This document shows, piece by piece, positions 1 through 64,000 of a stretch of 64,000 nucleotides of DNA. A program made the translations under genes and the position numbers. The stretch covers positions 1 to 64,000 of the forward strand of contig NZ_JAUXOY010000008.1 in NCBI RefSeq assembly GCF_030684185.1. Reading direction: 5' to 3'. The notes beneath the pieces are model-generated. The model saw nothing but the letters and a program-made list of their open reading frames with translations, was not told where the DNA came from and did no database searches. This stretch comes from Methylotenera sp. Lineage in GTDB: Bacteria > Pseudomonadota > Gammaproteobacteria > Burkholderiales > Methylophilaceae. Position 1 is the first letter of the stretch. Each line of letters starts with the position of its first letter.

Positions 1-140
1 TAGGCTTTTGCTTCGCCGCCGAATTTTTTTGACAAGATTGTAGTAATCGCTGCTGTTAGTGTTGTTTTACCATGGTCCACGTGGCCAATCGTACCTACGT
101 TGACGTGCGGCTTGGTCCGCTCAAATTTACCTTTTGCCAT
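1..140 (-). CDS. tuf: Elongation factor Tu, N-terminal part (runs off the window)
   Basis: The 46 readable codons begin [20 protein letters not shown] and continue into the G1 GTP-binding loop HVDHGKT, which is diagnostic of EF-Tu, the GTPase that delivers aminoacyl-tRNA to the ribosome. The start codon is at 138-140, behind a Shine-Dalgarno AAGGA. The rest of the gene lies beyond base 1. It is the last gene visible downstream of four co-oriented tRNA genes, the arrangement known from enterobacterial tufB. Only the first ~12% of the protein is present. Confidence 0.97.
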
Positions 141-255
141 TGCTTCAGTCCTTTACAATATTTTATTAACTATAAGTTTTATTAAAATTAATAAAACTTG
201 TTCAAATTTAAAAACCAACTCAAATTAGAGCGGCGCTACATAAAACATCTACTCT

Positions 256-330
<75 letters not shown>

Positions 331-353
331 GCTTAATTCTGCGTATTCAGTCT

Positions 354-429
354 TGGAGCGGGCGACGAGACTCGAACTCGCGACATTCAGTTTGGAAAAC
401 TGAAGCTCTACCAACTGAGCTACACCCGC
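354..429 (-). tRNA. tRNA-Gly (anticodon TCC)
   Basis: On the minus strand the acceptor GCGGGTG pairs with CGCCCGC (one G-T pair) and CCA is encoded. The anticodon stem TCAGT/ACTGA encloses TTTCCAA, so the anticodon is TCC. The T loop TTCGAGT is canonical. Third tRNA of the cluster, 23 bases upstream of tRNA-Thr(GGT). Confidence 0.95.
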
Positions 430-511
430 GCATCCATCTAAACCAGCGCCAACAGGCTCAAACTATTCCAGCTACTACATCTCTACTGCAATTTACGGTT
501 CAATAAAAACT

Positions 512-596
512 TGGTGGAGGGGGAAGGATTCGAACCTTCGTACTCTGAGAGAACGGATTTACAGTCCGTCGCCTTTAACCACTCGGCCACCCCTCC
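512..596 (-). tRNA. tRNA-Tyr (anticodon GTA)
   Basis: An 85-base class II tRNA with a long variable arm. The acceptor GGAGGGG pairs with the CCCCTCC block before ACCA, and the anticodon loop CTGTAAA gives GTA. The long variable arm and the TTCGAAT T loop support Tyr. Second tRNA of the cluster. Confidence 0.95.
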
Positions 597-668
597 AAAC
601 CGAACCCGCGATTATGCTGAAAATTTGACTTGCTGTCAAATGTATAAAAGGGCAAATGTTTAAGAATT

Positions 669-744
669 TGGTGCCGGATGTCGGAATCGAACTGACGACC
701 TTCGCATTACAAGTGCGCTGCTCTACCAACTGAGCTAATCCGGC
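669..744 (-). tRNA. tRNA-Thr (anticodon TGT)
   Basis: Acceptor GCCGGAT pairs with ATCCGGC and CCA is encoded. Anticodon loop CTTGTAA gives TGT. First tRNA of the cluster; with the GGT isoacceptor at 256-330 it covers most threonine codons. Its 5' end lies about 20 bases downstream of a TATAAT -10 box. Confidence 0.95.
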
Positions 745-761
745 GTTTATTTGAGTTGCGT

Positions 762-790
762 ATTATACTGATATTTTGAAAAAAGGTAAG
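762..790 (-). promoter_or_regulatory. Probable promoter of the tRNA-tuf operon
   Basis: The minus strand has a perfect -10 hexamer TATAAT (bases 767-762) about 18 bases before the 5' end of tRNA-Thr(TGT). About 16 bases upstream of it is only a weak -35 match (TTACCT, 3/6), overlapping the stop codon of sspB. Placed directly ahead of the first tRNA, it is the likely start of the tRNA-tuf transcript. No discriminator or UP element was verified. Confidence 0.55.
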
Positions 791-1216
791 CTACTTTACG
801 ATAGTTAATGTAGGTTTTTTGCTTTTTGTTGAAGTTTTATCTTCTGAAGTTACATCCTGTCCTGTTAAACCGTCATTTTTACCTGCGGAAGCAAGTGAAG
901 GCTCCTCTATTTCAAAAAACATTCCTTGACCATTTTCACGTGCGAATATGCCCTTTACTGCGTGCATAGGCACATATAGATTTTGCGAAACACCACCAAA
1001 CCTTGCTGAAAAACTAATGGCTTCATTATCTATCAGCAATTCTTTGGTGGCCGTGTAGTTTATATTCAACACAATTTCACCATTTTTAACGTAAGCCATA
1101 GGCACGCGAGTGTGGCTATCTACCGCGACTAACAAATGCGGTGTATAACCACTATCAACGCACCATTCGTGAATGGCTCGCAAAAGATAGGGCTTAGTAG
1201 AAGAGAGTTCCGCCAT
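791..1216 (-). CDS. sspB: ClpXP adaptor SspB (stringent starvation protein B)
   Basis: A 141-residue protein with the SspB fold region at residues 5-110, then an acidic/polar flexible linker. It ends in KKPTLTIVK, which matches the C-terminal ClpX-docking tail of SspB. In the family, SspB tethers ssrA-tagged proteins to the ClpXP protease in the cytoplasm. It lies 27 bases downstream of sspA in the same direction, the usual sspAB order, and behind the cytochrome bc1 genes. The length fits the family (about 130-165 residues). Confidence 0.93.
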   Translation of the reverse strand: MAELSSTKPYLLRAIHEWCVDSGYTPHLLVAVDSHTRVPMAYVKNGEIVLNINYTATKELLIDNEAISFSARFGGVSQNLYVPMHAVKGIFARENGQGMFFEIEEPSLASAGKNDGLTGQDVTSEDKTSTKSKKPTLTIVK

Positions 1217-1243
1217 AAAATACTTTTAACTGCACTTCAATAT

Positions 1244-1843
1244 TTACTTGCGCATTGCTTTTTCTGAAGGCGTCATCGCATCAGCGTATAACGGCCTTGA
1301 GAATAGTCGCTCAGCATACTTTAATATCGGGGCAGCTTGATTTTGCAAGTCTATCCCATAGTGACCTAAACGCCACAATAGAGGCGTTACTGCAACATCC
1401 AGCATTGAGTAATCATCACCAAGCAAGTAATTTTGTTTAGAGAAAATAGGCACTAATTGCGTTAAATTATCACGAATTGTAATGCGTGCTTTATCTGCTT
1501 TTTCATCATCACCAGACTCAATATCTTTAATATGATCAAATAGCTCTTTTTCAAAGTTATATAAGAACAATCTAGCCCTGGCGCGCATAACTGGATCAGG
1601 CGGCATCAATTGTGGATGAGGAAAACGCTCATCAATATATTCATTGATAATGTTTGCTTCCGATAAAACCAAATCACGCTCCACCAAAACTGGCACTTGG
1701 TTGTATGGGTTAATTACCGCCAAATCTTCTGGCTTATTTGCAAGGTCAACATCTATCACCTGAAAATCCATACCTTTTTCAAATAAAACAATCCGGCAAC
1801 GGTGGCTATAAGGATCAGTTGTCCCTGAGTATAAAGTCATCAT
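1244..1843 (-). CDS. sspA: Stringent starvation protein A, GST-fold transcription factor
   Basis: A 199-residue glutathione-S-transferase-like protein. Residues 1-80 form the thioredoxin-fold domain, with YSGTTDPYSHRCRI at the N-terminus and the NQVPVL cis-proline motif. The all-helical domain follows. SspA proteins bind RNA polymerase during stationary phase or stress rather than acting as transferases; that role is known from E. coli and inferred here. The start codon lies 1 base after the petC stop, so sspA is probably co-transcribed with petABC, as in many betaproteobacteria. Confidence 0.93.
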   Translation of the reverse strand: MMTLYSGTTDPYSHRCRIVLFEKGMDFQVIDVDLANKPEDLAVINPYNQVPVLVERDLVLSEANIINEYIDERFPHPQLMPPDPVMRARARLFLYNFEKELFDHIKDIESGDDEKADKARITIRDNLTQLVPIFSKQNYLLGDDYSMLDVAVTPLLWRLGHYGIDLQNQAAPILKYAERLFSRPLYADAMTPSEKAMRK

Positions 1844-1844
1844 A

Positions 1845-2561
1845 TTAGTGTATATCCTTCCAATAGGCTTTCTTGAGCTTGTAAGTAAGTACCAACAACA
1901 CTCCTAAAAACAGTAATACAAACCAGCCCATACGATTGCGCTGTTGTTTTGCAGGCTCAGACATGTAAGCCATAAAATTGGTTAAATCGCCAACCATAGC
2001 ATCATATTCGTCCGTTGACATTTTGCCTGGCTTGACTAGCGTTAACTTGTGTGTTTGATGATCTAATGCTTGCTCGCCTTGCAGTTCATACAAAACATGC
2101 GGCATTGCCACTTTATCAAACACAAGGTTATTCCAGCCTGACGGGCGTGTATCGTCTCGATAAAAACTACGCATATAGGTATACACCCAGTCAGCGCCAC
2201 GCGCGCGCACTTCAACTGACAAATCTGGCGGTGCAACGCCAAACCATTTTTTTGCATCATTTTTGTTAATCGTCGCAGTCATTGGGTCGCCCACTTTTTC
2301 AGCGGTAAAAAGCAGATTTTCTTTTATTTGCTTTTCTGTCAAACCAATATCTTGCAAACGGTTATAACGCATGTAATTTGCGCTATGGCAGTTTAAGCAA
2401 TTATTGATAAATGTGCGTGCGCCGCGTTGTAATGATGCGTGATTAGATACATCAATCGGTGCTTTATCTAAATGCACCTCAGTACTAGCAAAACTTAATG
2501 TAGGCAACAACAACAATGCGAACACGGCTTTTTTCATTTGAGTTTTTATGTGCATGATCAT
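1845..2561 (-). CDS. petC: Cytochrome c1 of the bc1 complex
   Basis: A 238-residue protein with a signal peptide (residues 1-25, cleavage near SFA-STE). It has a single haem c site CLNCH at about residues 55-59, a conserved DLSVEVRARGADW stretch, and a C-terminal membrane anchor at about 211-231. It carries electrons from the Rieske protein to soluble or membrane cytochromes on the periplasmic face. Its start overlaps the petB stop by one base, showing tight translational coupling in petABC. Confidence 0.95.
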   Translation of the reverse strand: MIMHIKTQMKKAVFALLLLPTLSFASTEVHLDKAPIDVSNHASLQRGARTFINNCLNCHSANYMRYNRLQDIGLTEKQIKENLLFTAEKVGDPMTATINKNDAKKWFGVAPPDLSVEVRARGADWVYTYMRSFYRDDTRPSGWNNLVFDKVAMPHVLYELQGEQALDHQTHKLTLVKPGKMSTDEYDAMVGDLTNFMAYMSEPAKQQRNRMGWFVLLFLGVLLVLTYKLKKAYWKDIH

Positions 2562-3844
2562 TATCCTGTCACTCTAGTTGGCACGGGCTTGGTTTTATCT
2601 TTTTTGCTGTACCAAGGCATTAAAATAAAGAACAAGAAATAGATGGCACTGAAAATACGCGCAACAACTGTGGCAATATCCGCTTTACCCATCCAGGCAC
2701 CAAACTGCCCCCATACATCGGCAGGCACTGTGCCTAAATAACCCAGCACCAAAAAGCTCACCACAAATGCCGTTAACCAGCCTTTGTACAGATTACCTTT
2801 GTAGCGAATGGATTTTACAGGGCTACGGTCTAACCACGGTAAAAATGCAAACGCAATAACAGACAATCCCATCGCCGCCACACCTGGAAATTGTGAAATA
2901 CCAATCGGCGGCACAGCTCGCAATATTGAGTAATACGGTGTGAAATACCAAGTAGGTGCAATGTGCGCTGGCGTGACTAACGGATCAGCAGGAACAAAAT
3001 TATTGGCTTCCAAAAAGTAGCCGCCCATTTCAGGTGCAAAGAAAATAATCGCAGCGAATACGATTAAAAACACCACAACACCCACTAAGTCTTTAACAGA
3101 GTAGTAAGGGTGGAATGGAATGCCATCTAAAGGAATGCCTGTAGTTTTATCTTTCACCTTTTTGATTTCAACGCCATCCGGATTGTTAGAACCCACCTCA
3201 TGCAAGGCAATAATGTGCGCTGCAACCAAACCAATAATCACCAAAGGCAATGCAATGACATGGAATGCAAAAAAACGATTGAGCGTTGCATCTGAAGTTA
3301 AATAATCACCACGCAGCCATTCAGCAATATCTGGGCCGATAAACGGCACGGTACCGAATAAGCTGGTAATCACTTGCGCACCCCAGTAAGACATTTGACC
3401 CCAAGGCAATAAGTAGCCAAAGAACGCCTCGCCCATCAAAGCCAAGAAAATACCTACGCCAAATAACCAAATAAGCTCGCGCGGATTACGGTATGAGCCG
3501 TAAAGCAAACCACGGAACATATGCAGATAAATCACCACAAAAAATAGTGAAGCGCCTGTAGAGTGCATGTAGCGAATGAGCCAGCCCCAAGGCACGTCAC
3601 GCATAATGTATTCAACAGAGGCGAACGCCATCGCCGCCTCTGGCTTGTAGTGCATGGTTAAAAAGATGCCCGTGACAATTTGCAACACCAGCACCAAGAG
3701 CGCCAATGAGCCGAAAAAGTACCAGAAGTTAAAATTCTTAGGTGCATAATATTCCGTAAGATGCGCCTTAACATTACTAGTAAGCGGAAAGCGTGCATCC
3801 ACCCAACCCAAAAGCGCATCTGCTTTTTTAGTCAAAAAACTCAT
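2561..3844 (-). CDS. petB: Cytochrome b of the bc1 complex
   Basis: A 427-residue polytopic membrane protein spanning both the N-terminal (b6-like) and C-terminal (subunit IV-like) parts of cytochrome b. The haem-ligand helices are visible (HSTGASLFFVVIYLHMF and FHVIALPLVIIGLVAAH). The Qo-site tetrapeptide reads PTWY (in HIAPTWYFTPYYSILRA) instead of the textbook PEWY. It catalyses quinol oxidation and reduction in the proton-motive Q cycle. Its start overlaps the petA stop by one base. Confidence 0.96.
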   Translation of the reverse strand: MSFLTKKADALLGWVDARFPLTSNVKAHLTEYYAPKNFNFWYFFGSLALLVLVLQIVTGIFLTMHYKPEAAMAFASVEYIMRDVPWGWLIRYMHSTGASLFFVVIYLHMFRGLLYGSYRNPRELIWLFGVGIFLALMGEAFFGYLLPWGQMSYWGAQVITSLFGTVPFIGPDIAEWLRGDYLTSDATLNRFFAFHVIALPLVIIGLVAAHIIALHEVGSNNPDGVEIKKVKDKTTGIPLDGIPFHPYYSVKDLVGVVVFLIVFAAIIFFAPEMGGYFLEANNFVPADPLVTPAHIAPTWYFTPYYSILRAVPPIGISQFPGVAAMGLSVIAFAFLPWLDRSPVKSIRYKGNLYKGWLTAFVVSFLVLGYLGTVPADVWGQFGAWMGKADIATVVARIFSAIYFLFFILMPWYSKKDKTKPVPTRVTG

Positions 3845-4491
3845 TATGCAGACTCCTTGTCTTCACCAATTAACAGGGTTGTTTCGGTTAAATATTGGTG
3901 CTTAGGTACAACCAAATTAGTGGGTGCCGGCGAGCCTTTATATACGCGCCCAGATAAATCAAATTTAGAGCCGTGACACGCGCAAACAAAACCTCCATCC
4001 CAATCCGCAGTGACCGCAAAGTTTTGAGCTGGCGAACAACCCAAATGCGTACAAGTACCCAACATCACCGCGTATTTCGCTTTAATAGCTCGGTCTTTAT
4101 TTTTGCAATAGTCAGGCTGCTGAGGAATTTCTAAATTTGGGTCAGCCAACTGCGCATCATGGTTGGCAAGCTTAGCAATTTGCTCATCGGTACGATGGAT
4201 AACCCAAAGAGGCTGCCCACGATACTCTGAAACCATCATATCACCAGGGGCAATTTTACTGACATCCACTTCTACTGGCGCACCAGCAGCTTTTGCACGC
4301 TCACTCGGCGTCATGCTTAATACAAATGGCACTGCGGCTGTTGCACAACCTACCGCACCCACAGCGGATGTGGCAATTAAAAATTTTCGCTTTTCAGCAT
4401 CAATAGAATTTTGCGATGCGATGCGCGATGTATTTGGCGCATGATTGGATAGTGAACTAGCTTGATGCTTGTCATTATGGTTGTCTGACAT
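3844..4491 (-). CDS. petA: Rieske iron-sulfur subunit of the bc1 complex
   Basis: A 215-residue protein with an N-terminal membrane/Tat-type signal region (residues 34-65) and the C-terminal Rieske domain. The two cluster-binding boxes are CTHLGC and CACHGS. The signal reads [11 protein letters not shown], so the first arginine of the usual twin-arginine pair is lysine. The N-terminal ~30 residues are polar and longer than usual. First gene of petABC-sspAB, with a likely promoter at 4591-4619. Confidence 0.95.
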
Positions 4492-4590
4492 AGATTCCTC
4501 TTAAACTAATTAGAATAAGCTTCACCCTTTTGAGGTTAAACTTCAAATTTAATGCTCTAAAAAAATATACTACTAATTTCAACTGCGCGC

Positions 4591-4619
4591 ATTATACAAT
4601 TTTCAGAATATAATTTAAA
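4591..4619 (-). promoter_or_regulatory. Probable sigma-70 promoter of petABC-sspAB
   Basis: On the minus strand, TTTAAA (4619-4614; 4/6 match to the -35) and TATAAT (4596-4591; perfect -10) are separated by 17 bases. The predicted start is about 90 bases upstream of the petA start codon. It lies in the 182-base spacer after the Nif3 gene. Seen by eye only. Confidence 0.5.
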
Positions 4620-4673
4620 GCTTTATTTTATAACTGATTGATATAAAAGAACTAAACCAAATTTTTAAAATGA

Positions 4674-5423
4674 TTAAACTGGGTTATTTATATCAATAAA
4701 TTCACATACCAAATTGAATTTTTTTGCCAAATGCTCACCCAATGCTTGCACGCCATAGCGTTCTGTTACGTGATGTCCCGCAGAAATGTATGATACGCCA
4801 GACTCTACCGATTGATGCGTGGTCTGCTCTGATATTTCACCACTGATAAACACATCCACACCAAGTTCAATCGCAGTATCCATGTAACCTTGAGCTGCGC
4901 CTGTACACCAAGCTACTTTACGCACAATTTGTAATGGATCACCAATAACTAATGGGCTACGCTGAAGAGCAGCCTCTATCTTTGCAGCAAAGTCAGATAG
5001 ACTAGTAGGTTCAGTTAAAGTGCCATAAGCAATAATATTTGATTCGCCAGTGAACCCCGTAAGCGTAATTCCTAGAATTCGTGCTAACTGTATATTATTA
5101 CCAAATTCAGGGTGCGCATCTAATGGCAAATGATAGGCCATCAAATTTAAATCATTCTTTAGCAAAAACGCTAGTCGATTACGTTTAATGCCAACGACTC
5201 TGGCATCTTCGTTACGCCAAAAATATCCATGATGAACTAAAATCAAGTCTGCATCAGCTTGCTTCGCAGCCTCCAGGAGCGCCATGCTTGCGGTCACGCC
5301 AGTTACAATTTTGTGTATCTCCGCCTTACCTTGTACTTGCAAGCCATTTGGACAATAATCTTTGAAGGACTCAACTTGCATGAGTTGTTGGGTATAATGA
5401 ACTAACTCATTGAGTTTTACCAT
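4674..5423 (-). CDS. Nif3-like dinuclear metal-centre protein (YbgI family)
   Basis: A 249-residue Nif3/YbgI family protein. The metal-binding HH pair is in LILVHHGYFW (residues 64-65), with a second site in AYHLPLDAHPEFGNN and a C-terminal SAGHHVTERYG motif. Family members form hexameric toroids with two metal ions per subunit. Their cellular role is uncertain (GTP cyclohydrolase I type 2 is a common but doubtful label). It precedes petABC in the same direction and is divergent from the protease at 5588. Confidence 0.9.
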   Translation of the reverse strand: MVKLNELVHYTQQLMQVESFKDYCPNGLQVQGKAEIHKIVTGVTASMALLEAAKQADADLILVHHGYFWRNEDARVVGIKRNRLAFLLKNDLNLMAYHLPLDAHPEFGNNIQLARILGITLTGFTGESNIIAYGTLTEPTSLSDFAAKIEAALQRSPLVIGDPLQIVRKVAWCTGAAQGYMDTAIELGVDVFISGEISEQTTHQSVESGVSYISAGHHVTERYGVQALGEHLAKKFNLVCEFIDINNPV

Positions 5424-5587
5424 TTTTTACGACCTTTTTAACATTGCCTTATTGTTTTTTAGCTAGAATAGCCTGATATTACATTGCGACCGCATAATAC
5501 TCAATAAACACGAACTTACCGCTACACCTTAACACCCATATTTATAATTATCTGTACTTTTCAATCACTTATCTGACAAGCATACTA

Positions 5588-6772
5588 ATGAATAATCAAT
5601 TACACAAAAAGCTATGGCTCATTTTTGCGCAAACCGTCACGGTGTGCCTGGCCGTAGTTTTTGTTTTGCGAATTTTTTTCCCAGACATGCTGGAAAACAT
5701 ACTTGCTAAAAAGCCATACGCTGTTGCTGTTAAACAAGAATACTCTGGACTAAACATCAAAGAAGTGGCCTCATACAGCCAAGCCGTAAAAAAAGCTATG
5801 CCTGCTGTGGTGAACATTTTCACCAGTAAAATAGCCCCCGAAAACCCGCATCAAAAGTATCTAGATGATCCAACATTCCGGCAGTTCTTTGGCGATCAAT
5901 TTGATGACTCCGACGGTCAACCCCAACCTGAAAACAGCTTGGGGTCAGGCGTAATCGTCAGCGCCCAAGGTTTAATTCTGACTAACAATCATGTCATAGC
6001 TTCGGCTGATGAGATTGAAATCGCACTATCGGATGGCCGTAAAATGTCTGCAAAGGTTGTAGGAACAGATCCTGATACCGATTTAGCGCTAATTAAAATT
6101 GAGGCGGATCATTTGCCCGCCATTACGTTTGCCAGCTCAGATAAGCTCAATGTAGGCGATGTGGTATTAGCGATTGGCAATCCATTCGGTGTTGGTCAAA
6201 CCGTGACGCAAGGCATTATCAGTGCGCTTGGTCGCAATCATTTAGGCATCAATACCTTTGAAAACTTCATTCAAACAGATGCATCAATCAACCCTGGCAA
6301 TTCAGGTGGCGCGCTGATTGATACCGATGGGAATTTAGTGGGGATTAACAGTGCAATATACTCGCGCAGCGGTGGCTCCATGGGGATTGGCTTTGCCATT
6401 CCCGCAACACTGGCGCGTCAAGTCATGGATCAAATAGTCTCGCAAGGTAATGTTACTAGGGGCTGGATAGGTATTGAAGCACAAGATATTACGCCTGAAC
6501 TCGCGGAGTCATTTAGACTTAAAACTGCACAAGGCGCCTTAATTGCTGGAGTCTTACGCGGTAGCCCAGCAGATAAGGCAGGACTACGTCCTGGCGATAT
6601 TTTATTATCTATAGAAGGCAAACTGATATCTGACACGGGTACCATGTTAAATTTAATTGCTGCACTAGCTCCTAGTCAAAGAGCCACCCTGCAAATTGCA
6701 CGGGCTGAAGCAACCATGGATGTAGTAGTGATTATTGGGAAACGACCAAAGCCAGCAGAGATAAAAAAATGA
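5588..6772 (+). CDS. DegS/AlgW-like periplasmic serine protease (HtrA family)
   Basis: A 394-residue HtrA protein. Residues 9-30 form an N-terminal membrane anchor; the trypsin-like domain follows, with catalytic His135 (TNNHVI), Asp165 (DTDLAL) and Ser239 (GNSGGAL). A single PDZ domain covers about 290-375. One PDZ and an uncleaved anchor point to the DegS/AlgW type, which senses misfolded outer-membrane proteins, rather than the two-PDZ DegP. The gene is convergent with tatC, with only 11 bases between the stop codons. Whether it controls a sigma-E-like pathway here is unknown. Confidence 0.92.
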   Translation: MNNQLHKKLWLIFAQTVTVCLAVVFVLRIFFPDMLENILAKKPYAVAVKQEYSGLNIKEVASYSQAVKKAMPAVVNIFTSKIAPENPHQKYLDDPTFRQFFGDQFDDSDGQPQPENSLGSGVIVSAQGLILTNNHVIASADEIEIALSDGRKMSAKVVGTDPDTDLALIKIEADHLPAITFASSDKLNVGDVVLAIGNPFGVGQTVTQGIISALGRNHLGINTFENFIQTDASINPGNSGGALIDTDGNLVGINSAIYSRSGGSMGIGFAIPATLARQVMDQIVSQGNVTRGWIGIEAQDITPELAESFRLKTAQGALIAGVLRGSPADKAGLRPGDILLSIEGKLISDTGTMLNLIAALAPSQRATLQIARAEATMDVVVIIGKRPKPAEIKK

Positions 6773-6783
6773 AATATATATAG

Positions 6784-7536
6784 CTAAAGTGCCGGAGGCA
6801 GAATTGTCGGTGTCTTTGACGGCTTGGTAAACGTTGCAACAATGATGCCCAGTTCATATAACAACCAGATTGGCACCGCTAACATAAACTGGGAAATGAT
6901 ATCAGGTGGGGTAAATATTGCTCCTATAACGAACGCCCCCACAACAACATAACCGCGCACTTCTTTTAACTGAGCAATGGTGACCCAACCAAAACGTACT
7001 CCCATCACCACCGCTATTGGCACTTGAAATGCTAAGCCAAAAGCAAAAAATAGCGTCAGCACAAAATCTAGATAATTACCAATATCGGTCATCACTGCCA
7101 CGCCTGCTGGCGCGGTCCCCACAATAAAACCAAACACCACAGGAAACACCAAAAAGTATGCAAATGCCATACCTGCAAGGAATAATGAACTACTCGCAAC
7201 AATCATAGGTATCATGAATTTTTTTTCATGTGCATAAAGCCCGGGCGCTATAAATGCCCATAACTGGTACATTGTGTGTGGTAAAGAAACGATGAATGCA
7301 GCCATCATCGCCACTTTCATCGGCACAAAAAAAGGTGTCGTCACGGCCGTTGCAATCATTTGACCGCCAGCAGGTAGCTTACTAAGCAATGGCGCCGCAA
7401 GTAAGGCATATATCTTGTTAGCAAATGGGAAAAACGCGATGAAAACGACGACAAAACCTATCACCATGCGTAATAGTCGGTCGCGTAACTCTATTAAATG
7501 TGAAATGAAGTTTTCGGTAGGTGTCACTGGGCGCAA
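6784..7536 (-). CDS. tatC: Sec-independent (Tat) translocase subunit TatC
   Basis: A 250-residue protein with six predicted membrane helices. It has the N-terminal TatC signature (FISHLIELRDRLLR) and the conserved LFFAFGLAFQVPI stretch. TatC is the receptor for twin-arginine signal peptides in the cytoplasmic membrane. It directly follows tatB (stop and start adjacent) in the tatABC order. Its Tat clients here plausibly include the Rieske protein at 3844-4491. Confidence 0.96.
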   Translation of the reverse strand: MRPVTPTENFISHLIELRDRLLRMVIGFVVVFIAFFPFANKIYALLAAPLLSKLPAGGQMIATAVTTPFFVPMKVAMMAAFIVSLPHTMYQLWAFIAPGLYAHEKKFMIPMIVASSSLFLAGMAFAYFLVFPVVFGFIVGTAPAGVAVMTDIGNYLDFVLTLFFAFGLAFQVPIAVVMGVRFGWVTIAQLKEVRGYVVVGAFVIGAIFTPPDIISQFMLAVPIWLLYELGIIVATFTKPSKTPTILPPAL

Positions 7537-7875
7537 CTATACTTTGTCAGAAATTTCGTTGTTACTGGTTTTGGCACTTGCTACGTTGCCTGGCTTCACA
7601 TCAAAATCAAGCAACTCTTGCTCCAATTTATCTGTTTTACGATGAAAATCTGCTTGTGTATTGCTAGCCACATTTTGAATTTCTTGCTGAAGCTGCTGTA
7701 ATTCCTGAAAGCGCACTTCACGATTCACTTCTTCTTTGACTTGCGCTACATATTTTTGCATTCGGCCAGCGAGCGCACCCAGCGTACGGGCTACTTTAGG
7801 CAATTTTTCGGGGCCTATCACTATCAATGCAATGACAGCAATGACAATTAACTCTGAAAAAGAGATATCAAACAT
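7537..7875 (-). CDS. tatB: Sec-independent (Tat) translocase subunit TatB
   Basis: A 112-residue protein that starts MFDISFSELIVIAVIALIVI, with an N-terminal membrane helix. The conserved GPEKLP hinge comes next, then a long amphipathic helix and a polar C-terminus. Together with TatC it forms the substrate-binding complex. It lies between tatA and tatC in the same operon. Confidence 0.95.
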   Translation of the reverse strand: MFDISFSELIVIAVIALIVIGPEKLPKVARTLGALAGRMQKYVAQVKEEVNREVRFQELQQLQQEIQNVASNTQADFHRKTDKLEQELLDFDVKPGNVASAKTSNNEISDKV

Positions 7876-7915
7876 GAAGGCTAAAGTTTAAGCAAGAATA
7901 ATCTTAAAATAATAT

Positions 7916-8272
7916 TTATTTTGCTTTACTTGCTGTTGCGGTCTTCGCGGTTGCGGCCTTTGGTTTTGCTGCGGCTTTGCCCGTGGTCGCTTTTTTAGCA
8001 GCTGGCTTAGCTACTGCCACTTTTTTTATGGGGGTAGTTTTTACTGCTGGTACTTCAGTTACTTCTGCTTCAATCAAATTTGAAGTGGTCTCATTTTTGA
8101 CGGTATTGAGCTCATCGGCATCAGCCATGTTTTTTTCTTCACTCATTGCATCTTTGAAGTTTTTTACGGCTCCACCAACATCACTACCCATATTCCGTAA
8201 TTTTTTTGTACCAAATACCAGTACAACTATCAGCAACACTATCAACCAATGCCAAATACTAAATGAACCCAT
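7916..8272 (-). CDS. tatA: Sec-independent (Tat) translocase subunit TatA with Ala/Lys-rich tail
   Basis: A 118-residue protein. A short N-terminal membrane helix (about residues 4-20) is followed by the [10 protein letters not shown] hinge and the amphipathic helix [13 protein letters not shown], typical of the pore-forming TatA subunit. Residues ~80-118 form a low-complexity Ala/Lys/Thr tail ([20 protein letters not shown]), longer than in the ~80-90-residue classical TatA. First tat gene after the HIT gene (23-base gap). Confidence 0.94.
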
Positions 8273-8295
8273 GATAAATCTCCTGAAATATAAGC

Positions 8296-8634
8296 TTAGG
8301 TCTTAGGTGTTTTTTCGCCACCACCCAGTACATGAACGTGCAGATGAAACACTTCTTGCCCACCTTCACGCCCAGTATTTATAAGCGTTTTAAAGCCAGC
8401 CAAGCCCTGTTCTTTTGCAATTTTTGGCGCTAGTAATAGCATCCTGCCCAACAAGGCTTGATGCTGAGAATCGCAATTTAGTAGGCTTTCAACATGCAGT
8501 TTCGGCACAATCAAAAAATGCACCTTAGCTGATGGGTTGATATCATTAAAAACAATGACATCATCATCTTCATAGATTTTTTTTGACGGAATAGCACCAC
8601 TTACAATTTTGCAAAAAATACAGTCTGAGCTCAT
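8296..8634 (-). CDS. HIT-family nucleotide-binding protein (HinT-like)
   Basis: A 112-residue histidine-triad protein. It has the N-terminal [13 protein letters not shown] motif and the catalytic triad HLHVHV near the C-terminus. Such proteins hydrolyse purine nucleoside phosphoramidates. Its start overlaps the hisE stop by one base, and placement between hisE and tatA is conserved in betaproteobacteria. The physiological substrate is unknown. Confidence 0.93.
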
Positions 8635-8963
8635 TATTCTGCGTTTCCCTCTTGCCTTGATGCTTTCTCTGCCAGCCCAGACAAACCCTCGCGTCTAGAC
8701 AACTCATCTAATACATCCTGAGGTTTTAGGTCTGCATACGCCAGCATTATAAGGGTATGAAACCATAAATCTGCTGTTTCATAAACCAGGTGCTCTTTAT
8801 CGCCATTTTTGGCGGCAATAATGGTTTCTGCTGCTTCTTCGCCCACTTTTTTAAGTATGCTATCGATTCCTTTAGCATATAGCTTAGCGACGTAAGAAGT
8901 CTGTGGGTCCGCAGTTTTGCGTTGCTCCAACAATGCTGCCAATCGGTTTAAAGTATCATTCAT
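8634..8963 (-). CDS. hisE: Phosphoribosyl-ATP pyrophosphohydrolase
   Basis: A 109-residue all-helical MazG-fold protein. It contains the HisE signature [16 protein letters not shown] and the conserved [12 protein letters not shown] block. It catalyses the second step of histidine synthesis (PR-ATP to PR-AMP plus PPi). It is separate from hisI (14-base gap) rather than fused as in enterobacterial HisIE. Confidence 0.95.
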
Positions 8964-8977
8964 ACACGTAATATGGC

Positions 8978-9370
8978 CTAATAAATATCTTTTGGGTCTT
9001 TAATAACAGGCTGATCTACCAACCAATTGCCATTTTCCAGCTTCTTAAAAAAACAATTATGACGGCCTGTATGACAAGCAATACCGCCCACCTGTTCCAC
9101 TTTAATCAGCACTACATCTTCATCACAATCAAGACGAATTTCATGTACATGCTGAACATGCCCAGACTCTTCACCCTTGCGCCATAATTTATTGCGTGAG
9201 CGTGACCAATATACCGCTTGCTTGTTATCGTAAGTCAGTTGCAAAGCTTCACGATTCATCCAAGCAAACATCAGTATGCGCCCAGTATCATATTCTTGCG
9301 CTATGACCGGCACTAAACCGTTTGTATCCCAGCTTACTTCATCTAGCCATGACTTATTTAATAATGTCAT
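8978..9370 (-). CDS. hisI: Phosphoribosyl-AMP cyclohydrolase
   Basis: A 130-residue protein with the HisI zinc/magnesium site motifs [23 protein letters not shown] and [13 protein letters not shown]. It opens the adenine ring of PR-AMP. It overlaps hisF by four bases (ATGA). Stand-alone form, without a HisE domain. Confidence 0.95.
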
Positions 9371-10131
9371 AGCCTTACTTCTATGCCATGTTGTGCCATG
9401 TATTCTTTAGCTTGTTTAACAGTATATTCCCCATAATGAAAAATACTGGCCGCAAGCACTGCATCTGCACCACCTATCGTTACACCATCTACCAAATGCT
9501 GCAGATTTCCCACGCCACCAGATGCGATAATCGGCACATCAACGGCATTTGAAATGGCTTTATTTAGCGGATTATTAAAGCCTATTTTTGTGCCGTCTCT
9601 ATCCATACTTGTTACCAACAATTCCCCAGCACCTAGTTTGGCCATATACTCCGCCCACTTTACTGCGTCCAGACCCGTGGCCTTACGCCCGCCATGGGTG
9701 AACACTTCCCACTCAAAAGGTTGATTCTCAACTTTTTTGGCATCTATTGCGACCACGATACATTGTGAGCCAAATCGACCAGCCGCATCAGCAACCATCT
9801 GCGGGTTTAATACTGCGGTCGTGTTGATACTCACTTTATCCGCACCTGCATTCAATAATCGACGCACGTCTTCAACTTCACGCACCCCGCCACCAACCGT
9901 TAAAGGTATGAATACTTGCGAAGCCACTTGTTCGATAATATGCAGAATTAAACCTCTGTTATCAGAGCTAGCCGTAATATCTAAAAAGGTAAGTTCATCA
10001 GCGCCCTGATCATCATAACGTTTGGCGATTTCTACCGGGTCTCCAGCGTCTCTCAACTCAAGAAAATTGATGCCTTTTACTACACGCCCATCAGTCACAT
10101 CAAGGCAAGGAATAATACGTTTAGCGAGCAC
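9367..10131 (-). CDS. hisF: Imidazole glycerol phosphate synthase, cyclase subunit
   Basis: A 254-residue TIM barrel starting [12 protein letters not shown]. It carries the catalytic aspartates in [12 protein letters not shown] and [14 protein letters not shown] and the phosphate-binding GGVRE and ASGGVG loops. It works with HisH to make imidazole glycerol phosphate and AICAR. It overlaps hisA by 11 bases. Confidence 0.96.
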
Positions 10132-10864
10132 TTAATTCATCCGCAAGTTTTTGCGCCGCGGCAAAATCCAGCGCCCCCTCATAAATGGCACGGCCTGTAA
10201 TGGTGCCGATAATACCTTCACTAGCCACTGCGCAAAGTTTACGCACATCATCTAAATTAGTAACACCGCCAGAAGCAATGACCGGGATTGTTAATGCCTG
10301 CGCCAACGCAACCGTCGCCTCAATATTTACACCACTTAGCATGCCATCACGGCCAATATCAGTATAAACAATAGAGCTTACACCATAACCTTCAAATTTC
10401 TTGGCTAAATCAATCACGTCATGTCCCGTGAGTTTAGACCAGCCATCAACGGCTACTTTGCCATCTTTAGCATCTAAACCCACGATAATCTGACCAGGGA
10501 ATGCATCGCAAGCTTCATGTAAAAATCCTGGATTCTTTACGGCTGCTGTACCAATGATCACATAGTCAATGCCGTTATCTAAGTAACGTTCAATCGTCTC
10601 AAGGTCGCGAATTCCACCACCCAACTGGATAGGGATTTCACCACCTACCGCGCGTACAATCGATTTAATAGCAGCCTCATTCACAGGTTTACCTGCAAAA
10701 GCGCCATTTAAATCCACCAAATGCAAGCGCTTGCCTCCACTATCCACCCAGTGACGAGCCATCGCCCCAGGATCCTCAGAAAATACAGTAGACTCCTCCA
10801 TTAAGCCTTGTTTTAGTCTGACACAGTGGCCGTCTTTAAGATCAATTGCTGGGATTATTAACAT
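10121..10864 (-). CDS. hisA: ProFAR isomerase
   Basis: A 247-residue TIM barrel starting [17 protein letters not shown]. It is a paralogue of HisF, with catalytic Asp in AIDLKDG and in [12 protein letters not shown], and phosphate loops GGGIRD and ASGGVT. It isomerises ProFAR to PRFAR. A 93-base A/T-rich gap separates it from hisH upstream, wider than the other junctions, so an internal promoter is possible. Confidence 0.96.
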
Positions 10865-10957
10865 AGTGATTTAAGGTATATGAGTTTGATAAAGTTAAAA
10901 TTAAGTGATTAAAAATTGAATATAGTGCTAAGTAAATACCTTCAGACCTTTACTTAA

Positions 10958-11632
10958 TCAAGGTAACCAGTTTACGAAATTACTTAACATTTGCAAGCCG
11001 GCATTCGCACTTTTTTCTGGATGAAACTGCACAGCAAACAAATTATCCAAGGCAATCGCCCCTGTAAAGCGATTGGGGTACTCACTATACCCTGAAATAA
11101 TGCACTCATCTTCAGGCTGTACGTAGTAACTATGCACATAGTAAAAACGTGCACCATTTTCAATATTTTTCCATAAGGCATGCGACTGCAGTTGACTGGA
11201 GTCAGCTGAGCTATGCCAAGTTTGATACACTTGATTCCACCCCATGTGCGGCACTTTAAGCTTTTCACCGTTAGCGCCATGCATTTCAGCCGCCGCAAAG
11301 CGCTTCACATTGCCCTTTAACAAACCCAAGCCGACAGCATCGCCTTCTTCAGAATGTTCAAACAGCATTTGCAAGCCTATACAAATACCTAAAAATGGCT
11401 TATTGCCTGCCGCATGCATCACCGATTCACGAAGGCCGCGTGCATCTAATTCACGCATACAATCTGGCATTGCACCTTGACCAGGAAACACCACACGCTC
11501 AGCATTTTCTATATCTTTTGGATTGCTTGTTACAACCACATTTTTTTCTGGTGCCACATGCTCTAGCGCTTTAGACACTGAGCGCAAGTTACCCATGCCG
11601 TAATCAACCACTGCTATATCTATTTTTTTCAT
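10958..11632 (-). CDS. hisH: Imidazole glycerol phosphate synthase, glutaminase subunit
   Basis: A 224-residue class I glutamine amidotransferase. The nucleophile is the cysteine of GICIGLQMLF, and the catalytic His/Glu are in FHPEKS. The N-terminus VVDYGMGNLRSV is characteristic. It supplies ammonia to HisF. It lies between hisB and hisA. Confidence 0.96.
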   Translation of the reverse strand: MKKIDIAVVDYGMGNLRSVSKALEHVAPEKNVVVTSNPKDIENAERVVFPGQGAMPDCMRELDARGLRESVMHAAGNKPFLGICIGLQMLFEHSEEGDAVGLGLLKGNVKRFAAAEMHGANGEKLKVPHMGWNQVYQTWHSSADSSQLQSHALWKNIENGARFYYVHSYYVQPEDECIISGYSEYPNRFTGAIALDNLFAVQFHPEKSANAGLQMLSNFVNWLP

Positions 11633-11677
11633 ACTACAATCTTCATTGAGTTACAGCTATATGGCCGCAAGTTCAAC

Positions 11678-12265
11678 TTATAAGCTTCCTTTTGTAGATG
11701 GCATGATGCCTTCCATGCGTGAGTCCAGCTCAACCGCCATACGCAGGGCGCGGCCAAATGCCTTGAAAATCGTTTCTGCTTGATGGTGGGCGTTGTGACC
11801 TTTTAGATTATCAATATGCAATGTGACATTAGCGTGGTTTACAAAACCTTGAAAAAACTCATGCACTAAATCGACATCAAACTCACCGATAGCGGCACGC
11901 GTGAAAACACATCCAAACTGTAACCCAGGACGACCAGAAATATCCAATACCACACGAGATAGCGCTTCATCCAACGGCACATAAGCATGCCCATAACGAC
12001 GTATACCTTTTTTATCTCCCACCGCCTTAGCAAAAGCCCGGCCTAATGTAATACCAATATCTTCAACGGTATGATGGGCGTCTATGTGTAAATCACCTTT
12101 GGCGTTGACGCTTATATCCATCATGCCATGGCGGGCAATTTGATCAAGCATGTGATCCAAAAAACCTAACCCTGTATTAAATTGAGAGACTCCTGTGCCA
12201 TCCAAATTAATGGCGACAGAAATTTGTGTTTCCAGGGTGTTTCTTACTACTTCAGCAGCGCGCAT
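11678..12265 (-). CDS. hisB: Imidazoleglycerol-phosphate dehydratase (monofunctional)
   Basis: A 195-residue IGPD with the manganese-binding repeats [11 protein letters not shown] and [14 protein letters not shown] and the [13 protein letters not shown] signature. It has no N-terminal HAD phosphatase domain, so histidinol-phosphatase must be encoded elsewhere. Upstream, a 280-base spacer containing the hps terminator separates it from hps. hisB therefore probably has its own promoter in 12266-12410. Confidence 0.96.
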
Positions 12266-12417
12266 ATTGATTCACTTAAGAAAGTGCGTATTAATTGACG
12301 AACAATATTTTAACCTAAACTCGATGCACTTGGGATTTTTGAGCACATTAAGCAGGCAACATTACAAATATAAAACCGAATCTTAAAACTTTACAATTAA
12401 ACTTATTCTAAAAAGAA

Positions 12418-12459
12418 CAAAGCCTAGCAAGATGTATACATTATCTTTACTAGGCTTTG
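12418..12459 (-). terminator. Probable terminator of hps
   Basis: A perfect 10-bp stem, CAAAGCCTAG (12418-12427) with CTAGGCTTTG (12450-12459), closes a 22-base loop containing the dyad ATGTATACAT. On the minus strand it is followed by a T-rich run (TTCTTTTTAG). It lies 87 bases after the hps stop and before hisB, so it should separate hps transcription from the downstream his genes. Confidence 0.65.
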
Positions 12460-12545
12460 AATTTATCAGCTTGCGCTAATTAATCACTTGCTCTCAAACT
12501 ACTCGGCAATATTTAACCAAGCAATATTAGGAAACAATCAAATAA

Positions 12546-13433
12546 TTATTCTGCAGCAGCTTCTGTTTTTGCAGCTTCAACAGCTGTAGAAACTGCATCA
12601 CCAGCAGCTTCAACGGCAGCAGCAGCTTCTGCAGCAGCCGCTTCAGTTGCCTCAACAGCAGGAGCAGAAATTTCTGCAGCTGCATCAGTAGTTTGTTCAA
12701 CAGCTTCTTTTTTGCCACCGAATAAAGTAAACAACAATACTAAAACTACAGCACCAATAATCCATGGTAAGAATTTTTTAGCGCCTCCAGCACTAGCAGC
12801 ACCACCGTGTGCAATTGCTGTGATTTCAGCAGCAGCGGCAGCAGGATCAGCAGCACCGTAAATAGCAGCACCAGCTACAATGATTGTAGCGCCCGCATCT
12901 TTAACTTGTTGTGTTGTTGCAGCCTTAACACCGCCAGCAACAGAAATATCAACACCTAAACCTAAACTTGCTACCATGTTTAAGTCATTAAATGGTGTTT
13001 GACCAGCAGCTTGTTGATCTAAACCAGTATGAACGCCAATGATGTGTGCACCTAATTTAGCCACTTCAATAGTACGTGCTTTTTTATCAGCAACGTTAAT
13101 CAAGTCAACTTGTGCTTTTTTGCCGTATTTATTAGCAACATCAATTACACCTTTGATAGTACCGATATCAGCAGTACCAAGAACTGTACAAATATCTGCA
13201 CCCGCTTTGTAGAATGGTTCAGCTTCATAGAAACCAGCATCCATTGTTTTTAAGTCAACTAAAATTTTGTTGTTAGGAAACTTAGCGCGTAAAACTTCTA
13301 GCAATTTTATACCATTGTGCTTAATGCACGGTGTACCGATTTCCAGAATATCTACGTGCGGAGCAACTTTGGTTGCTAAGGCGACGGTACCGTCGAAATC
13401 AAGTGAATCTAAAGCCATTTGGGTTTGAGCCAT
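12546..13433 (-). CDS. hps: 3-hexulose-6-phosphate synthase with C-terminal membrane segment and Ala-rich tail
   Basis: A 295-residue protein. Residues 1-210 form a complete HPS TIM barrel of the OMP-decarboxylase superfamily: EIGTP (31-35), catalytic DLKTMDAG (60-67), VHTG (134-137) and phosphate loop VAGGVK (165-170). HPS condenses formaldehyde with ribulose 5-phosphate, the entry step of the RuMP cycle. HPS is normally about 210 residues. Here ~85 residues are added: a Gly/Ala linker, KK, a strongly hydrophobic segment 221-240 (FLPWIIGAVVLVLLFTLFGG), then KK and an Ala/Glu-rich helix-forming tail to residue 295. A strong Shine-Dalgarno GGAGG lies 7 bases before the ATG. No phosphohexuloisomerase gene is adjacent. 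The catalytic assignment is firm; membrane anchoring is inference. Confidence 0.93.
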   Translation of the reverse strand: MAQTQMALDSLDFDGTVALATKVAPHVDILEIGTPCIKHNGIKLLEVLRAKFPNNKILVDLKTMDAGFYEAEPFYKAGADICTVLGTADIGTIKGVIDVANKYGKKAQVDLINVADKKARTIEVAKLGAHIIGVHTGLDQQAAGQTPFNDLNMVASLGLGVDISVAGGVKAATTQQVKDAGATIIVAGAAIYGAADPAAAAAEITAIAHGGAASAGGAKKFLPWIIGAVVLVLLFTLFGGKKEAVEQTTDAAAEISAPAVEATEAAAAEAAAAVEAAGDAVSTAVEAAKTEAAAE

Positions 13434-13440
13434 GCTACAT

Positions 13441-13475
13441 CCTCCAAAAAAAATAAATCAACATGTGATTTATTT
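13441..13475 (-). promoter_or_regulatory. 5' UTR hairpin directly ahead of the hps Shine-Dalgarno
   Basis: A perfect 10-bp inverted repeat (AAATAAATCA at 13451-13460 and TGATTTATTT at 13466-13475) with a 5-base loop. It ends five bases before the strong ribosome site GGAGG (13445-13441). It could protect the mRNA 5' end, be a translation-control hairpin, or be an operator. A second, shorter dyad TGTGT-N5-ACACA lies at 13510-13524. The A/T-rich spacer 13434-13667 must hold the hps promoter, but I could not pick convincing -35/-10 boxes. Confidence 0.5.
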
Positions 13476-13667
13476 AGATTAAAAATACGAATTAAATTAA
13501 TTTTTATATTGTGTCGAAAACACACATTTCGCGATAATAACACGCACTTAATACGAAATTAAAAAATATTTTTGCTTATTCTTGATGTTTTCATCATATT
13601 TAAGCGATTTAATCACTAAAATACTGTCATTTAATGAAAAAGAGCCATTTCTTTAGATTCATACACG

Positions 13668-14729
13668 TCATACAAGCAGCTCGGCAAGTGACTCTATAAG
13701 TGCTTTTGACTGACTTTCCGTGCCAATTGTAATGCGCAAATATGGGGCTATACGTGCAGGCGCTTTAAAATGACGGACGATAATGTTTTTCTGACGGAGC
13801 ATTGCAGTAAGCTCTGCACCATCTTTGTTTTTATGCTTAGCAAAAATAAAGTTAGCGCCCGATGGCAGTACATCGAAACCTAAGTTTGTTAACTCTTTAA
13901 TCAGCGATTCCCGTGTAGCGACCACTTTGCTACACGTTTCTTCGAAATACGCGACATCTTGCATGGCAGCAATGGCACCAGCTGAGGCAAAACGGTCTAT
14001 AGGGTATGAGTTAAAGCTATCTTTAACCCGAATCAATGCTTCGATTAATTCAGGAGACCCTAAGGCATAGCCAACACGTAAACCTGCTAGTGAGCGAGCT
14101 TTAGATAAAGTTTGTGTAACCAATAGGTTTGAGTAGCGATTAATCAAACCAACCGCTGATTCTGTACCAAAATCCACATAGGCTTCATCAATCACCACGA
14201 CTGATTGCGTGTTTGATTTCAATAACTTTTCAATTTTCACCAATGCCAACGGGATACCTGTCGGTGCATTGGGGTTTGGGAAGATGATTCCACCATTAGG
14301 CTGATCATAATCATCAACATTGATTGTAAAGTCATCCGCTAACGGTATTGCTTGATATTCAATGTCATACAAGCCGCAATATACCGGATAAAAACTATAG
14401 GTAATATCTGGGAACAGCAAGGGCCTGCTATGTTTTAACAGCGCTTGAAATACATGCGCCAATACTTCATCCGAGCCGTTTCCGACAAATACCTGGTTTG
14501 CATTTAAGTTGTGCGCTTTAGCAATTGCAGCTTTAAGCGCATCTGAATTAGGATCTGGGTACAAACGAAGCGACTCGGCCGCTTCAAGCTTTAACGCTTC
14601 AATCACCTTAGGGCTAGGGCCATAAGGGTTTTCATTAGTATTCAACTTAACTAAATTATCCAGTTTTGGCTGCTCACCAGGAACATAAGGCGTAAGCCTA
14701 TGAACCACATCACTCCAGAATTTACTCAT
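13668..14729 (-). CDS. hisC: Histidinol-phosphate aminotransferase
   Basis: A 353-residue class I/II PLP aminotransferase. It has the N-terminal [12 protein letters not shown] substrate motif, [11 protein letters not shown], and the PLP-lysine region [18 protein letters not shown]. The reaction is imidazole-acetol phosphate plus glutamate to histidinol phosphate. It follows hisD by six bases. The next gene downstream is the inserted hps rather than hisB. Confidence 0.95.
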
Positions 14730-14735
14730 GTTGAA

Positions 14736-16040
14736 TTAGCTTTTCAACCTATACTCAGCAGATCTGGCGTGGGCTTGCAAGCCCTCACCATAAGCTAAAG
14801 TCGCGGCTACCTTACCTAGCGTTTGCGCACCTTCTGACGACACCATAATCAAGCTTGATCGTTTTTGAAAATCATAGACCCCTAAAGGCGATGAGAAACG
14901 CGCAGTGCGAGAGGTTGGCAGCACGTGGTTTGGTCCTGCACAGTAATCACCAAGCGCCTCACAGGTGTTGCGTCCCATAAAAATGGCGCCTGCATGTTTG
15001 ATTGTTTTACTGAACGCCAATGGCTCGTCCATTGATAATTCCAAATGTTCAGGCGCAATGTAGTTACAAATTTCTGCTGCTTCAGCTAAATCACGCACTT
15101 GAATCAACGCTCCACGGTCAGTCAGTGACGTTCTGATAATGTCTTTGCGTGGCATTTCTTCTACCAACTTCAGTATGCTTGCACTGACTTTATCCAAAAA
15201 GTCCGCATCAGGGCTTAATAAAATTGCTTGTGCCAATTCGTCATGTTCCGCTTGGCTGAACAAATCCATCGCCACCCAGTCCGGGTTGGTTTTACCATCG
15301 CATATCACTAAAATCTCAGATGGTCCTGCCACCATATCAATGCCGACCACGCCAAACACACGGCGTTTAGCGGCGGCTACATAAGCATTACCTGGCCCGA
15401 CCACTTTATCTACTTGCGGCACGGTTTGCGTGCCATATGCCAGCGCGCCCACCGCTTGCGCGCCGCCTATGCAAAATACGCGGTCTACGCCACACACCGC
15501 CGCTGCCGCCAGCACCAACTGATTCTTTTCGCCATTTGGCGTAGGAACGACCATAATGAGCTCTTTAACGCCAGCCACTTTGGCTGGGATAGCATTCATT
15601 AGAACAGATGACGGATAAGCCGCCTTGCCGCCTGGCACATATAAACCTACGCGATCTAATGAAGTGACTTGCTGGCCAAGTAAGGTACCGTCAGCCTCGG
15701 TATAACTCCAAGACGACATTAGTTGCTTCTCGTGATAGATGCGCACACGGTCAGCAGCAACTTGCAAAGCTTCTCGCTGGGCTACGGGCAACCCATTTAA
15801 AGCTGCTATTAGCTCTTCTTTGCTAATTTCAAGCTCTGCCAAATGAGTTGCGTGAGTTTTATCAAATCGATTGGTATATTCCAACACGGCAGCATCACCG
15901 CGCTTTTTAACATCTTTAAGTATGCCTGCCACAACCTCATCGATGCTGTCATCTTGTGCAGTTTCAAAAGCAAGTAATGCTTTTAGTTTGCCATCAAAAT
16001 CTATGTCGGTGGTAGCAAAACATCTAATCTTCACACTCAT
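14736..16040 (-). CDS. hisD: Histidinol dehydrogenase
   Basis: A 434-residue protein of family-typical length. It contains the signatures [57 protein letters not shown] and the zinc/catalytic region YIAPEHLEL. It catalyses the two NAD-dependent oxidations from L-histidinol to histidine. It lies between hisG (29-base gap) and hisC. Confidence 0.96.
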
Positions 16041-16069
16041 ATACTTAAACCTAATTTAATTAAATTAAT

Positions 16070-16711
16070 TTATTTAGATGCAATGGCGCTTAAAAAAGCA
16101 TCCATAATCGGCTGAATTTTTTCTCGATTGAGCTTAAGCGAAGCTTGATTCACGACCAATCGTGAGCTAATGTCGCCTACTTCCTCCACAGCTTTGAGGT
16201 TATTAGCACGCAAAGTTCCTCCTGTGCTCACCAAATCGACAATCACATCAGCTAACCCCACCAATGGGCCTAACTCCATTGAGCCATACAGTTTGATTAA
16301 ATCCACATGCATACCTTTAGCGGCAAAGTGTTCGCGTGCGGTTTTGACATATTTAGTGACTACTTTTAAGCGCGCACCGCTACGAATTGAGGCGAAGTAA
16401 TCAAAGTCTTCACGTACGGCTACCATCATTTTGCATTTAGCGATTTGCAGGTCAATTGGCTGATACAAGCCTTCACCGCCATGTTCGTCTAACACATCCT
16501 TGCCTGCAATACCTAAATCAGCAGCACCATATTGCACATAAGTAGGCACATCACTGGCGCGGACAATAATCAAACGCACATCATCCCGATTCGTCGCTAA
16601 TATCAATTTACGTGAAGACTCGGGATCCTCAAGCGCTTTAATGCCTGCCGCAGCTAACAACGGCGTAGTTTCTTCAAAGATGCGACCTTTTGAGAGTGCA
16701 ATGGTAATCAT
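16070..16711 (-). CDS. hisG: ATP phosphoribosyltransferase, short (HisZ-dependent) form
   Basis: A 213-residue catalytic subunit starting [14 protein letters not shown]. It has the substrate motif [14 protein letters not shown] and the PRPP-binding [14 protein letters not shown]. It lacks the C-terminal ACT-like regulatory domain of the ~300-residue long form. Short HisG works as a hetero-octamer with HisZ, which is not in this window. It catalyses the first, feedback-regulated step of the pathway. It starts three bases after the murA stop. Confidence 0.96.
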
Positions 16712-16714
16712 TTT

Positions 16715-17977
<1,263 letters not shown>

Positions 17978-18304
17978 TTACTTAGCTACGCTTTGATTTA
18001 TAGAGCCCAACATAGTCTGAAGTTCGCCGCTTTCGTACATCGCACGCATAATATCTGACCCACCAACGAATTCACCGTTGATATATAACTGCGGAATCGT
18101 TGGCCAGTTTGCATACACCTTAATGCCTTCACGCACATCTTGGTCAGCCAGCACGTCTACTGCCACATATTTTGCATGACAGGCATCTAAAATTTGTGTC
18201 GCCAAGTTAGAAAAGCCGCATTGCGGAAACTTGGGGCTGCCTTTCATGTAAAGCACAACTGGGTTGGTCGTGACGGTTTCTTTAATTTTCAACTGCGCAT
18301 CCAT
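17978..18304 (-). CDS. grxD: Monothiol glutaredoxin (Grx4 type)
   Basis: A 108-residue CGFS-type monothiol glutaredoxin. It has KGSPKFPQCGFSNLA at the active site, then the WPTIPQLYINGEFVGGSDI glutathione-binding stretch. Such proteins carry [2Fe-2S] clusters and pair with BolA proteins. The neighbouring upstream gene is a bolA-family gene (53-base gap), matching the known physical partnership. Confidence 0.95.
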   Translation of the reverse strand: MDAQLKIKETVTTNPVVLYMKGSPKFPQCGFSNLATQILDACHAKYVAVDVLADQDVREGIKVYANWPTIPQLYINGEFVGGSDIMRAMYESGELQTMLGSINQSVAK

Positions 18305-18357
18305 TTACTTCTCCATTGCTTAATATTTAGCTTAAATTTATTTGCCGATTGTGCAGC

Positions 18358-18600
18358 CTAAGACTTATTATTCCATTGTTCTGGCGTGTAGGTTTTCATC
18401 GATAATGCATGAATTTCTGAACGCATTCTATCGCCCAAAGCCGAGTACACCAACTGATGCTGTTGCACCATAGATTTACCAATAAAAGCTGCGCTCACAA
18501 TAACCGCTTCAAAATGTGTTCCATCATCACCTAATACTTTGATATGCTCACAGCTTAAATGTTGGGTAATATAGTTTTCTAACTGTTGCGCGCTTAACAC
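18358..18600 (-). CDS. BolA/IbaG family protein
   Basis: An 80-residue BolA-domain protein with the conserved FEAVIVSAAFIGKSMVQQHQ and EIHALSMKTYTPEQW segments. The single conserved His before the ALSMKT motif is a likely cluster ligand. It resembles YrbA/IbaG, the BolA paralogue encoded beside murA in proteobacteria. Adjacent to grxD, it probably acts in Fe-S cluster trafficking. It lies downstream of the ABC exporter genes. Confidence 0.92.
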   Translation of the reverse strand: MLSAQQLENYITQHLSCEHIKVLGDDGTHFEAVIVSAAFIGKSMVQQHQLVYSALGDRMRSEIHALSMKTYTPEQWNNKS

Positions 18601-18633
18601 TCTTCTCTCACCTTTTAACCTGATACTCTTAAT

Positions 18634-19419
18634 TTATGCTCTGAGCTTGTAGCCTGATTTTAACATTTTTAGTGTAATCAGTGCTAACACTAAGAAAGAT
18701 GCACCAACAATAGACAAACTAAGCAGCGGCGACACATCGCCTTTGCCGAAAAATCCATATCTAAATCCATCAATCATGTAAAAAAACGGGTTGAGATGCG
18801 ATAGCTTTTGCCAAAAAGGCGGTAAGGAATGTATCGAATAAAACACACCTGATAGAAAGGACAAAGGCATGATGATGAAGTTCTGGAATGCAGCCATTTG
18901 ATCGAACCGATCTGCCCATATTCCCGCAATAATGCCAAACGTACCCAGCAAAGCACTTCCCAGCAAAGCAAAAGCCAATATCAACCAAAAATTGGTAATA
19001 TGAATATCAACAAACCACATGGCCACTAAATAAATACATAAACCAACCACAAGACCACGAATAATCGCCGCAAACAAAAATGCAATAAAAAACTGGAAAT
19101 GCGTGAGTGGCGTTAATAATACAAATACGAGGTTGCCCATTACTTTTGACTGTATCAGGCTTGAAGAACTATTGGCAAACGCATTCTGTAGTACCGACAT
19201 CATAATAAGACCCGGCACTAAGAAAGCAGTGTAGGGAACGCCGTCGTACACATGCACATGGCCTTCCAGCGCATGTGAAAAAATCAGCAAATATAACAAA
19301 GCCGTAATGACTGGCGCGGCAACCGTTTGAAAAGCAACTCGCCAAAAACGTAGCAGCTCTTTTTTTAAGAGCGTCCAAGGGCCTCTTAAATTACTCATTA
19401 AACTTGTTTGCTTGCTCAT
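18634..19419 (-). CDS. ABC-2 type transporter permease (YadH-like)
   Basis: A 261-residue protein with six predicted membrane helices. It contains the ABC-2 signature region PLSFLSGVFYSIHSLPPFWQ and an internal short cytoplasmic N-terminus. It pairs with the ATPase encoded immediately upstream (4-base overlap). YadGH-type exporters have an unknown substrate. The location between mla and murA is conserved in betaproteobacteria and hints at an envelope role. Confidence 0.92.
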   Translation of the reverse strand: MSKQTSLMSNLRGPWTLLKKELLRFWRVAFQTVAAPVITALLYLLIFSHALEGHVHVYDGVPYTAFLVPGLIMMSVLQNAFANSSSSLIQSKVMGNLVFVLLTPLTHFQFFIAFLFAAIIRGLVVGLCIYLVAMWFVDIHITNFWLILAFALLGSALLGTFGIIAGIWADRFDQMAAFQNFIIMPLSFLSGVFYSIHSLPPFWQKLSHLNPFFYMIDGFRYGFFGKGDVSPLLSLSIVGASFLVLALITLKMLKSGYKLRA

Positions 19420-20336
19420 ATCGATACACTTGCAGATGATTTACCTACTAATGACATAAATACATCTTCCAAATCTGCTTCATTCAACTGCATATCAATG
19501 ACCTTAATATTAGCTGAACGCAGTGAGGACAGCACAAATTCAATTTGCGCCATATCATCTAAGGCAAATGTAAATACCCCCCGCTCTTGGGTACGAAGCA
19601 ATGCTTGTATGCCAGGCGGAAGCGACACGTCACCGAGCGTTAAACGCAATTGCTTACCTGCAAATTTATTCAGCAAATTAGCAGTGCTATCTAAGGCAAC
19701 GATTTCACCTTGCTTCATCATGCCCACACGGCTGCATAAGGCTTCCGCCTCTTCTAAATAATGCGTAGTCAGGATAATCGTGTGCCCATCTCGATTTAAT
19801 TTCTTAATAAACTCCCAAAGCATTTGCCGCAACTCGACATCCACACCAGCTGTGGGCTCATCCAGCACAATCACAGGCGGCTTATGCGCTAAAGCTTGAG
19901 CAATCAATGCACGACGTTTCATGCCGCCAGAGAGCTTGCGCATATTGGTCTGCGCTTTGTCTGTCAGCCCTAACCCCTCTAGAACTTCATCCACCCAAGC
20001 ATCGTTTTCAGGCCCGCGCCCAAAATAACCCGCCTGAAATCGCAACATTTCACGTACATTAAAAAATGGGTCAAACACCAATTCTTGCGGCACAACGCCT
20101 AATAATTGACGTGCTTGTTGATATTGATTAACCACATCAAAACCCATGACAGAGATATTTCCTGCATCGGCTTTGATTAAGCCTGCAAGAATACTGATTA
20201 AGGTCGATTTACCTGCCCCATTAGGCCCGAGTAGCGCAAAAAACTCACCTTGCTCTATGGTTAGATCAATCCCTTTTAGCGCATGCAGGCCACCAAAACT
20301 TTTATGTATTCCGTTAATTTTAATTGCGTGGTTCAT
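19416..20336 (-). CDS. ABC transporter ATP-binding protein (YadG-like)
   Basis: A 306-residue ATPase with Walker A GPNGAGKST, signature LSGGMKRR, Walker B VIVLDEPTAGVD and switch His in TTHYLEE. I place the start at the ATG at 20334-20336 (MNHAIKINGIHKSFGG), which matches the family, although the frame is open 27 bases further up to a GTG. The C-terminal ~80 residues form the usual accessory domain. It energises the adjacent permease. Confidence 0.92.
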   Translation of the reverse strand: MNHAIKINGIHKSFGGLHALKGIDLTIEQGEFFALLGPNGAGKSTLISILAGLIKADAGNISVMGFDVVNQYQQARQLLGVVPQELVFDPFFNVREMLRFQAGYFGRGPENDAWVDEVLEGLGLTDKAQTNMRKLSGGMKRRALIAQALAHKPPVIVLDEPTAGVDVELRQMLWEFIKKLNRDGHTIILTTHYLEEAEALCSRVGMMKQGEIVALDSTANLLNKFAGKQLRLTLGDVSLPPGIQALLRTQERGVFTFALDDMAQIEFVLSSLRSANIKVIDMQLNEADLEDVFMSLVGKSSASVSI

Positions 20337-20397
20337 TATTTTTTTGGGGATTGGGAAATACACTTTTAATTTACAATTACTTCAATTTAAACGAAAG

Positions 20398-20421
20398 ACG
20401 GCTTGTTCATGAACAAGCCGT
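20398..20421 (-). terminator. Perfect palindrome downstream of mlaB, likely terminator
   Basis: A 24-base perfect palindrome, ACGGCTTGTTCA joined to TGAACAAGCCGT, lies 113 bases after the mlaB stop and before the exporter genes. On the minus strand it is followed by TCTTTCGTTT, a modest T-rich run. This is consistent with a terminator of the mla operon, though a protein-binding palindrome is also possible. Confidence 0.45.
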
Positions 20422-20534
20422 TATGATTTACTGCTATATGACGGTGCTTTTAAAAAATACAATAGGCTGGGTAAATGAAGCTATATCTAAGTGCTAATGC
20501 ATACTCGTAAATTCAGCATGCAATCTCACCAGAA

Positions 20535-20843
20535 CTAATGTGAGCCCAATGGAATAAAAGCCTCTATGCCATAAAGCGTCGCCAAACTAGTAAGATTAAC
20601 AGGCAGATTTGCAAATTTGAGTTTGCATTCCGATGCAGTTGCGCGGCGCTGCCATTCCAAAATTAAACTAAGCGCTGCAGTATCAACGTTGGTCACATCA
20701 GCAAAATCAATCTCAACTTCATCATCCATAGAGAATGCGTCACTTTGATTTAATAGCAAATTCGCGTTATCCATCAACACATCGCCTGAAACGTGCCACT
20801 TATCAGCCAACTGGACAATATTAGGCAAGATAATGTCAGCCAT
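20535..20843 (-). CDS. mlaB: STAS-domain protein, MlaB-like
   Basis: A 102-residue STAS-domain protein, including the FADVTNVDTAALSLILEWQRRA segment. It is last in the mlaFEDCB operon (14-base gap after mlaC). In the family, MlaB binds MlaF in the cytoplasm and is needed for assembly and activity of the inner-membrane phospholipid transporter. Divergent in sequence, but the location makes the assignment good. Confidence 0.88.
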   Translation of the reverse strand: MADIILPNIVQLADKWHVSGDVLMDNANLLLNQSDAFSMDDEVEIDFADVTNVDTAALSLILEWQRRATASECKLKFANLPVNLTSLATLYGIEAFIPLGSH

Positions 20844-20857
20844 TGCTTTAGTACCGA

Positions 20858-21481
20858 TTACTTAATACTTGCAGATTTGTTTTTATCTGCAAGTTTTGTG
20901 TTCAGGCTATCTAAACCATTTTGGCGAATTTCATTGCTAAATTGACTACGATAGTTTGTTACCAAGCTAACGCTTTCAATAATAATATCGTAGACCTTCC
21001 AGCCATTCTCACCTTTAACCAAACTGTAATCAACCTGAACAGGCTGACCGCCTTTTTGCAATATTTGCGTTTTAACATTCACGTTTTTTGCGTCTGGCTC
21101 AAAACGCATCGGCTTATATTCAATTACTTGGTCTTGGTATTTGCTTAGTGCGTTGGAATAAGTACGCAACAATAAGCTGCGGAATTCTTTCTGAAAACTT
21201 GCTTGCTGTTCAGGTGTTGCAGCTTTCCAGTTTTTTCCAAGCACCATCCGACAAACACGATCAAAATCAAAATTCGGCAAGATTTTCTCTTCAACAACCG
21301 CATACAATTTTTGTTGATTGCCAGATTGAATATCCTTGTCGTTTTTGATGATAGTTAACACATCATCAGCCGTTTGCTTAACCAGCGCATCAGGCGCAAT
21401 TTGTGCGTTAGCCACACCAACTGCGGCAAATAACATTGCAAATAAACTGGCACCTGCAAAAAACTTTATTACCGATTTCAT
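20858..21481 (-). CDS. mlaC: Periplasmic phospholipid-binding protein MlaC
   Basis: A 207-residue protein with a Sec signal peptide (residues 1-26, cleavage after ANA). The MlaC/Ttg2D domain follows, with the conserved FDFDRVCRMVLGKNWKAATPEQQ segment. It shuttles phospholipids between the outer-membrane MlaA complex and MlaFEDB. No mlaA gene is seen in this window. Confidence 0.94.
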   Translation of the reverse strand: MKSVIKFFAGASLFAMLFAAVGVANAQIAPDALVKQTADDVLTIIKNDKDIQSGNQQKLYAVVEEKILPNFDFDRVCRMVLGKNWKAATPEQQASFQKEFRSLLLRTYSNALSKYQDQVIEYKPMRFEPDAKNVNVKTQILQKGGQPVQVDYSLVKGENGWKVYDIIIESVSLVTNYRSQFSNEIRQNGLDSLNTKLADKNKSASIK

Positions 21482-21558
21482 TTAAATCCTTTTTTTGATT
21501 CTGTTTTGATATTTAACTGTAGCTTTATGTATTTAGAATTAAGCACATAGCCAACTAC

Positions 21559-22101
21559 TTAGAACGGCGCATCGCCCAATTCGGTTGACTTAGCATCTGA
21601 GGTCGCTTTAGCAGTAGACCCTTGTGCACCACCATTCGTTTCAGAAGCTTTGCTAAATAAAAAAGTGCTAATCATTTTTTCGAGCACAATTGCGTCTTGC
21701 GTTTTGTGAATTTTATCACCATTTTTCAAATTCACTACAGGCTCATCTGCGCCACCACCCTCAATGCCTAAGTACTGCTCACCCAGCAAGCCTGCCGTAT
21801 AAATATTCGCCTCAACATCGCTTGGAAAAGCATAACGCTTATCAATATTTATCGTCACAACTGCCAAGTAATTCTTACTGTCAAAGGCAATACTACCTAC
21901 GCGACCCACTACAACTCCAGCACTTTTCACAGGCGCATTAGGTTTGAGACTACCTACATTTTCAAATGCGGCGGTTACACTGAATGTTTCACCAAGCTTA
22001 CTTGATGTTAGGTTTCCAACCTTCATGGCAAGTCCTAACAAGGCAGCCATACCCAGCGCCACAAAAACCCCTACCCATAAATCTATTTTCGTTCTATCCA
22101 C
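21559..22101 (-). CDS. mlaD: MCE-domain protein MlaD
   Basis: A 180-residue protein with an N-terminal membrane anchor (DLWVGVFVALGMAALLGLAM). One MCE domain follows, including the YTAGLLGEQYLGIEGGG motif. MlaD hexamers form the periplasmic ring of the phospholipid transporter. The C-terminal ~35 residues are polar and low in complexity. It lies between mlaE and mlaC. Confidence 0.94.
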   Translation of the reverse strand: MDRTKIDLWVGVFVALGMAALLGLAMKVGNLTSSKLGETFSVTAAFENVGSLKPNAPVKSAGVVVGRVGSIAFDSKNYLAVVTINIDKRYAFPSDVEANIYTAGLLGEQYLGIEGGGADEPVVNLKNGDKIHKTQDAIVLEKMISTFLFSKASETNGGAQGSTAKATSDAKSTELGDAPF

Positions 22102-22134
22102 TTATATCCCCCTCAATTTACCAGTCTTTATGCC

Positions 22135-22941
22135 TTATATCACTATCATGAAAGACGTTAAAACAAAATCTAAAGCCAATACGGTCAGCGATGAAATGAC
22201 TACTGTGCGCGTTGTCGCACGGCTCACTCCCTCGGCAGTCGGTGGTGCGTCATAGCCTTCAAATAAAGCGATCATGGTACAAGCCACGCCAAACACCAAG
22301 CTTTTAATCACCCCATTGACGATATCCAACCTGAAGTCTACGTTCGCCTGCATCTGTGACCAAAAGGCACCATCATCTACACCTATCAGGGGCACAGCAA
22401 CCAAATAGCCTCCCAAAATACCCACCATAGAAAACAAGGCGGCTAAAATTGGCATTGATATCACGCCAGCCCAGAAACGTGGTGCAATCACGCGCGCAAT
22501 TGGGTTTACTGCCATCATCTCCATGGCAGATAGCTGTTCAGTTGTTTTCATTAAACCAATTTCAGCAGTAATAGCCGTTCCCGCCCGCCCTGCGAATAAC
22601 AATGCTGTCACTACTGGACCCAGCTCACGTACTAGCGAAAGTGCTACCAATACGCCGATTGCCTCAGATGAACCATATTTTTGCAAGGTGTTATATCCTT
22701 GCAAAGCCAGCACCATACCAACAAAAAATGCCGAAACAATTACAATCAATAGTGACATCACACCCGTAAAGTAAATTTCTCGCAATGTCAGGTGAAACCG
22801 CTTAAAACTTTCACCTGAATAAATAATCGTCAAGAAAAATAGTCTGGCACCCGCACCTAAGCGCCAAATACGCTCTATCATTCGATGGCCAATGCCAGTT
22901 AATATTCGCGTAATGCCAATGAGTAGATTTGATTTAATCAT
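22135..22941 (-). CDS. mlaE: Phospholipid ABC transporter permease MlaE
   Basis: A 268-residue permease with five to six membrane helices. It contains the MlaE signature GLVREL-like LVRELGPVVTALLFAGRAGTA broken as expected, and EQLSAMEMMAVNP. The open frame extends upstream into mlaF, but the family N-terminus and the gene spacing favour the ATG at 22939-22941 (MIKSNLLIG). That leaves a 22-base gap after mlaF. The substrate is inner-membrane glycerophospholipid. Confidence 0.93.
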   Translation of the reverse strand: MIKSNLLIGITRILTGIGHRMIERIWRLGAGARLFFLTIIYSGESFKRFHLTLREIYFTGVMSLLIVIVSAFFVGMVLALQGYNTLQKYGSSEAIGVLVALSLVRELGPVVTALLFAGRAGTAITAEIGLMKTTEQLSAMEMMAVNPIARVIAPRFWAGVISMPILAALFSMVGILGGYLVAVPLIGVDDGAFWSQMQANVDFRLDIVNGVIKSLVFGVACTMIALFEGYDAPPTAEGVSRATTRTVVISSLTVLALDFVLTSFMIVI

Positions 22942-22963
22942 TTGTTCTGATTTTGCTGACTTT

Positions 22964-23773
22964 TTAACGAACTGATGCTTGGTTAAGCAGCTCAGTCTGA
23001 TAGTTGGCAGCGGGATAATGGAATGGCACAGGGCCGTCTTTTTCGCCATGTACAAACTGATGCACAAATGGCAGCGTAGATTGCATTAAATCATCTGGTG
23101 TTCCTTCTGCGGCAACAACGCCATCAGCCACAAAATAAACGTAATCTGCTATCAAAAAGGTTTCCTTAACATCGTGCGAAACAATGATGGATGTCGCACC
23201 AAGTGCATCATTCAGGCTACGGATTAATTCACAAACCACACCCATTGAAATAGGGTCCAAGCCTGCAAAAGGCTCATCGTACATGATAATAGCCGGGTCT
23301 AGCGCAATTGCGCGCGCCAAAGCCACGCGCCTAGCCATACCACCTGAAAGTTCAGTTGGCATCAAGGCATGGGCACCGCGCAAACCCACTGCATTTAATT
23401 TCATCAACACCAAATCTCTAATCATAGAGGCTGGCAAATCGGTCAACTCACGCATAGGAAACGCAACATTATCAAACACGCTTAAATCAGTAAACAAAGC
23501 CCCGTGTTGAAACAACATACCCATTTGACGGCGCAGCTTGAAAATACCATCTCGATCTTGCTTGTGCACAATCTCACCACCAACACGCACTTCGCCTTTA
23601 GTTGGTTTAATCTGCCCGCCAATTAAACGCAACAAAGTAGTTTTACCACTGCCGCTACCACCCATAATCGCCACGACTTTTCCGCGTGGAAACACCATAT
23701 TGATGCCTTTATGCAGCAACCGACCTTTGTAACCAAAGGAAAGATTATCAATTTGTACGATATTATTGGTCAT
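22964..23773 (-). CDS. mlaF: Phospholipid ABC transporter ATPase MlaF
   Basis: A 269-residue ATPase with Walker A GGSGSGKTT, signature LSGGMARR and Walker B IIMYDEPFAGLDP, plus HDVKET at the switch region. First gene of mlaFEDCB, which keeps outer-membrane lipid asymmetry. The 3' end is 16-20 residues longer than E. coli MlaF, in the region that contacts neighbouring ATPases. Confidence 0.95.
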   Translation of the reverse strand: MTNNIVQIDNLSFGYKGRLLHKGINMVFPRGKVVAIMGGSGSGKTTLLRLIGGQIKPTKGEVRVGGEIVHKQDRDGIFKLRRQMGMLFQHGALFTDLSVFDNVAFPMRELTDLPASMIRDLVLMKLNAVGLRGAHALMPTELSGGMARRVALARAIALDPAIIMYDEPFAGLDPISMGVVCELIRSLNDALGATSIIVSHDVKETFLIADYVYFVADGVVAAEGTPDDLMQSTLPFVHQFVHGEKDGPVPFHYPAANYQTELLNQASVR

Positions 23774-23899
23774 GTATAGCTTAAGATTGTACTTCTATTT
23801 TTGTTTGATTTTTTTCAATTCATCATTCTAAAACAATTTAGCTTCTAAGCAAGCAGTTAAATTACTATCGCTCTTTGTGAAATCTGAAATTTCTGGCGA

Positions 23900-23924
23900 T
23901 AAAAAAGCCCCGAATTTCGGGGCT
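23900..23924 (-). terminator. Rho-independent terminator of the pilin-like gene
   Basis: On the minus strand the hairpin AGCCCCG-AAATT-CGGGGCT is followed immediately by TTTTTT. It lies 45 bases after the stop codon of the pilin-like gene, so that gene is probably transcribed alone. Confidence 0.85.
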
Positions 23925-23968
23925 CTATTCGCTAGTCAGGTCATCAATTATGCCGAATAGCCAGACCC

Positions 23969-24637
23969 TCAGAATGCCATACATACATTATAAGTAGTCG
24001 AATCATCAACTGCACCAGCACCTGTGGTCGTTGACCAATTTGTCTCGCCAGTTTTGTAGGTTCTTACTGACCCTGTTGAGGTTTCACCATCATCTAAAGT
24101 TATATCAATTTGTTTAGCAAACCTACCTAGAATGGCTGCTGAACAAATTACATAAGCTCCATTCAACCCAGTAGGTCCTGAAAAACCAGATACACTTTGA
24201 ACCCCGATGCGCCCACCATCTGCATTAGTTGGGTAGTAGTTTGCATCTGTTCCTGATGTTGGCCCTGGAGCTAACCCAGCCAAACGAACGTGTTGCCAAA
24301 ATGCGCCTGACTCTGTTGCAGGTAAAGTACCATTTGCACCGCCATTCCAAGCACCTGAAATTACTGCATTGCCCGCTCCAGTTGCTGACACAGGGATTTG
24401 TATTGCCGCAGCTCCTAAATGTGCAACGGCATTTGCATCATCACCAGGTAATGCCCTGTATTTATCTTGGTAACCGTAAATATAAACTTGAGTATTTTTA
24501 AAATCACTCACCATATTTTTAACCTTGGCACTATTTATTAGCTCTTGGCCTTTTAACACGCCACCTAAGAGCAAGCCGATAATCACCAGTACAATCGCCA
24601 ACTCAATTAAAGTAAAACCTGCTTGTTGTTTTTTCAT
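23969..24637 (-). CDS. Type IV pilin-like / pseudopilin protein
   Basis: A 222-residue prepilin with the short leader MKKQQAG cut before FTLIELAIVLVIIG. Glu5 of the mature protein and the hydrophobic assembly helix are present. The body starts LINSAKVKNMVSDFKNTQ and has a YRALPGDD motif seen in a family of large pilin-like proteins, plus two cysteines near the C-terminus (VICSAA and YNVCMAF) that could form the D-loop disulfide. The frame is open 72 bases further upstream. The ATG at 24635-24637 is preferred because it follows a Shine-Dalgarno GGGGA, and the upstream extension would precede the sigma-54 start site. Assembly system (T4P or T2SS) is not resolved. Confidence 0.88.
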   Translation of the reverse strand: MKKQQAGFTLIELAIVLVIIGLLLGGVLKGQELINSAKVKNMVSDFKNTQVYIYGYQDKYRALPGDDANAVAHLGAAAIQIPVSATGAGNAVISGAWNGGANGTLPATESGAFWQHVRLAGLAPGPTSGTDANYYPTNADGGRIGVQSVSGFSGPTGLNGAYVICSAAILGRFAKQIDITLDDGETSTGSVRTYKTGETNWSTTTGAGAVDDSTTYNVCMAF

Positions 24638-24715
24638 GTAGTTCCCCGAACTAAAAATATGTGTTTGTTGAGACATTTCTTGCAAAAGACTATGTTCAAC
24701 TTTCAACAAACTACA

Positions 24716-24732
24716 TGCAAATACCGTACCAA
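24716..24732 (-). promoter_or_regulatory. Sigma-54 (RpoN) promoter of the pilin-like gene
   Basis: The minus strand reads TTGGTACGGTATTTGCA, matching the consensus TGGCACG-N4-TTGCW with the invariant GG-N10-GC spacing. The predicted start is near 24705, about 68 bases before the pilin start codon at 24637. PilR-type activators use such promoters for pilin genes, and a PilS/PilR pair is encoded at 44711-47796. Confidence 0.8.
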
Positions 24733-24734
24733 CT

Positions 24735-24763
24735 TATTTTTGGCCTATTTTTGGTATTTTTGC
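24735..24763. repeat. Three short direct repeats upstream of the sigma-54 promoter
   Basis: TATTTTTGG occurs at 24735-24743 and 24746-24754, with a third copy TATTTTTGC at 24755-24763, immediately upstream of the sigma-54 promoter. Spacings of 11 and 9 bases are close to one helical turn. They may be activator half-sites or just A/T-rich drift. Confidence 0.3.
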
Positions 24764-24910
24764 TGAAATAAAGAACAATTTTGCTAAAAATTCGTAAAAT
24801 ACCTGTCGAAAAACCAACAGTTGTGTTCAAATTTTAACGTTATTTGGAATGTTTCTTTTACTTAATTTCAGAATACAATACTAAATAAGCCAGCAATCTA
24901 TAATAACTCT

Positions 24911-26641
24911 ATGAGCCAACATTTTATGCAAACAATATTCAAATTGGGTCGCCAACTATTTAATGATTCCGACCGATTGATGGCACTCATGCTTTTATCA
25001 TTGCATGCCTTATTGATTTGGGGTGACTCGAGCGGTTTGCATAGAGCATTATTTTTGTGCCACTACGGCTGTTTTTTGATGTGGCAACCTGTAATGCGGC
25101 AAACCAAAGCGCTGTCGTGGCAAGCCATATTCCTGATTGTTGTTGGCGCTGGCGTTGGCATGTTCTTTTTAAACTGGTGGGTCATTGCGTTTTGGATAGC
25201 GGGTCTGTTTGCACTGATTGGTGGCCGTATTTTTTCAGGCGAATCTACACGCGACAGGTTACCTAACATCCTGGCCTCCACCTATTTGCTTGCCATTTTG
25301 CTGTTATGGGTTGTGCCCAAACTACTTAAAGCAAATGACGATTTGGCGGCAGCTGAGTTTTTATTGACTTACTTTTTACCGTTTCTGCCAATTGCTATTT
25401 TATTCTTATCAAGCAAAAGTAAAATTAGCAGTCAAAGCACTAACATAGACTTTTTTTATACCTTATTGATTTTTTTACTTTCCTCTATCGTCATACTCGG
25501 TAGCTTTGCCATTGGCGTTATTTGGAAAATTCACTACATACAATTACTGATAGTTGTTGTCATGGGCTTGGCGGCTACCTTAGTCGTTTTGAGTTGGTTA
25601 TGGAATCCAAGCTCAACTTTTTCTGGCTTAGAGTTGCTGATGTCTCGATATTTATTAAGCATCGGTCTGCCCTTTGAACATTGGATTAGACAAATCGCCA
25701 AATATGCAGAATACGAACCTACCGCAGAAAAATTTTTACAGGCAGCGATGCGAGAGCTAGTCGCGCTTAACTGGGTGAACGGGCTAATGTGGGAAGTTGA
25801 AGGCACCAAAAATCAAATTGGCAATTCCACACCTTATATTTCCACGTTTAATTTTCATCAGCTACATTTAACACTTTATTCACGCTGGCAATTTAGCCCC
25901 GCCATGTATTTACATGTGCAACTGCTTACGCAGATATTGGGTGAATTTTATGAGGCTAAACGTCGTGAGGAAATGCTTATCCAAAATACATACATGCAAT
26001 CTCTTTATGAAACTGGCTCACGTCTGACGCATGACATAAAAAACATTTTGCAATCTATGGGCACGCTATCTGCAGCAGCAGAGCAAAGTAGCGATGATGG
26101 TAGTGATGACGCTAGACTGATTGAACTGGTTAAAAAACAGTTACCTCGGCTAAACCAACGTCTGGCGAGCACATTGACTAAACTTGAGCGCCCTAGCGCC
26201 GAGAAGAAGAGCCAGGAAAAAGTAGCCAGTTGGTGGAAAACCTTTAAACAGATTAATACACAACTACAAGTATCGTTTGAAGCCCCCATCAACATGCCTA
26301 AGACCAATATCGACCCAGATGTACTAGATAGCGTTGTGGACAACCTGCTACATAATGCCTTAGAAAAAGCCAAACTTGAAGCTAACACCCTCATTAAGGT
26401 GAGCTTAATGCCAAGCAATCACTTTTGTTTAGAAGTGACTGACACCGGCTCAGCAATGCCAGATAGCGTGGTTGAGCGTTTATTTAAATCACACATAAGC
26501 TCAAAAAACGGATTAGGGGTTGGGTTATTCCATGCAGCACAACAAGCCAGCAATGCAGGCTACCAATTGAGTCTGGTGGATAACCGCGATGGTGAGGTGA
26601 GGTTTAGATTGGAGATGATTGTTACTGAACAAGTAGATTAA
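24911..26641 (+). CDS. Membrane-bound orphan sensor histidine kinase (PrsK-like architecture)
   Basis: A 576-residue protein. The N-terminal third contains about seven to eight hydrophobic segments; a GAF-like central stretch is possible at ~260-350. The phosphoacceptor box is RLTHDIKNILQSM (about residues 374-386), then the ATPase boxes: N-box VVDNLLHNALEKA, G1 EVTDTGSAMP and G2 GLGVGLF. The HDIKN type of H-box and multi-helix N-terminus resemble the PrsK group of kinases. No response regulator is adjacent. It is divergent from the sigma-54-driven pilin gene. A TATAAT at 24899-24904 sits only six bases before the ATG. Confidence 0.85.
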   Translation: MSQHFMQTIFKLGRQLFNDSDRLMALMLLSLHALLIWGDSSGLHRALFLCHYGCFLMWQPVMRQTKALSWQAIFLIVVGAGVGMFFLNWWVIAFWIAGLFALIGGRIFSGESTRDRLPNILASTYLLAILLLWVVPKLLKANDDLAAAEFLLTYFLPFLPIAILFLSSKSKISSQSTNIDFFYTLLIFLLSSIVILGSFAIGVIWKIHYIQLLIVVVMGLAATLVVLSWLWNPSSTFSGLELLMSRYLLSIGLPFEHWIRQIAKYAEYEPTAEKFLQAAMRELVALNWVNGLMWEVEGTKNQIGNSTPYISTFNFHQLHLTLYSRWQFSPAMYLHVQLLTQILGEFYEAKRREEMLIQNTYMQSLYETGSRLTHDIKNILQSMGTLSAAAEQSSDDGSDDARLIELVKKQLPRLNQRLASTLTKLERPSAEKKSQEKVASWWKTFKQINTQLQVSFEAPINMPKTNIDPDVLDSVVDNLLHNALEKAKLEANTLIKVSLMPSNHFCLEVTDTGSAMPDSVVERLFKSHISSKNGLGVGLFHAAQQASNAGYQLSLVDNRDGEVRFRLEMIVTEQVD

Positions 26642-26670
26642 GATATATTGAATCTACTTAATAAATGCAC

Positions 26671-26692
26671 AGGGTAGCAAACTTGCTACCCT
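26671..26692. terminator. Convergent-gene terminator hairpin
   Basis: AGGGTAGCAA and TTGCTACCCT form a 10-bp stem with a 2-base loop in the 63-base gap between the kinase and the converging cytochrome c4 gene. It lacks a long U run (CTTTAC follows), so termination efficiency is uncertain. Confidence 0.6.
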
Positions 26693-26704
26693 TTACAAGG
26701 CCTA

Positions 26705-27352
26705 CTAGCGTAAACCTTGAATATAATCAGCTACTGCAGCCATTTCGGCATCAGTCATTTTTGTAGATATCGCCATCATCATCGGTGCATTCGCACGTTC
26801 GCCAGTGCGAAAAGTTCTCATCTGTGCCAGCGTGTAATCTGCATGCTGACCAGCTAAACGTGGGAACTGCTTAGGTAAACCTGCGCCAGCTGGGCCGTGA
26901 CATGCTGCGCAAGCTGGCACATTCGTTGCCGCAATACCGCCGCGGTAGATTTTTTCACCCAATGACCCAGCACCATTTGTTTTAGCGACGCCTAATGTGA
27001 GTTTCTGATTCGCAAAATAAGTTGCTACATCTTTCATTTCAGCGTCACTTAACATCGCTGCCATGCCAGTCATCACCGCGTTTGCGCGTTTACCCGATTT
27101 AAATTCAGCGAGTTGCTTCACTAAATACTCAGGATGCTGACCAGCTAATTTTGGGTTGAGCGTAATTGCGCTATTACCATCGGCGCCGTGACAAGCGGCA
27201 CATACTGTATTTACAGTCTGTAGCGTTTTGTCAGCAGGCGCTGCGGGCTTGTCCGCCGCAGCCTGCGCCGACACACTGAACAAAACACTAAACATTAAAC
27301 CAGTTAAATTAACGCTTACTGAATTTAACCGCATTAGATGATGAAATTGCAT
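26705..27352 (-). CDS. Dihaem cytochrome c4
   Basis: A 215-residue periplasmic protein with a signal peptide ending near SAQA. It has two homologous class I cytochrome domains, each with a CAACH haem site (CAACHGADG and CAACHGPAG) and a distal Met (MTGMAAMLSD; MMMAISTKMTD). It probably carries electrons from bc1 to a terminal oxidase. The ATG at 27350-27352 follows a GGGAG ribosome site; the in-frame TTG four codons upstream overlaps that site and is unlikely. Confidence 0.92.
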   Translation of the reverse strand: MQFHHLMRLNSVSVNLTGLMFSVLFSVSAQAAADKPAAPADKTLQTVNTVCAACHGADGNSAITLNPKLAGQHPEYLVKQLAEFKSGKRANAVMTGMAAMLSDAEMKDVATYFANQKLTLGVAKTNGAGSLGEKIYRGGIAATNVPACAACHGPAGAGLPKQFPRLAGQHADYTLAQMRTFRTGERANAPMMMAISTKMTDAEMAAVADYIQGLR

Positions 27353-27596
27353 TACCGCTCCCAAATATCAAATTTACTTACGCTAAACTTAACGTACACT
27401 ATATAATTTTACGCACAGAATGCGCGACTAATCTAAATTATTCAATCAATTAACGCGCTATTTTAGCGAAAAACCCCTATTCGTGATAGCATTTTTCACT
27501 ATTGTTTACACCGTCGTAAAATATAGCATTTAATTTATTTCTACTTGATTTCAATTAGCGCTGCATTTATGACCCATCAGATAGAATTGGATTTTC

Positions 27597-28265
27597 ATGC
27601 CATTGTTTCAAAACGCTACGTTCTTCATTTCAGCGCATCATTTACGTGACTTACCGCTTGCCAGCGGTATTGAAGTGGCTTTTGCAGGTCGATCTAACGC
27701 GGGAAAATCCAGCGCGCTCAACACCCTTGCAAATCATAATCGCCTAGCCTTCGTGAGCAAGCAACCAGGCCGCACGCAGCTCATTAACTTTTTTACACTT
27801 GGTAATGATAGACACTTAGTCGATTTACCTGGCTACGGTTACGCCAAAGTACCTGAGGCCATGCGCGCCCACTGGCAAAACGTGCTTGCCCGCTATTTAA
27901 GTGAACGCTCAAGCTTGGGCGGTTTAGTCTTAGTCATGGATAGCCGCCATCCGCTCACTCCATTGGACCGCCAAATGCTGGATTGGTTTTGTCCTAGTGG
28001 AAAACCTGTGCATGTTTTATTAACAAAATCCGACAAACTCTCGCGCGGTGAAGCCAGCTTAACACTCAACCGTGTGCGTAAAGAACTCATTGAAACTTGG
28101 GGAAACCATTACCACAGCGAGTGCACGATACAACTATTTTCTAGCCTGAAAAAACAAGGCGTTGAAGAAGCAGAGAAAGTGATTGGAAAATGGTTGTTTG
28201 CGGAAGAGCCTGAGGATTTAGTTCGAAAATCATTTAATCTTGACGGTGACAAAGAAGTCAATTAG
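27597..28265 (+). CDS. engB: Ribosome biogenesis GTPase EngB/YsxC
   Basis: A 222-residue GTPase with G1 [10 protein letters not shown]3 [10 protein letters not shown]4 TKSDKL and G5-like FSSL. The family is essential for 50S subunit assembly. It is divergent from the cytochrome c4 gene, a pairing also seen in other beta- and gammaproteobacteria. Convergent with trmB. Confidence 0.95.
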
Positions 28266-28327
28266 CAAGCTTGGTCTCGATTCAGCATAACGAAATCAAG
28301 GCTATCTATCTAATTTCAGCAATATCT

Positions 28328-29056
28328 TTATTTACGCCTAAACACCATATCCCAAACGCCATGACCAAGCTTCAACCCGCGATTTTCAAACTTGGTTAAC
28401 GGTCTATATCCAGGTTTTTCAGCATAGCTTTCGGCTGTGTTTTGTAATTGTGGCTCAGCATTTAATACTTCTAAAACCCATTCCGCATACTCTTGCCAGT
28501 CAGTCGCAACATGCAAATACCCACCCACTTTAAGTTTGGTACAAAGCAACTTCACAAACCCTGCTTGAATCAACCGACGTTTATGGTGACGAGCTTTATG
28601 CCAAGGGTCAGGGAAAAAAATATGCACGCCATCTAAACTTGCATCTTTCAGCATATTTTGCAGCACATCGACTACATCGTGCTGAATAATTCGGATGTTA
28701 GTAAGCGCTAACTCTTCAATCAACTTAAGCAGGGCGCCGACACCAGGCGTATGTACTTCAGCAGCTAGAAAATCACACTCAGGCAAAGTCTGGGCGATTT
28801 TTGCAGTAGTTTCACCCATGCCAAAGCCAATCTCCAAGATTTTCTTGCTTTCGGTACGATTGAATTTTGCGTTCAAGTCTATAATTTCTGGCGCGTAACT
28901 GATACCAAATTTTGGCAAGCCAATTTCTAATGCGTGTGCTTGCCCTTTTGTGACTCGGCCCTGGCGTAATACAAAGCTACGAATGCGGCGATTCTTTAAT
29001 GCTTCTTTATCAGTGTCCAGATTCGGGGATTCTTCTGTTTGATTTAATTTTGTCAT
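28328..29056 (-). CDS. trmB: tRNA (guanine-N7)-methyltransferase
   Basis: A 242-residue SAM-dependent methyltransferase with the SAM motif [11 protein letters not shown] and the TrmB signature [15 protein letters not shown]. It makes m7G46 in tRNA. The frame is open upstream, but I chose the ATG at 29054-29056 (MTKLNQTEE) because a GGA ribosome-site core precedes it; an ATG three codons earlier is the alternative. Confidence 0.94.
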
Positions 29057-29121
29057 AGCGTCCATTATATTATCAATTACATGCCATTCTAGCGAAGGTG
29101 AGAATGCGAGTAACAATGTAT

Positions 29122-30288
29122 TTATAAAGTGTGTGATTTATCGCCGCTAATAAATCCTATCAGCGGTTCGTCAACATTTTTACTCAATGCAATCACCTTG
29201 AACAAATCGCCCATTTCTGCAGGGGATAGCAGTTTCTGCGTAGCAGCGGCCAACGGCGCGTAACTTGCCATATCTAGCGGCGACACCTGCGACAGTATCT
29301 CTAAAATGCCGCAATTCATTAAAAATTGTGCCTGACTACAAAAGCCGCTTAACACTAAACCGTTATTAACACCTGCATGAGCGATACTTGTAAAGTCCAC
29401 ATGTGCGGTAATGTCTTGCAAACCAATATTGATTAACGGATCAGTATGCGCATAATGCTGATAATGGCACATAACTGTGCCTTGGTTGCGCTGCAGATGA
29501 TAATACTCACGCGCAGAAAAACCGTAATCTATCATTAAAATTGCACCCTTTTTTAACATGTTAGCAAGGCTAGCAATCAAACCACTTGCTGCAGGGCAAA
29601 CCTCGGTAATATAGCCTTCTGGTAAGTTGAGTGCAGTGACGACACTCAATAAACTCGGCTCACTCAATACTTTATCTTGCCATGCAAACTTTTCACCATC
29701 TGTCACCACACCGCGCTCACGTAAGCTATCGGCAGTAGCATGAACAATATGGACAGGAATGGCGTCTAACACCTCATTGCCAACAACCACACCTTTAAAA
29801 CTTGGCGGCAAAATGTCAAGCCATTCCACATGCTGCATTAAGTCCGATGGTAGTTTTTTCTGTAAGGTTTCTAGCTGAACTTGGCGCAAGTGGTCACTTA
29901 CTTCCAGTATAAAGTACTTGGCAGGCAAAATGTTTAGCTGTGCCAATGTCAGCAAAATATCAGCTGCTAATTTGCCTGTTCCCGCGCCTAACTCAAGAAC
30001 ATTGCCACGTGTTACAAGTAAAATCTGTGCGATTTGATTGGCAACCGTTTGCGCAAACAGTGGTGAAATTTCTGGTGCAGTAACAAAATCTCCGCCACCT
30101 TTTTTAATATCACCAAACTTTTGACTGCCAGCGCTGTAATAACCCATGCCTGGGGCATAAAGCGCTAGCTGCATAAATTCCGCAAAACTCAGCCAACCGT
30201 CTTTTTTTTTAATTTTAAGCTGAATTAATTCAATGAGATGCTGGCTATGTTTTCTAGCATCGAACGATGGTGTGGGCAATGTACTCAT
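29122..30288 (-). CDS. MidA-family (DUF185) SAM-dependent methyltransferase
   Basis: A 388-residue protein with the SAM-binding [16 protein letters not shown] and the DUF185 features [21 protein letters not shown] and [15 protein letters not shown]. The mitochondrial homologue NDUFAF7/MidA methylates a complex I subunit. The bacterial substrate is unknown. Start taken at ATG 30286-30288 (MSTLPTPS); an in-frame TTG lies eight codons upstream. Divergent from the pteridine reductase gene. Confidence 0.88.
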
Positions 30289-30329
30289 AGAGTAGATTAT
30301 AATAGTTAACAATTCAGATTGGACGATAC

Positions 30330-31082
30330 GTGGTTACAAACAACACAAATAAAATAGTGCTGATTACTGGCGGTGCCAAGCGCGTAGGTGCAGCTATTTG
30401 TCGTAACTTGCATGCCGAAGGTTTTAACCTGATGATACATTACAAAAGCTCTATAAACGAGGCGCGCGCCCTGCAGGCTGAGCTAAGTTTACAGCGCCCC
30501 AATTCTGTCGCGATTATTCAGGGCGACCTATTAAATATTGCCAGCCTACCTAACCTAATTAACGAAACTGTCAGCCACTTTGGTCGCTTAGATGTACTTA
30601 TTAATAACGCATCCACCTATTATGCGAGTGAAATTGGCGATATTGACGAATCCAAGTGGCAGGACTTGATGGGCAGCAACTTAAAAGCTCCACTATTTTT
30701 GTCTCAGGCTGCTGCACCAGAACTACGCAAAAATCATGGTTGTATTGTCAACATTACTGATATGCATGTAGAACGCCCGAAAAAAGGCTACATTGTGTAC
30801 AGCGTGGCAAAAGCGGGTTTAGTAACGCTCACTAAATCACTCGCGCATGAATTAAGCCCTGAAGTACGTGTGAACGCAGTAGCCCCTGGGCCTGTGCAGT
30901 GGCCTGAAAACAATCCTCAGTTTGACGAAGTATATCGTCAGCGTGTAATTAACCAAACATTACTGAAACGCTTAGGCGAAGCTGAAGACGTGGCAAAAGC
31001 AGTTAAATTTTTAATTACTGACGCGCCTTTTATTACTGGTCATGTATTGGCTGTTGATGGTGGGCGGTCTTTAAATCTTTAA
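30330..31082 (+). CDS. Pteridine reductase, short-chain dehydrogenase family
   Basis: A 250-residue SDR with cofactor motif TGGAKRVGAAICR, NNAS and the catalytic YSVAK, plus DMHVERPKKGY. The TGGAKRVG motif is typical of PTR1/FolM-like dihydrofolate/pteridine reductases that use NADPH. The start is GTG (30330-30332) after a GGA ribosome-site core. It could support folate or tetrahydromethanopterin-related cofactor pools in a methylotroph, but this is inference. Confidence 0.85.
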   Translation: MVTNNTNKIVLITGGAKRVGAAICRNLHAEGFNLMIHYKSSINEARALQAELSLQRPNSVAIIQGDLLNIASLPNLINETVSHFGRLDVLINNASTYYASEIGDIDESKWQDLMGSNLKAPLFLSQAAAPELRKNHGCIVNITDMHVERPKKGYIVYSVAKAGLVTLTKSLAHELSPEVRVNAVAPGPVQWPENNPQFDEVYRQRVINQTLLKRLGEAEDVAKAVKFLITDAPFITGHVLAVDGGRSLNL

Positions 31083-31119
31083 ATTTGCTCAATTTACAAA
31101 ATTCTATTAAAAGTAACCC

Positions 31120-32025
31120 ATGATTAAACACTTACCAGCAAAGCATTCCAATAACTTTATTAAGCTTAGAAATAGCTTAATAAGCGCCACAGGCAAAGCC
31201 ATTGGCGACTACAACATGATTGAAGAAGGCGATACCATACTGGTATGCATGAGTGGCGGCAAAGACTCTCACGCCATGTTAATGATATTGCTTGCTTTGC
31301 AAGAGCGCGCGCCCATCAACTTCAAACTCATTGCGATGAATTTGGATCAAAAACAGCCAGGCTTTCCCGCAGACATTTTGCCCGCTTATTTTGAAAAGCT
31401 GGGTATCGATTACCGCATAGTTGAAGCAGACACCTACTCAATTGTTAAAGAAAAAGTACCTGAAGGCAAAACCACTTGTTCGCTTTGTTCACGCTTACGT
31501 CGTGGCGTGATTTACACAACAGCTAAAGAGCTAGGCGCGAATAAAATCGCGCTTGGGCATCATAGGGATGACATCGTGGAAACTTTATTTTTGAACCTGT
31601 TTTTTGGTGCCAAAATGAAGGCTATGCCACCTAAACTCTCAACCAATGATAAGCAAAACATTGTCATTCGCCCGTTGGCATACTGTAGTGAAAAAGACAT
31701 TGCCAGTTATGCACGGCAAATGGAGTTTCCGATTATTCCGTGTGATTTATGCGGCGGCCAAGAAAATCTGCAACGCCAAAAAGTAAAAGAGATGCTGCGT
31801 GTCTGGGAGCTGGAACAACCAGGCCGGGTGAATAATATATTCCGCGCCATTGGCAATGTAGAGCCTTCACATTTGGCTGACTTTAATCTATATGACTTCA
31901 AAAATTTAAGCCAAGCTAAGCCAGACGACGAAGATATGTTATTTGGAGATATTGCCAATGAGGGAGCAGCTTTAAGTATTAATAATTCCGATGGCACAAG
32001 AATCGAGTTCATTCGAAATACATAA
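31120..32025 (+). CDS. ttcA: tRNA 2-thiocytidine(32) synthetase
   Basis: A 301-residue PP-loop ATPase with [10 protein letters not shown] and the two cluster-binding pairs CSLCSR and CDLCGG. TtcA binds a [4Fe-4S] cluster and thiolates C32 in some tRNAs. It follows the pteridine reductase by 37 bases and may share its transcript. Confidence 0.94.
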
Positions 32026-32144
32026 AATAACTAAATAAATTTAAAAAATTAACGTACTATGCTCTGTAAGTTGTTGTCTTAAAGCTATTTACCTTGTTAT
32101 TATCCAAGTTATTATCTTAGTAACCCCCTTTTTCTTAGGCATTC

Positions 32145-34772
32145 ATGTCCAAACTGTTAATTGTTGAGTCTCCTTCCAAAGCGAAAACGCTGAAAAAATA
32201 TCTTGGCAGCGACTTTGAGGTGCTTGCCTCTTATGGACATGTGCGCGATTTAATCCCAAAAAATGGCGCGGTCGATACTGAACATGATTTCGCCATGAAA
32301 TACGACATTATTGAGCGTAACAGCAAGCATGTGGATGCGATTGCTAAGGCAGTTAAAAGTGCTGATAGCATCTACCTCGCAACCGATCCGGATCGTGAAG
32401 GTGAAGCTATTTCATGGCATATTGCCGAGATTTTAAAATCTAAAAACTTACTCAAAAATAAACTCATGAAACGTGTGGTTTTTCATGAAATTACTAAAAG
32501 TGCGGTTGAGCATGCGATTGCCGAGCCGCGCGATATTTCCATGCCTATGGTCAATGCACAACAGGCAAGACGTGCGCTAGATTATTTAGTTGGGTTTAAT
32601 TTATCGCCCTTATTATGGAAAAAAATTCGCAGAGGGCTTTCAGCAGGCCGCGTGCAAAGTCCCGCCCTTCGCTTGATTGTCGAGCGTGAGTTGGAAATTG
32701 AAGCGTTTAAGTCACAAGAGTACTGGTCTATTCACCTAGATGCATTGAAACATAGCCATGGTTTTACAGCTAAATTGATACAACTTAATAACGAAAAGGT
32801 TGAACAGTTTTCCGTCATCAACCATGACCAGCAAAGTGATATTGTTGGTAAGTTATTACTCGCTAGCGCTGGCAAAACCACCGTTTCCCGCGTTGAGAAA
32901 AAGCAGCGCAGTCGCAGCCCGGCCGCACCGTTTACTACCTCCACCCTGCAACAAGAAGCAGTACGTAAACTGGGCTTCACCACGTCACGCGCGATGCGTG
33001 TTGCCCAACAGCTATATGAAGGTATGGATGTGGGCGGCGGCACGGTTGGCTTGATTACTTACATGCGTACTGACTCATTCAGCATTGCCGCCGAAGCCGT
33101 TGCGCAGATTCGTGATTACGTGAAAAAGAATTTTGATGCTGAATATTTACCAAAATCTGCCATCATGTACAAAACAAAATCTAAAAGTGCGCAAGAGGCG
33201 CATGAGGCGATTCGTCCAACCGATGTTAGTCGCACCCCGGCAAGTGTAAGACTATACTTAACTGACGAGCAGTTTAAATTATATGAAATGATTTGGAAGC
33301 GCGCACTTGCTTGCCAAATGGCACCCGCCAAGTTTGATGCTGTCAGTGTAGATTTAAGTGTTGGAGGTGATGCCAATTTGTTTCGCGCATCAGGCCAAAC
33401 TTTAGTTTTTCCTGGATTTATGGCGGTGTACATGGAAGGTCGCGATGATGTAATAGCTGGCGATGAGGAAGAAAACGAAAGCAAATTACCACATCTTGAA
33501 ACAGGTGAAGTACTCACCGTTGAGAAAATCTACGGCGATCAACACTTTACCGAACCGCCGCCACGTTATGGCGAAGCTAGTTTAGTGAAAATTCTAGAAG
33601 AGTACGGTATCGGCCGCCCCTCTACTTATGCGAGCATTATTAGCACCCTGCAAGACCGTGAATACGTGCTGTTAGATAAAAAGCGTTTTACGCCAACCGA
33701 CGTTGGCCGCGTGGTTAACAAATTTTTAACCGAACACTTCAGCAAATATGTGGATTACGACTTTACCGCCAATTTAGAAAACGCGCTAGATAGCGTAGCT
33801 GAAGGCGAACGTGAGTGGATTCCACTCATGGATGAATTTTGGCAGGGCTTTAACCAACAATTACTCAGCAAAGCCGATGTAGATCGCCCAGGCAACGAGT
33901 TGATTGATGAAGCTTGCCCTAAATGTGGCAAGCCTTTACAGAAGCAATTAAGCCGTTATGGTACTTTTATTGGCTGCACGGGTTATAACGATACGCCAAA
34001 ATGCGATTATAAGCGCAGTATCGGTGGTGCGGCACAAGCAGGTAGTGACCCAATCGTCATCGGCAATGACTCAGAAACTGGCAAAGAAGTTATGCTAATG
34101 AATGGGCCTTATGGACCATATTTACAGCTGGGGTTAGCGGTTGAAGGTGATAAAAAGAAACCAAAACGTGTGAGTGTGCCTAAAGAAATTTCATTAGCAG
34201 ATATGAATTTAGAAACTGCAACTATGGTGCTGTCTTTACCTCGCGACCTCGGCTTGCATCCTGAAACAAACAAGAAGATTGTCGCAAACATAGGCCGTTT
34301 TGGTCCTTATGTAAATCACGATGGAAAATTCAAATCCATCCCAAAAACTGATAGCGTATTTACCATTGATTTAGCGGGTGCGGTAGCTTTGCTCGCAGCG
34401 GCTCACACTGGCCCTGCGCCATTATGCTCGCTTGGCAGCCATCCTACTGAAGATGGTCAAATTGAAGTGTTTGCGGGGCGTTATGGTCCATACGTGCAAC
34501 ACGGCAAAATTCGCGCAACGCTACCTAAAAGTGTAGAGCCAGAATCTCTTACTTTGGATGAGGCTTTAGAGTTATTAACGGCTAAACTCGCCAAAGGCGA
34601 ACCTGCTAAAAAAACCACAGCAAGAAAAGCGCCTGCTAAAAAGGTGGCGACTACAAAAACTGTAACGAAATCAACTGAAAAAAAACCAACCCCTAAAAAG
34701 GCTGTTGTTAAGAAAACAGCTATTAAAAAAGCAACTGTTAAAAAAGCAGTCCCTAAAAAGCCTGCCATCTAG
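32145..34772 (+). CDS. topA: DNA topoisomerase I
   Basis: An 875-residue type IA topoisomerase. It has the Toprim domain with DPDREGEAI, and catalytic Tyr306 in GLITYMRTDS. A C-terminal zinc ribbon (CPKCGKPLQ and CTGYNDTPKC) and further TOPRIM-C repeats (FGPYVNHDGKFKS, YGPYVQHGK) follow. The last ~55 residues are a histone H1-like Lys/Ala/Pro/Thr tail (KKTTARKAPAKKVATTKT and on), probably aiding DNA binding. It relaxes negative supercoils. A strong terminator follows. Confidence 0.96.
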   Translation: MSKLLIVESPSKAKTLKKYLGSDFEVLASYGHVRDLIPKNGAVDTEHDFAMKYDIIERNSKHVDAIAKAVKSADSIYLATDPDREGEAISWHIAEILKSKNLLKNKLMKRVVFHEITKSAVEHAIAEPRDISMPMVNAQQARRALDYLVGFNLSPLLWKKIRRGLSAGRVQSPALRLIVERELEIEAFKSQEYWSIHLDALKHSHGFTAKLIQLNNEKVEQFSVINHDQQSDIVGKLLLASAGKTTVSRVEKKQRSRSPAAPFTTSTLQQEAVRKLGFTTSRAMRVAQQLYEGMDVGGGTVGLITYMRTDSFSIAAEAVAQIRDYVKKNFDAEYLPKSAIMYKTKSKSAQEAHEAIRPTDVSRTPASVRLYLTDEQFKLYEMIWKRALACQMAPAKFDAVSVDLSVGGDANLFRASGQTLVFPGFMAVYMEGRDDVIAGDEEENESKLPHLETGEVLTVEKIYGDQHFTEPPPRYGEASLVKILEEYGIGRPSTYASIISTLQDREYVLLDKKRFTPTDVGRVVNKFLTEHFSKYVDYDFTANLENALDSVAEGEREWIPLMDEFWQGFNQQLLSKADVDRPGNELIDEACPKCGKPLQKQLSRYGTFIGCTGYNDTPKCDYKRSIGGAAQAGSDPIVIGNDSETGKEVMLMNGPYGPYLQLGLAVEGDKKKPKRVSVPKEISLADMNLETATMVLSLPRDLGLHPETNKKIVANIGRFGPYVNHDGKFKSIPKTDSVFTIDLAGAVALLAAAHTGPAPLCSLGSHPTEDGQIEVFAGRYGPYVQHGKIRATLPKSVEPESLTLDEALELLTAKLAKGEPAKKTTARKAPAKKVATTKTVTKSTEKKPTPKKAVVKKTAIKKATVKKAVPKKPAI

Positions 34773-34796
34773 AACAAGTCATTTATTGAGTAGCAA

Positions 34797-34829
34797 TAAA
34801 AAAGCGGCTTAAGAGCCGCTTTTTTTGGG
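34797..34829. terminator. Bidirectional terminator between topA and pbpG
   Basis: AGCGGCT (34803-34809) pairs with AGCCGCT (34814-34820) around TAAG. A-rich sequence flanks the left and TTTTTTT the right, so it can terminate both topA and the converging pbpG-like gene. Confidence 0.88.
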
Positions 34830-34846
34830 TCAATAAAACTCGAATC

Positions 34847-35887
34847 CTAACCGCTAACGTTTTCTCCTAAGGAGCCTGCATCATTATGTTCAATCCACTT
34901 ACGGATTCTGTTAGCGTCTCCAATGCGAGACAATTTTCCCGATGAATTCAGCAACACGATAATCATGGGCTGGCCAGAAATTTCTGCCTGCATCACTAAG
35001 CATCGCCCTGCTTCATTAATAAATCCTGTTTTTGACAAACCTATCACCCAATCACCACCTCGCACTAACGAATTAGTATTCACAAAATTTACTGGGTTTT
35101 CACGGCCATATAATGTAATTTCTTGTGAGGCTGCAGTGCTCACCTGACGAATCTCTGGATAATGATAGGCCGCATTCACCATTTTCACCAAATCTTCTGC
35201 CGTAGATACGTTACTACTGTCTAGCCCCGTAGTATCATGGAAACGCGTAGATTTCATTCCTAAATCTTCTGCTTTACGGTTCATGGCGCTAATAAATGCG
35301 TTAATGCCTCCCGGATAATTTCGTCCCAATGCTGAAGCGGCTCGATTCTCTGATGACATGAGCGCTAACTGCAAGAGTTCACCGCGCGATAGTGGCGAGC
35401 CTACCGCTAGCCTAGAACGCGTACCTTTAAGATAGTCAACATCCTCATCCGAAATATAGAGCAAATCATCCATTGGCAAATGTGCATCCAACATCACCAT
35501 CGCTGTCATCAGCTTAGTGACTGAGGCTATGGGTGTTGATTGATTGGTGTTTTTTGCGAAAATCGTCTCGCCAGTTAGTTGATTAATCACTAGTGCCTTA
35601 GACGATGCAAGTTCTAGCGGACCGCTACCATCATAAACATCAGCATAAACTATAGCTGCCTTTTGGGGGGATAATCGAAGCTTAACTCTATGAGTTGAAG
35701 CCTTACTGCTTGGCTTATATTTAGCAAGTGCGTACTTATTAGATTTATTCTTAGGCGTAATATTTTTAGCCTGCATATACTTGCCGCCAGATGCAGTATG
35801 TTTATTCGTTTTTTTCGCAGCCGCATGCGCGCCCGCTGGAGAGAGGCTCAGCATCAAGGCAATATAAAGCAATATTAGTTTGCGCAT
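34847..35887 (-). CDS. pbpG: D-alanyl-D-alanine endopeptidase (PBP7-like)
   Basis: A 346-residue penicillin-binding protein of the S11 peptidase type. A signal peptide (1-22) is followed by a basic low-complexity linker (23-75), then the three active-site motifs STP-IASVTK (SxxK), SSENRAASA (SxN) and SKTGFINEAG (KTG). It trims peptidoglycan cross-links in the periplasm. No C-terminal PBP5-like domain is seen, favouring PBP7 over PBP5/6. Confidence 0.88.
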   Translation of the reverse strand: MRKLILLYIALMLSLSPAGAHAAAKKTNKHTASGGKYMQAKNITPKNKSNKYALAKYKPSSKASTHRVKLRLSPQKAAIVYADVYDGSGPLELASSKALVINQLTGETIFAKNTNQSTPIASVTKLMTAMVMLDAHLPMDDLLYISDEDVDYLKGTRSRLAVGSPLSRGELLQLALMSSENRAASALGRNYPGGINAFISAMNRKAEDLGMKSTRFHDTTGLDSSNVSTAEDLVKMVNAAYHYPEIRQVSTAASQEITLYGRENPVNFVNTNSLVRGGDWVIGLSKTGFINEAGRCLVMQAEISGQPMIIVLLNSSGKLSRIGDANRIRKWIEHNDAGSLGENVSG

Positions 35888-36094
35888 AAATTATATTTGT
35901 TTCAGGTCATATAGTTATGAGGGAATACTATACAAAAACTTTAGCTTTGTCATCAATAAATTTCAATTTAATTTTTGTTATGTCGCGCATTGACTTTTAT
36001 TTGAGTGAATATAATTTTTAAAATTCAATTATTCGCAATATAATCATTGGCTAAATCATAAGTAAAACCATCCAATTCAAATTAAGTGATTAAA

Positions 36095-36490
36095 ATGCAG
36101 ATTCCACAATCTATGCTGTACAGCGCCGAACATTTATGGACTAAAGCCACTGCGGGTGGCATTTGGGAGGCGGGTATAACTGATTACGCGCAAGATTTAC
36201 TTGGGGATATTGTATTTATTGATGCGCCTGCAGTTGGCAGTGATCTTGTCGCTGGCAAGCCGTGCGGTCTAGTTGAATCAGTTAAAACAGGTTCAGACTT
36301 GCATGCGCTGATTGATGGAAAAGTAGTTGAGGTAAACCAGACATTGATTAACTCGCCAGAATTAATCAATGAAAAGCCATATCAAGCTTGGATATTTAAA
36401 TATAAACCCAGTGACACTTATAACGATGGCGACATTGGCAAAAAATTATTATCAGCCGATGCTTATCAAGCGCTGATAGAAGGCTTGTAG
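36095..36490 (+). CDS. Glycine cleavage H-like lipoyl protein
   Basis: A 131-residue lipoyl-domain protein. The lipoylated lysine is in GLVESVKTGSDLHA, with the GDIVFIDAPAVGS stretch and a typical H-protein ending. gcvT and gcvP are not adjacent, so it is either a detached gcvH or a lipoyl-relay H-like protein. Start ambiguous: GTG at 36086 or the ATG at 36095 chosen here; neither has a strong ribosome site. Confidence 0.85.
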   Translation: MQIPQSMLYSAEHLWTKATAGGIWEAGITDYAQDLLGDIVFIDAPAVGSDLVAGKPCGLVESVKTGSDLHALIDGKVVEVNQTLINSPELINEKPYQAWIFKYKPSDTYNDGDIGKKLLSADAYQALIEGL

Positions 36491-36512
36491 ATTGTGCTTC
36501 AGTTAGGCTGAT

Positions 36513-38087
36513 TTATTTACTAAAAATCAACCGTACCGAGTCTAGCAGTTTTTCTATTTCAGTTTTAATGCTCAAACTTAGCTTCTGCTCTATTATTGGC
36601 ACTTCAGTATTAAGAATTTCTAGCACTTTATTAGCCAGCACTTGCTCCACCTCTGGCAGTTCCGCATTTAGCGTCTGCTTGAAATTATTTTTGCTATTCT
36701 CAGCCATGCTTACAAAGCCTTGCATTAGCGCCGCTGTCAATTCACTTGATAAACCTTGATACAGCGCAGGGAAAGCATCCTTTATTTCTTGTTCTAATTG
36801 TTGCCTGGATTTCAGCTGTAAAGCATCTAAATATATTGCGAGCTCAGTTTGAGATTGTTCAGTCAAACTTTGGTAAACAGTCGTTAATTCACGTGCTAAA
36901 TTATTTTGATGGTCAGTTAATATTTCTTCATGCAATCGTGTAATTTTATCTTGCAAGGCATGGCTGGCATTTTCAACGGTTTTAGTTTCCAGTTCAGATA
37001 AAGTGGTTTGTAATTGAGCTGTCAATGAGTCCTGCAGCATTGGTAGTGCGCCTATAAGCTTAGATTGCACTTCAGCAATTCCCTGCGCCTGCATTTGCAA
37101 TAGCGTGCTATCCAAATCGGCTTGTATATTAGCAGTAGCCTGTGTGGTCTTTTCAATGGTTTCGGCTTCTAAACCTCCTAAAGTCGCACGCACTTGGTTA
37201 GTAAGTACCTGCTCCATAATCGGTAATGCTTGCGTAAGTTTAGCCTGTACCTCCACAATACTTTGTGCCTGCATCTGGCCTAATTCACTTTCTAAATCAG
37301 ATTTAACTACTCTGGCGCTAGCTTGCAGCACTTGGGTTGCACTTTCAAGCGCGTTGCTTTCCAATTGCGCCAAATTTGTTTGAAATTGCCTGGTAAGCAT
37401 TTGCTCTATCGCTGGTAAAGCTTGAGTAAGCTTAGATTGCACCTCATCAACACCTTGTGCCTGCATTTGACTCAGAGTATTAGCTAAATCTGCTTTGATA
37501 ATATCTGCACTTGCATGCATCATTTTAGGAATTTCGGTTGCAAAGTCTGCTCTGGTTCTATCCGCAAACGCGATGCTGTTATCCAAAATGATTTGCTGTG
37601 CATTTGCTACTGCTTTGCTAACGTCCCGCGTTACCGACTCCATAATTTGCTCAATAGAGGCTTGTTGCGCCTGCACTATCGTTGTATGTATTGATTCCAT
37701 CAAAGTAGCTTGACTAGCCTGTTGGGATATATTTAACTCGTCATTGATATGTTGTTTTAAAACTGCAGTTGTGGTCTCCTGAATGGCATTTGCCTTCTCA
37801 TCGAGTTGCTCTGATTGAAGCGCATGATGCTGCTTTAGCGCGTCTGCAAGGTAAGCTTGACTGGATTTCTCTATCTCTGTCGCCTCATTTACTAAGTAAT
37901 CGTGCATTTTTTTTCTTAATTTTTCAGTAACTGAAGCCTCTACTTCTTCCTCTATCTGTCGCATTAATTGCGGCTTGATTTGCGCGGCGATTTCTGCAAT
38001 CAAATCAGCGGTAATATTAATTGATCTAATAGGTTGCGCAGACTTGATATGCACTTCTGTTAGCAGGGGGATATCTTCTTCTTGCAT
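36513..38087 (-). CDS. Large helical repeat protein of unknown function
   Basis: A 524-residue protein, almost wholly helical and rich in Gln, Ala, Leu, Glu and Thr, with no signal peptide or membrane helix. Residues 197-380 hold three near-identical ~60-64-residue repeats, each with the core QMQAQG-EVQ-KLTQALP, and weaker copies appear up to the C-terminus (for example AELPEVEQVLANKV). The N-terminal 60 residues read ADLIAEIAAQIKPQLMRQIE. The look is of coiled-coil or apolipoprotein-like amphipathic helices. I do not recognise the family. It starts 53 bases after holC and may be co-transcribed with pepA-holC. Confidence 0.75.
   Translation of the reverse strand: MQEEDIPLLTEVHIKSAQPIRSINITADLIAEIAAQIKPQLMRQIEEEVEASVTEKLRKKMHDYLVNEATEIEKSSQAYLADALKQHHALQSEQLDEKANAIQETTTAVLKQHINDELNISQQASQATLMESIHTTIVQAQQASIEQIMESVTRDVSKAVANAQQIILDNSIAFADRTRADFATEIPKMMHASADIIKADLANTLSQMQAQGVDEVQSKLTQALPAIEQMLTRQFQTNLAQLESNALESATQVLQASARVVKSDLESELGQMQAQSIVEVQAKLTQALPIMEQVLTNQVRATLGGLEAETIEKTTQATANIQADLDSTLLQMQAQGIAEVQSKLIGALPMLQDSLTAQLQTTLSELETKTVENASHALQDKITRLHEEILTDHQNNLARELTTVYQSLTEQSQTELAIYLDALQLKSRQQLEQEIKDAFPALYQGLSSELTAALMQGFVSMAENSKNNFKQTLNAELPEVEQVLANKVLEILNTEVPIIEQKLSLSIKTEIEKLLDSVRLIFSK
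36948..37499 (-). repeat. Three tandem ~180-190-base coding repeats
   Basis: These encode residues 197-260, 261-320 and 321-380 of the helical repeat protein. The shared core is QMQAQ...EVQ.KL..ALP. Spacing of ~60-64 residues suggests recent internal duplication. Confidence 0.8.
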
Positions 38088-38140
38088 AAGTGATGCCTAT
38101 TTGAAATTAGATTGAGTGCTTTTGAACAGCGTTATATCGT

Positions 38141-38566
38141 TCAGTTGCTTACTGCCGTGTCAGTAGATTTTATATCATAGCCGCGATCTTTATAAAATCG
38201 AAACCGTGTTCTAGCGGCAGCTTTATCTGCTTCATCGCTACCAACTAATTCAACCAAATATCTAAACCGACTAAAAAAGGGTGGCTGATCAATCTGAAGG
38301 TTAATTAAAACATCATCCTGCAGCAAATTTTCGCCATGTGTATCTATCACGATGGGGGAAAACTTACTATTGGCTTCATCTGCCATATTGCTTGGCAAAA
38401 ACCCTGTCTCAGATCGTTGCCATAGTACCTTTTGCAAAGCATTGCCCGTTGCATCATCTGGCGCAAATATCGTCAACTGACGGCCCTTGGCTACAGCCCT
38501 CTCGCAGAGCTCTGCTGTTTTTTGCAATTTATTGGACACATTAAAAAAGAATTCTACACGAGTCAT
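38141..38566 (-). CDS. holC: DNA polymerase III chi subunit
   Basis: A 141-residue protein starting MTRVEFFFNVSNKLQKTAEL, with the chi-family features VAKGRQLTIFAPDDATGNAL, W-Q-rich and FSRFRYLVELVG. Chi links the clamp loader to SSB. It lies nine bases after pepA, the conserved pepA-holC order, but valS, which usually follows in gammaproteobacteria, is absent here. Confidence 0.93.
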   Translation of the reverse strand: MTRVEFFFNVSNKLQKTAELCERAVAKGRQLTIFAPDDATGNALQKVLWQRSETGFLPSNMADEANSKFSPIVIDTHGENLLQDDVLINLQIDQPPFFSRFRYLVELVGSDEADKAAARTRFRFYKDRGYDIKSTDTAVSN

Positions 38567-38575
38567 AATGTAATT

Positions 38576-40090
38576 TTATTTTTTTGAGCTATTAGCGCGA
38601 TTCACTAAAAACTCGGTTAACAAAGGTACGGGGCGCCCAGTACCGCCTTTTTCCTTGCCAGACTTCCAAGCAGTTCCTGCGATATCCAAATGTGCCCAGT
38701 CATACTTTTTAGCAAAGCGCGATAAGAAGCATGCAGCGGTAATGCTACCCGCCGCGCGTCCGCCAATATTAGCGATATCAGCAAAATTGCTATCCAGCAG
38801 TGGCTGATAGTCATCCCACATAGGCATATGCCATGCGCGGTCTAGCGATGCTTCACCCGCTTTTAGCAACTCGTTTGCCAAGTCATCATTATTGCTAAAT
38901 AACCCAGTTGCATGATGACCCAATGCAATGACGCATGCGCCTGTAAGCGTAGCAACATCTACCACCGCGCTTGGCTCAAAACGCTCCGCATAGGTCAACG
39001 CATCACATAAAATCAACCGACCTTCTGCGTCTGTGTTCAGCACCTCAATAGTCAAGCCAGACATGCTTGTTAATACATCTCCAGGCCTTGTTGCACGGCC
39101 GTCAGGCATATTTTCGCATGTTGGGATTATACCAATGACATTCAACGCTAAGTCCATTTCGGAGATTGTTTTAAACGTACCCAGCACGCTCGCGGCGCCG
39201 CACATATCGTATTTCATCTCATCCATCTCGGCACCTGGCTTTAATGAAATACCGCCAGTGTCAAAGGTAATGCCTTTTCCAACTAACACCACTGGCTTCT
39301 GGTCTTTTTTTCCTTTTAAGTGCTGCATAATAATAAATTTAGGCGGCTCTTCACTACCTTGAGATACGGCTAAAAATGAACCCATGCCTAATTTTTTCAG
39401 CTCTTCACGTTCTAATATTTTCACTTTAAAATCATGTTTTTTACCCAACGTCTGCGCTTGTTCCGCCAAATAAGTTGGTGTGCATACATTTGGCGGCAAA
39501 TTACCCAGGTCTTTGGCAAAACTCACGCCAGAAGCCAAAGCCAAACCATCAGCCAAGCCAGCTTTTGCTTCTTTTACTTCGCTTGCCAAGGCGACATTAA
39601 TATACAAAGTTGCAATGCCTTTCTTTGCTTCCTCTTTTTTAGATTCATCTTTTTTTCTTTTTATAGCGTCAAACCGATAGGCTGCATCCAGCGTTGTTTC
39701 TGCCATGAGCGCTACTTTTCTTTTAGCACTAAGCTGTTTTACCGGCAATTCAGCTAAAAAAGTAGCAGCCTTACTTGCACCACCATTTGACAAAGCTTTC
39801 ACTGAGGCACGAATCGCCTTGCAATATTGTTTTTCAGAAAATTCCGATTCTTTTCCTAAACCCACCAAAAGCATGCGTTCACTGGCAACACCTGGAACAT
39901 TGTGTAGCATGAGCGTCGTATCTGCCTTACCATCCATATCGCCACGTTTTAGAATATTCGAAAGATATCCGGCAGATGCAATATCTAAGGCCAAAGCCGC
40001 ATTAGACAACTTTTGTGATTCATAAACGCCTATAATCACACAATCACTATGCAGTTTTTCCGGATTATCATTTTTTATGCTAAATTCCAT
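38576..40090 (-). CDS. pepA: Leucyl aminopeptidase (M17)
   Basis: A 504-residue M17 peptidase. The dinuclear metal site is in VGKGITFDTGGISLKPG and EVLNTDAEGRLILCDAL, with the conserved MKYDMCGAASVLG. It removes N-terminal amino acids in the cytoplasm. PepA in E. coli also binds DNA; that is not shown here. It is divergent from lptF, a conserved pairing. A good Shine-Dalgarno AAGGA precedes the start. Confidence 0.96.
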   Translation of the reverse strand: MEFSIKNDNPEKLHSDCVIIGVYESQKLSNAALALDIASAGYLSNILKRGDMDGKADTTLMLHNVPGVASERMLLVGLGKESEFSEKQYCKAIRASVKALSNGGASKAATFLAELPVKQLSAKRKVALMAETTLDAAYRFDAIKRKKDESKKEEAKKGIATLYINVALASEVKEAKAGLADGLALASGVSFAKDLGNLPPNVCTPTYLAEQAQTLGKKHDFKVKILEREELKKLGMGSFLAVSQGSEEPPKFIIMQHLKGKKDQKPVVLVGKGITFDTGGISLKPGAEMDEMKYDMCGAASVLGTFKTISEMDLALNVIGIIPTCENMPDGRATRPGDVLTSMSGLTIEVLNTDAEGRLILCDALTYAERFEPSAVVDVATLTGACVIALGHHATGLFSNNDDLANELLKAGEASLDRAWHMPMWDDYQPLLDSNFADIANIGGRAAGSITAACFLSRFAKKYDWAHLDIAGTAWKSGKEKGGTGRPVPLLTEFLVNRANSSKK

Positions 40091-40181
40091 GGTGTTGCAT
40101 CCTTTTTCTATTATTAATTTAAATTATCGCGTGTTTTACACGTAATTCATAGTTGTAAATAAATACTCACCCATAAATCAC

Positions 40182-41300
40182 ATGCTTTTTAGGCGATCCC
40201 TCTTACAAGAACTCATCTCAACGGTGTCTGGCGCCTTCCTTATCTTGGCTGGTATCGTCATCGCGCAACGTGCTGGATATTTAGTACGGCTTGCTGCAAA
40301 AGGTATTTTGCCTAATGATGCGATTACCACGATGCTTGGTTTTAGCATGATCAGGTTTTTACCTATGCTGTTATCGCTAAGTTTATTTTTGGCCGTGCTC
40401 TTAACACTATCTCGCTGGTATCGAGACTCCGAAATGGTCATTTGGTTTAGCTCAGGCTTGAGTATTTCCAGCTGGATTCGCCCTGTACTCATATTCACCA
40501 TTCCAATCGTGACCCTCATTTCTTTTTTAAGTTTATTCGTTACCCCTTGGGCTCATAATAAAGTTGAGGATTTTCGAGTGCAACTTGAAAGTCGAGATGA
40601 CTTAGCCGCAATTAGCCCGGGGGTATTTAAAGAATCTGCCCATGCAGACCGCGTATTTTTTGTAGAAAGCTTTGATGAACTTGGCAATATCGTTAAAAAC
40701 ATCTTTGTGCAATCAGTTCAGCATCAAAAACTGGGCATTATCGTTGCAGCACAAGGTAGCCGACTTGTTGAGAAAAATGGTGATAATTTTCTACTCATGC
40801 AGAATGGAAGGCGCTACCAAGGACAGCGTGAAGGCGCAGATTACTCTACGACTGAATTTGAAAAATACGCGATTAGAGTCGAGGCCGGCGAAGCGCGAAA
40901 CTCAGCGCCATCAACTCAATCAATGTCTAGCCAAGAATTACTTCAAAATAAAAACAATACTAATGTTGCAGAGTTGCAATGGCGGCTGGCCATACCTATT
41001 TCCACACTGATACTTGCTTTACTGGCTATTCCGTTAAGCGCACTAGACCCACGGGCTGGCAAATCTGCCAATTTTGTACTTGCCACTATCATTTACATCA
41101 TTTATAACAATCTGCTAAATATTACTCAAGCCTGGATTGCCCAAGGAAAGATTAGCGGAATAATTGGCTTATGGCCAGTACATCTGCTATTTGCAGCATT
41201 TGCTTTCTATCTATTTTACAGACGCATACAACAATTGCCGATTTTCCCTAGCATTTCATTACCATCATGGTTAAAAGCTAAAAATAAAGTCAAAATTTAG
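40182..41300 (+). CDS. lptF: LPS export permease LptF
   Basis: A 372-residue YjgP/YjgQ-family permease. Three N-terminal and three C-terminal membrane helices flank a periplasmic beta-jellyroll. It starts MLFRRSLLQELISTVSGAFLIL. With LptG and LptB it extracts lipopolysaccharide from the inner membrane. lptG follows after 29 bases. Confidence 0.94.
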   Translation: MLFRRSLLQELISTVSGAFLILAGIVIAQRAGYLVRLAAKGILPNDAITTMLGFSMIRFLPMLLSLSLFLAVLLTLSRWYRDSEMVIWFSSGLSISSWIRPVLIFTIPIVTLISFLSLFVTPWAHNKVEDFRVQLESRDDLAAISPGVFKESAHADRVFFVESFDELGNIVKNIFVQSVQHQKLGIIVAAQGSRLVEKNGDNFLLMQNGRRYQGQREGADYSTTEFEKYAIRVEAGEARNSAPSTQSMSSQELLQNKNNTNVAELQWRLAIPISTLILALLAIPLSALDPRAGKSANFVLATIIYIIYNNLLNITQAWIAQGKISGIIGLWPVHLLFAAFAFYLFYRRIQQLPIFPSISLPSWLKAKNKVKI

Positions 41301-41329
41301 CGAGTTCGTATTAAATAATTTAAAAATCC

Positions 41330-42400
41330 ATGAAAATTCTTAACAAATACTTACTCAAAGAAGTTACTGGCAATGTGCTGATGGTGATGTTGGCGCTAAT
41401 CGCAATGTTCTCGTTCTTTGATTTAATTCAAGAGTTAGAAGCCTTAGGCAAAGGCAATTACGGACTCGGCAAAATTTTACTGTTTGTCTTACTCAGTGCG
41501 CCAGGCCATATATACGATGTGATGCCAGTGGCCGTGCTGGTGGGCTGCATGTACAGTTTAGGCCAGTTTGCGCGTTATTCAGAGCTAGTGGTATTAAGAG
41601 TCAGCGGTTTGTCAATTTTCAATATTGCTGTTTTACTTTTAAAAATTGGATTAATGTTTACTTTTGTGACTTTTTTGGTGGGTGAGTTCGTCACCCCTTT
41701 CAGCGAAAAAATGGCACAGCGCATGCGCATCAAAGCGACAGACTCTGTAGTTGCGCAAGAGTTTAGATCGGGCCTGTGGGTAAAGGACGGAAATAGCTTT
41801 ATCAATGTAGAAGAAGTACTACCTGATGCAACTTTGCTCAACATTCATATATATGAATTCGACCAGAACTCTAAGCTAGTTAAAGCCCGTAACGCTAAAG
41901 GCGGTCAATTTGTAAATGATCACTGGAAGCTCACAGAAGTCTCAGAAACTAGTTTTGGTAAAGATTCTGTTCAAGTCAATCAATTTGCAGAAGCTAGGTG
42001 GATTTCTCTTATTCGCCCAGAGTTACTTAATGTATTACTAGTATCACCTGAAAAAATGTCAGCATGGAACCTATATTCTTACATCAACCACTTAAGCATT
42101 AACAAGCAGAAAACTACGCGCTATAAAGTCGCACTCTGGTCCAAAATGATTTACCCGCTTGCTTGTATGGTCATGGTAGTGTTGGCACTTCCATTTGGAT
42201 TTATACAGCAACGGGCAACTGGCGCCAGCACCAAGATATTTGTTGGTATTATGCTAGGTGTTATGTACCAAATTTTAAATCGCGTGTTCTCACATCTGGG
42301 ATTATTGAATGACTGGCCGCCGCTGTTTAGCGCTATCACTCCAACCATACTATTCTTGATGGCGGGGCTTACGATGTTGTATTACGTGGAACGTAGATAA
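41330..42400 (+). CDS. lptG: LPS export permease LptG
   Basis: A 356-residue paralogue of LptF with the same 3+3 helix layout and the N-terminus MKILNKYLLKEVTGNVLMV. Its 3' end overlaps the 3' end of the RDD gene on the opposite strand by 32 bases. The LptFG pair is the inner-membrane half of the LPS export bridge. Confidence 0.94.
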   Translation: MKILNKYLLKEVTGNVLMVMLALIAMFSFFDLIQELEALGKGNYGLGKILLFVLLSAPGHIYDVMPVAVLVGCMYSLGQFARYSELVVLRVSGLSIFNIAVLLLKIGLMFTFVTFLVGEFVTPFSEKMAQRMRIKATDSVVAQEFRSGLWVKDGNSFINVEEVLPDATLLNIHIYEFDQNSKLVKARNAKGGQFVNDHWKLTEVSETSFGKDSVQVNQFAEARWISLIRPELLNVLLVSPEKMSAWNLYSYINHLSINKQKTTRYKVALWSKMIYPLACMVMVVLALPFGFIQQRATGASTKIFVGIMLGVMYQILNRVFSHLGLLNDWPPLFSAITPTILFLMAGLTMLYYVERR

Positions 42401-42815
42401 TTCTATTTTTTAAAAGTCTGTCATGCAGGAACAGCCTATCACGATCAAGAAATGCCCATAAAAAGCCAAGTCCGAACAACATCAAGCTCACGCAAGCTAA
42501 CACATACCTTGCAATCGCTGCATTCAATGAAAGTAGATGCGCCTCTTTATTCACTAACTTCAGGTGCCAGGTCTGCATAGCAAGCGTCTGCCCACTTTTC
42601 TGCCAACACCAAACAAAATAAACTCCAACCGTTATAAATAAGAATAATTGCATCAGAGTTCGTTTAATACCACTGGCTGAATTCCCAAATATCAAAACAA
42701 AAACTGCTGTACTGACAAGCAATAGCGCAATGATGACTAGTGCCTCGTACACAAGACATGCCCCAAGCTTGAGAAAACTTGGGGCCAATGCATGCGATGA
42801 TTGCTGATATTGCAT
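42369..42815 (-). CDS. RDD-family membrane protein
   Basis: A 148-residue protein with three to four hydrophobic helices. RDD-type charged positions include the arginine in KLGACLVYEALVI context and LDRDRLFLHDRLLK near the C-terminus. Function is unknown; some RDD proteins are cation transporters. It ends the sigma factor - DUF3619 - DUF3106 - RDD gene set. Confidence 0.75.
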   Translation of the reverse strand: MQYQQSSHALAPSFLKLGACLVYEALVIIALLLVSTAVFVLIFGNSASGIKRTLMQLFLFITVGVYFVWCWQKSGQTLAMQTWHLKLVNKEAHLLSLNAAIARYVLACVSLMLFGLGFLWAFLDRDRLFLHDRLLKNRIIYVPRNTTS

Positions 42816-42825
42816 GCAGTCTCAG

Positions 42826-43284
42826 CTAATTTAAGTCTGCATCCTGATAAGTGTCTGGTGAATCTGCACGCAACCTTGCGCGCTCTGACTCTGGCAATTT
42901 TTGATATTCCAGCCATTTTTGACGTAATTCATTTTTTTTATCTGCAGATAAAGACTGAAATTGCTGATGATTTTTTCTTGCATTCTCGCGCTCATAAGGC
43001 GTCATGCGACTCCAGTTTGTAAGTCGTTTTTGCACTAGCTCTCGCTTGGCTGGATTCATTTTTGGATAATCATTGGCAATATCAAGCATTTTTTCACGCT
43101 GCCACGGACGTAAAGTATCCCACTCTGAAGCTAATGGATTTAATATTTGTCGCTGCTCACTATTCAGTTGCGCCCAAGTTACATTAACATCATCTGCTAA
43201 CGCTACATTATTAAACATCAATCCGCCAACCAACAACACCGAAAATACTGCTACGAGTTTCAATCTCGCTTGGAAACTAACCAT
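42826..43284 (-). CDS. DUF3106 periplasmic protein
   Basis: A 152-residue protein with a signal peptide (cleavage near ALA-DDV). A helical body follows, with repeated W/R/E patterns (SEWDTLRPWQREKM, NWSRMTPYERENARK, FQSLSADKKNELRQKW). The spacing resembles LTxxQ/CpxP-like periplasmic helical proteins. Its start lies inside the 3' end of the DUF3619 gene (25-base overlap). A role in envelope sensing is inference. Confidence 0.75.
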   Translation of the reverse strand: MVSFQARLKLVAVFSVLLVGGLMFNNVALADDVNVTWAQLNSEQRQILNPLASEWDTLRPWQREKMLDIANDYPKMNPAKRELVQKRLTNWSRMTPYERENARKNHQQFQSLSADKKNELRQKWLEYQKLPESERARLRADSPDTYQDADLN

Positions 43285-43721
43285 GTATCAAACCCCTTGT
43301 CTGCAAATGCTTCTGGTGGCAACTCTGATGCCAACAAAAATGCATCACTATTTTCTAAGTTATTATCTGCATTAAATTTTTGTGCCGCAAAAAAAGTCAA
43401 CAACATCGCTCCCACAATAATTGCGGCAGACATAAAACGATGCTGTTCAAAATAAGCACCAAAGCCATTGCCAAACCATTGCAGCACACTACCGCTTTGA
43501 TTAAAACCTTGACTTGTCACCAACTTGTTGACTGCCAAGCCGCGAGCAACCGACAGGCGCTGCAAAGTTACAGCATTGAGATGCTGTGCATTATCGTTCA
43601 ACAAGCCCGCTACAACATGCGCCACCTGCTCATCGGTCATCAAATTAGCTTCGGGCAAATTCCTGTCAGTTTCTAAGTTTTTCATGTGTTTATTGATAAA
43701 ATTTTCTTCTTGTGTACTCAT
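43260..43721 (-). CDS. DUF3619 single-span membrane protein, possible anti-sigma factor
   Basis: A 153-residue protein. The N-terminal ~100 residues are cytoplasmic and helical (LLNDNAQHLNAVTLQRLSVAR). A membrane helix (FMSAAIIVGAMLLTFFAAQKF) follows, then a ~40-residue C-terminal domain. It lies 10 bases downstream of an RNA polymerase sigma factor, the usual place for an anti-sigma factor. It shows no ZAS zinc motif, so the role is inference. Confidence 0.72.
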   Translation of the reverse strand: MSTQEENFINKHMKNLETDRNLPEANLMTDEQVAHVVAGLLNDNAQHLNAVTLQRLSVARGLAVNKLVTSQGFNQSGSVLQWFGNGFGAYFEQHRFMSAAIIVGAMLLTFFAAQKFNADNNLENSDAFLLASELPPEAFADKGFDTWLVSKRD

Positions 43722-43731
43722 TACTCACCTC

Positions 43732-44334
43732 TTAGCCTTTTGAGCCTTGATTGGTTAACATTAGGCTTGATAGGCCCAGTTTCTCTAATCCTTGTTTTTT
43801 CAGTTCCGCCGCCAGCGCGTGAACCGCCCGCGAACAGTGTGTTTTAACGCTTCCATCCGAGCAACCCATTATTTCTGCCGTTTCAGCCACATCCATCTCC
43901 TCCCAGTAACGCAGCACAAAGGCTTCTCGTTGACGTGCCGGCAGCTTTTCTAGCGCGTTTTCTATCAGTTTAATTGTTTGACTACGCTCGAGTTGTGCCG
44001 ATGGCTCATCACTGTCATCTTCAACATCTATCGTATCTAAAGGATCGCGATCTTCGCCATCCTCATTACTGCCGAATGAAGATAATAACGTAGTCCATAA
44101 ATTGCGCACTTTTTGCCTACGCCAAAAATCCCGCATGGTATTTTGCAAGATACGTTGAAAAAGCATAGGCAACTCTATAGCAGGCTTGTCACCATACTTT
44201 TCAGCGAGTTTCATCATCGAATCTTGCACAATATCAAGCGCAGCATGGTCATCTCGCACAGCATAAGCCGTCTGCTTAAATGCCCGACGCTCCACATTCT
44301 CAAGAAAATCAGATAGTTCTTTGGTTGTTGCCAT
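43732..44334 (-). CDS. ECF-type RNA polymerase sigma factor
   Basis: A 200-residue sigma-70 family protein with region 2 (DDHAALDIVQDSMMKLAEKY and FQRILQNTMRDFWRRQKVR). An acidic linker (GEDRDPLDTIDVEDDSDE) separates it from region 4 (ALEKLPARQREAFVLRYWEEMDVAETAEIMGCSDGSVKTHCSRAVHAL). It heads a four-gene set with membrane and periplasmic partners. Signal and regulon are unknown. Confidence 0.88.
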   Translation of the reverse strand: MATTKELSDFLENVERRAFKQTAYAVRDDHAALDIVQDSMMKLAEKYGDKPAIELPMLFQRILQNTMRDFWRRQKVRNLWTTLLSSFGSNEDGEDRDPLDTIDVEDDSDEPSAQLERSQTIKLIENALEKLPARQREAFVLRYWEEMDVAETAEIMGCSDGSVKTHCSRAVHALAAELKKQGLEKLGLSSLMLTNQGSKG

Positions 44335-44461
44335 AGCACTTCATTGTGATTTGGTTTATATATCGTTTATTATAAATGGCTGACTCACTAAGAATCAAAG
44401 TATATCAGGTTTACATTTTGAACTAGGGCTCGCTTTGGTTACAATCATAGCAATTAATTAA

Positions 44462-44710
44462 ATGGTACATAAACACATGTGGAGACTGATTTTTTTAGGA
44501 CTCATCATTTACTTGCTAATTGTCTTTTTTAAGCGCAGCACAATTGGTGCAAAAAATGACAATAAGAACGTTAAAAAAGATGTGCCTGCAAGTGAAAAGG
44601 AAATAGAAGCGATGGTCAAGTGCGCGACCTGCGAGGTGCATCTTCCAAGATCGGAGGCTTATCTAGTGAATGGCGACTTCTATTGTAGCAAGCTACATAT
44701 TCCCAAATAA
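44462..44710 (+). CDS. PP0621-family small membrane protein with C-terminal zinc-ribbon-like motif
   Basis: An 82-residue protein with one membrane helix near the N-terminus (LIFLGLIIYLLIVFF). The C-terminal CATCEVHLPRSEAY...YCSKLH motif is the family hallmark and could bind a metal. In many betaproteobacteria it is encoded upstream of pilS, and here its stop abuts the kinase start codon. An alternative start is the ATG at 44477. Function unknown. Confidence 0.8.
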   Translation: MVHKHMWRLIFLGLIIYLLIVFFKRSTIGAKNDNKNVKKDVPASEKEIEAMVKCATCEVHLPRSEAYLVNGDFYCSKLHIPK

Positions 44711-46342
44711 ATGCATTCGTTAAAAAATCATTCTAAGATGAAACCCAACCTTGCTAAACCTATCGACTTATCGCTACAAAATCACGCGGTCAATATACTC
44801 AATATTTTTCGCTTTGTTTTAAGTTTAGTTTTTATTATTTCTTACCTATACATGGGTAAGGAGTCTTTATGGCAAAGCGAACACTCACTCTTTACGTTCA
44901 AGCTGTCTGTTGCTTATTTTATCTTCAGCATATTCGTCTTATTGATAAGTCCGCTTAAATCTGAAGTATATAAGCTCTCACTTCCTTTGCAGATTACTGC
45001 TGATATTGTTTTTATTATTTTATTCATGTTTGCGGCAGGTGGTATTTCTAGCGGCTTAGGCATTTTATTGATTATCATTATTGTGATTGCCAGTCTGGCA
45101 AGCAATGGCCGTTTATCTTTGTTTTATGCAGCTATTGCCAGCATAGGTTTACTACTTGAACAGAGTTATCGAATATTACTTGGGGATTTATCCGCCGCCA
45201 GTTACACACAGCCAGCCATGCTGAGTTTAAGTTGTTTTGCAACCGCATGGCTGGCCTTCAGTTTAGCAAAACGTATGCAACACAGTGAGGAACTGGCATC
45301 TGCGCGCGGCATCGACATTCAAAACCTATCACAAGTTAATGCGCTAATCACGCAGGAGATGCAGGACGGCGTTTTAGTGGTAGATGAAAAATTTAGCATT
45401 CATCAAAGTAACTTACAAGCAGCCACATTACTATCCTTACCATTAAGCAATACGCGAGATTTTACCCTGACGAATTACGCACCAGAAATCGCAGCGATTT
45501 TCAATGACTGGCTGAACGGGTTAGATGAAAATAACAATTCGACTATCTCAATCAGCAATCGTGAGTTAAAGCTCAGATTCATGCCAATCAATCAGCCAAG
45601 TGACTCACAAGCATCAGACAGACATTCTGGCGCAGTTATTTTTATCCAAGATGTCAGTCAAATTCAAACTGCTGCACAGCAGGCAAAACTAGCGGCACTT
45701 GGTAGATTAACGGCAAATATTGCCCATGAAATTCGCAACCCTTTAAGCGCAATTAGCCACGCTAATCAGTTGTTACAGGAAGACGAAAAAAACTCCGCCC
45801 CCACTACACGTCTTTTACAGATAGTTGCAGACAACATTGGTCGCATTGACCAAATCATCAAAGACGTGCTTGAACTCAACAGGCGAGATCGCACTCATCA
45901 AGAAAAAATAGAGCTTAGCGAGTTTTTAACAAGTTTTCATACGCAATTTTGCGCTGTCGAGAACATTCCACCCGCACATTTTCAACTAGAGAACTTGCTG
46001 CAGAAAAAAATTGCCTTTGACAAACGTCATTTAACGCAAATTTTATGGAATCTTTGTAAAAACGGCTGGGAACACAGCCAAAAACAAGTAGGCAGCTTAA
46101 TATTAACTACACTTGATGTTGGAAAAACCAGTTTAAATATTGAAGTTAAAGATGATGGCGCAGGGGTTGCCGAGCAAGACCAATCGAGGTTATTTGAACC
46201 ATTTTTCACCACCAAAACCACTGGCAATGGCTTGGGGCTTTACATTTCACGTGAACTGGCAGAAGCTAATGGCGCAAGACTGCAATATCAACCCTTGCCT
46301 CAAGGCAGTACATTTGCGCTTCATCTAAAAAAGTCCAGCTAA
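44711..46342 (+). CDS. pilS: PilS-type sensor histidine kinase
   Basis: A 543-residue kinase with six N-terminal membrane helices (about 30-190) and a PAS-like domain (about 205-310). The dimerisation/phosphoacceptor box is NIAHEIRNPLSAISHANQLL, with His near residue 339. ATPase boxes are LWNLCKNGWEHS, DDGAGV and TGNGLGLYIS. Next to an NtrC-type regulator, it is the likely PilS that controls pilin transcription. The exact stimulus (pilin in the membrane in known systems) is inferred. Confidence 0.88.
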   Translation: MHSLKNHSKMKPNLAKPIDLSLQNHAVNILNIFRFVLSLVFIISYLYMGKESLWQSEHSLFTFKLSVAYFIFSIFVLLISPLKSEVYKLSLPLQITADIVFIILFMFAAGGISSGLGILLIIIIVIASLASNGRLSLFYAAIASIGLLLEQSYRILLGDLSAASYTQPAMLSLSCFATAWLAFSLAKRMQHSEELASARGIDIQNLSQVNALITQEMQDGVLVVDEKFSIHQSNLQAATLLSLPLSNTRDFTLTNYAPEIAAIFNDWLNGLDENNNSTISISNRELKLRFMPINQPSDSQASDRHSGAVIFIQDVSQIQTAAQQAKLAALGRLTANIAHEIRNPLSAISHANQLLQEDEKNSAPTTRLLQIVADNIGRIDQIIKDVLELNRRDRTHQEKIELSEFLTSFHTQFCAVENIPPAHFQLENLLQKKIAFDKRHLTQILWNLCKNGWEHSQKQVGSLILTTLDVGKTSLNIEVKDDGAGVAEQDQSRLFEPFFTTKTTGNGLGLYISRELAEANGARLQYQPLPQGSTFALHLKKSS

Positions 46343-46359
46343 AAAAGGCATAATATCGC

Positions 46360-47796
46360 ATGACTCAAAAACCTACCTGCTTAATCGTCGATGATGAAAC
46401 TGATATTCGCGAACTGTTAGTGATGACACTAGAGCGCATGGATATTGACACCTACGGCGCAAGCAATATCGAAGAAGCCAAAAGCTTACTCAAGCAACGC
46501 CAATACGCGCTTTGCTTAACTGACATGCAAATGCCCGGCGGCACCGGTTTAGATTTAGTGAACTATATTAATGAGTTCCATCCAGGACTTCCTGTTGCCG
46601 TGATTACCGCACATGCCAGTGCTGAAAATGCGGTATCCGCTCTTAAAGCAGGTGCTTTTGACTACCTAAGTAAACCTATCTCATTAAAACAATTACGGCC
46701 TGTCATTGAGTTTGCGCTCAAGCTTACCTCTCAAGCCAATCACAGCAAAGAGAATGTACTCGAGATGATTGGTGACTCCGAGCCAATGACCTATGTTCGC
46801 ACTATGATTGCCAAGTTAGCGCGTAGTCAGGCGCCAGTGTATATCAGCGGGGAGTCTGGTAGCGGTAAAGAACTAGCGGCTAAACTCATCCACAAAAACA
46901 GCTCTAGGGTGGATGGTGCTTTTATCGCGGTTAACTGTGGCGCAATTCCTGAAAACCTGATGGAGAGTGAGTTTTTTGGTTACAAAAAAGGTGCTTTCAC
47001 AGGGGCTAGCCAAGATAAGGAAGGCATGTTTCAGGCGGCTAGTGGCGGTACTTTATTTCTGGATGAAGTCGCGGATTTACCTCTTCCCATGCAAGTAAAA
47101 TTATTGCGCGCAATTCAAGAGAAAAAAATCCGCATGGTGGGCGGCACAACTGAAGAGGCTGTTGATGTACGCATTATTAGTGCCACTCATAAAAACCTTA
47201 GCGAAATGATGGATGCAGGGCTTTTTAGGCAAGACTTATACTACAGATTAAATGTCATTCAGCTCAAAATGCCCGCATTACGCGATAGGCCGAATGATAT
47301 TCCCCTGCTTGCCAATTTACTACTAACCAAACTATGCGCCAGCCAAAAGATTAGTATTCCGCAGATTGATGCTACTACACAGGCATATATATCAAAATTG
47401 CAATTTCCAGGTAATGTGCGTGAGTTAGAAAACATGCTAGAGAGGGCTTTGGCCATGAGTGATGGTAAAACCATCACTATTGACGATTTAGGCGATGAAA
47501 ACGAATCGAATCGTTTTTCTGGTACGAAAAACTCGGATATTCATCCTAAATCAGCATTTAATTCTGGTCAAACAAAAGAACTTAACTTATCTGACTACCT
47601 GGAAGATATTGAAAAACAAGCCATCGTTAAAGCTTTGGAAAAAACCAATCACAATAAAACCGCGGCGGCGAAACTGCTGGGCGTGAGCTTTCGCACTTTA
47701 CGTTATCGGCTATCTAAACTGGGCCTGGCCAAAGAGGGTGACGCAGACTTCGATGGCGATATTGAAAATGATGAGTCTCACCGCAATTCAATCTAG
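46360..47796 (+). CDS. pilR: PilR-type sigma-54 response regulator
   Basis: A 478-residue NtrC-family activator. The receiver domain (1-120) has acceptor Asp55. The AAA+ domain has Walker A GESGSGKE and the sigma-54 contact GAFTGA. A Fis-type HTH follows (KTAAAKLLGVSFRTLRYRL). 17 bases after pilS. It is a strong candidate to activate the sigma-54 promoter at 24716-24732, though the gene is 22 kb away on the chromosome. Confidence 0.92.
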   Translation: MTQKPTCLIVDDETDIRELLVMTLERMDIDTYGASNIEEAKSLLKQRQYALCLTDMQMPGGTGLDLVNYINEFHPGLPVAVITAHASAENAVSALKAGAFDYLSKPISLKQLRPVIEFALKLTSQANHSKENVLEMIGDSEPMTYVRTMIAKLARSQAPVYISGESGSGKELAAKLIHKNSSRVDGAFIAVNCGAIPENLMESEFFGYKKGAFTGASQDKEGMFQAASGGTLFLDEVADLPLPMQVKLLRAIQEKKIRMVGGTTEEAVDVRIISATHKNLSEMMDAGLFRQDLYYRLNVIQLKMPALRDRPNDIPLLANLLLTKLCASQKISIPQIDATTQAYISKLQFPGNVRELENMLERALAMSDGKTITIDDLGDENESNRFSGTKNSDIHPKSAFNSGQTKELNLSDYLEDIEKQAIVKALEKTNHNKTAAAKLLGVSFRTLRYRLSKLGLAKEGDADFDGDIENDESHRNSI

Positions 47797-47825
47797 TTTC
47801 GTTGCAATGTAGCATTGCAACGAAA
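47797..47825. terminator. Long perfect hairpin terminator between converging genes
   Basis: TTTCGTTGCAATG (47797-47809) pairs perfectly with CATTGCAACGAAA (47813-47825) around a 3-base loop. It begins directly after the pilR stop and is followed by TTTGGATTTTT on the plus strand. The converging antiporter gene ends 10 bases further on. Confidence 0.75.
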
Positions 47826-47834
47826 TTTGGATTT

Positions 47835-48836
47835 TTAGCCTAAAACGAGCACCAAATAGGTAATATACATCGCACCATTCACAAGTAAGTGCCAGACTTT
47901 AATACCCCCTTTAGCAACCAGATAGCGTAGCCAAACTGCAGCGATCAATGTCATCGCAATGCCCAATACCACCTCTTTACGGGGCTCCCATGGCGTGAGC
48001 ATAATTCCGATTGCAGGTAGCAATGTGCCTTGAAAGACCATTGCTCCAGTGATATTGCCAAAGGCTAAAGTATCTTTACCCTTGCGTATCCATAAGATGC
48101 TGTTTACTTTTTCAGGTAGCTCGGTAGCTATAGGAATAATCAACAAAGATAACAGCAATGCTGAAATACCGATGAGCTGAGCTGCATCCTCAACGCCGTG
48201 AATGAAACCTTTGGCACCAGCAATAAGCAGGGCTACACCTAAAACAAGCTGAACCACAATTACAATCATATTATTTGGCAATCCAAGCTTACACAAAAAC
48301 ATATCTCCGCCTGCTTCGGTAGCATGTCCATCCGCCACCAGTGCTTTTGAAGCGTTTAGTGTCATCATCACGTATACAAAATAAATCATCACCATGCACG
48401 CGCTTATGCCATAACGCACAACCGCTAGGGTGTGTGGCACAACCATGGCTATGGCTGCAAAACTAAAGGCAATGATGAAAAAATTAAGGTCACGTGTTAA
48501 ACCCGTGCGCTCCGGGCGTAAGTGCCCTTGCGTGCCACGACGCCTCCAAACCGAAATTGCCATTAAGGATATAGACAACGTAGCCAACATCAACGGCGCG
48601 CCCAATATAGAGCCTACGCCAATTTCCTCATTTGTCGTTACGTTTTGCGTGCCTGCGAGTAACGCTAATAATGGCACCATAGTTTCCGGCAATGCCGTAC
48701 CTACAGCGGCGAACAGCGAACCTGTGACACCTTCTGAAATACCCAGTTTTTCGCCTAAATGTTCCAGCGCATTGGTAAACACCTCTGCAGCGATTAGAAT
48801 TACAATTAGCATTAAAAATAAAGTTACAAAAACCAT
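47835..48836 (-). CDS. Sodium/calcium antiporter family protein (YrbG-like)
   Basis: A 333-residue CaCA-family protein with about ten membrane helices. The two alpha-repeat motifs are AAVGTALPETMVPLLALL and IIPIATELPEKVNSILWI, carrying the Glu residues that bind cations. It probably exchanges Ca2+ or another cation for Na+ or H+. Family members are often uncharacterised, and the specific ion is unknown. Confidence 0.85.
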   Translation of the reverse strand: MVFVTLFLMLIVILIAAEVFTNALEHLGEKLGISEGVTGSLFAAVGTALPETMVPLLALLAGTQNVTTNEEIGVGSILGAPLMLATLSISLMAISVWRRRGTQGHLRPERTGLTRDLNFFIIAFSFAAIAMVVPHTLAVVRYGISACMVMIYFVYVMMTLNASKALVADGHATEAGGDMFLCKLGLPNNMIVIVVQLVLGVALLIAGAKGFIHGVEDAAQLIGISALLLSLLIIPIATELPEKVNSILWIRKGKDTLAFGNITGAMVFQGTLLPAIGIMLTPWEPRKEVVLGIAMTLIAAVWLRYLVAKGGIKVWHLLVNGAMYITYLVLVLG

Positions 48837-48912
48837 GTTTGCCTTTTAGCAGTTTTATATAAACTTGTTTAAAAAGCGCATTTTACAGGAGATTACGAAC
48901 ATCGTACCAACC

Positions 48913-49464
48913 ATGCTTTTAGATGATTTACAGCCAATGACAATCAGCAAAGCTGGTTTTGCCAACCAAGGCGTTTATATTTCATCGCCCAATTATGATG
49001 AACGCCCAAACCATGAAATTTCTCTGATTGTGATTCACAATATCAGCCTGCCGCCAAATCAATACGGCGGTGCTGGCATTGTTCAACTATTCACCAACCA
49101 GCTCAACCCAAATGAACATCCTTATTATGCTGAAATTTATACACGCAAAGTGTCCTCACATTTTTTGATTCGACGCGATGGGCATTTAATACAGTTCGTG
49201 TCATGCTTAAATCGCGCTTGGCATGCAGGTGTTTCCACTTGGCAAGGGCGTGAACGTTGTAATGATTTTTCAGTCGGAATAGAACTTGAAGGATCTAATT
49301 TTGAGGCATTTGAACCAGAGCAATATCAAACACTCAACAAGTTGATTGCTGCACTCGGCTGTGCCTACGAGATACAAGCGATAGCAGGACATTCTGATAT
49401 TGCGCCAGGCAGAAAAACGGACCCCGGGCCCTACTTTGACTGGCCGAAAATTAATGTAAATTAG
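48913..49464 (+). CDS. ampD: 1,6-anhydro-N-acetylmuramyl-L-alanine amidase AmpD
   Basis: A 183-residue amidase with zinc ligands in LIVIHNIS and AGHSDIAPGRKTDPGPYFDW and the catalytic GIELEGSNFEAF. It releases the peptide from anhydro-muropeptides during cell-wall recycling in the cytoplasm. I start it at the ATG at 48913 (MLLDDLQPM); the frame is open 48 bases upstream only to a TTG. Confidence 0.93.
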   Translation: MLLDDLQPMTISKAGFANQGVYISSPNYDERPNHEISLIVIHNISLPPNQYGGAGIVQLFTNQLNPNEHPYYAEIYTRKVSSHFLIRRDGHLIQFVSCLNRAWHAGVSTWQGRERCNDFSVGIELEGSNFEAFEPEQYQTLNKLIAALGCAYEIQAIAGHSDIAPGRKTDPGPYFDWPKINVN

Positions 49465-49492
49465 TTAAAGAAAAATATATAAAAGAAAAATA

Positions 49493-50617
49493 ATGATGAA
49501 TATAAATAAGTTAGTACTTTTTTGCATGGCTGCTTTAATGCTTAGCTCCTGCAACAAGCCTAAAGAAGTTGAGGTAAAAACAGCGTCTAACCTACCGTTG
49601 GTGAGTATTGCCAAAGTGCATACACAGTCAATTGAAATTACTGAAGAAGCTGTTGGTACTCTAGAAGGCTTGATAGACCCAACTGTCACAGCTGAAGTCA
49701 CTGCACGAGTAATCAAGGTTTATGTGGGCGTGGGACAAACCGTTAAAAAAGGTGAGCTAATTGCCTTACTGGATGCTTCAGATTTCGGCTTACAAAGCCA
49801 AGAAGCGCAAGCCGAGGTGAATCGTATTGAAGTATTGTTAGCCAACCAGAAAAAAATGGTGGAGCGTAACCAAGCACTAGTTAATAAAAACTTTATCTCT
49901 AAAAATGCCTTGGATGATGCAACAGCCCAGCAAAATGCACTCAAACAACAACTACAAGCTGCAAAGATCCGTGTGGCCAGCGCCGCTAGCACCAGTGCTA
50001 AAACACGAATTTTCGCCCCTGCGGATGGAAAAATTGAGAAGAAAATAGTCGACTCTGGTGAGTTTGTTCGCATTGGTGACCCTATAGTGCAGATTATTGG
50101 TAACCAAAAGCTACGCGCACATATTCCTTTTCCTGAGAGTATTGCACCAAAAATCAAGCCTGGCTTGGAGATTAAACTGAGTACGCCAATTTCTGGCACT
50201 ACGGTCACTACGACCGTAAAAGAAATCAAACCCTTGGTGATGGCAGATAATCGTTCTATAGATGTGATTGCGGACATTAGCAATCAGCCTGATTGGCAAG
50301 CAGGTGCGAGCGTCAATGCACAGCTTATCCTAAGCAAAAAAGAAGGCGTGCTCATGGTGCCCGAGCAAAGCGTGGTTCTGCGTCCTGCAGGAGAAGTGGT
50401 GTATGTGATTCAAAACAACATCGCACAACAACGCATTATTCAAACTGGTGAGCGACAATCAGGTTGGGTTGAAATTTTAAACGGCTTAGAGCCTGGTTTA
50501 GAGGTTGCAGTGGATGGCGCTGCCTATTTGACAGACAATGCCAAAGTAAAAATTGCACAAACCAAAGTAGTGACAGGCAAACCTAATGCCGCATCTAACC
50601 AACAGGCAAATCCATGA
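49493..50617 (+). CDS. RND efflux periplasmic adaptor (membrane fusion protein)
   Basis: A 374-residue lipoprotein with lipobox LSSC at residues ~18-21. The biotin-lipoyl-like region contains VYVGVGQTVKKGELIALLD. It has an alpha-hairpin of about 60 residues and the barrel segment IFAPADGKI. It links the pump to an outer-membrane channel. Its stop overlaps the pump start by four bases. Cognate OMF is not in this window. Confidence 0.93.
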   Translation: MMNINKLVLFCMAALMLSSCNKPKEVEVKTASNLPLVSIAKVHTQSIEITEEAVGTLEGLIDPTVTAEVTARVIKVYVGVGQTVKKGELIALLDASDFGLQSQEAQAEVNRIEVLLANQKKMVERNQALVNKNFISKNALDDATAQQNALKQQLQAAKIRVASAASTSAKTRIFAPADGKIEKKIVDSGEFVRIGDPIVQIIGNQKLRAHIPFPESIAPKIKPGLEIKLSTPISGTTVTTTVKEIKPLVMADNRSIDVIADISNQPDWQAGASVNAQLILSKKEGVLMVPEQSVVLRPAGEVVYVIQNNIAQQRIIQTGERQSGWVEILNGLEPGLEVAVDGAAYLTDNAKVKIAQTKVVTGKPNAASNQQANP

Positions 50618-53600
50618 CCCTGCCTGAGTTATCCATCAAACGCCACGTTCTCGCGTGGATGATTTCTGCAATGCTGGTGTTGTTTGGCGTCATTTCGTAT
50701 CAGCGCATTGGTATCGACCGCATGCCTAATGTCGAACTACCTGTCATTTCAGTGAGTACCGCCTTACGTGGCGCTAACCCTGAAATTATGGATACCAGTG
50801 TTACAAACTTAATTGAGTCTGCCGTTAACACCACACCCGGCATTGAGCATATCCAGTCAACTTCCTCCCCGGGGTTTTCTAACGTTACCATTACCTTTGC
50901 CTTAGAAAAAAATATTGATGTCGCGTTTAACGAAGTGCAATCAAAGGTCAACCAAACGTTGCGCCGCTTACCGGATAATGCCGATCCACCTGTAGTGCAA
51001 AAATTAGAGACCAATGCCCAACCGATTATGTGGCTGGCATTGCACGGCGACCGCACTGTGCAGCAGCTTAATCTGTACGCACAAAACATTATTAAAAAGA
51101 AATTGGAGAACATCAATGGTGTAGGTGAAGTGCGCCTTGGCGGGCGTCGAGACCGTACCATCCGCGTCAATCTATTACCTGAACGCATGGCTGCATACAA
51201 AATCACCGCCAGCGATTTAACCAGCGCCTTTCAAAAAGAGCACATCCAGCTGCCCGGTGGTTTTTTGGTGAGTAGCCATGCAGAACAACTACTTAAGCTA
51301 GATTTAGAGTTTCATGACCTAAAATCACTCTCTGATTTAGTGATTAGCTACAAAAGTGGTACACCCATTCGTCTAAAGGATGTTGCCGAAATCGAAGATG
51401 GCCTGACTGACAACCGCCAGATTGCCCGCTTTAATGGCAAACCTACCGTTGGCTTAGGCATTATAAAAATATCTAACGCTAATACAGTTGCCATTATTGA
51501 TGCAGTCAATAAAAAATTAGACACGGAAATTCGCCCCAATTTACCGCCAGGCCTTACGTTGGACATATCCACCAACGATGCTGATTTTATTCAGGAAATG
51601 GTGAAAACCTTACAAGACCATTTGGTAGAAGGCACGTTATTTGCCGCATTGGTTGTGCTGATTTTTATGCGCTCCTTTAGCTCAACCTTAATGATATGTT
51701 TAGAGATTCCCGTCTCGCTTTTTGGCGCAATAGCCGTGATGTACTTTGCGGGCTATACCTTCAACAGTATGACGTTATTGGCTTTACTGTTACTCATCGG
51801 CGTGGTGGTGGACGATGCCATTGTGGTGCGAGAGAGTATTTTGCGTCACATGTCGGGCGAAATTGGCACTGCGTTAAAACCCGCCGACATGAACAATCCG
51901 CAAGCTATTAAACTCTTTCGCACCCAAGCCACCATTAACGGCAGCCGCGAAGTAGTCTTTGCCGTATTAGCCTCTACTGCTTCATTAGTATGCATTTTCG
52001 CGCCTGTGATTTTTATGGAAGGCATGATGGGCAAGTTTTTCAAATCATTTGCCATCGTTGTTACTTTTGGCGTGCTGGTATCGCTACTGGTATCACTTAC
52101 ACTTACCCCCATGCTTTGCGCGCATTACCTTAAAGTACAACCCAAGCAGAATAAAATATATATGGCTTTGGGGCGTTTTTTCACGCGCATGGACAGCGCT
52201 TACCATGCCTTGTTGGGTGCAGTGCTCAACCATCGCTGGCTAGTACTTATTGCCACCTTACTAGTTGTGTTATCAAGCGGTTATTTTTTAAAAAATATCG
52301 ATAAAGACTTTGTTCCAGAGATAGACGAAGGTCGCTTTATGGTCAATTTCAAAACTCCGTTAGGTTCAAACTTAAGCTATACCGATTCACGTTTACAGTT
52401 ATTAGAGCAAGAGTTAGACCAACATCGCGACCAAATTTCCAGTTACTTCGCGGCGATTGGTATGGGCAGCCAAGGACAGGTCAACCAAGGCATGATTTTT
52501 GTGACACTTAAATCCAAAGCACTGCGCAGTATGAAGCAGCAAGATTTAATCAAAATATTACGTGAGAAATTTGACAATATTCCAGGGGTGCGCGCCGCAC
52601 CAAGCGCGGTTTCAATTATTCGCGGGCAACGCTCAGAAAAACTGCAATTTAACCTGACGGGGCCAAACTTGCAGCAAGTTGGCGAACTTTCACTGACCAT
52701 GCAGCAGAAGCTCAATGAAACTGCAGGCATGGGCAAGGTGGATTTAGATATGCAACTCGATTTACCGCAATACGTCATGCACGTCGATAGAGTCCGTGCT
52801 GCAAGCCTCGGAATTACCTCAAGCGACATCGCCAATGCCGTTACGGTTTTTACTGGCGGTATCGATATTGCTGAATATAATGACGCCGTAAGTGACGGGC
52901 AGCGCTATAAAATTCGCCTTAAAGCGAAAGATAGCGATTTCAGCCAAATAGCCGATGTCAGCAAAATTTATCTGCGGACCAAAAGCGGTGAACTGACACG
53001 TTTAGATTCAGTGGTTCAATTTAAGCAAGAGTTAGGTGCGGCCGTGATTGGCCGCTACGATTTGCAATACGCGGCCAATTTATACACCAACCCGACCATG
53101 CCGCTGGGAGAAGCTACGCAAAAGATTGAAGATGTAGCACAATCGCTTCTGCCTGCCGGCTATGCGATTGGCTTAACTGGCCAAGCCTTAGAAATGAAAA
53201 AAACCGTTAAAAATACGGCGTTTATTTTTATATTGGCATTTGTGTTGCTATACATGGTGCTGGCTAGCCAATTCAACTCATTCGTACAACCAATAATCGT
53301 GATGCTCGCTCAGCCACTTGCAATTATTGGCGGCTTATTTGCACTTTGGCTCACCAACAACTCACTGAATATTTACTCCATGATAGGCCTAGTGCTACTT
53401 ATCGGCCTGGTTGCAAAAAATTCAATACTATTGGTCGACTTAACCAACCAGCTAAGGGGAAAAGGGGCAGGCATTAATGAGGCACTTCTGGAAGCCTGCC
53501 CTATACGACTCAGACCCGTCATCATGACCTCGCTGACTATTATTTTAGCGCTGCTACCAGCTGCACTGGGGTTAGGCGCAGGCTCTGAAACGAACGGCCC

Positions 53601-53715
53601 ATTAGCCATTGCAGTCATTGGCGGCATGATTTCATCCACATTGCTGACTTTGGTAGTGGTGCCAGCGGCATATTCATTGGTCATGGGTGGGCTGAGTAGA
53701 CTTAATATACATTAG
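50614..53715 (+). CDS. RND multidrug/export pump (AcrB family)
   Basis: A 1033-residue HAE-1-type RND transporter with 12 membrane helices and two large periplasmic loops. Proton-relay aspartates are in GVVVDDAIVVRES of helix 4. The N-terminus starts with helix 1 at MISAMLVLFGVISYQRIGID. It probably exports drugs or toxic metabolites. Substrate unknown. The preceding adaptor is co-transcribed. Confidence 0.94.
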   Translation: MTLPELSIKRHVLAWMISAMLVLFGVISYQRIGIDRMPNVELPVISVSTALRGANPEIMDTSVTNLIESAVNTTPGIEHIQSTSSPGFSNVTITFALEKNIDVAFNEVQSKVNQTLRRLPDNADPPVVQKLETNAQPIMWLALHGDRTVQQLNLYAQNIIKKKLENINGVGEVRLGGRRDRTIRVNLLPERMAAYKITASDLTSAFQKEHIQLPGGFLVSSHAEQLLKLDLEFHDLKSLSDLVISYKSGTPIRLKDVAEIEDGLTDNRQIARFNGKPTVGLGIIKISNANTVAIIDAVNKKLDTEIRPNLPPGLTLDISTNDADFIQEMVKTLQDHLVEGTLFAALVVLIFMRSFSSTLMICLEIPVSLFGAIAVMYFAGYTFNSMTLLALLLLIGVVVDDAIVVRESILRHMSGEIGTALKPADMNNPQAIKLFRTQATINGSREVVFAVLASTASLVCIFAPVIFMEGMMGKFFKSFAIVVTFGVLVSLLVSLTLTPMLCAHYLKVQPKQNKIYMALGRFFTRMDSAYHALLGAVLNHRWLVLIATLLVVLSSGYFLKNIDKDFVPEIDEGRFMVNFKTPLGSNLSYTDSRLQLLEQELDQHRDQISSYFAAIGMGSQGQVNQGMIFVTLKSKALRSMKQQDLIKILREKFDNIPGVRAAPSAVSIIRGQRSEKLQFNLTGPNLQQVGELSLTMQQKLNETAGMGKVDLDMQLDLPQYVMHVDRVRAASLGITSSDIANAVTVFTGGIDIAEYNDAVSDGQRYKIRLKAKDSDFSQIADVSKIYLRTKSGELTRLDSVVQFKQELGAAVIGRYDLQYAANLYTNPTMPLGEATQKIEDVAQSLLPAGYAIGLTGQALEMKKTVKNTAFIFILAFVLLYMVLASQFNSFVQPIIVMLAQPLAIIGGLFALWLTNNSLNIYSMIGLVLLIGLVAKNSILLVDLTNQLRGKGAGINEALLEACPIRLRPVIMTSLTIILALLPAALGLGAGSETNGPLAIAVIGGMISSTLLTLVVVPAAYSLVMGGLSRLNIH

Positions 53716-53819
53716 TTAGCTGTAACAATAGCGACAGCCTTGCAGGCATCAACAATTTATGTGCTAACAACATTTTACTTGGTTAGCTTATATTCTGAAT
53801 GCTACTATTCTGCCAGGGT

Positions 53820-53846
53820 ATTGCTATCTCAAAGTGATAGCAATTT
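53820..53846 (+). terminator. Probable terminator of the RND operon
   Basis: ATTGCTATC and GATAGCAAT pair as a 9-bp stem around TCAAAGT, about 100 bases after the pump gene. Only a short TT run follows. A second imperfect hairpin (AACTATA at 53847-53853 and TATAGTT at 53871-53877, enclosing AAGGAGG) follows at once and belongs to the leader of the next gene. Confidence 0.45.
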
Positions 53847-53909
53847 AACTATATAAGGAGGCCTAACCCTTATAGTTATAAAAATTCAATAATAAAAAAG
53901 GGAGTCACA

Positions 53910-55280
53910 ATGTCAAACGGGCAAACCCCAGTCGAATTTACGGGTAAAGCTGGTGAATACTTCGGTATCTGGATTGTAAATTTACTACTTTCAATTATCA
54001 CATTAGGTGTTTATTCAGCCTGGGCAAAAGTACGCCGCAAAAAATATTTTTACAATAATACATTGATCGATGGTGTTGGGTTTGATTACCACGCAAGGCC
54101 GATTGCTATTTTAAAAGGCCGTATAATCGCGTTTGTTTTATTTGTACTTTACAGTGTGTTATCAGGCTTTAGCCCGATTCTAGGTGCACTCTTAGCTTTA
54201 GTCCTGTTTTTAGCAATCCCCTGGATTGTGGTGCGTGGCATGACTTTTAATGCACGCAACTCAAGCCACCGTGGTCTGCGTTTTGATTTTGATGGTAAAT
54301 ATGGTCAGGCAGCACTGGTGTTCATTGGCTACACCTTGTTGTCTATTATTACATTAGGTTTGGCAATTCCATTCGTGTCGCAACGTACCCATAAATTTAT
54401 TGTAAGCCACCATAAGTTTGGGACTAGCCACTTTAAAATGGGGGCCTTAGTTAAAGATTTCTACAAAATTTACCTCATCATTTTTTTCATTCCGCTATTG
54501 GGTATTCTCGCTGCCGTAGCAATTCCAGCATATCAACAATATAAAACCAAAGTTACAAGCTTTCATGAACCTCAATACATAAAACAAGCTGCGACACATG
54601 CATTTGATGATATGGGTGGCTTTATTAAAGTAGCTGACGTAACGACTGAAGAAGTGGCAGGTGATGAGGCCTTAGCAGCAGCACAGGAATACTTAGCAGA
54701 GACAGAAGATATGTCAGAAGAAGATTACCTTAGCAGTTTAACGCCAGAAGAGCGCGCTGAATATGATGCGCAAATCAAAGCTTATGAAGATGGACTGGCA
54801 GCAGGGAATGCTGAAGACTTTTATGACGAAAAAGTTGATTCAACTCTGAAGAAAAAAGACCCGCTTGCGAAGGCCTTTGACGATATCTCCGCAACATGGG
54901 GTATGGTAGCAGCAATCTTTGCGGGCATATTGGTCATGGTACTCTACCTTGCATTTATTTTCTCATTTGCCGCTTATATGAAATCGCGTATCCAAAACTT
55001 AGTTTGGAATAACACTACAATTGATCAGGTGAGCTTTTTCAGTAACCAGCGTATGCGTGATTTAGTCCTGCTTTATTTAACGAATGCTATAGCACTGATA
55101 TTTACTATCGGTTTAGCGACACCTTGGGTGCAGATTCGCATGGCACGTTACCGCGCAGAGCACTTGGCGCTATCAGGCGAAACCGATTGGGATAAATTTG
55201 TTGGCGAGAAAAAAGAGGCTTCTAAAGCGATGGGTGAAGAAATTGCCGAAATGTTTGATGTTGACCTCTCATTCGGATAA
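53910..55280 (+). CDS. DUF898 (YjgN-like) membrane protein with embedded pilin-like segment
   Basis: A 456-residue protein. The N-terminal half contains DUF898 features (FTGKAGEYFGIWIVNLLLSIITLGVYSAWAKVRRKKYF split here) and several membrane helices. At residues 192-211 it reads FFIPLLGILAAVAIPAYQQY, which closely resembles the mature N-terminus of type IV pilins. An acidic linker (about 228-325) follows. The C-terminal half returns to DUF898-like sequence (ATPWVQIRMARYRAEHLAL). Shine-Dalgarno GGGAG precedes the start. Function unknown; the partner M48 peptidase gene follows after 14 bases. Confidence 0.82.
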   Translation: MSNGQTPVEFTGKAGEYFGIWIVNLLLSIITLGVYSAWAKVRRKKYFYNNTLIDGVGFDYHARPIAILKGRIIAFVLFVLYSVLSGFSPILGALLALVLFLAIPWIVVRGMTFNARNSSHRGLRFDFDGKYGQAALVFIGYTLLSIITLGLAIPFVSQRTHKFIVSHHKFGTSHFKMGALVKDFYKIYLIIFFIPLLGILAAVAIPAYQQYKTKVTSFHEPQYIKQAATHAFDDMGGFIKVADVTTEEVAGDEALAAAQEYLAETEDMSEEDYLSSLTPEERAEYDAQIKAYEDGLAAGNAEDFYDEKVDSTLKKKDPLAKAFDDISATWGMVAAIFAGILVMVLYLAFIFSFAAYMKSRIQNLVWNNTTIDQVSFFSNQRMRDLVLLYLTNAIALIFTIGLATPWVQIRMARYRAEHLALSGETDWDKFVGEKKEASKAMGEEIAEMFDVDLSFG

Positions 55281-55294
55281 TTTGAATCTTTTAA

Positions 55295-56347
55295 ATGCAA
55301 TTTGAAGCAGATTATTACGATGGCATCAGTCCCCGCGCTAAGCGGGTGCTGGTGACCATTGAGGCTGATCGCTTTTTGTTCACAGTTTCAATGTCAAATA
55401 CTGATGGAACTCAGACAAACAAACCTCTAGACTTCTTAATTAGCGATTGCCATGTGCAAGCCAGGCTTGGCAGCGGCAAACGACTGATTGACTTACCCGA
55501 TGACAGCCGCCTGGAAACCGACTTCAAAGAATTAGAAAGCTGCTTACCCACAAAGCCAGCAAATACTTTCTGGCAATTTGTACATTATGCAGAAACGCAT
55601 AAATCCATCATCCTTATTGCCTTTATTGGTATAGCGCTAGCGAGCTGGCTACTGCTTCAACATGGCGTTCCGGCCATCGCTAAATATGCAGCATTGGCAA
55701 CACCAGTCAATGTAGAAAAAGATCTGGGCAAACAAACCTTGGATGCATTAGATAACGAAAAACTCGGCTACTTTGAAGCCACTAAGTTACCCGTAGCCAA
55801 ACAAGAAGAAATACAAGCGGCACTTGAAGCCATGTGTGCAAAAACCGGGACTTGCCCTGCCTACCTGTTGAATTTTCGAAAAAGCCCTGAAATAGGCGCA
55901 AATGCCTTCGCATTACCTGGTGGCTATATGGTGATTACTGATGAATTAATTGTACTCGCGAAAAATAACGATGAAATAGTTGCAGTTTTGGCGCATGAAT
56001 TAGGACACGTTAAAGGCCGCCATGCCTTACGGCAAACCTTGCAAGGCACGGTTTCTGGCCTCATTATTATTGCTATTACAGGCGATGTTAGTGCTATTGC
56101 CTCTGGCTTACCCGCGTTAATGATGAATATGAGCTATACGCGTGAACTGGAAACTGAAGCAGATAATTATGCGTTGCAATCACTTAATGCCGCATGTATT
56201 CCCGCTAAATCATTTGCTACTTTACTCATGCGCTTAGAAGCCAGTCACGGTGGAGGTGATAAATCTATGCCTGAAATGCTTTCGTCCCACCCTGACACCA
56301 AAGCGCGGATTGTTCCATTTTTGCAGGATCGTAGTCACTGCACTTGA
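55295..56347 (+). CDS. M48-family membrane metallopeptidase
   Basis: A 350-residue protein. The N-terminal ~90 residues are cytoplasmic. One membrane helix (SIILIAFIGIALASWLLLQ) follows, then an M48 domain with zinc motif AHELGH at 233-238 and the downstream glutamate in TRELETEADNYAL. The cysteine-rich KTGTCPAYLLN precedes it. Such DUF898-M48 pairs recur in proteobacteria; the substrate is unknown, but it may act on the adjacent membrane protein or on exported proteins. Confidence 0.85.
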   Translation: MQFEADYYDGISPRAKRVLVTIEADRFLFTVSMSNTDGTQTNKPLDFLISDCHVQARLGSGKRLIDLPDDSRLETDFKELESCLPTKPANTFWQFVHYAETHKSIILIAFIGIALASWLLLQHGVPAIAKYAALATPVNVEKDLGKQTLDALDNEKLGYFEATKLPVAKQEEIQAALEAMCAKTGTCPAYLLNFRKSPEIGANAFALPGGYMVITDELIVLAKNNDEIVAVLAHELGHVKGRHALRQTLQGTVSGLIIIAITGDVSAIASGLPALMMNMSYTRELETEADNYALQSLNAACIPAKSFATLLMRLEASHGGGDKSMPEMLSSHPDTKARIVPFLQDRSHCT

Positions 56348-56378
56348 TTCATAGTTACTGTACCCAATATAGTTACTG
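56331..56378 (+). repeat. Three short degenerate tandem repeats at the 3' end of the M48 gene
   Basis: GTAGTCACTGCAC (56331), ATAGTTACTGTAC (56351) and ATAGTTACTGCAC (56369) recur with periods of 20 and 18 bases, across the stop codon and into the spacer before dctA-like gene. Purpose unknown; probably slippage-derived. Confidence 0.5.
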
Positions 56379-56484
56379 CACCTAATAATGTGTATTTAAA
56401 ATGTCGCACTTGAAAACTGTACTTGAAAAAGAAATCCTGAATTACCTGGCTAGAATTAAAATGTATAATTTGTGATAAATTGAA

Positions 56485-57723
56485 TCAGGTTTTGTTCATA
56501 ACGAGTTTTTGCACAACCAAACTGCCGACCATATCACCTTCAACATTCACAGTTGTGCGCAAGGTATCAAGCAATCTGTCAATCGGTAGCAAAATCGCAA
56601 TTGCTTCAGCGGGCAATCCGACTGATTGCAACACCATGACCATGGTGACCATGCCAGCACTCGGGATACCAGGTGCGCCCATCGCAGCAATCATGGCGAT
56701 ACAAAATACGATTAATTGCTGTGCAAAACTCAGTTCTATACCAACCAAATTAGCAATAAATAACGCAGCAGCAGCTTCGTATAAAGCCGTGCCGTCCATA
56801 TTGATAGTTGCGCCTAGGGGAAGTACAAAGCCTGCTATCTCTGGCTTAACGTGTAAATGCTGTGTTGCGCATCGCATGGTAATGGGTAGCGTAGCGGCGC
56901 TTGAGCTAGTGGCAAATGCCGTCAATAATGCTTCACGTGCGCCACGCAAAAACCACAGAGGTGATTTGCGCGTAAATAAATATAAAATTAACGGTAATAC
57001 AATCACGCCATGCACTAAGGTGGTGCCAACCACCACAGCAACAAACTTGGCCAGCGTAGCCAGCATGACAACATCTTGCATCGTTACCAGTTTAATCAGC
57101 AGTGCCATTATACCAAGTGGTGCCAAGCGCATAATCCAGCCCACAATCAGCATGGTGACTTCCAGCGCCTCTGCCAATAATGAACGTATGTGCTGAAAAC
57201 GCTCGCCACCCATTACCAGTGTTATGCCTAAAATCAGCGCAAACATCACCACTGCAAGTACATTATTCTGTGACAAAGCAGTAAATGGGTTTACAAATAA
57301 GCCATGTAAGAATTGGGCGAAAAACTCGGGCAACGGCAATTGTTTTGCCTCAAAGTTTTGCATCGCATTTTCAAACATAGTGATTTGCAAGCCGCTACCA
57401 GGCTTAAAGTAATTACCTGCCATTAAGGCAAGGCTAATGGCAAGGGCCATGGTGACAGTAAAATAGATAAGGGAACTCACCCAAACACGGTGCATTTGCT
57501 GATGCTGCCGCAAATTTGCAATACCCACCGAAATTGAACATAAAACCAGCGGGATCAAAATCATTTTGAGTAAATCGATAAACAGCGTACCGACTAGACC
57601 AGAAGCATATAATCCACCCTGCACCACATGATTTTCAGTGCCCAGTGACTGAAAATACAAACCTATCGCAACACCAAATATTGCACCCAATAGAATTTGG
57701 ATGTTGAGGCTGGGCAGCTTCAT
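56485..57723 (-). CDS. Dicarboxylate/amino acid:cation symporter (DAACS family)
   Basis: A 412-residue transporter with eight membrane helices and two re-entrant loops. It has the family serine-rich loop SSSAATLPITMRC and the NMDGTALYEA motif. Likely takes up C4-dicarboxylates or glutamate/aspartate with Na+ or H+. Exact substrate not resolved from sequence reading. It is followed upstream by the RsmB-type gene. Confidence 0.88.
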   Translation of the reverse strand: MKLPSLNIQILLGAIFGVAIGLYFQSLGTENHVVQGGLYASGLVGTLFIDLLKMILIPLVLCSISVGIANLRQHQQMHRVWVSSLIYFTVTMALAISLALMAGNYFKPGSGLQITMFENAMQNFEAKQLPLPEFFAQFLHGLFVNPFTALSQNNVLAVVMFALILGITLVMGGERFQHIRSLLAEALEVTMLIVGWIMRLAPLGIMALLIKLVTMQDVVMLATLAKFVAVVVGTTLVHGVIVLPLILYLFTRKSPLWFLRGAREALLTAFATSSSAATLPITMRCATQHLHVKPEIAGFVLPLGATINMDGTALYEAAAALFIANLVGIELSFAQQLIVFCIAMIAAMGAPGIPSAGMVTMVMVLQSVGLPAEAIAILLPIDRLLDTLRTTVNVEGDMVGSLVVQKLVMNKT

Positions 57724-57730
57724 TCTTTGC

Positions 57731-59299
57731 TTATTCCTCTGTTACTTTTGACTTTACGACTTTAGGTTTAGCCACTTTTTCCTTAACTACCTTTTCTTTA
57801 ACTACGGCAACTTTAACCACCTTCTCTTTGGGCACTTTTTCAGCCTTGGGTTTTGCAGCCTTGGCAGATTTTTCGGTAGGCTTCACTTCGACTGCAGCTT
57901 CTGTAACTTTAGTTTTTTTTGCTTTGGGCTTAGCTGCTATCTGATCTTCCTGAACAGTTTCTTCTACTGGTTCCTTAACGTCTGAAGTAACTACTGACAT
58001 AGATTTTTTCACTGGTGCATTAGCATCTATTTTCTCAAAAACTGCGGCAAAGAAACCATCAGTATTATGTAAGTGCGGTAATAGTTTTAAGTATTTACCC
58101 GTAACCAAATCGATTTGCTGCTGCCTTAAAATCTCAGCCGCATTCAATAATTGATAATCAGGATGCGAGGCTAAAAACCTTTCAGCTATTTGTTCATTCT
58201 CATCGCTTAATAAACTACATGTCGAATAAATCAAGCGCCCACCAACTTTAGTCAGCTTAGCTGCGCGCGCTAGAATGTTGGCCTGCTTGACTGTCAATTC
58301 GGCTAAATCTTGTGGGGTTTGACGCCATTTAAGATCTGGATTTCTACGCAAAGTACCTAAGCCTGTACAAGGCGCATCAACCAACACGCGGTCAAACTTG
58401 CCGTTTAAGCGTTTAAGTTTAGGGTCATTTTCACTGCTGATGCTTTGCGCATTCAGGTTACTTAAACCAGAACGCTTTAACCGTTGTCCTAAACTATGCA
58501 GTCGTTTTTCTGACACATCAAACGCATATAAGCGACCTGTATTACGCATAATTGCGCCCATCGCCAGGGTTTTTCCACCTGCTCCTGCACAAAAATCCGC
58601 CACCATCATGCCGCGTTTAGGCCCAACCAAATGAGCCAATATCTGGCTACCTTCATCCTGCACCTCAATTTTTCCTTCAGTAAACAGTACATGGCGACTG
58701 ATATTCAAACGCAAGGGCATACGCAAACCAACTGGTGAATAAGGTGTTTTAGTGATATTGGTTTCGCCTGAGGTATTTTCAGCAATAAATTTTGCCATGA
58801 CTTCATCACGCGTGCCTTTAATGGTATTCACACGTAAATCCAGCGTGGCAGCTTCATGCATGCTGCGTGCGATGGTGAGCGCGTCTTTTTCACCATACTG
58901 TGTAGCCAGTTTTTCCCAAAGCCAATCGCGCACATCTGCCTGCACAGCTAACGGCAGGTTTTCGGTAGATTTTGCCTTAATGGTATGCGCCCATTCAATT
59001 TGCTGCTCATTCAGCATGGGTTCAATTTTTTGGATACTCATACCTTGTATGCGTAACATCCAGGCCAACACCAGCTTACGCGCATCATCCGGGTCGTTAT
59101 CATCGTTGGCGGTCACGGTGCTTAAAAAACGTAATCGGCGCAATACGCCATACACACTTTCTGCCACAAAAGCGCGTTCTTTGGTACCCAGGTCGCGATT
59201 GTTGCGAAAAAATTCACTCAGCTTCACGTCCGCAGGGCTGTTGAATTCAAGCAGATTCGATAACATTACTGCGGCTTGCCGTATTAAATTGGGCGTCAT
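57731..59299 (-). CDS. RsmB/NOP-family rRNA cytosine methyltransferase with Lys/Val-rich tail
   Basis: A 522-residue m5C methyltransferase. It has SAM motif VADFCAGAGGKTLAMGA and catalytic cysteines in VDAPCTGLGTLRRNPD and IYSTCSLL. The N-terminal domain (NRDLGTKERAFVAESVYGVLRRL) resembles the RsmB family rather than a NusB domain. Residues ~435-522 are a low-complexity Lys/Val/Ala/Glu tail (KEKVVKVAVVKEKVVKEKVA). Target base is inferred only. Confidence 0.87.
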   Translation of the reverse strand: MTPNLIRQAAVMLSNLLEFNSPADVKLSEFFRNNRDLGTKERAFVAESVYGVLRRLRFLSTVTANDDNDPDDARKLVLAWMLRIQGMSIQKIEPMLNEQQIEWAHTIKAKSTENLPLAVQADVRDWLWEKLATQYGEKDALTIARSMHEAATLDLRVNTIKGTRDEVMAKFIAENTSGETNITKTPYSPVGLRMPLRLNISRHVLFTEGKIEVQDEGSQILAHLVGPKRGMMVADFCAGAGGKTLAMGAIMRNTGRLYAFDVSEKRLHSLGQRLKRSGLSNLNAQSISSENDPKLKRLNGKFDRVLVDAPCTGLGTLRRNPDLKWRQTPQDLAELTVKQANILARAAKLTKVGGRLIYSTCSLLSDENEQIAERFLASHPDYQLLNAAEILRQQQIDLVTGKYLKLLPHLHNTDGFFAAVFEKIDANAPVKKSMSVVTSDVKEPVEETVQEDQIAAKPKAKKTKVTEAAVEVKPTEKSAKAAKPKAEKVPKEKVVKVAVVKEKVVKEKVAKPKVVKSKVTEE

Positions 59300-59356
59300 T
59301 TGATTCTCTTTATATTGTGTTAGGCGACTATAAATTTAGCCGGTAGTGGTGATTTA

Positions 59357-60481
59357 TTATTGAACATTTTCTGGTCGTTGTGTTTTCAAGCTAGTCACCA
59401 GCAATTCATAGACTTTGCCATCTTTATCAGTTTCACGTATTTTAACAGGTACGTACTGATAATCTAAGGCTAACCATAATTCTGTTTTCTTTTCGCCCTC
59501 AGCCGCCATTCGTAACAAGTGTATTGTGTGTAAATCACCCATTTTTGTAGCTATAACTTCCTCACCTTCGAAGCTGTAATCATAAACACCCAGTTTCTTA
59601 CCATTGGTAATACTCATCTGCATATTTTGCAATGGTGGCACAAACATGAATTGATACATAAAACTTAATATATCTTGCGTGCCTTCAGTCAATTCAAGCG
59701 TTTGACTGCCTTTTGCACTATGCAGAATTAGTTTCTTATTTTCCCAATCAAAATCCGCACTATAGGTTTTATTCTTTTTATCACCAAACTGATACAGATA
59801 ATGCTGTGGCTGCAACCCTGCGCTACTTAAAAAACCATCACTCGTTTGCAATAAATCCGGAATTATCAAAGCGGCCAAACCATTGGCTTGTATCAAGCTT
59901 TTTATTTGGTATTGCCCGCCATTCGGCAATAACTGATACACCATTCTGGCATTACCAGCTGGGCTACTTTCAGCTTTTGCCGCAATGTCTGTACGTACAT
60001 CAAACTCAGCCTCAACATATTGATAGGCATTGGGGTTAATGATTAAACCGACTTCGTCTGTCATAGTTTCAGACTCAGTTACGGCTGGCTCACTCACGGC
60101 ATCAGAGACTATTGGTGATACTTGCTCACTCACAGGAATAGCATCGCTAAATAGTGACGTATCTGAGGGTTCGGATTGCACCGATGTATCAGTGACTGGC
60201 GTTATTGGCGGAGGAGGTGCCTGTTTAACTGGTTCTGGCTTAGGCGACAATTCAACAGGTGTAAGGTCTTTAACAATCGGTTTCGCCAGATCAGCCTTTG
60301 GTAACACCAACCGCGCCTTAATAACGTGCTGCGGTTCATTAACGTTAGGCGAGTTAAAGTTAAACTTACCGATTAAAAATAAATGCAGTAAAAGCGATAT
60401 ACCCAAGGCAAGCAACAAATGCCTGACACTGACATTTTTCCATAAAGATTTCAAACCAATTAAATTAGCGCTAATCCACAT
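59357..60481 (-). CDS. DUF3108 protein with TonB-like N-terminal anchor and Pro-rich linker
   Basis: A 374-residue protein. Residues 22-43 form a membrane helix, LLLALGISLLLHLFLIGKF, with the S-x3-H pattern seen in TonB-type anchors. A Pro/Glu/Lys/Val linker (about 60-100; KPEPVKQAPPPPITPVT) follows, then a DUF3108 domain (about 165-374). The DUF3108 part is paralogous to the upstream gene product. A start-stop overlap (11 bases) ties the two genes. Function unknown. Confidence 0.8.
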   Translation of the reverse strand: MWISANLIGLKSLWKNVSVRHLLLALGISLLLHLFLIGKFNFNSPNVNEPQHVIKARLVLPKADLAKPIVKDLTPVELSPKPEPVKQAPPPPITPVTDTSVQSEPSDTSLFSDAIPVSEQVSPIVSDAVSEPAVTESETMTDEVGLIINPNAYQYVEAEFDVRTDIAAKAESSPAGNARMVYQLLPNGGQYQIKSLIQANGLAALIIPDLLQTSDGFLSSAGLQPQHYLYQFGDKKNKTYSADFDWENKKLILHSAKGSQTLELTEGTQDILSFMYQFMFVPPLQNMQMSITNGKKLGVYDYSFEGEEVIATKMGDLHTIHLLRMAAEGEKKTELWLALDYQYVPVKIRETDKDGKVYELLVTSLKTQRPENVQ

Positions 60482-61190
60482 GTAGCTCGGTTAACGTTTG
60501 CTCTAGCTTGGCGCCATTTTCATCAACCATCAAAAAACGCACAAGTATATAATTTTGCTCAGAGGCCAACCAAAGCTCTTTACTTTCAACCTGGTCTTTA
60601 CCTTGATCTATCGGGATTAAATGCACGGTTTTATATTGGTTACCAGCTACGCTAAGCAACTCTTTCTCAGGCTTTACTTTGTACATGTACTGATTAAGTT
60701 TTTTACCTGTGGTGAGTGTTACCGTAATGTTATTTTTAAGCGGCCGAGGTAAATACATAAATTGATAAGCAAAGCTCGCCAGATCTTGCGTGCCAGTGGC
60801 TAGGACGGCCTCTTTAAGTTCGCCCTTTACCCGCATTTGCAACTTTCTTTTAGGCCAATCAAAATCTGTTAATAGCGCTTTTTTAGGGTTGTCACCTTGA
60901 TGCAATTCAAAATGCTTAGGCTGTAAACCTTTACCAGTCAGCTTACCTGTGCTGGTAAGCTTACGCTCACCTAACAGAGCGTATACGCCAATGCCTTTTG
61001 TCGTACTTTCAACGGTATAAGTGTTGCCCGTGACCACAAACTGCTCACGCACATTTGCAAAAGCTTGCCCATTTTTTGTAACTACATAGCTCGCTTGAAT
61101 GCGTTTAGGTAGCGTATCCTGCTGTGCTGCGCTAATATTTAATGAGAAGAAAAAAAATGCTAGGCTTAAAATTCTGACGTGATGAAACAC
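60471..61190 (-). CDS. DUF3108 periplasmic protein
   Basis: A 239-residue protein with a signal peptide (residues 1-22) and a DUF3108 domain over nearly all the rest (LASFAYQFMYLPRP, TTGKKLNQYMYKV, ELWLASEQNYILVRF). It is a paralogue of the downstream 374-residue protein. No catalytic motif is recognised. Likely a periplasmic or envelope protein. Confidence 0.82.
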   Translation of the reverse strand: MFHHVRILSLAFFFFSLNISAAQQDTLPKRIQASYVVTKNGQAFANVREQFVVTGNTYTVESTTKGIGVYALLGERKLTSTGKLTGKGLQPKHFELHQGDNPKKALLTDFDWPKRKLQMRVKGELKEAVLATGTQDLASFAYQFMYLPRPLKNNITVTLTTGKKLNQYMYKVKPEKELLSVAGNQYKTVHLIPIDQGKDQVESKELWLASEQNYILVRFLMVDENGAKLEQTLTELHVD

Positions 61191-61283
61191 AAAAACTCCT
61201 AAATTAGACCTTTAAGAAAAGTCACACTGCCTCTTAACGTATGAAGTTTGTTTTAAGTTACAAATCACTCTTAAATTTTAGCC

Positions 61284-62345
61284 TTAAACAACAATCGTCG
61301 GCGCCTCTCCTGCTTGTTGAGCGCGAATATGGCCAATCTCAAATACGGTTTCGCCTGCATCCTGCAGCATTTTTTGCGCTGCAGCCGCATGTTCTTTTGC
61401 CACAATTACAGTCATGCCGATACCACAGTTAAAAGTTTTATACATTTCTAAATCTGCAACATTGCCCTGTGCCTGTAGCCAAGTAAATAAAGGCGGCATC
61501 GTCCAGCTGCCTTTTTTTATTTCAGCGGTTAATCCTGAGGGTAATACACGTGGGATATTCTCAGTAATACCGCCACCCGTAATGTGCGCCATGCCTTTAA
61601 TTGGCATTGCTGCGATTAACTGCAACAAAGGCTTTACGTAAATACGCGTTGGCGCCATCACCACATCTTTGAACTTTCTGCCATGAAAGTCAGATTCAAA
61701 ATCGATGCCAGATTTTTCTATAAGTTTGCGTATCAAAGAGTAACCGTTTGAGTGCGCGCCACTTGAAGCTAAACCTAACACCACATCACCCGCCGCAATG
61801 GTAGTACCGTTTATAATATTCTCTTTATTCACACAGCCTACTGCAAAGCCTGCTAAATCATACTCACCTGCGGGATACATACCTGGCATCTCAGCAGTCT
61901 CACCGCCCACCAATGCACAACCAGATTGTTCGCAACCCTCCGCTATGCCTTTGATTACCTGTGCTGCAGTGCCTACTTCCAACTTACCACAAGCAAAATA
62001 ATCTAAGAAAAACAGCGGTTCAGCACCTTGTACCAATATATCGTTTACACTCATGGCGACCAAATCAATGCCAACTGTATCGTGTTTGTTTAATTCAAAT
62101 GCCAGTTTAAGTTTAGTGCCCACTCCATCGGTACCAGACACCAGTACCGGGTTTTTAAATTTCTTAGGCATTTCAAACAATGAACCAAAACCACCAATGC
62201 CCGCCAACACTTCAGGGCGCATGGTGCGTTTAGCAAATGGTTTAATTTGCTCCACTAGCGCATCGCCAGCTTCCATATCTACGCCCGCGTCGCGGTAGCT
62301 AATTGAAGTTGTATCATTAGAAGAAGTAGTCAAAACGGCTCTCAC
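61284..62345 (-). CDS. purM: Phosphoribosylformylglycinamidine cyclo-ligase
   Basis: A 353-residue AIR synthetase. It has the [12 protein letters not shown] and [18 protein letters not shown] motifs, and [12 protein letters not shown] at the N-terminus. It catalyses the fifth step of purine synthesis. The track begins at GTG (62343-62345); a TTG four codons later has a purine-rich GAGAG stretch nearby and is an equally plausible start. Confidence 0.95.
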
Positions 62346-62384
62346 TTAAGTATAAATTGAATAGTTTTTTTATTGCGCTCGTTA

Positions 62385-62527
62385 AGGGTGCTTCTATAAA
62401 TTCAAGTTTCTAAATTAGACAAGGCGCGAACAAAAAATAGAGACGCGGTATATAGTTGATATATAAGGAGTTATTTTTTGCGAGCAACGCAGTATAATGA
62501 CGGAAATTGAATTTATAGAAGTACCCT
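62385..62527. repeat. 143-base inverted-repeat element (MITE-like)
   Basis: Terminal arms of 25-26 bases (62385-62410 and 62503-62527; AGGGTGCTTCTATAAATTCA versus the complement of TGAATTTATAGAAGTACCCT) match with only a few differences. The interior (about 92 bases) contains a second imperfect dyad (GGCGCGAACAAAAAATAG against TTATTTTTTGCGAGC) around TATATAGTTGATATATA. It lies in the purM-perM divergent spacer and codes for nothing. Size and structure suit a non-autonomous transposon-derived element or a large hairpin RNA. Confidence 0.6.
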
Positions 62528-62555
62528 ATACACGTTAAGTATAATTTTAACCTAT

Positions 62556-63650
62556 ATGACGACTGAACCCAAAAAAACAGCACCAAAAAATCTATTTATT
62601 GATAACCGCTGGCTCATTATTGCCGCGATTTTCGCGTTTATTATTTATTTGCTGCTGCCAGTGCTTACTCCTTTCTTAATTGCGGCTATTTTGGCTTACA
62701 TTTGTGACCCGCTGGTGGATAGACTTTGCTTAATGGGTATAGGTAAATTTAAGTTAGGACGCACGTTATCTACCGCGCTTGTCATGGCAGGTATTTTTGG
62801 CATCATCATCTTATTATTCTTGATTTTAGTCCCACTATTACAAAAAGAATCACTACTCATTGCAGAGCGGTTACCTGGCACCATCAACAACATACGCACT
62901 ATCATTGAGCCTTGGTTACAAAGTAATTTTGGCATTAGCCTCGCTATCGACAGTGCACAAATTCAAGAGATTATCAGTAAAAACTGGAAAACCGCAGGCG
63001 GCTTATTAGGCGACTTACTAAAAATCGCTGGCAGTAATGGGTTGGCGCTTATCGGCATACTTGCCAATATTTTACTTTTACCGGTGGTGCTATTTTATCT
63101 TCTGCGGGACTGGGACGGCTTTATAGCAAGTATTACTCGTCTCATTCCACGCAATTGGCAGATAAAAACAACCTCTATAGCTGTTGAGATTGATCAGGTT
63201 TTATCAGAATTTTTACGCGGGCAACTAGCCGTGATGGCAGTGATGAGTGTTTTTTATGTCGCAGGCTTGTGGTTAGTTGGCTTAGACATGGCATTAGCCA
63301 TTGGCGTAATCGCAGGCTTGCTGGGTTTTGTACCTTATTTGGGCCCTATCCTAGGTTTAGGTTTAGCTTTATTAGTCGCGGTGTTGCAATTCACGAGTCT
63401 TGCTCAGGTCATTCCAGTGCTGATGGTATTTGGCCTTGGCCAGTTAATAGAAAGCATGGTTGTCACGCCCAAACTTGTGGGCGAACGTATTGGCTTACAC
63501 CCTGTGGCGGTAATTTTAGCCTTACTGGCAGGCGGACAACTCTTCGGCTTTACTGGTGTGCTGCTTGCATTACCAGTAACCGCTGCGATTGCGGTAGGCT
63601 TACGCCACGCCAAAGATAATTATTTAAGTAGCGATACTTATCTAAACTAG
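62556..63650 (+). CDS. AI-2E/PerM family permease
   Basis: A 364-residue protein with about eight membrane helices. It has the family pattern LGFVPYLGPILGLGLALLVA and PKLVGERIGLHPVAVILALLAGG. Members were named for autoinducer-2 export but many have other or unknown roles. Divergent from purM and directly upstream of hda, a conserved order. Confidence 0.88.
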   Translation: MTTEPKKTAPKNLFIDNRWLIIAAIFAFIIYLLLPVLTPFLIAAILAYICDPLVDRLCLMGIGKFKLGRTLSTALVMAGIFGIIILLFLILVPLLQKESLLIAERLPGTINNIRTIIEPWLQSNFGISLAIDSAQIQEIISKNWKTAGGLLGDLLKIAGSNGLALIGILANILLLPVVLFYLLRDWDGFIASITRLIPRNWQIKTTSIAVEIDQVLSEFLRGQLAVMAVMSVFYVAGLWLVGLDMALAIGVIAGLLGFVPYLGPILGLGLALLVAVLQFTSLAQVIPVLMVFGLGQLIESMVVTPKLVGERIGLHPVAVILALLAGGQLFGFTGVLLALPVTAAIAVGLRHAKDNYLSSDTYLN

Positions 63651-63674
63651 TCATCAAAGCTTACTATTTTGCAC

Positions 63675-64000
63675 ATGAAACAGCTATTACTCGACATTAA
63701 ACCAGCGGCACCGCCTACGCTGCTTAACTTTATAGCCGGGCGCAATGCCGAGGCGCTTGCAAGCTTGAATGCTGCGGTAACCAGCACTGGAGTATCAAAC
63801 TTTATCTACCTGTGGGGCGACTCTGGTAGCGGCAAAAGCCACTTGTTGCAGGCGTGCAAAGCACAAAATGTAACCGTAATGGATGATGTACATTTACTGG
63901 ATAACGACGCACAAATTGCGTTATTTAATACTTTTAATCAACTAAAAGGCTTAAATTCTGAAGGACAGGGCGGCACGCTCATCACCGCAGGCTTACACGC
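63675..64000 (+). CDS. hda: DnaA regulatory inactivator Hda, N-terminal part
   Basis: The 108 codons present begin MKQLLLDIKPAAPPTLLNF and contain Walker A WGDSGSGKSHLLQ and Walker B MDDVHLLD of the DnaA/Hda AAA+ family, without the DnaA DNA-binding domain being visible. Hda promotes DnaA-ATP hydrolysis after initiation. The frame is open to the window end. Order purM - perM - hda is conserved. Confidence 0.93.
   Translation, partial: MKQLLLDIKPAAPPTLLNFIAGRNAEALASLNAAVTSTGVSNFIYLWGDSGSGKSHLLQACKAQNVTVMDDVHLLDNDAQIALFNTFNQLKGLNSEGQGGTLITAGLH

Follow-up and report, generated by a model that had tools for sequence, protein, structure and literature searches.

An apparently membrane-anchored 3-hexulose-6-phosphate synthase isoform, bound to the histidine locus and carrying either of two anchors, across the Methylophilaceae

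3-Hexulose-6-phosphate synthase (HPS) opens the ribulose monophosphate cycle and has become a target in synthetic methylotrophy, and how cells avoid being poisoned by the formaldehyde that they produce in the periplasm is an old question. The 64,000-nucleotide Methylotenera sp. stretch analysed here (the window) encodes an HPS that continues beyond its catalytic domain. The first-pass annotation had described an in-frame, extended HPS without giving a strand, and we placed it on the minus strand as a 295-residue open reading frame without internal stops (ATG 13433-13431, stop 12548-12546), in which the linker, the KK pairs, the hydrophobic segment and the tail followed one another as that annotation had laid them out (Table 1). 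Its claim of a complete barrel likewise held: residues 5-206 scored 241.4 bits in a profile search against TIGR03128 (curated cut-off 200), the sequence matched 3ajx_A in the PDB (E 3.3e-47), and the same entry was the best PDB match in a fold comparison of the modelled protein (E 2.4e-19, TM-score 0.86 by target). Residues D9, E31, D60, K62, D65 and H135, which we take to be catalytic from their roles in the HPS/KGPDC family, were invariant across 46 aligned HPS sequences and the same in the bare paralogue. The AlphaFold2 model, built on an alignment of 46 sequences, comprised a high-confidence barrel and a helix at 218-238, with pLDDT of ~84 over residues 221-240 and block means of 39-55 in the tail.

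A fused domain of known type was ruled out as the identity of the tail, since Pfam and NCBIfam gave no match past residue 211 and PHROGs gave zero matches. Characterized HPS (HxlA, TIGR03128; PDB 3ajx) shares the whole barrel, the presumed catalytic residues and the family score with the window protein, but 3ajx and 3f4w, at 207 and 211 residues, are without its extension. HPS-PHI fusions (NF041755; PDB 9lj9) also combine an HPS barrel with extra C-terminal sequence; there, however, the extra part is an isomerase domain, whereas here it is a predicted anchor, and the window protein scored 291 bits against NF041755 (cut-off 500), matching only positions 6-213 of the 391 in the profile. One hydrophobic segment of membrane-spanning length was predicted in the protein (221-240). 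Tail-anchored proteins likewise have the cytoplasmic enzyme first and a single transmembrane (TM) segment near the C terminus. Classical members have short tails, with the TM segment within ~30 residues of the C terminus, whereas ~55 residues follow it in the window HPS, and 25-110 (median 52) in 66 distinct TM tails from the family.

Table 1. Positions of the hps gene, its parts and its neighbours in the window
Feature	Position	Strand	Basis or remark
hps, his-linked copy; 295-aa 3-hexulose-6-phosphate synthase with predicted C-terminal membrane anchor	12546..13433	minus	
HPS (beta/alpha)8 barrel core, residues 1-206; D9, E31, DLKTMD (60-65) and H135 intact	12816..13433	minus	
Gly/Ala linker, residues 207-220, with KK at its end (219-220)	12774..12815	minus	
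Predicted transmembrane segment FLPWIIGAVVLVLLFTLFGG, residues 221-240	12714..12773	minus	hydrophobicity, charge bias, AlphaFold2 helix
Ala/Glu-rich tail, residues 241-295 (KK 241-242), probably periplasmic	12549..12713	minus	low pLDDT
Shine-Dalgarno-like GGAGGA, 6 bases 5' of ATG	13440..13445	minus	read from sequence
Probable intrinsic terminator hairpin 3' of hps, then U-rich run	12418..12459	minus	folding
hisC, upstream neighbour	13668..14729	minus	name by recognition
hisB, downstream neighbour	11678..12265	minus	name by recognition
hisD and hisG, upstream	14736..16711	minus	names by recognition
hisI, hisF, hisA and hisH, downstream	8978..11632	minus	names by recognition

The gene stands within a histidine cluster, between hisC and hisB, with all genes on the minus strand. 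Folding of positions 12400-12480 gave a z of -4.3, and 0 of 200 shuffles folded as well; a terminator scan reported none, perhaps since its loop limit is 8 and the hairpin loop is 9, and a promoter scan returned no more matches than in shuffles. Because GGAGGA precedes the start codon and the stop is followed by a strong hairpin and then a U-rich stretch, hps may end a transcription unit. A terminator-like hairpin between hps and hisB would also divide the his cluster into transcription units.

A second HPS of 210 residues, ending ITAIAHA, is encoded elsewhere in the same genome between transaldolase and hexuloisomerase genes (names by recognition). The two copies differ at 17 of 210 positions, none of them a presumed catalytic one, and R120 of the his-linked protein is Lys in the bare copy. 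Methylophilaceae with two HPS genes, one in a histidine cluster and one in an H4MPT cluster with HPI and transaldolase, have been described, and the two (hps1 and hps2) are ~90% identical within one genome (PMC4109929). This is the same two-locus arrangement as in the window genome, and the two-copy arrangement is thus already in print; neither extended C termini nor membrane segments nor amphipathic helices are mentioned in that paper's section on hps1/hps2.

Across a Methylophilaceae sample, in which 143 of 150 genomes had an HPS match and two HPS genes were usual, the anchor followed the locus. Among the 182 HPS proteins (genome-by-protein entries) from 114 genomes in the final sorted set, all 99 his-linked copies carried a C-terminal anchor (50 TM, 49 amphipathic helix; 0 bare) and all 77 transaldolase/hexuloisomerase-linked copies were bare, ending near residue 210 (0 anchored), linkage being counted from a hisB or hisC match (else a tal or hpi match) at any position of the retrieved stretch, adjacent or not. 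Six more copies with the amphipathic helix lay in other or cut-off settings. Tails with the helix pattern were sorted as amphipathic, those with a 19-residue mean >1.6 as TM and those of <=14 residues as bare; no tail was left unsorted among 239 open reading frames or in the final 182 proteins, and bare tails were just 3-6 residues long. Frames of <60 residues, matches of <60 bits or short of core position 190 and same-genome protein repeats were dropped before the final count. The early sample was biased to anchored copies, as best matches to a tailed query, and 38 more stretches, mostly bare, were added and all were re-sorted. The sorted set covers all but 29 of the 143 matching genomes (eight of g13, 16 of g15, and G026, G039, G064, G082 and G130).

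Named records from Methylophilaceae or unplaced proteobacterial bins, many from the same genomes as the 114-genome set, supplied 80 loci with the same distribution: 55 TM and 12 helix copies were his-linked, 12 bare copies were tal/hpi-linked, and one his-linked copy was cut by a contig end. The TM form occurs in Methylophilus methylotrophus DSM 46235 (L129), M. rhizosphaerae and Methylotenera versatilis 7, and the helix form in Methylotenera sp. RIFCSPLOWO2_02_FULL_45_14. The homologue search in the family that the first-pass annotation had proposed therefore showed that relatives carry the extension, contrary to its refuting case of absence from all of them, and its contention that the tail is no frameshift product was upheld by the same layout in numerous independently assembled genomes, among them those of isolates.

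No anchored copy was found in 10 of the 114 genomes, comprising four of g13, four of g15, G028, where HPS matches were broken by contig ends, and G145, where a second match was left out of the sorting. The eight sorted g13 and g15 genomes (1.2-1.4 Mb) had one HPS each, G092 with a second weak match; in these genera (L184-L189, L207, L208, L340, L341) the bare, tal/hpi-linked HPS was kept and the his-linked anchored copy was not seen. Because these eight have only the bare copy, anchored HPS is, as judged from gene content, dispensable within the family.

Taken together, these distributions describe an HPS isoform found across the Methylophilaceae, a family of methylotrophs, that is tied to its locus and apparently attached to the membrane by one of two interchangeable anchors; two unrelated anchors at the same position of one gene locus, and no bare copy among 99, point to selection for location, not for a particular sequence. 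The proposal that the tail tethers formaldehyde fixation to the membrane is thus well supported by sequence as regards membrane association, with the addition that about half of the his-linked copies swap the TM segment for an amphipathic helix. The sequences show the gene, its two kinds of tail, their strict tie to the locus within the sorted set and the conserved, presumed catalytic residues, and we infer membrane insertion, topology, activity and an advantage of early formaldehyde capture. We consider it rather probable that the isoform is tethered on the cytoplasmic face and captures formaldehyde from periplasmic methanol oxidation. The barrel, probably as a dimer, would stay in the cytoplasm, where ribulose 5-phosphate is, and the Gly/Ala linker would lead to a single C-terminal TM helix and an Ala/Glu tail in the periplasm; in many relatives, the same enzyme would be held at the membrane by a short C-terminal amphipathic helix, two per dimer. 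There the anchored isoform would most likely condense formaldehyde with ribulose 5-phosphate at the inner membrane face, the entry point for formaldehyde from periplasmic methanol dehydrogenase, whilst the bare copy beside transaldolase and hexuloisomerase would serve the bulk cytoplasm. Capture at this face would be the simplest benefit of an anchor, and the apparent built-in anchor on one of the two HPS copies points to formaldehyde being trapped at its place of entry into the cell.

The window genome encodes mxaI, the small subunit of periplasmic methanol dehydrogenase, and a search of it for mauA gave no match; periplasmic methanol oxidation is therefore the likely formaldehyde source, methanol being likelier than methylamine on this gene content, and the anchored HPS would presumably lie adjacent to it, as the first-pass annotation had imagined. 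A further elaboration, which we hold as doubtful, is a two-compartment fixation system in which HPS with swappable anchors would form a capture layer under the inner membrane, the TM form would extend a periplasmic Ala/Glu/Pro arm toward methanol dehydrogenase and formaldehyde would be fixed as it crosses. A conserved HPS that is tethered to the membrane in nature would, through a short C-terminal module, make formaldehyde leakage directly accessible, and its design could be borrowed for engineered methanol users. Particulate HPS was reportedly seen in older work on Methylococcus capsulatus, and our literature search, with most subscription journals outside its scope, found no title or abstract about a membrane-anchored HPS and no experiment on its localisation. 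HPS is highly transcribed in OM43-type bacteria (PMC5120137), hps is among the highly expressed genes of Methylotenera mobilis, with the copy not specified there (PMC3728764), and bringing HPS close to a formaldehyde source has already been attempted in engineered methanol users (PMC8879981).

The anchor could instead serve another end, such as a membrane partner, formaldehyde arising at the inner face (N-methylglutamate pathway, demethylases), turnover control or separation of assimilation from the dissimilatory cycle, and we give this family of explanations a modest but appreciable chance. In the window's genus, mxaI was present in 2 of 8 TM genomes versus 5 of 16 amphipathic-helix genomes and mauA in 0 of 8 versus 3 of 16, so that the idea of methanol or methylamine dehydrogenase determining the anchor type was discarded; the lack of a clear link to either gene counts in favour of some other purpose, as does a post-TM tail too variable for one conserved contact. 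Against it, searches turned up no partner bearing a matching anchor (TM piece in the window genome, helix pattern in 14 genomes), and the named loci come from this methylotroph family or from unplaced proteobacterial bins.

It is unlikely, in our estimation, that the C-terminal segments stay out of the membrane and serve instead in oligomerisation or in contacts with the barrel or some other soluble protein. An Ala-rich tail with an Ala/Glu helix could form coiled coils, and the top 19-residue Kyte-Doolittle mean in the window tail (2.46) was equalled by 86 of 20,000 shuffles of its 89 residues, so that tail composition taken alone is only moderate evidence for a TM segment; recurrence in relatives is stronger. 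Over the 66 distinct TM tails, the best 19-residue mean was 1.67-2.66, values above 1.6 being set by the sorting rule itself. A free-energy estimate for the best segment, with position weighting of our own, was <=0 in 66/66 of these tails versus >2 for any barrel stretch, and most tails share an LP[WY] start and Lys flanks, all of which speaks against a soluble role. The 11 residues around the TM start carried a net positive charge in 64/66 and the corresponding flank at its end no net charge or a negative one in 60/66, a charge bias that fits an N-in/C-out arrangement with the barrel cytoplasmic and the tail periplasmic, which is probably the topology of the TM form. Beyond the TM segment, the tails consisted of 43% Ala, 17% Glu and 13% Pro, with net charges of -3 to -21.

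Further evidence against a soluble role came from G122, in which a 288-residue protein (L201:4512-5378, G122:C33) has 53 residues that are 55% identical to the window protein over its last HPS helix, linker and TM segment. The piece is joined to a small hydrophobic protein that has another hydrophobic region, and the his-linked HPS of G122 itself is of the helix form; for the first part of the protein, the best family matches were frames of 103-143 codons that matched only about residues 4-101. Because a like piece sits in this unrelated membrane protein, linker and TM segment seem to form a membrane module that can move between proteins. The window genome was also searched for a source protein of the tail, an idea that was discarded, the TM piece giving one weak further match (E 0.54).

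Proteins of the helix form mostly end at 224-228 residues (for example, GGLFGWLKKLFS). In 44 distinct helices, position 8 was Leu in 44/44 and position 9 Phe or Leu in 44/44, the kind of residue at positions 1-6 being fixed by the sorting pattern. All 44 tails fitted a short C-terminal helix with a hydrophobic and a basic or polar face (moment 0.39-0.62). The moment of the helix LFGWLKKLFS was reached by 1149 of 20,000 permutations, and some bare C-termini scored as high; amphipathicity alone is thus mildly unusual rather than strong, and the case for the helix rests on conservation and position. In a modelled helix-form HPS, the helix spanned 216-224 with pLDDT <50, which the soluble reading can also claim. 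HPS is a dimer in solved structures and is not known to have a nucleotide switch. The short helix resembles the C-terminal amphipathic targeting helices of MinD and FtsA, although these belong to a different protein family, and the MinD helix binds weakly, two or more copies being needed (PMC6803595). A role as a general enzyme tag was rejected: in 14 genomes, the helix pattern gave 11 matches, nine in HPS genes and two elsewhere, and these two were unlike tags: one precedes the start of a porin-like frame and the other falls within a frame of 116 codons. Neither the TM piece in the window genome nor the helix pattern in the 14 led to any further protein clearly matching an anchor.

Both anchors are under purifying selection. 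In pairs of moderate divergence, uncorrected for multiple hits, pN/pS was 0.062 for the barrel and 0.347 for the TM segment among TM forms, and 0.100 for the barrel and 0.160 for the helix among helix forms; the TM segment is thus constrained, yet less so than the barrel. These values bear on the notion that the his-linked HPS does no real catalytic work, being regulatory or in decay, which we rate as very improbable. It would be in keeping with a gene inside a biosynthetic, not C1, cluster and with the his-linked copy not being seen in the sorted g13 and g15 genomes, but a barrel pN/pS of 0.06-0.10, invariant presumed catalytic residues and the few differences from the same-genome bare copy, all outside those positions, argue otherwise. 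Given these residues and the strong constraint on the barrel, the anchored copy is very probably catalytically active. A frameshift, assembly or chimera artefact, for which we found no supporting point, is refuted by recurrence in many independent assemblies such as that of Methylophilus methylotrophus DSM 46235 and can be set aside.

All trees, including the barrel tree and the constrained TM clade, were made before or without sample balancing. A HisB and HisC tree without HPS residues (quick search, LG+G4, midpoint-rooted, 101 rows, with the genome holding both types uncounted) required at least five changes between TM and amphipathic forms, of which well supported branches alone force one, and a single clade of all TM rows was marginally rejected (p-AU 0.042). 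The two forms therefore appear to switch among relatives, whilst repeated switching is not firm because well supported branches force only the one change. The TM rows all fall in a clade of 80 rows, and the remainder of the tree consists of 21 helix rows plus the genome carrying both types. With genera g11 and g18, whose divergent HPS also has the helix, this makes the amphipathic helix probably the older form. In the barrel tree (137 rows), anchored and bare copies were intermixed, with 14 changes, six of them forced by well supported branches; the anchor therefore follows the locus, not the barrel, as expected if barrels were exchanged between loci while the anchor stays, with repeated duplication as the other reading. 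G021 carries a tandem pair of his-linked hps genes encoding 301 and 226 residues (L209:6301-8101, G021:C4), one TM and one helix on identical barrels; the genes share 623 identical nucleotides from the third codon and then part into TM tail and helix.

A recurring C-terminal end, approximately DGLVGAAKDATG.A(K/Q), was observed on divergent low-complexity tails in the HPS of G149, G116, G106 and G111, and the HPS ends at L109 and L148 resemble it. Searched for in eight genomes, it matched in four, once each, at the HPS gene.

Beyond the family, strong HPS matches among 399 genomes of the order (130 matched) were confined to Methylophilaceae, the best match outside it being weak (E 2.9e-6), and a wider set of 369 genomes from the class yielded five others above the TIGR03128 cut-off. 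All nine stand-alone HPS outside Methylophilaceae were bare, two were apparent HPS-PHI fusions (L275 and L276, fusion-like by length and ending) and none was anchored, in a sorting that left out two partial G670 matches and a sub-cut-off one in G785. G782, a genome of another family, has three equal-scoring hps genes (G782:C1:3513213, 3518402 and 3523591; L282, L288 and L290) exactly 5189 bases apart, a spacing that suggests tandem triplication of a ~5.2 kb unit, and encodes an apparent HPS-PHI fusion elsewhere in the genome.
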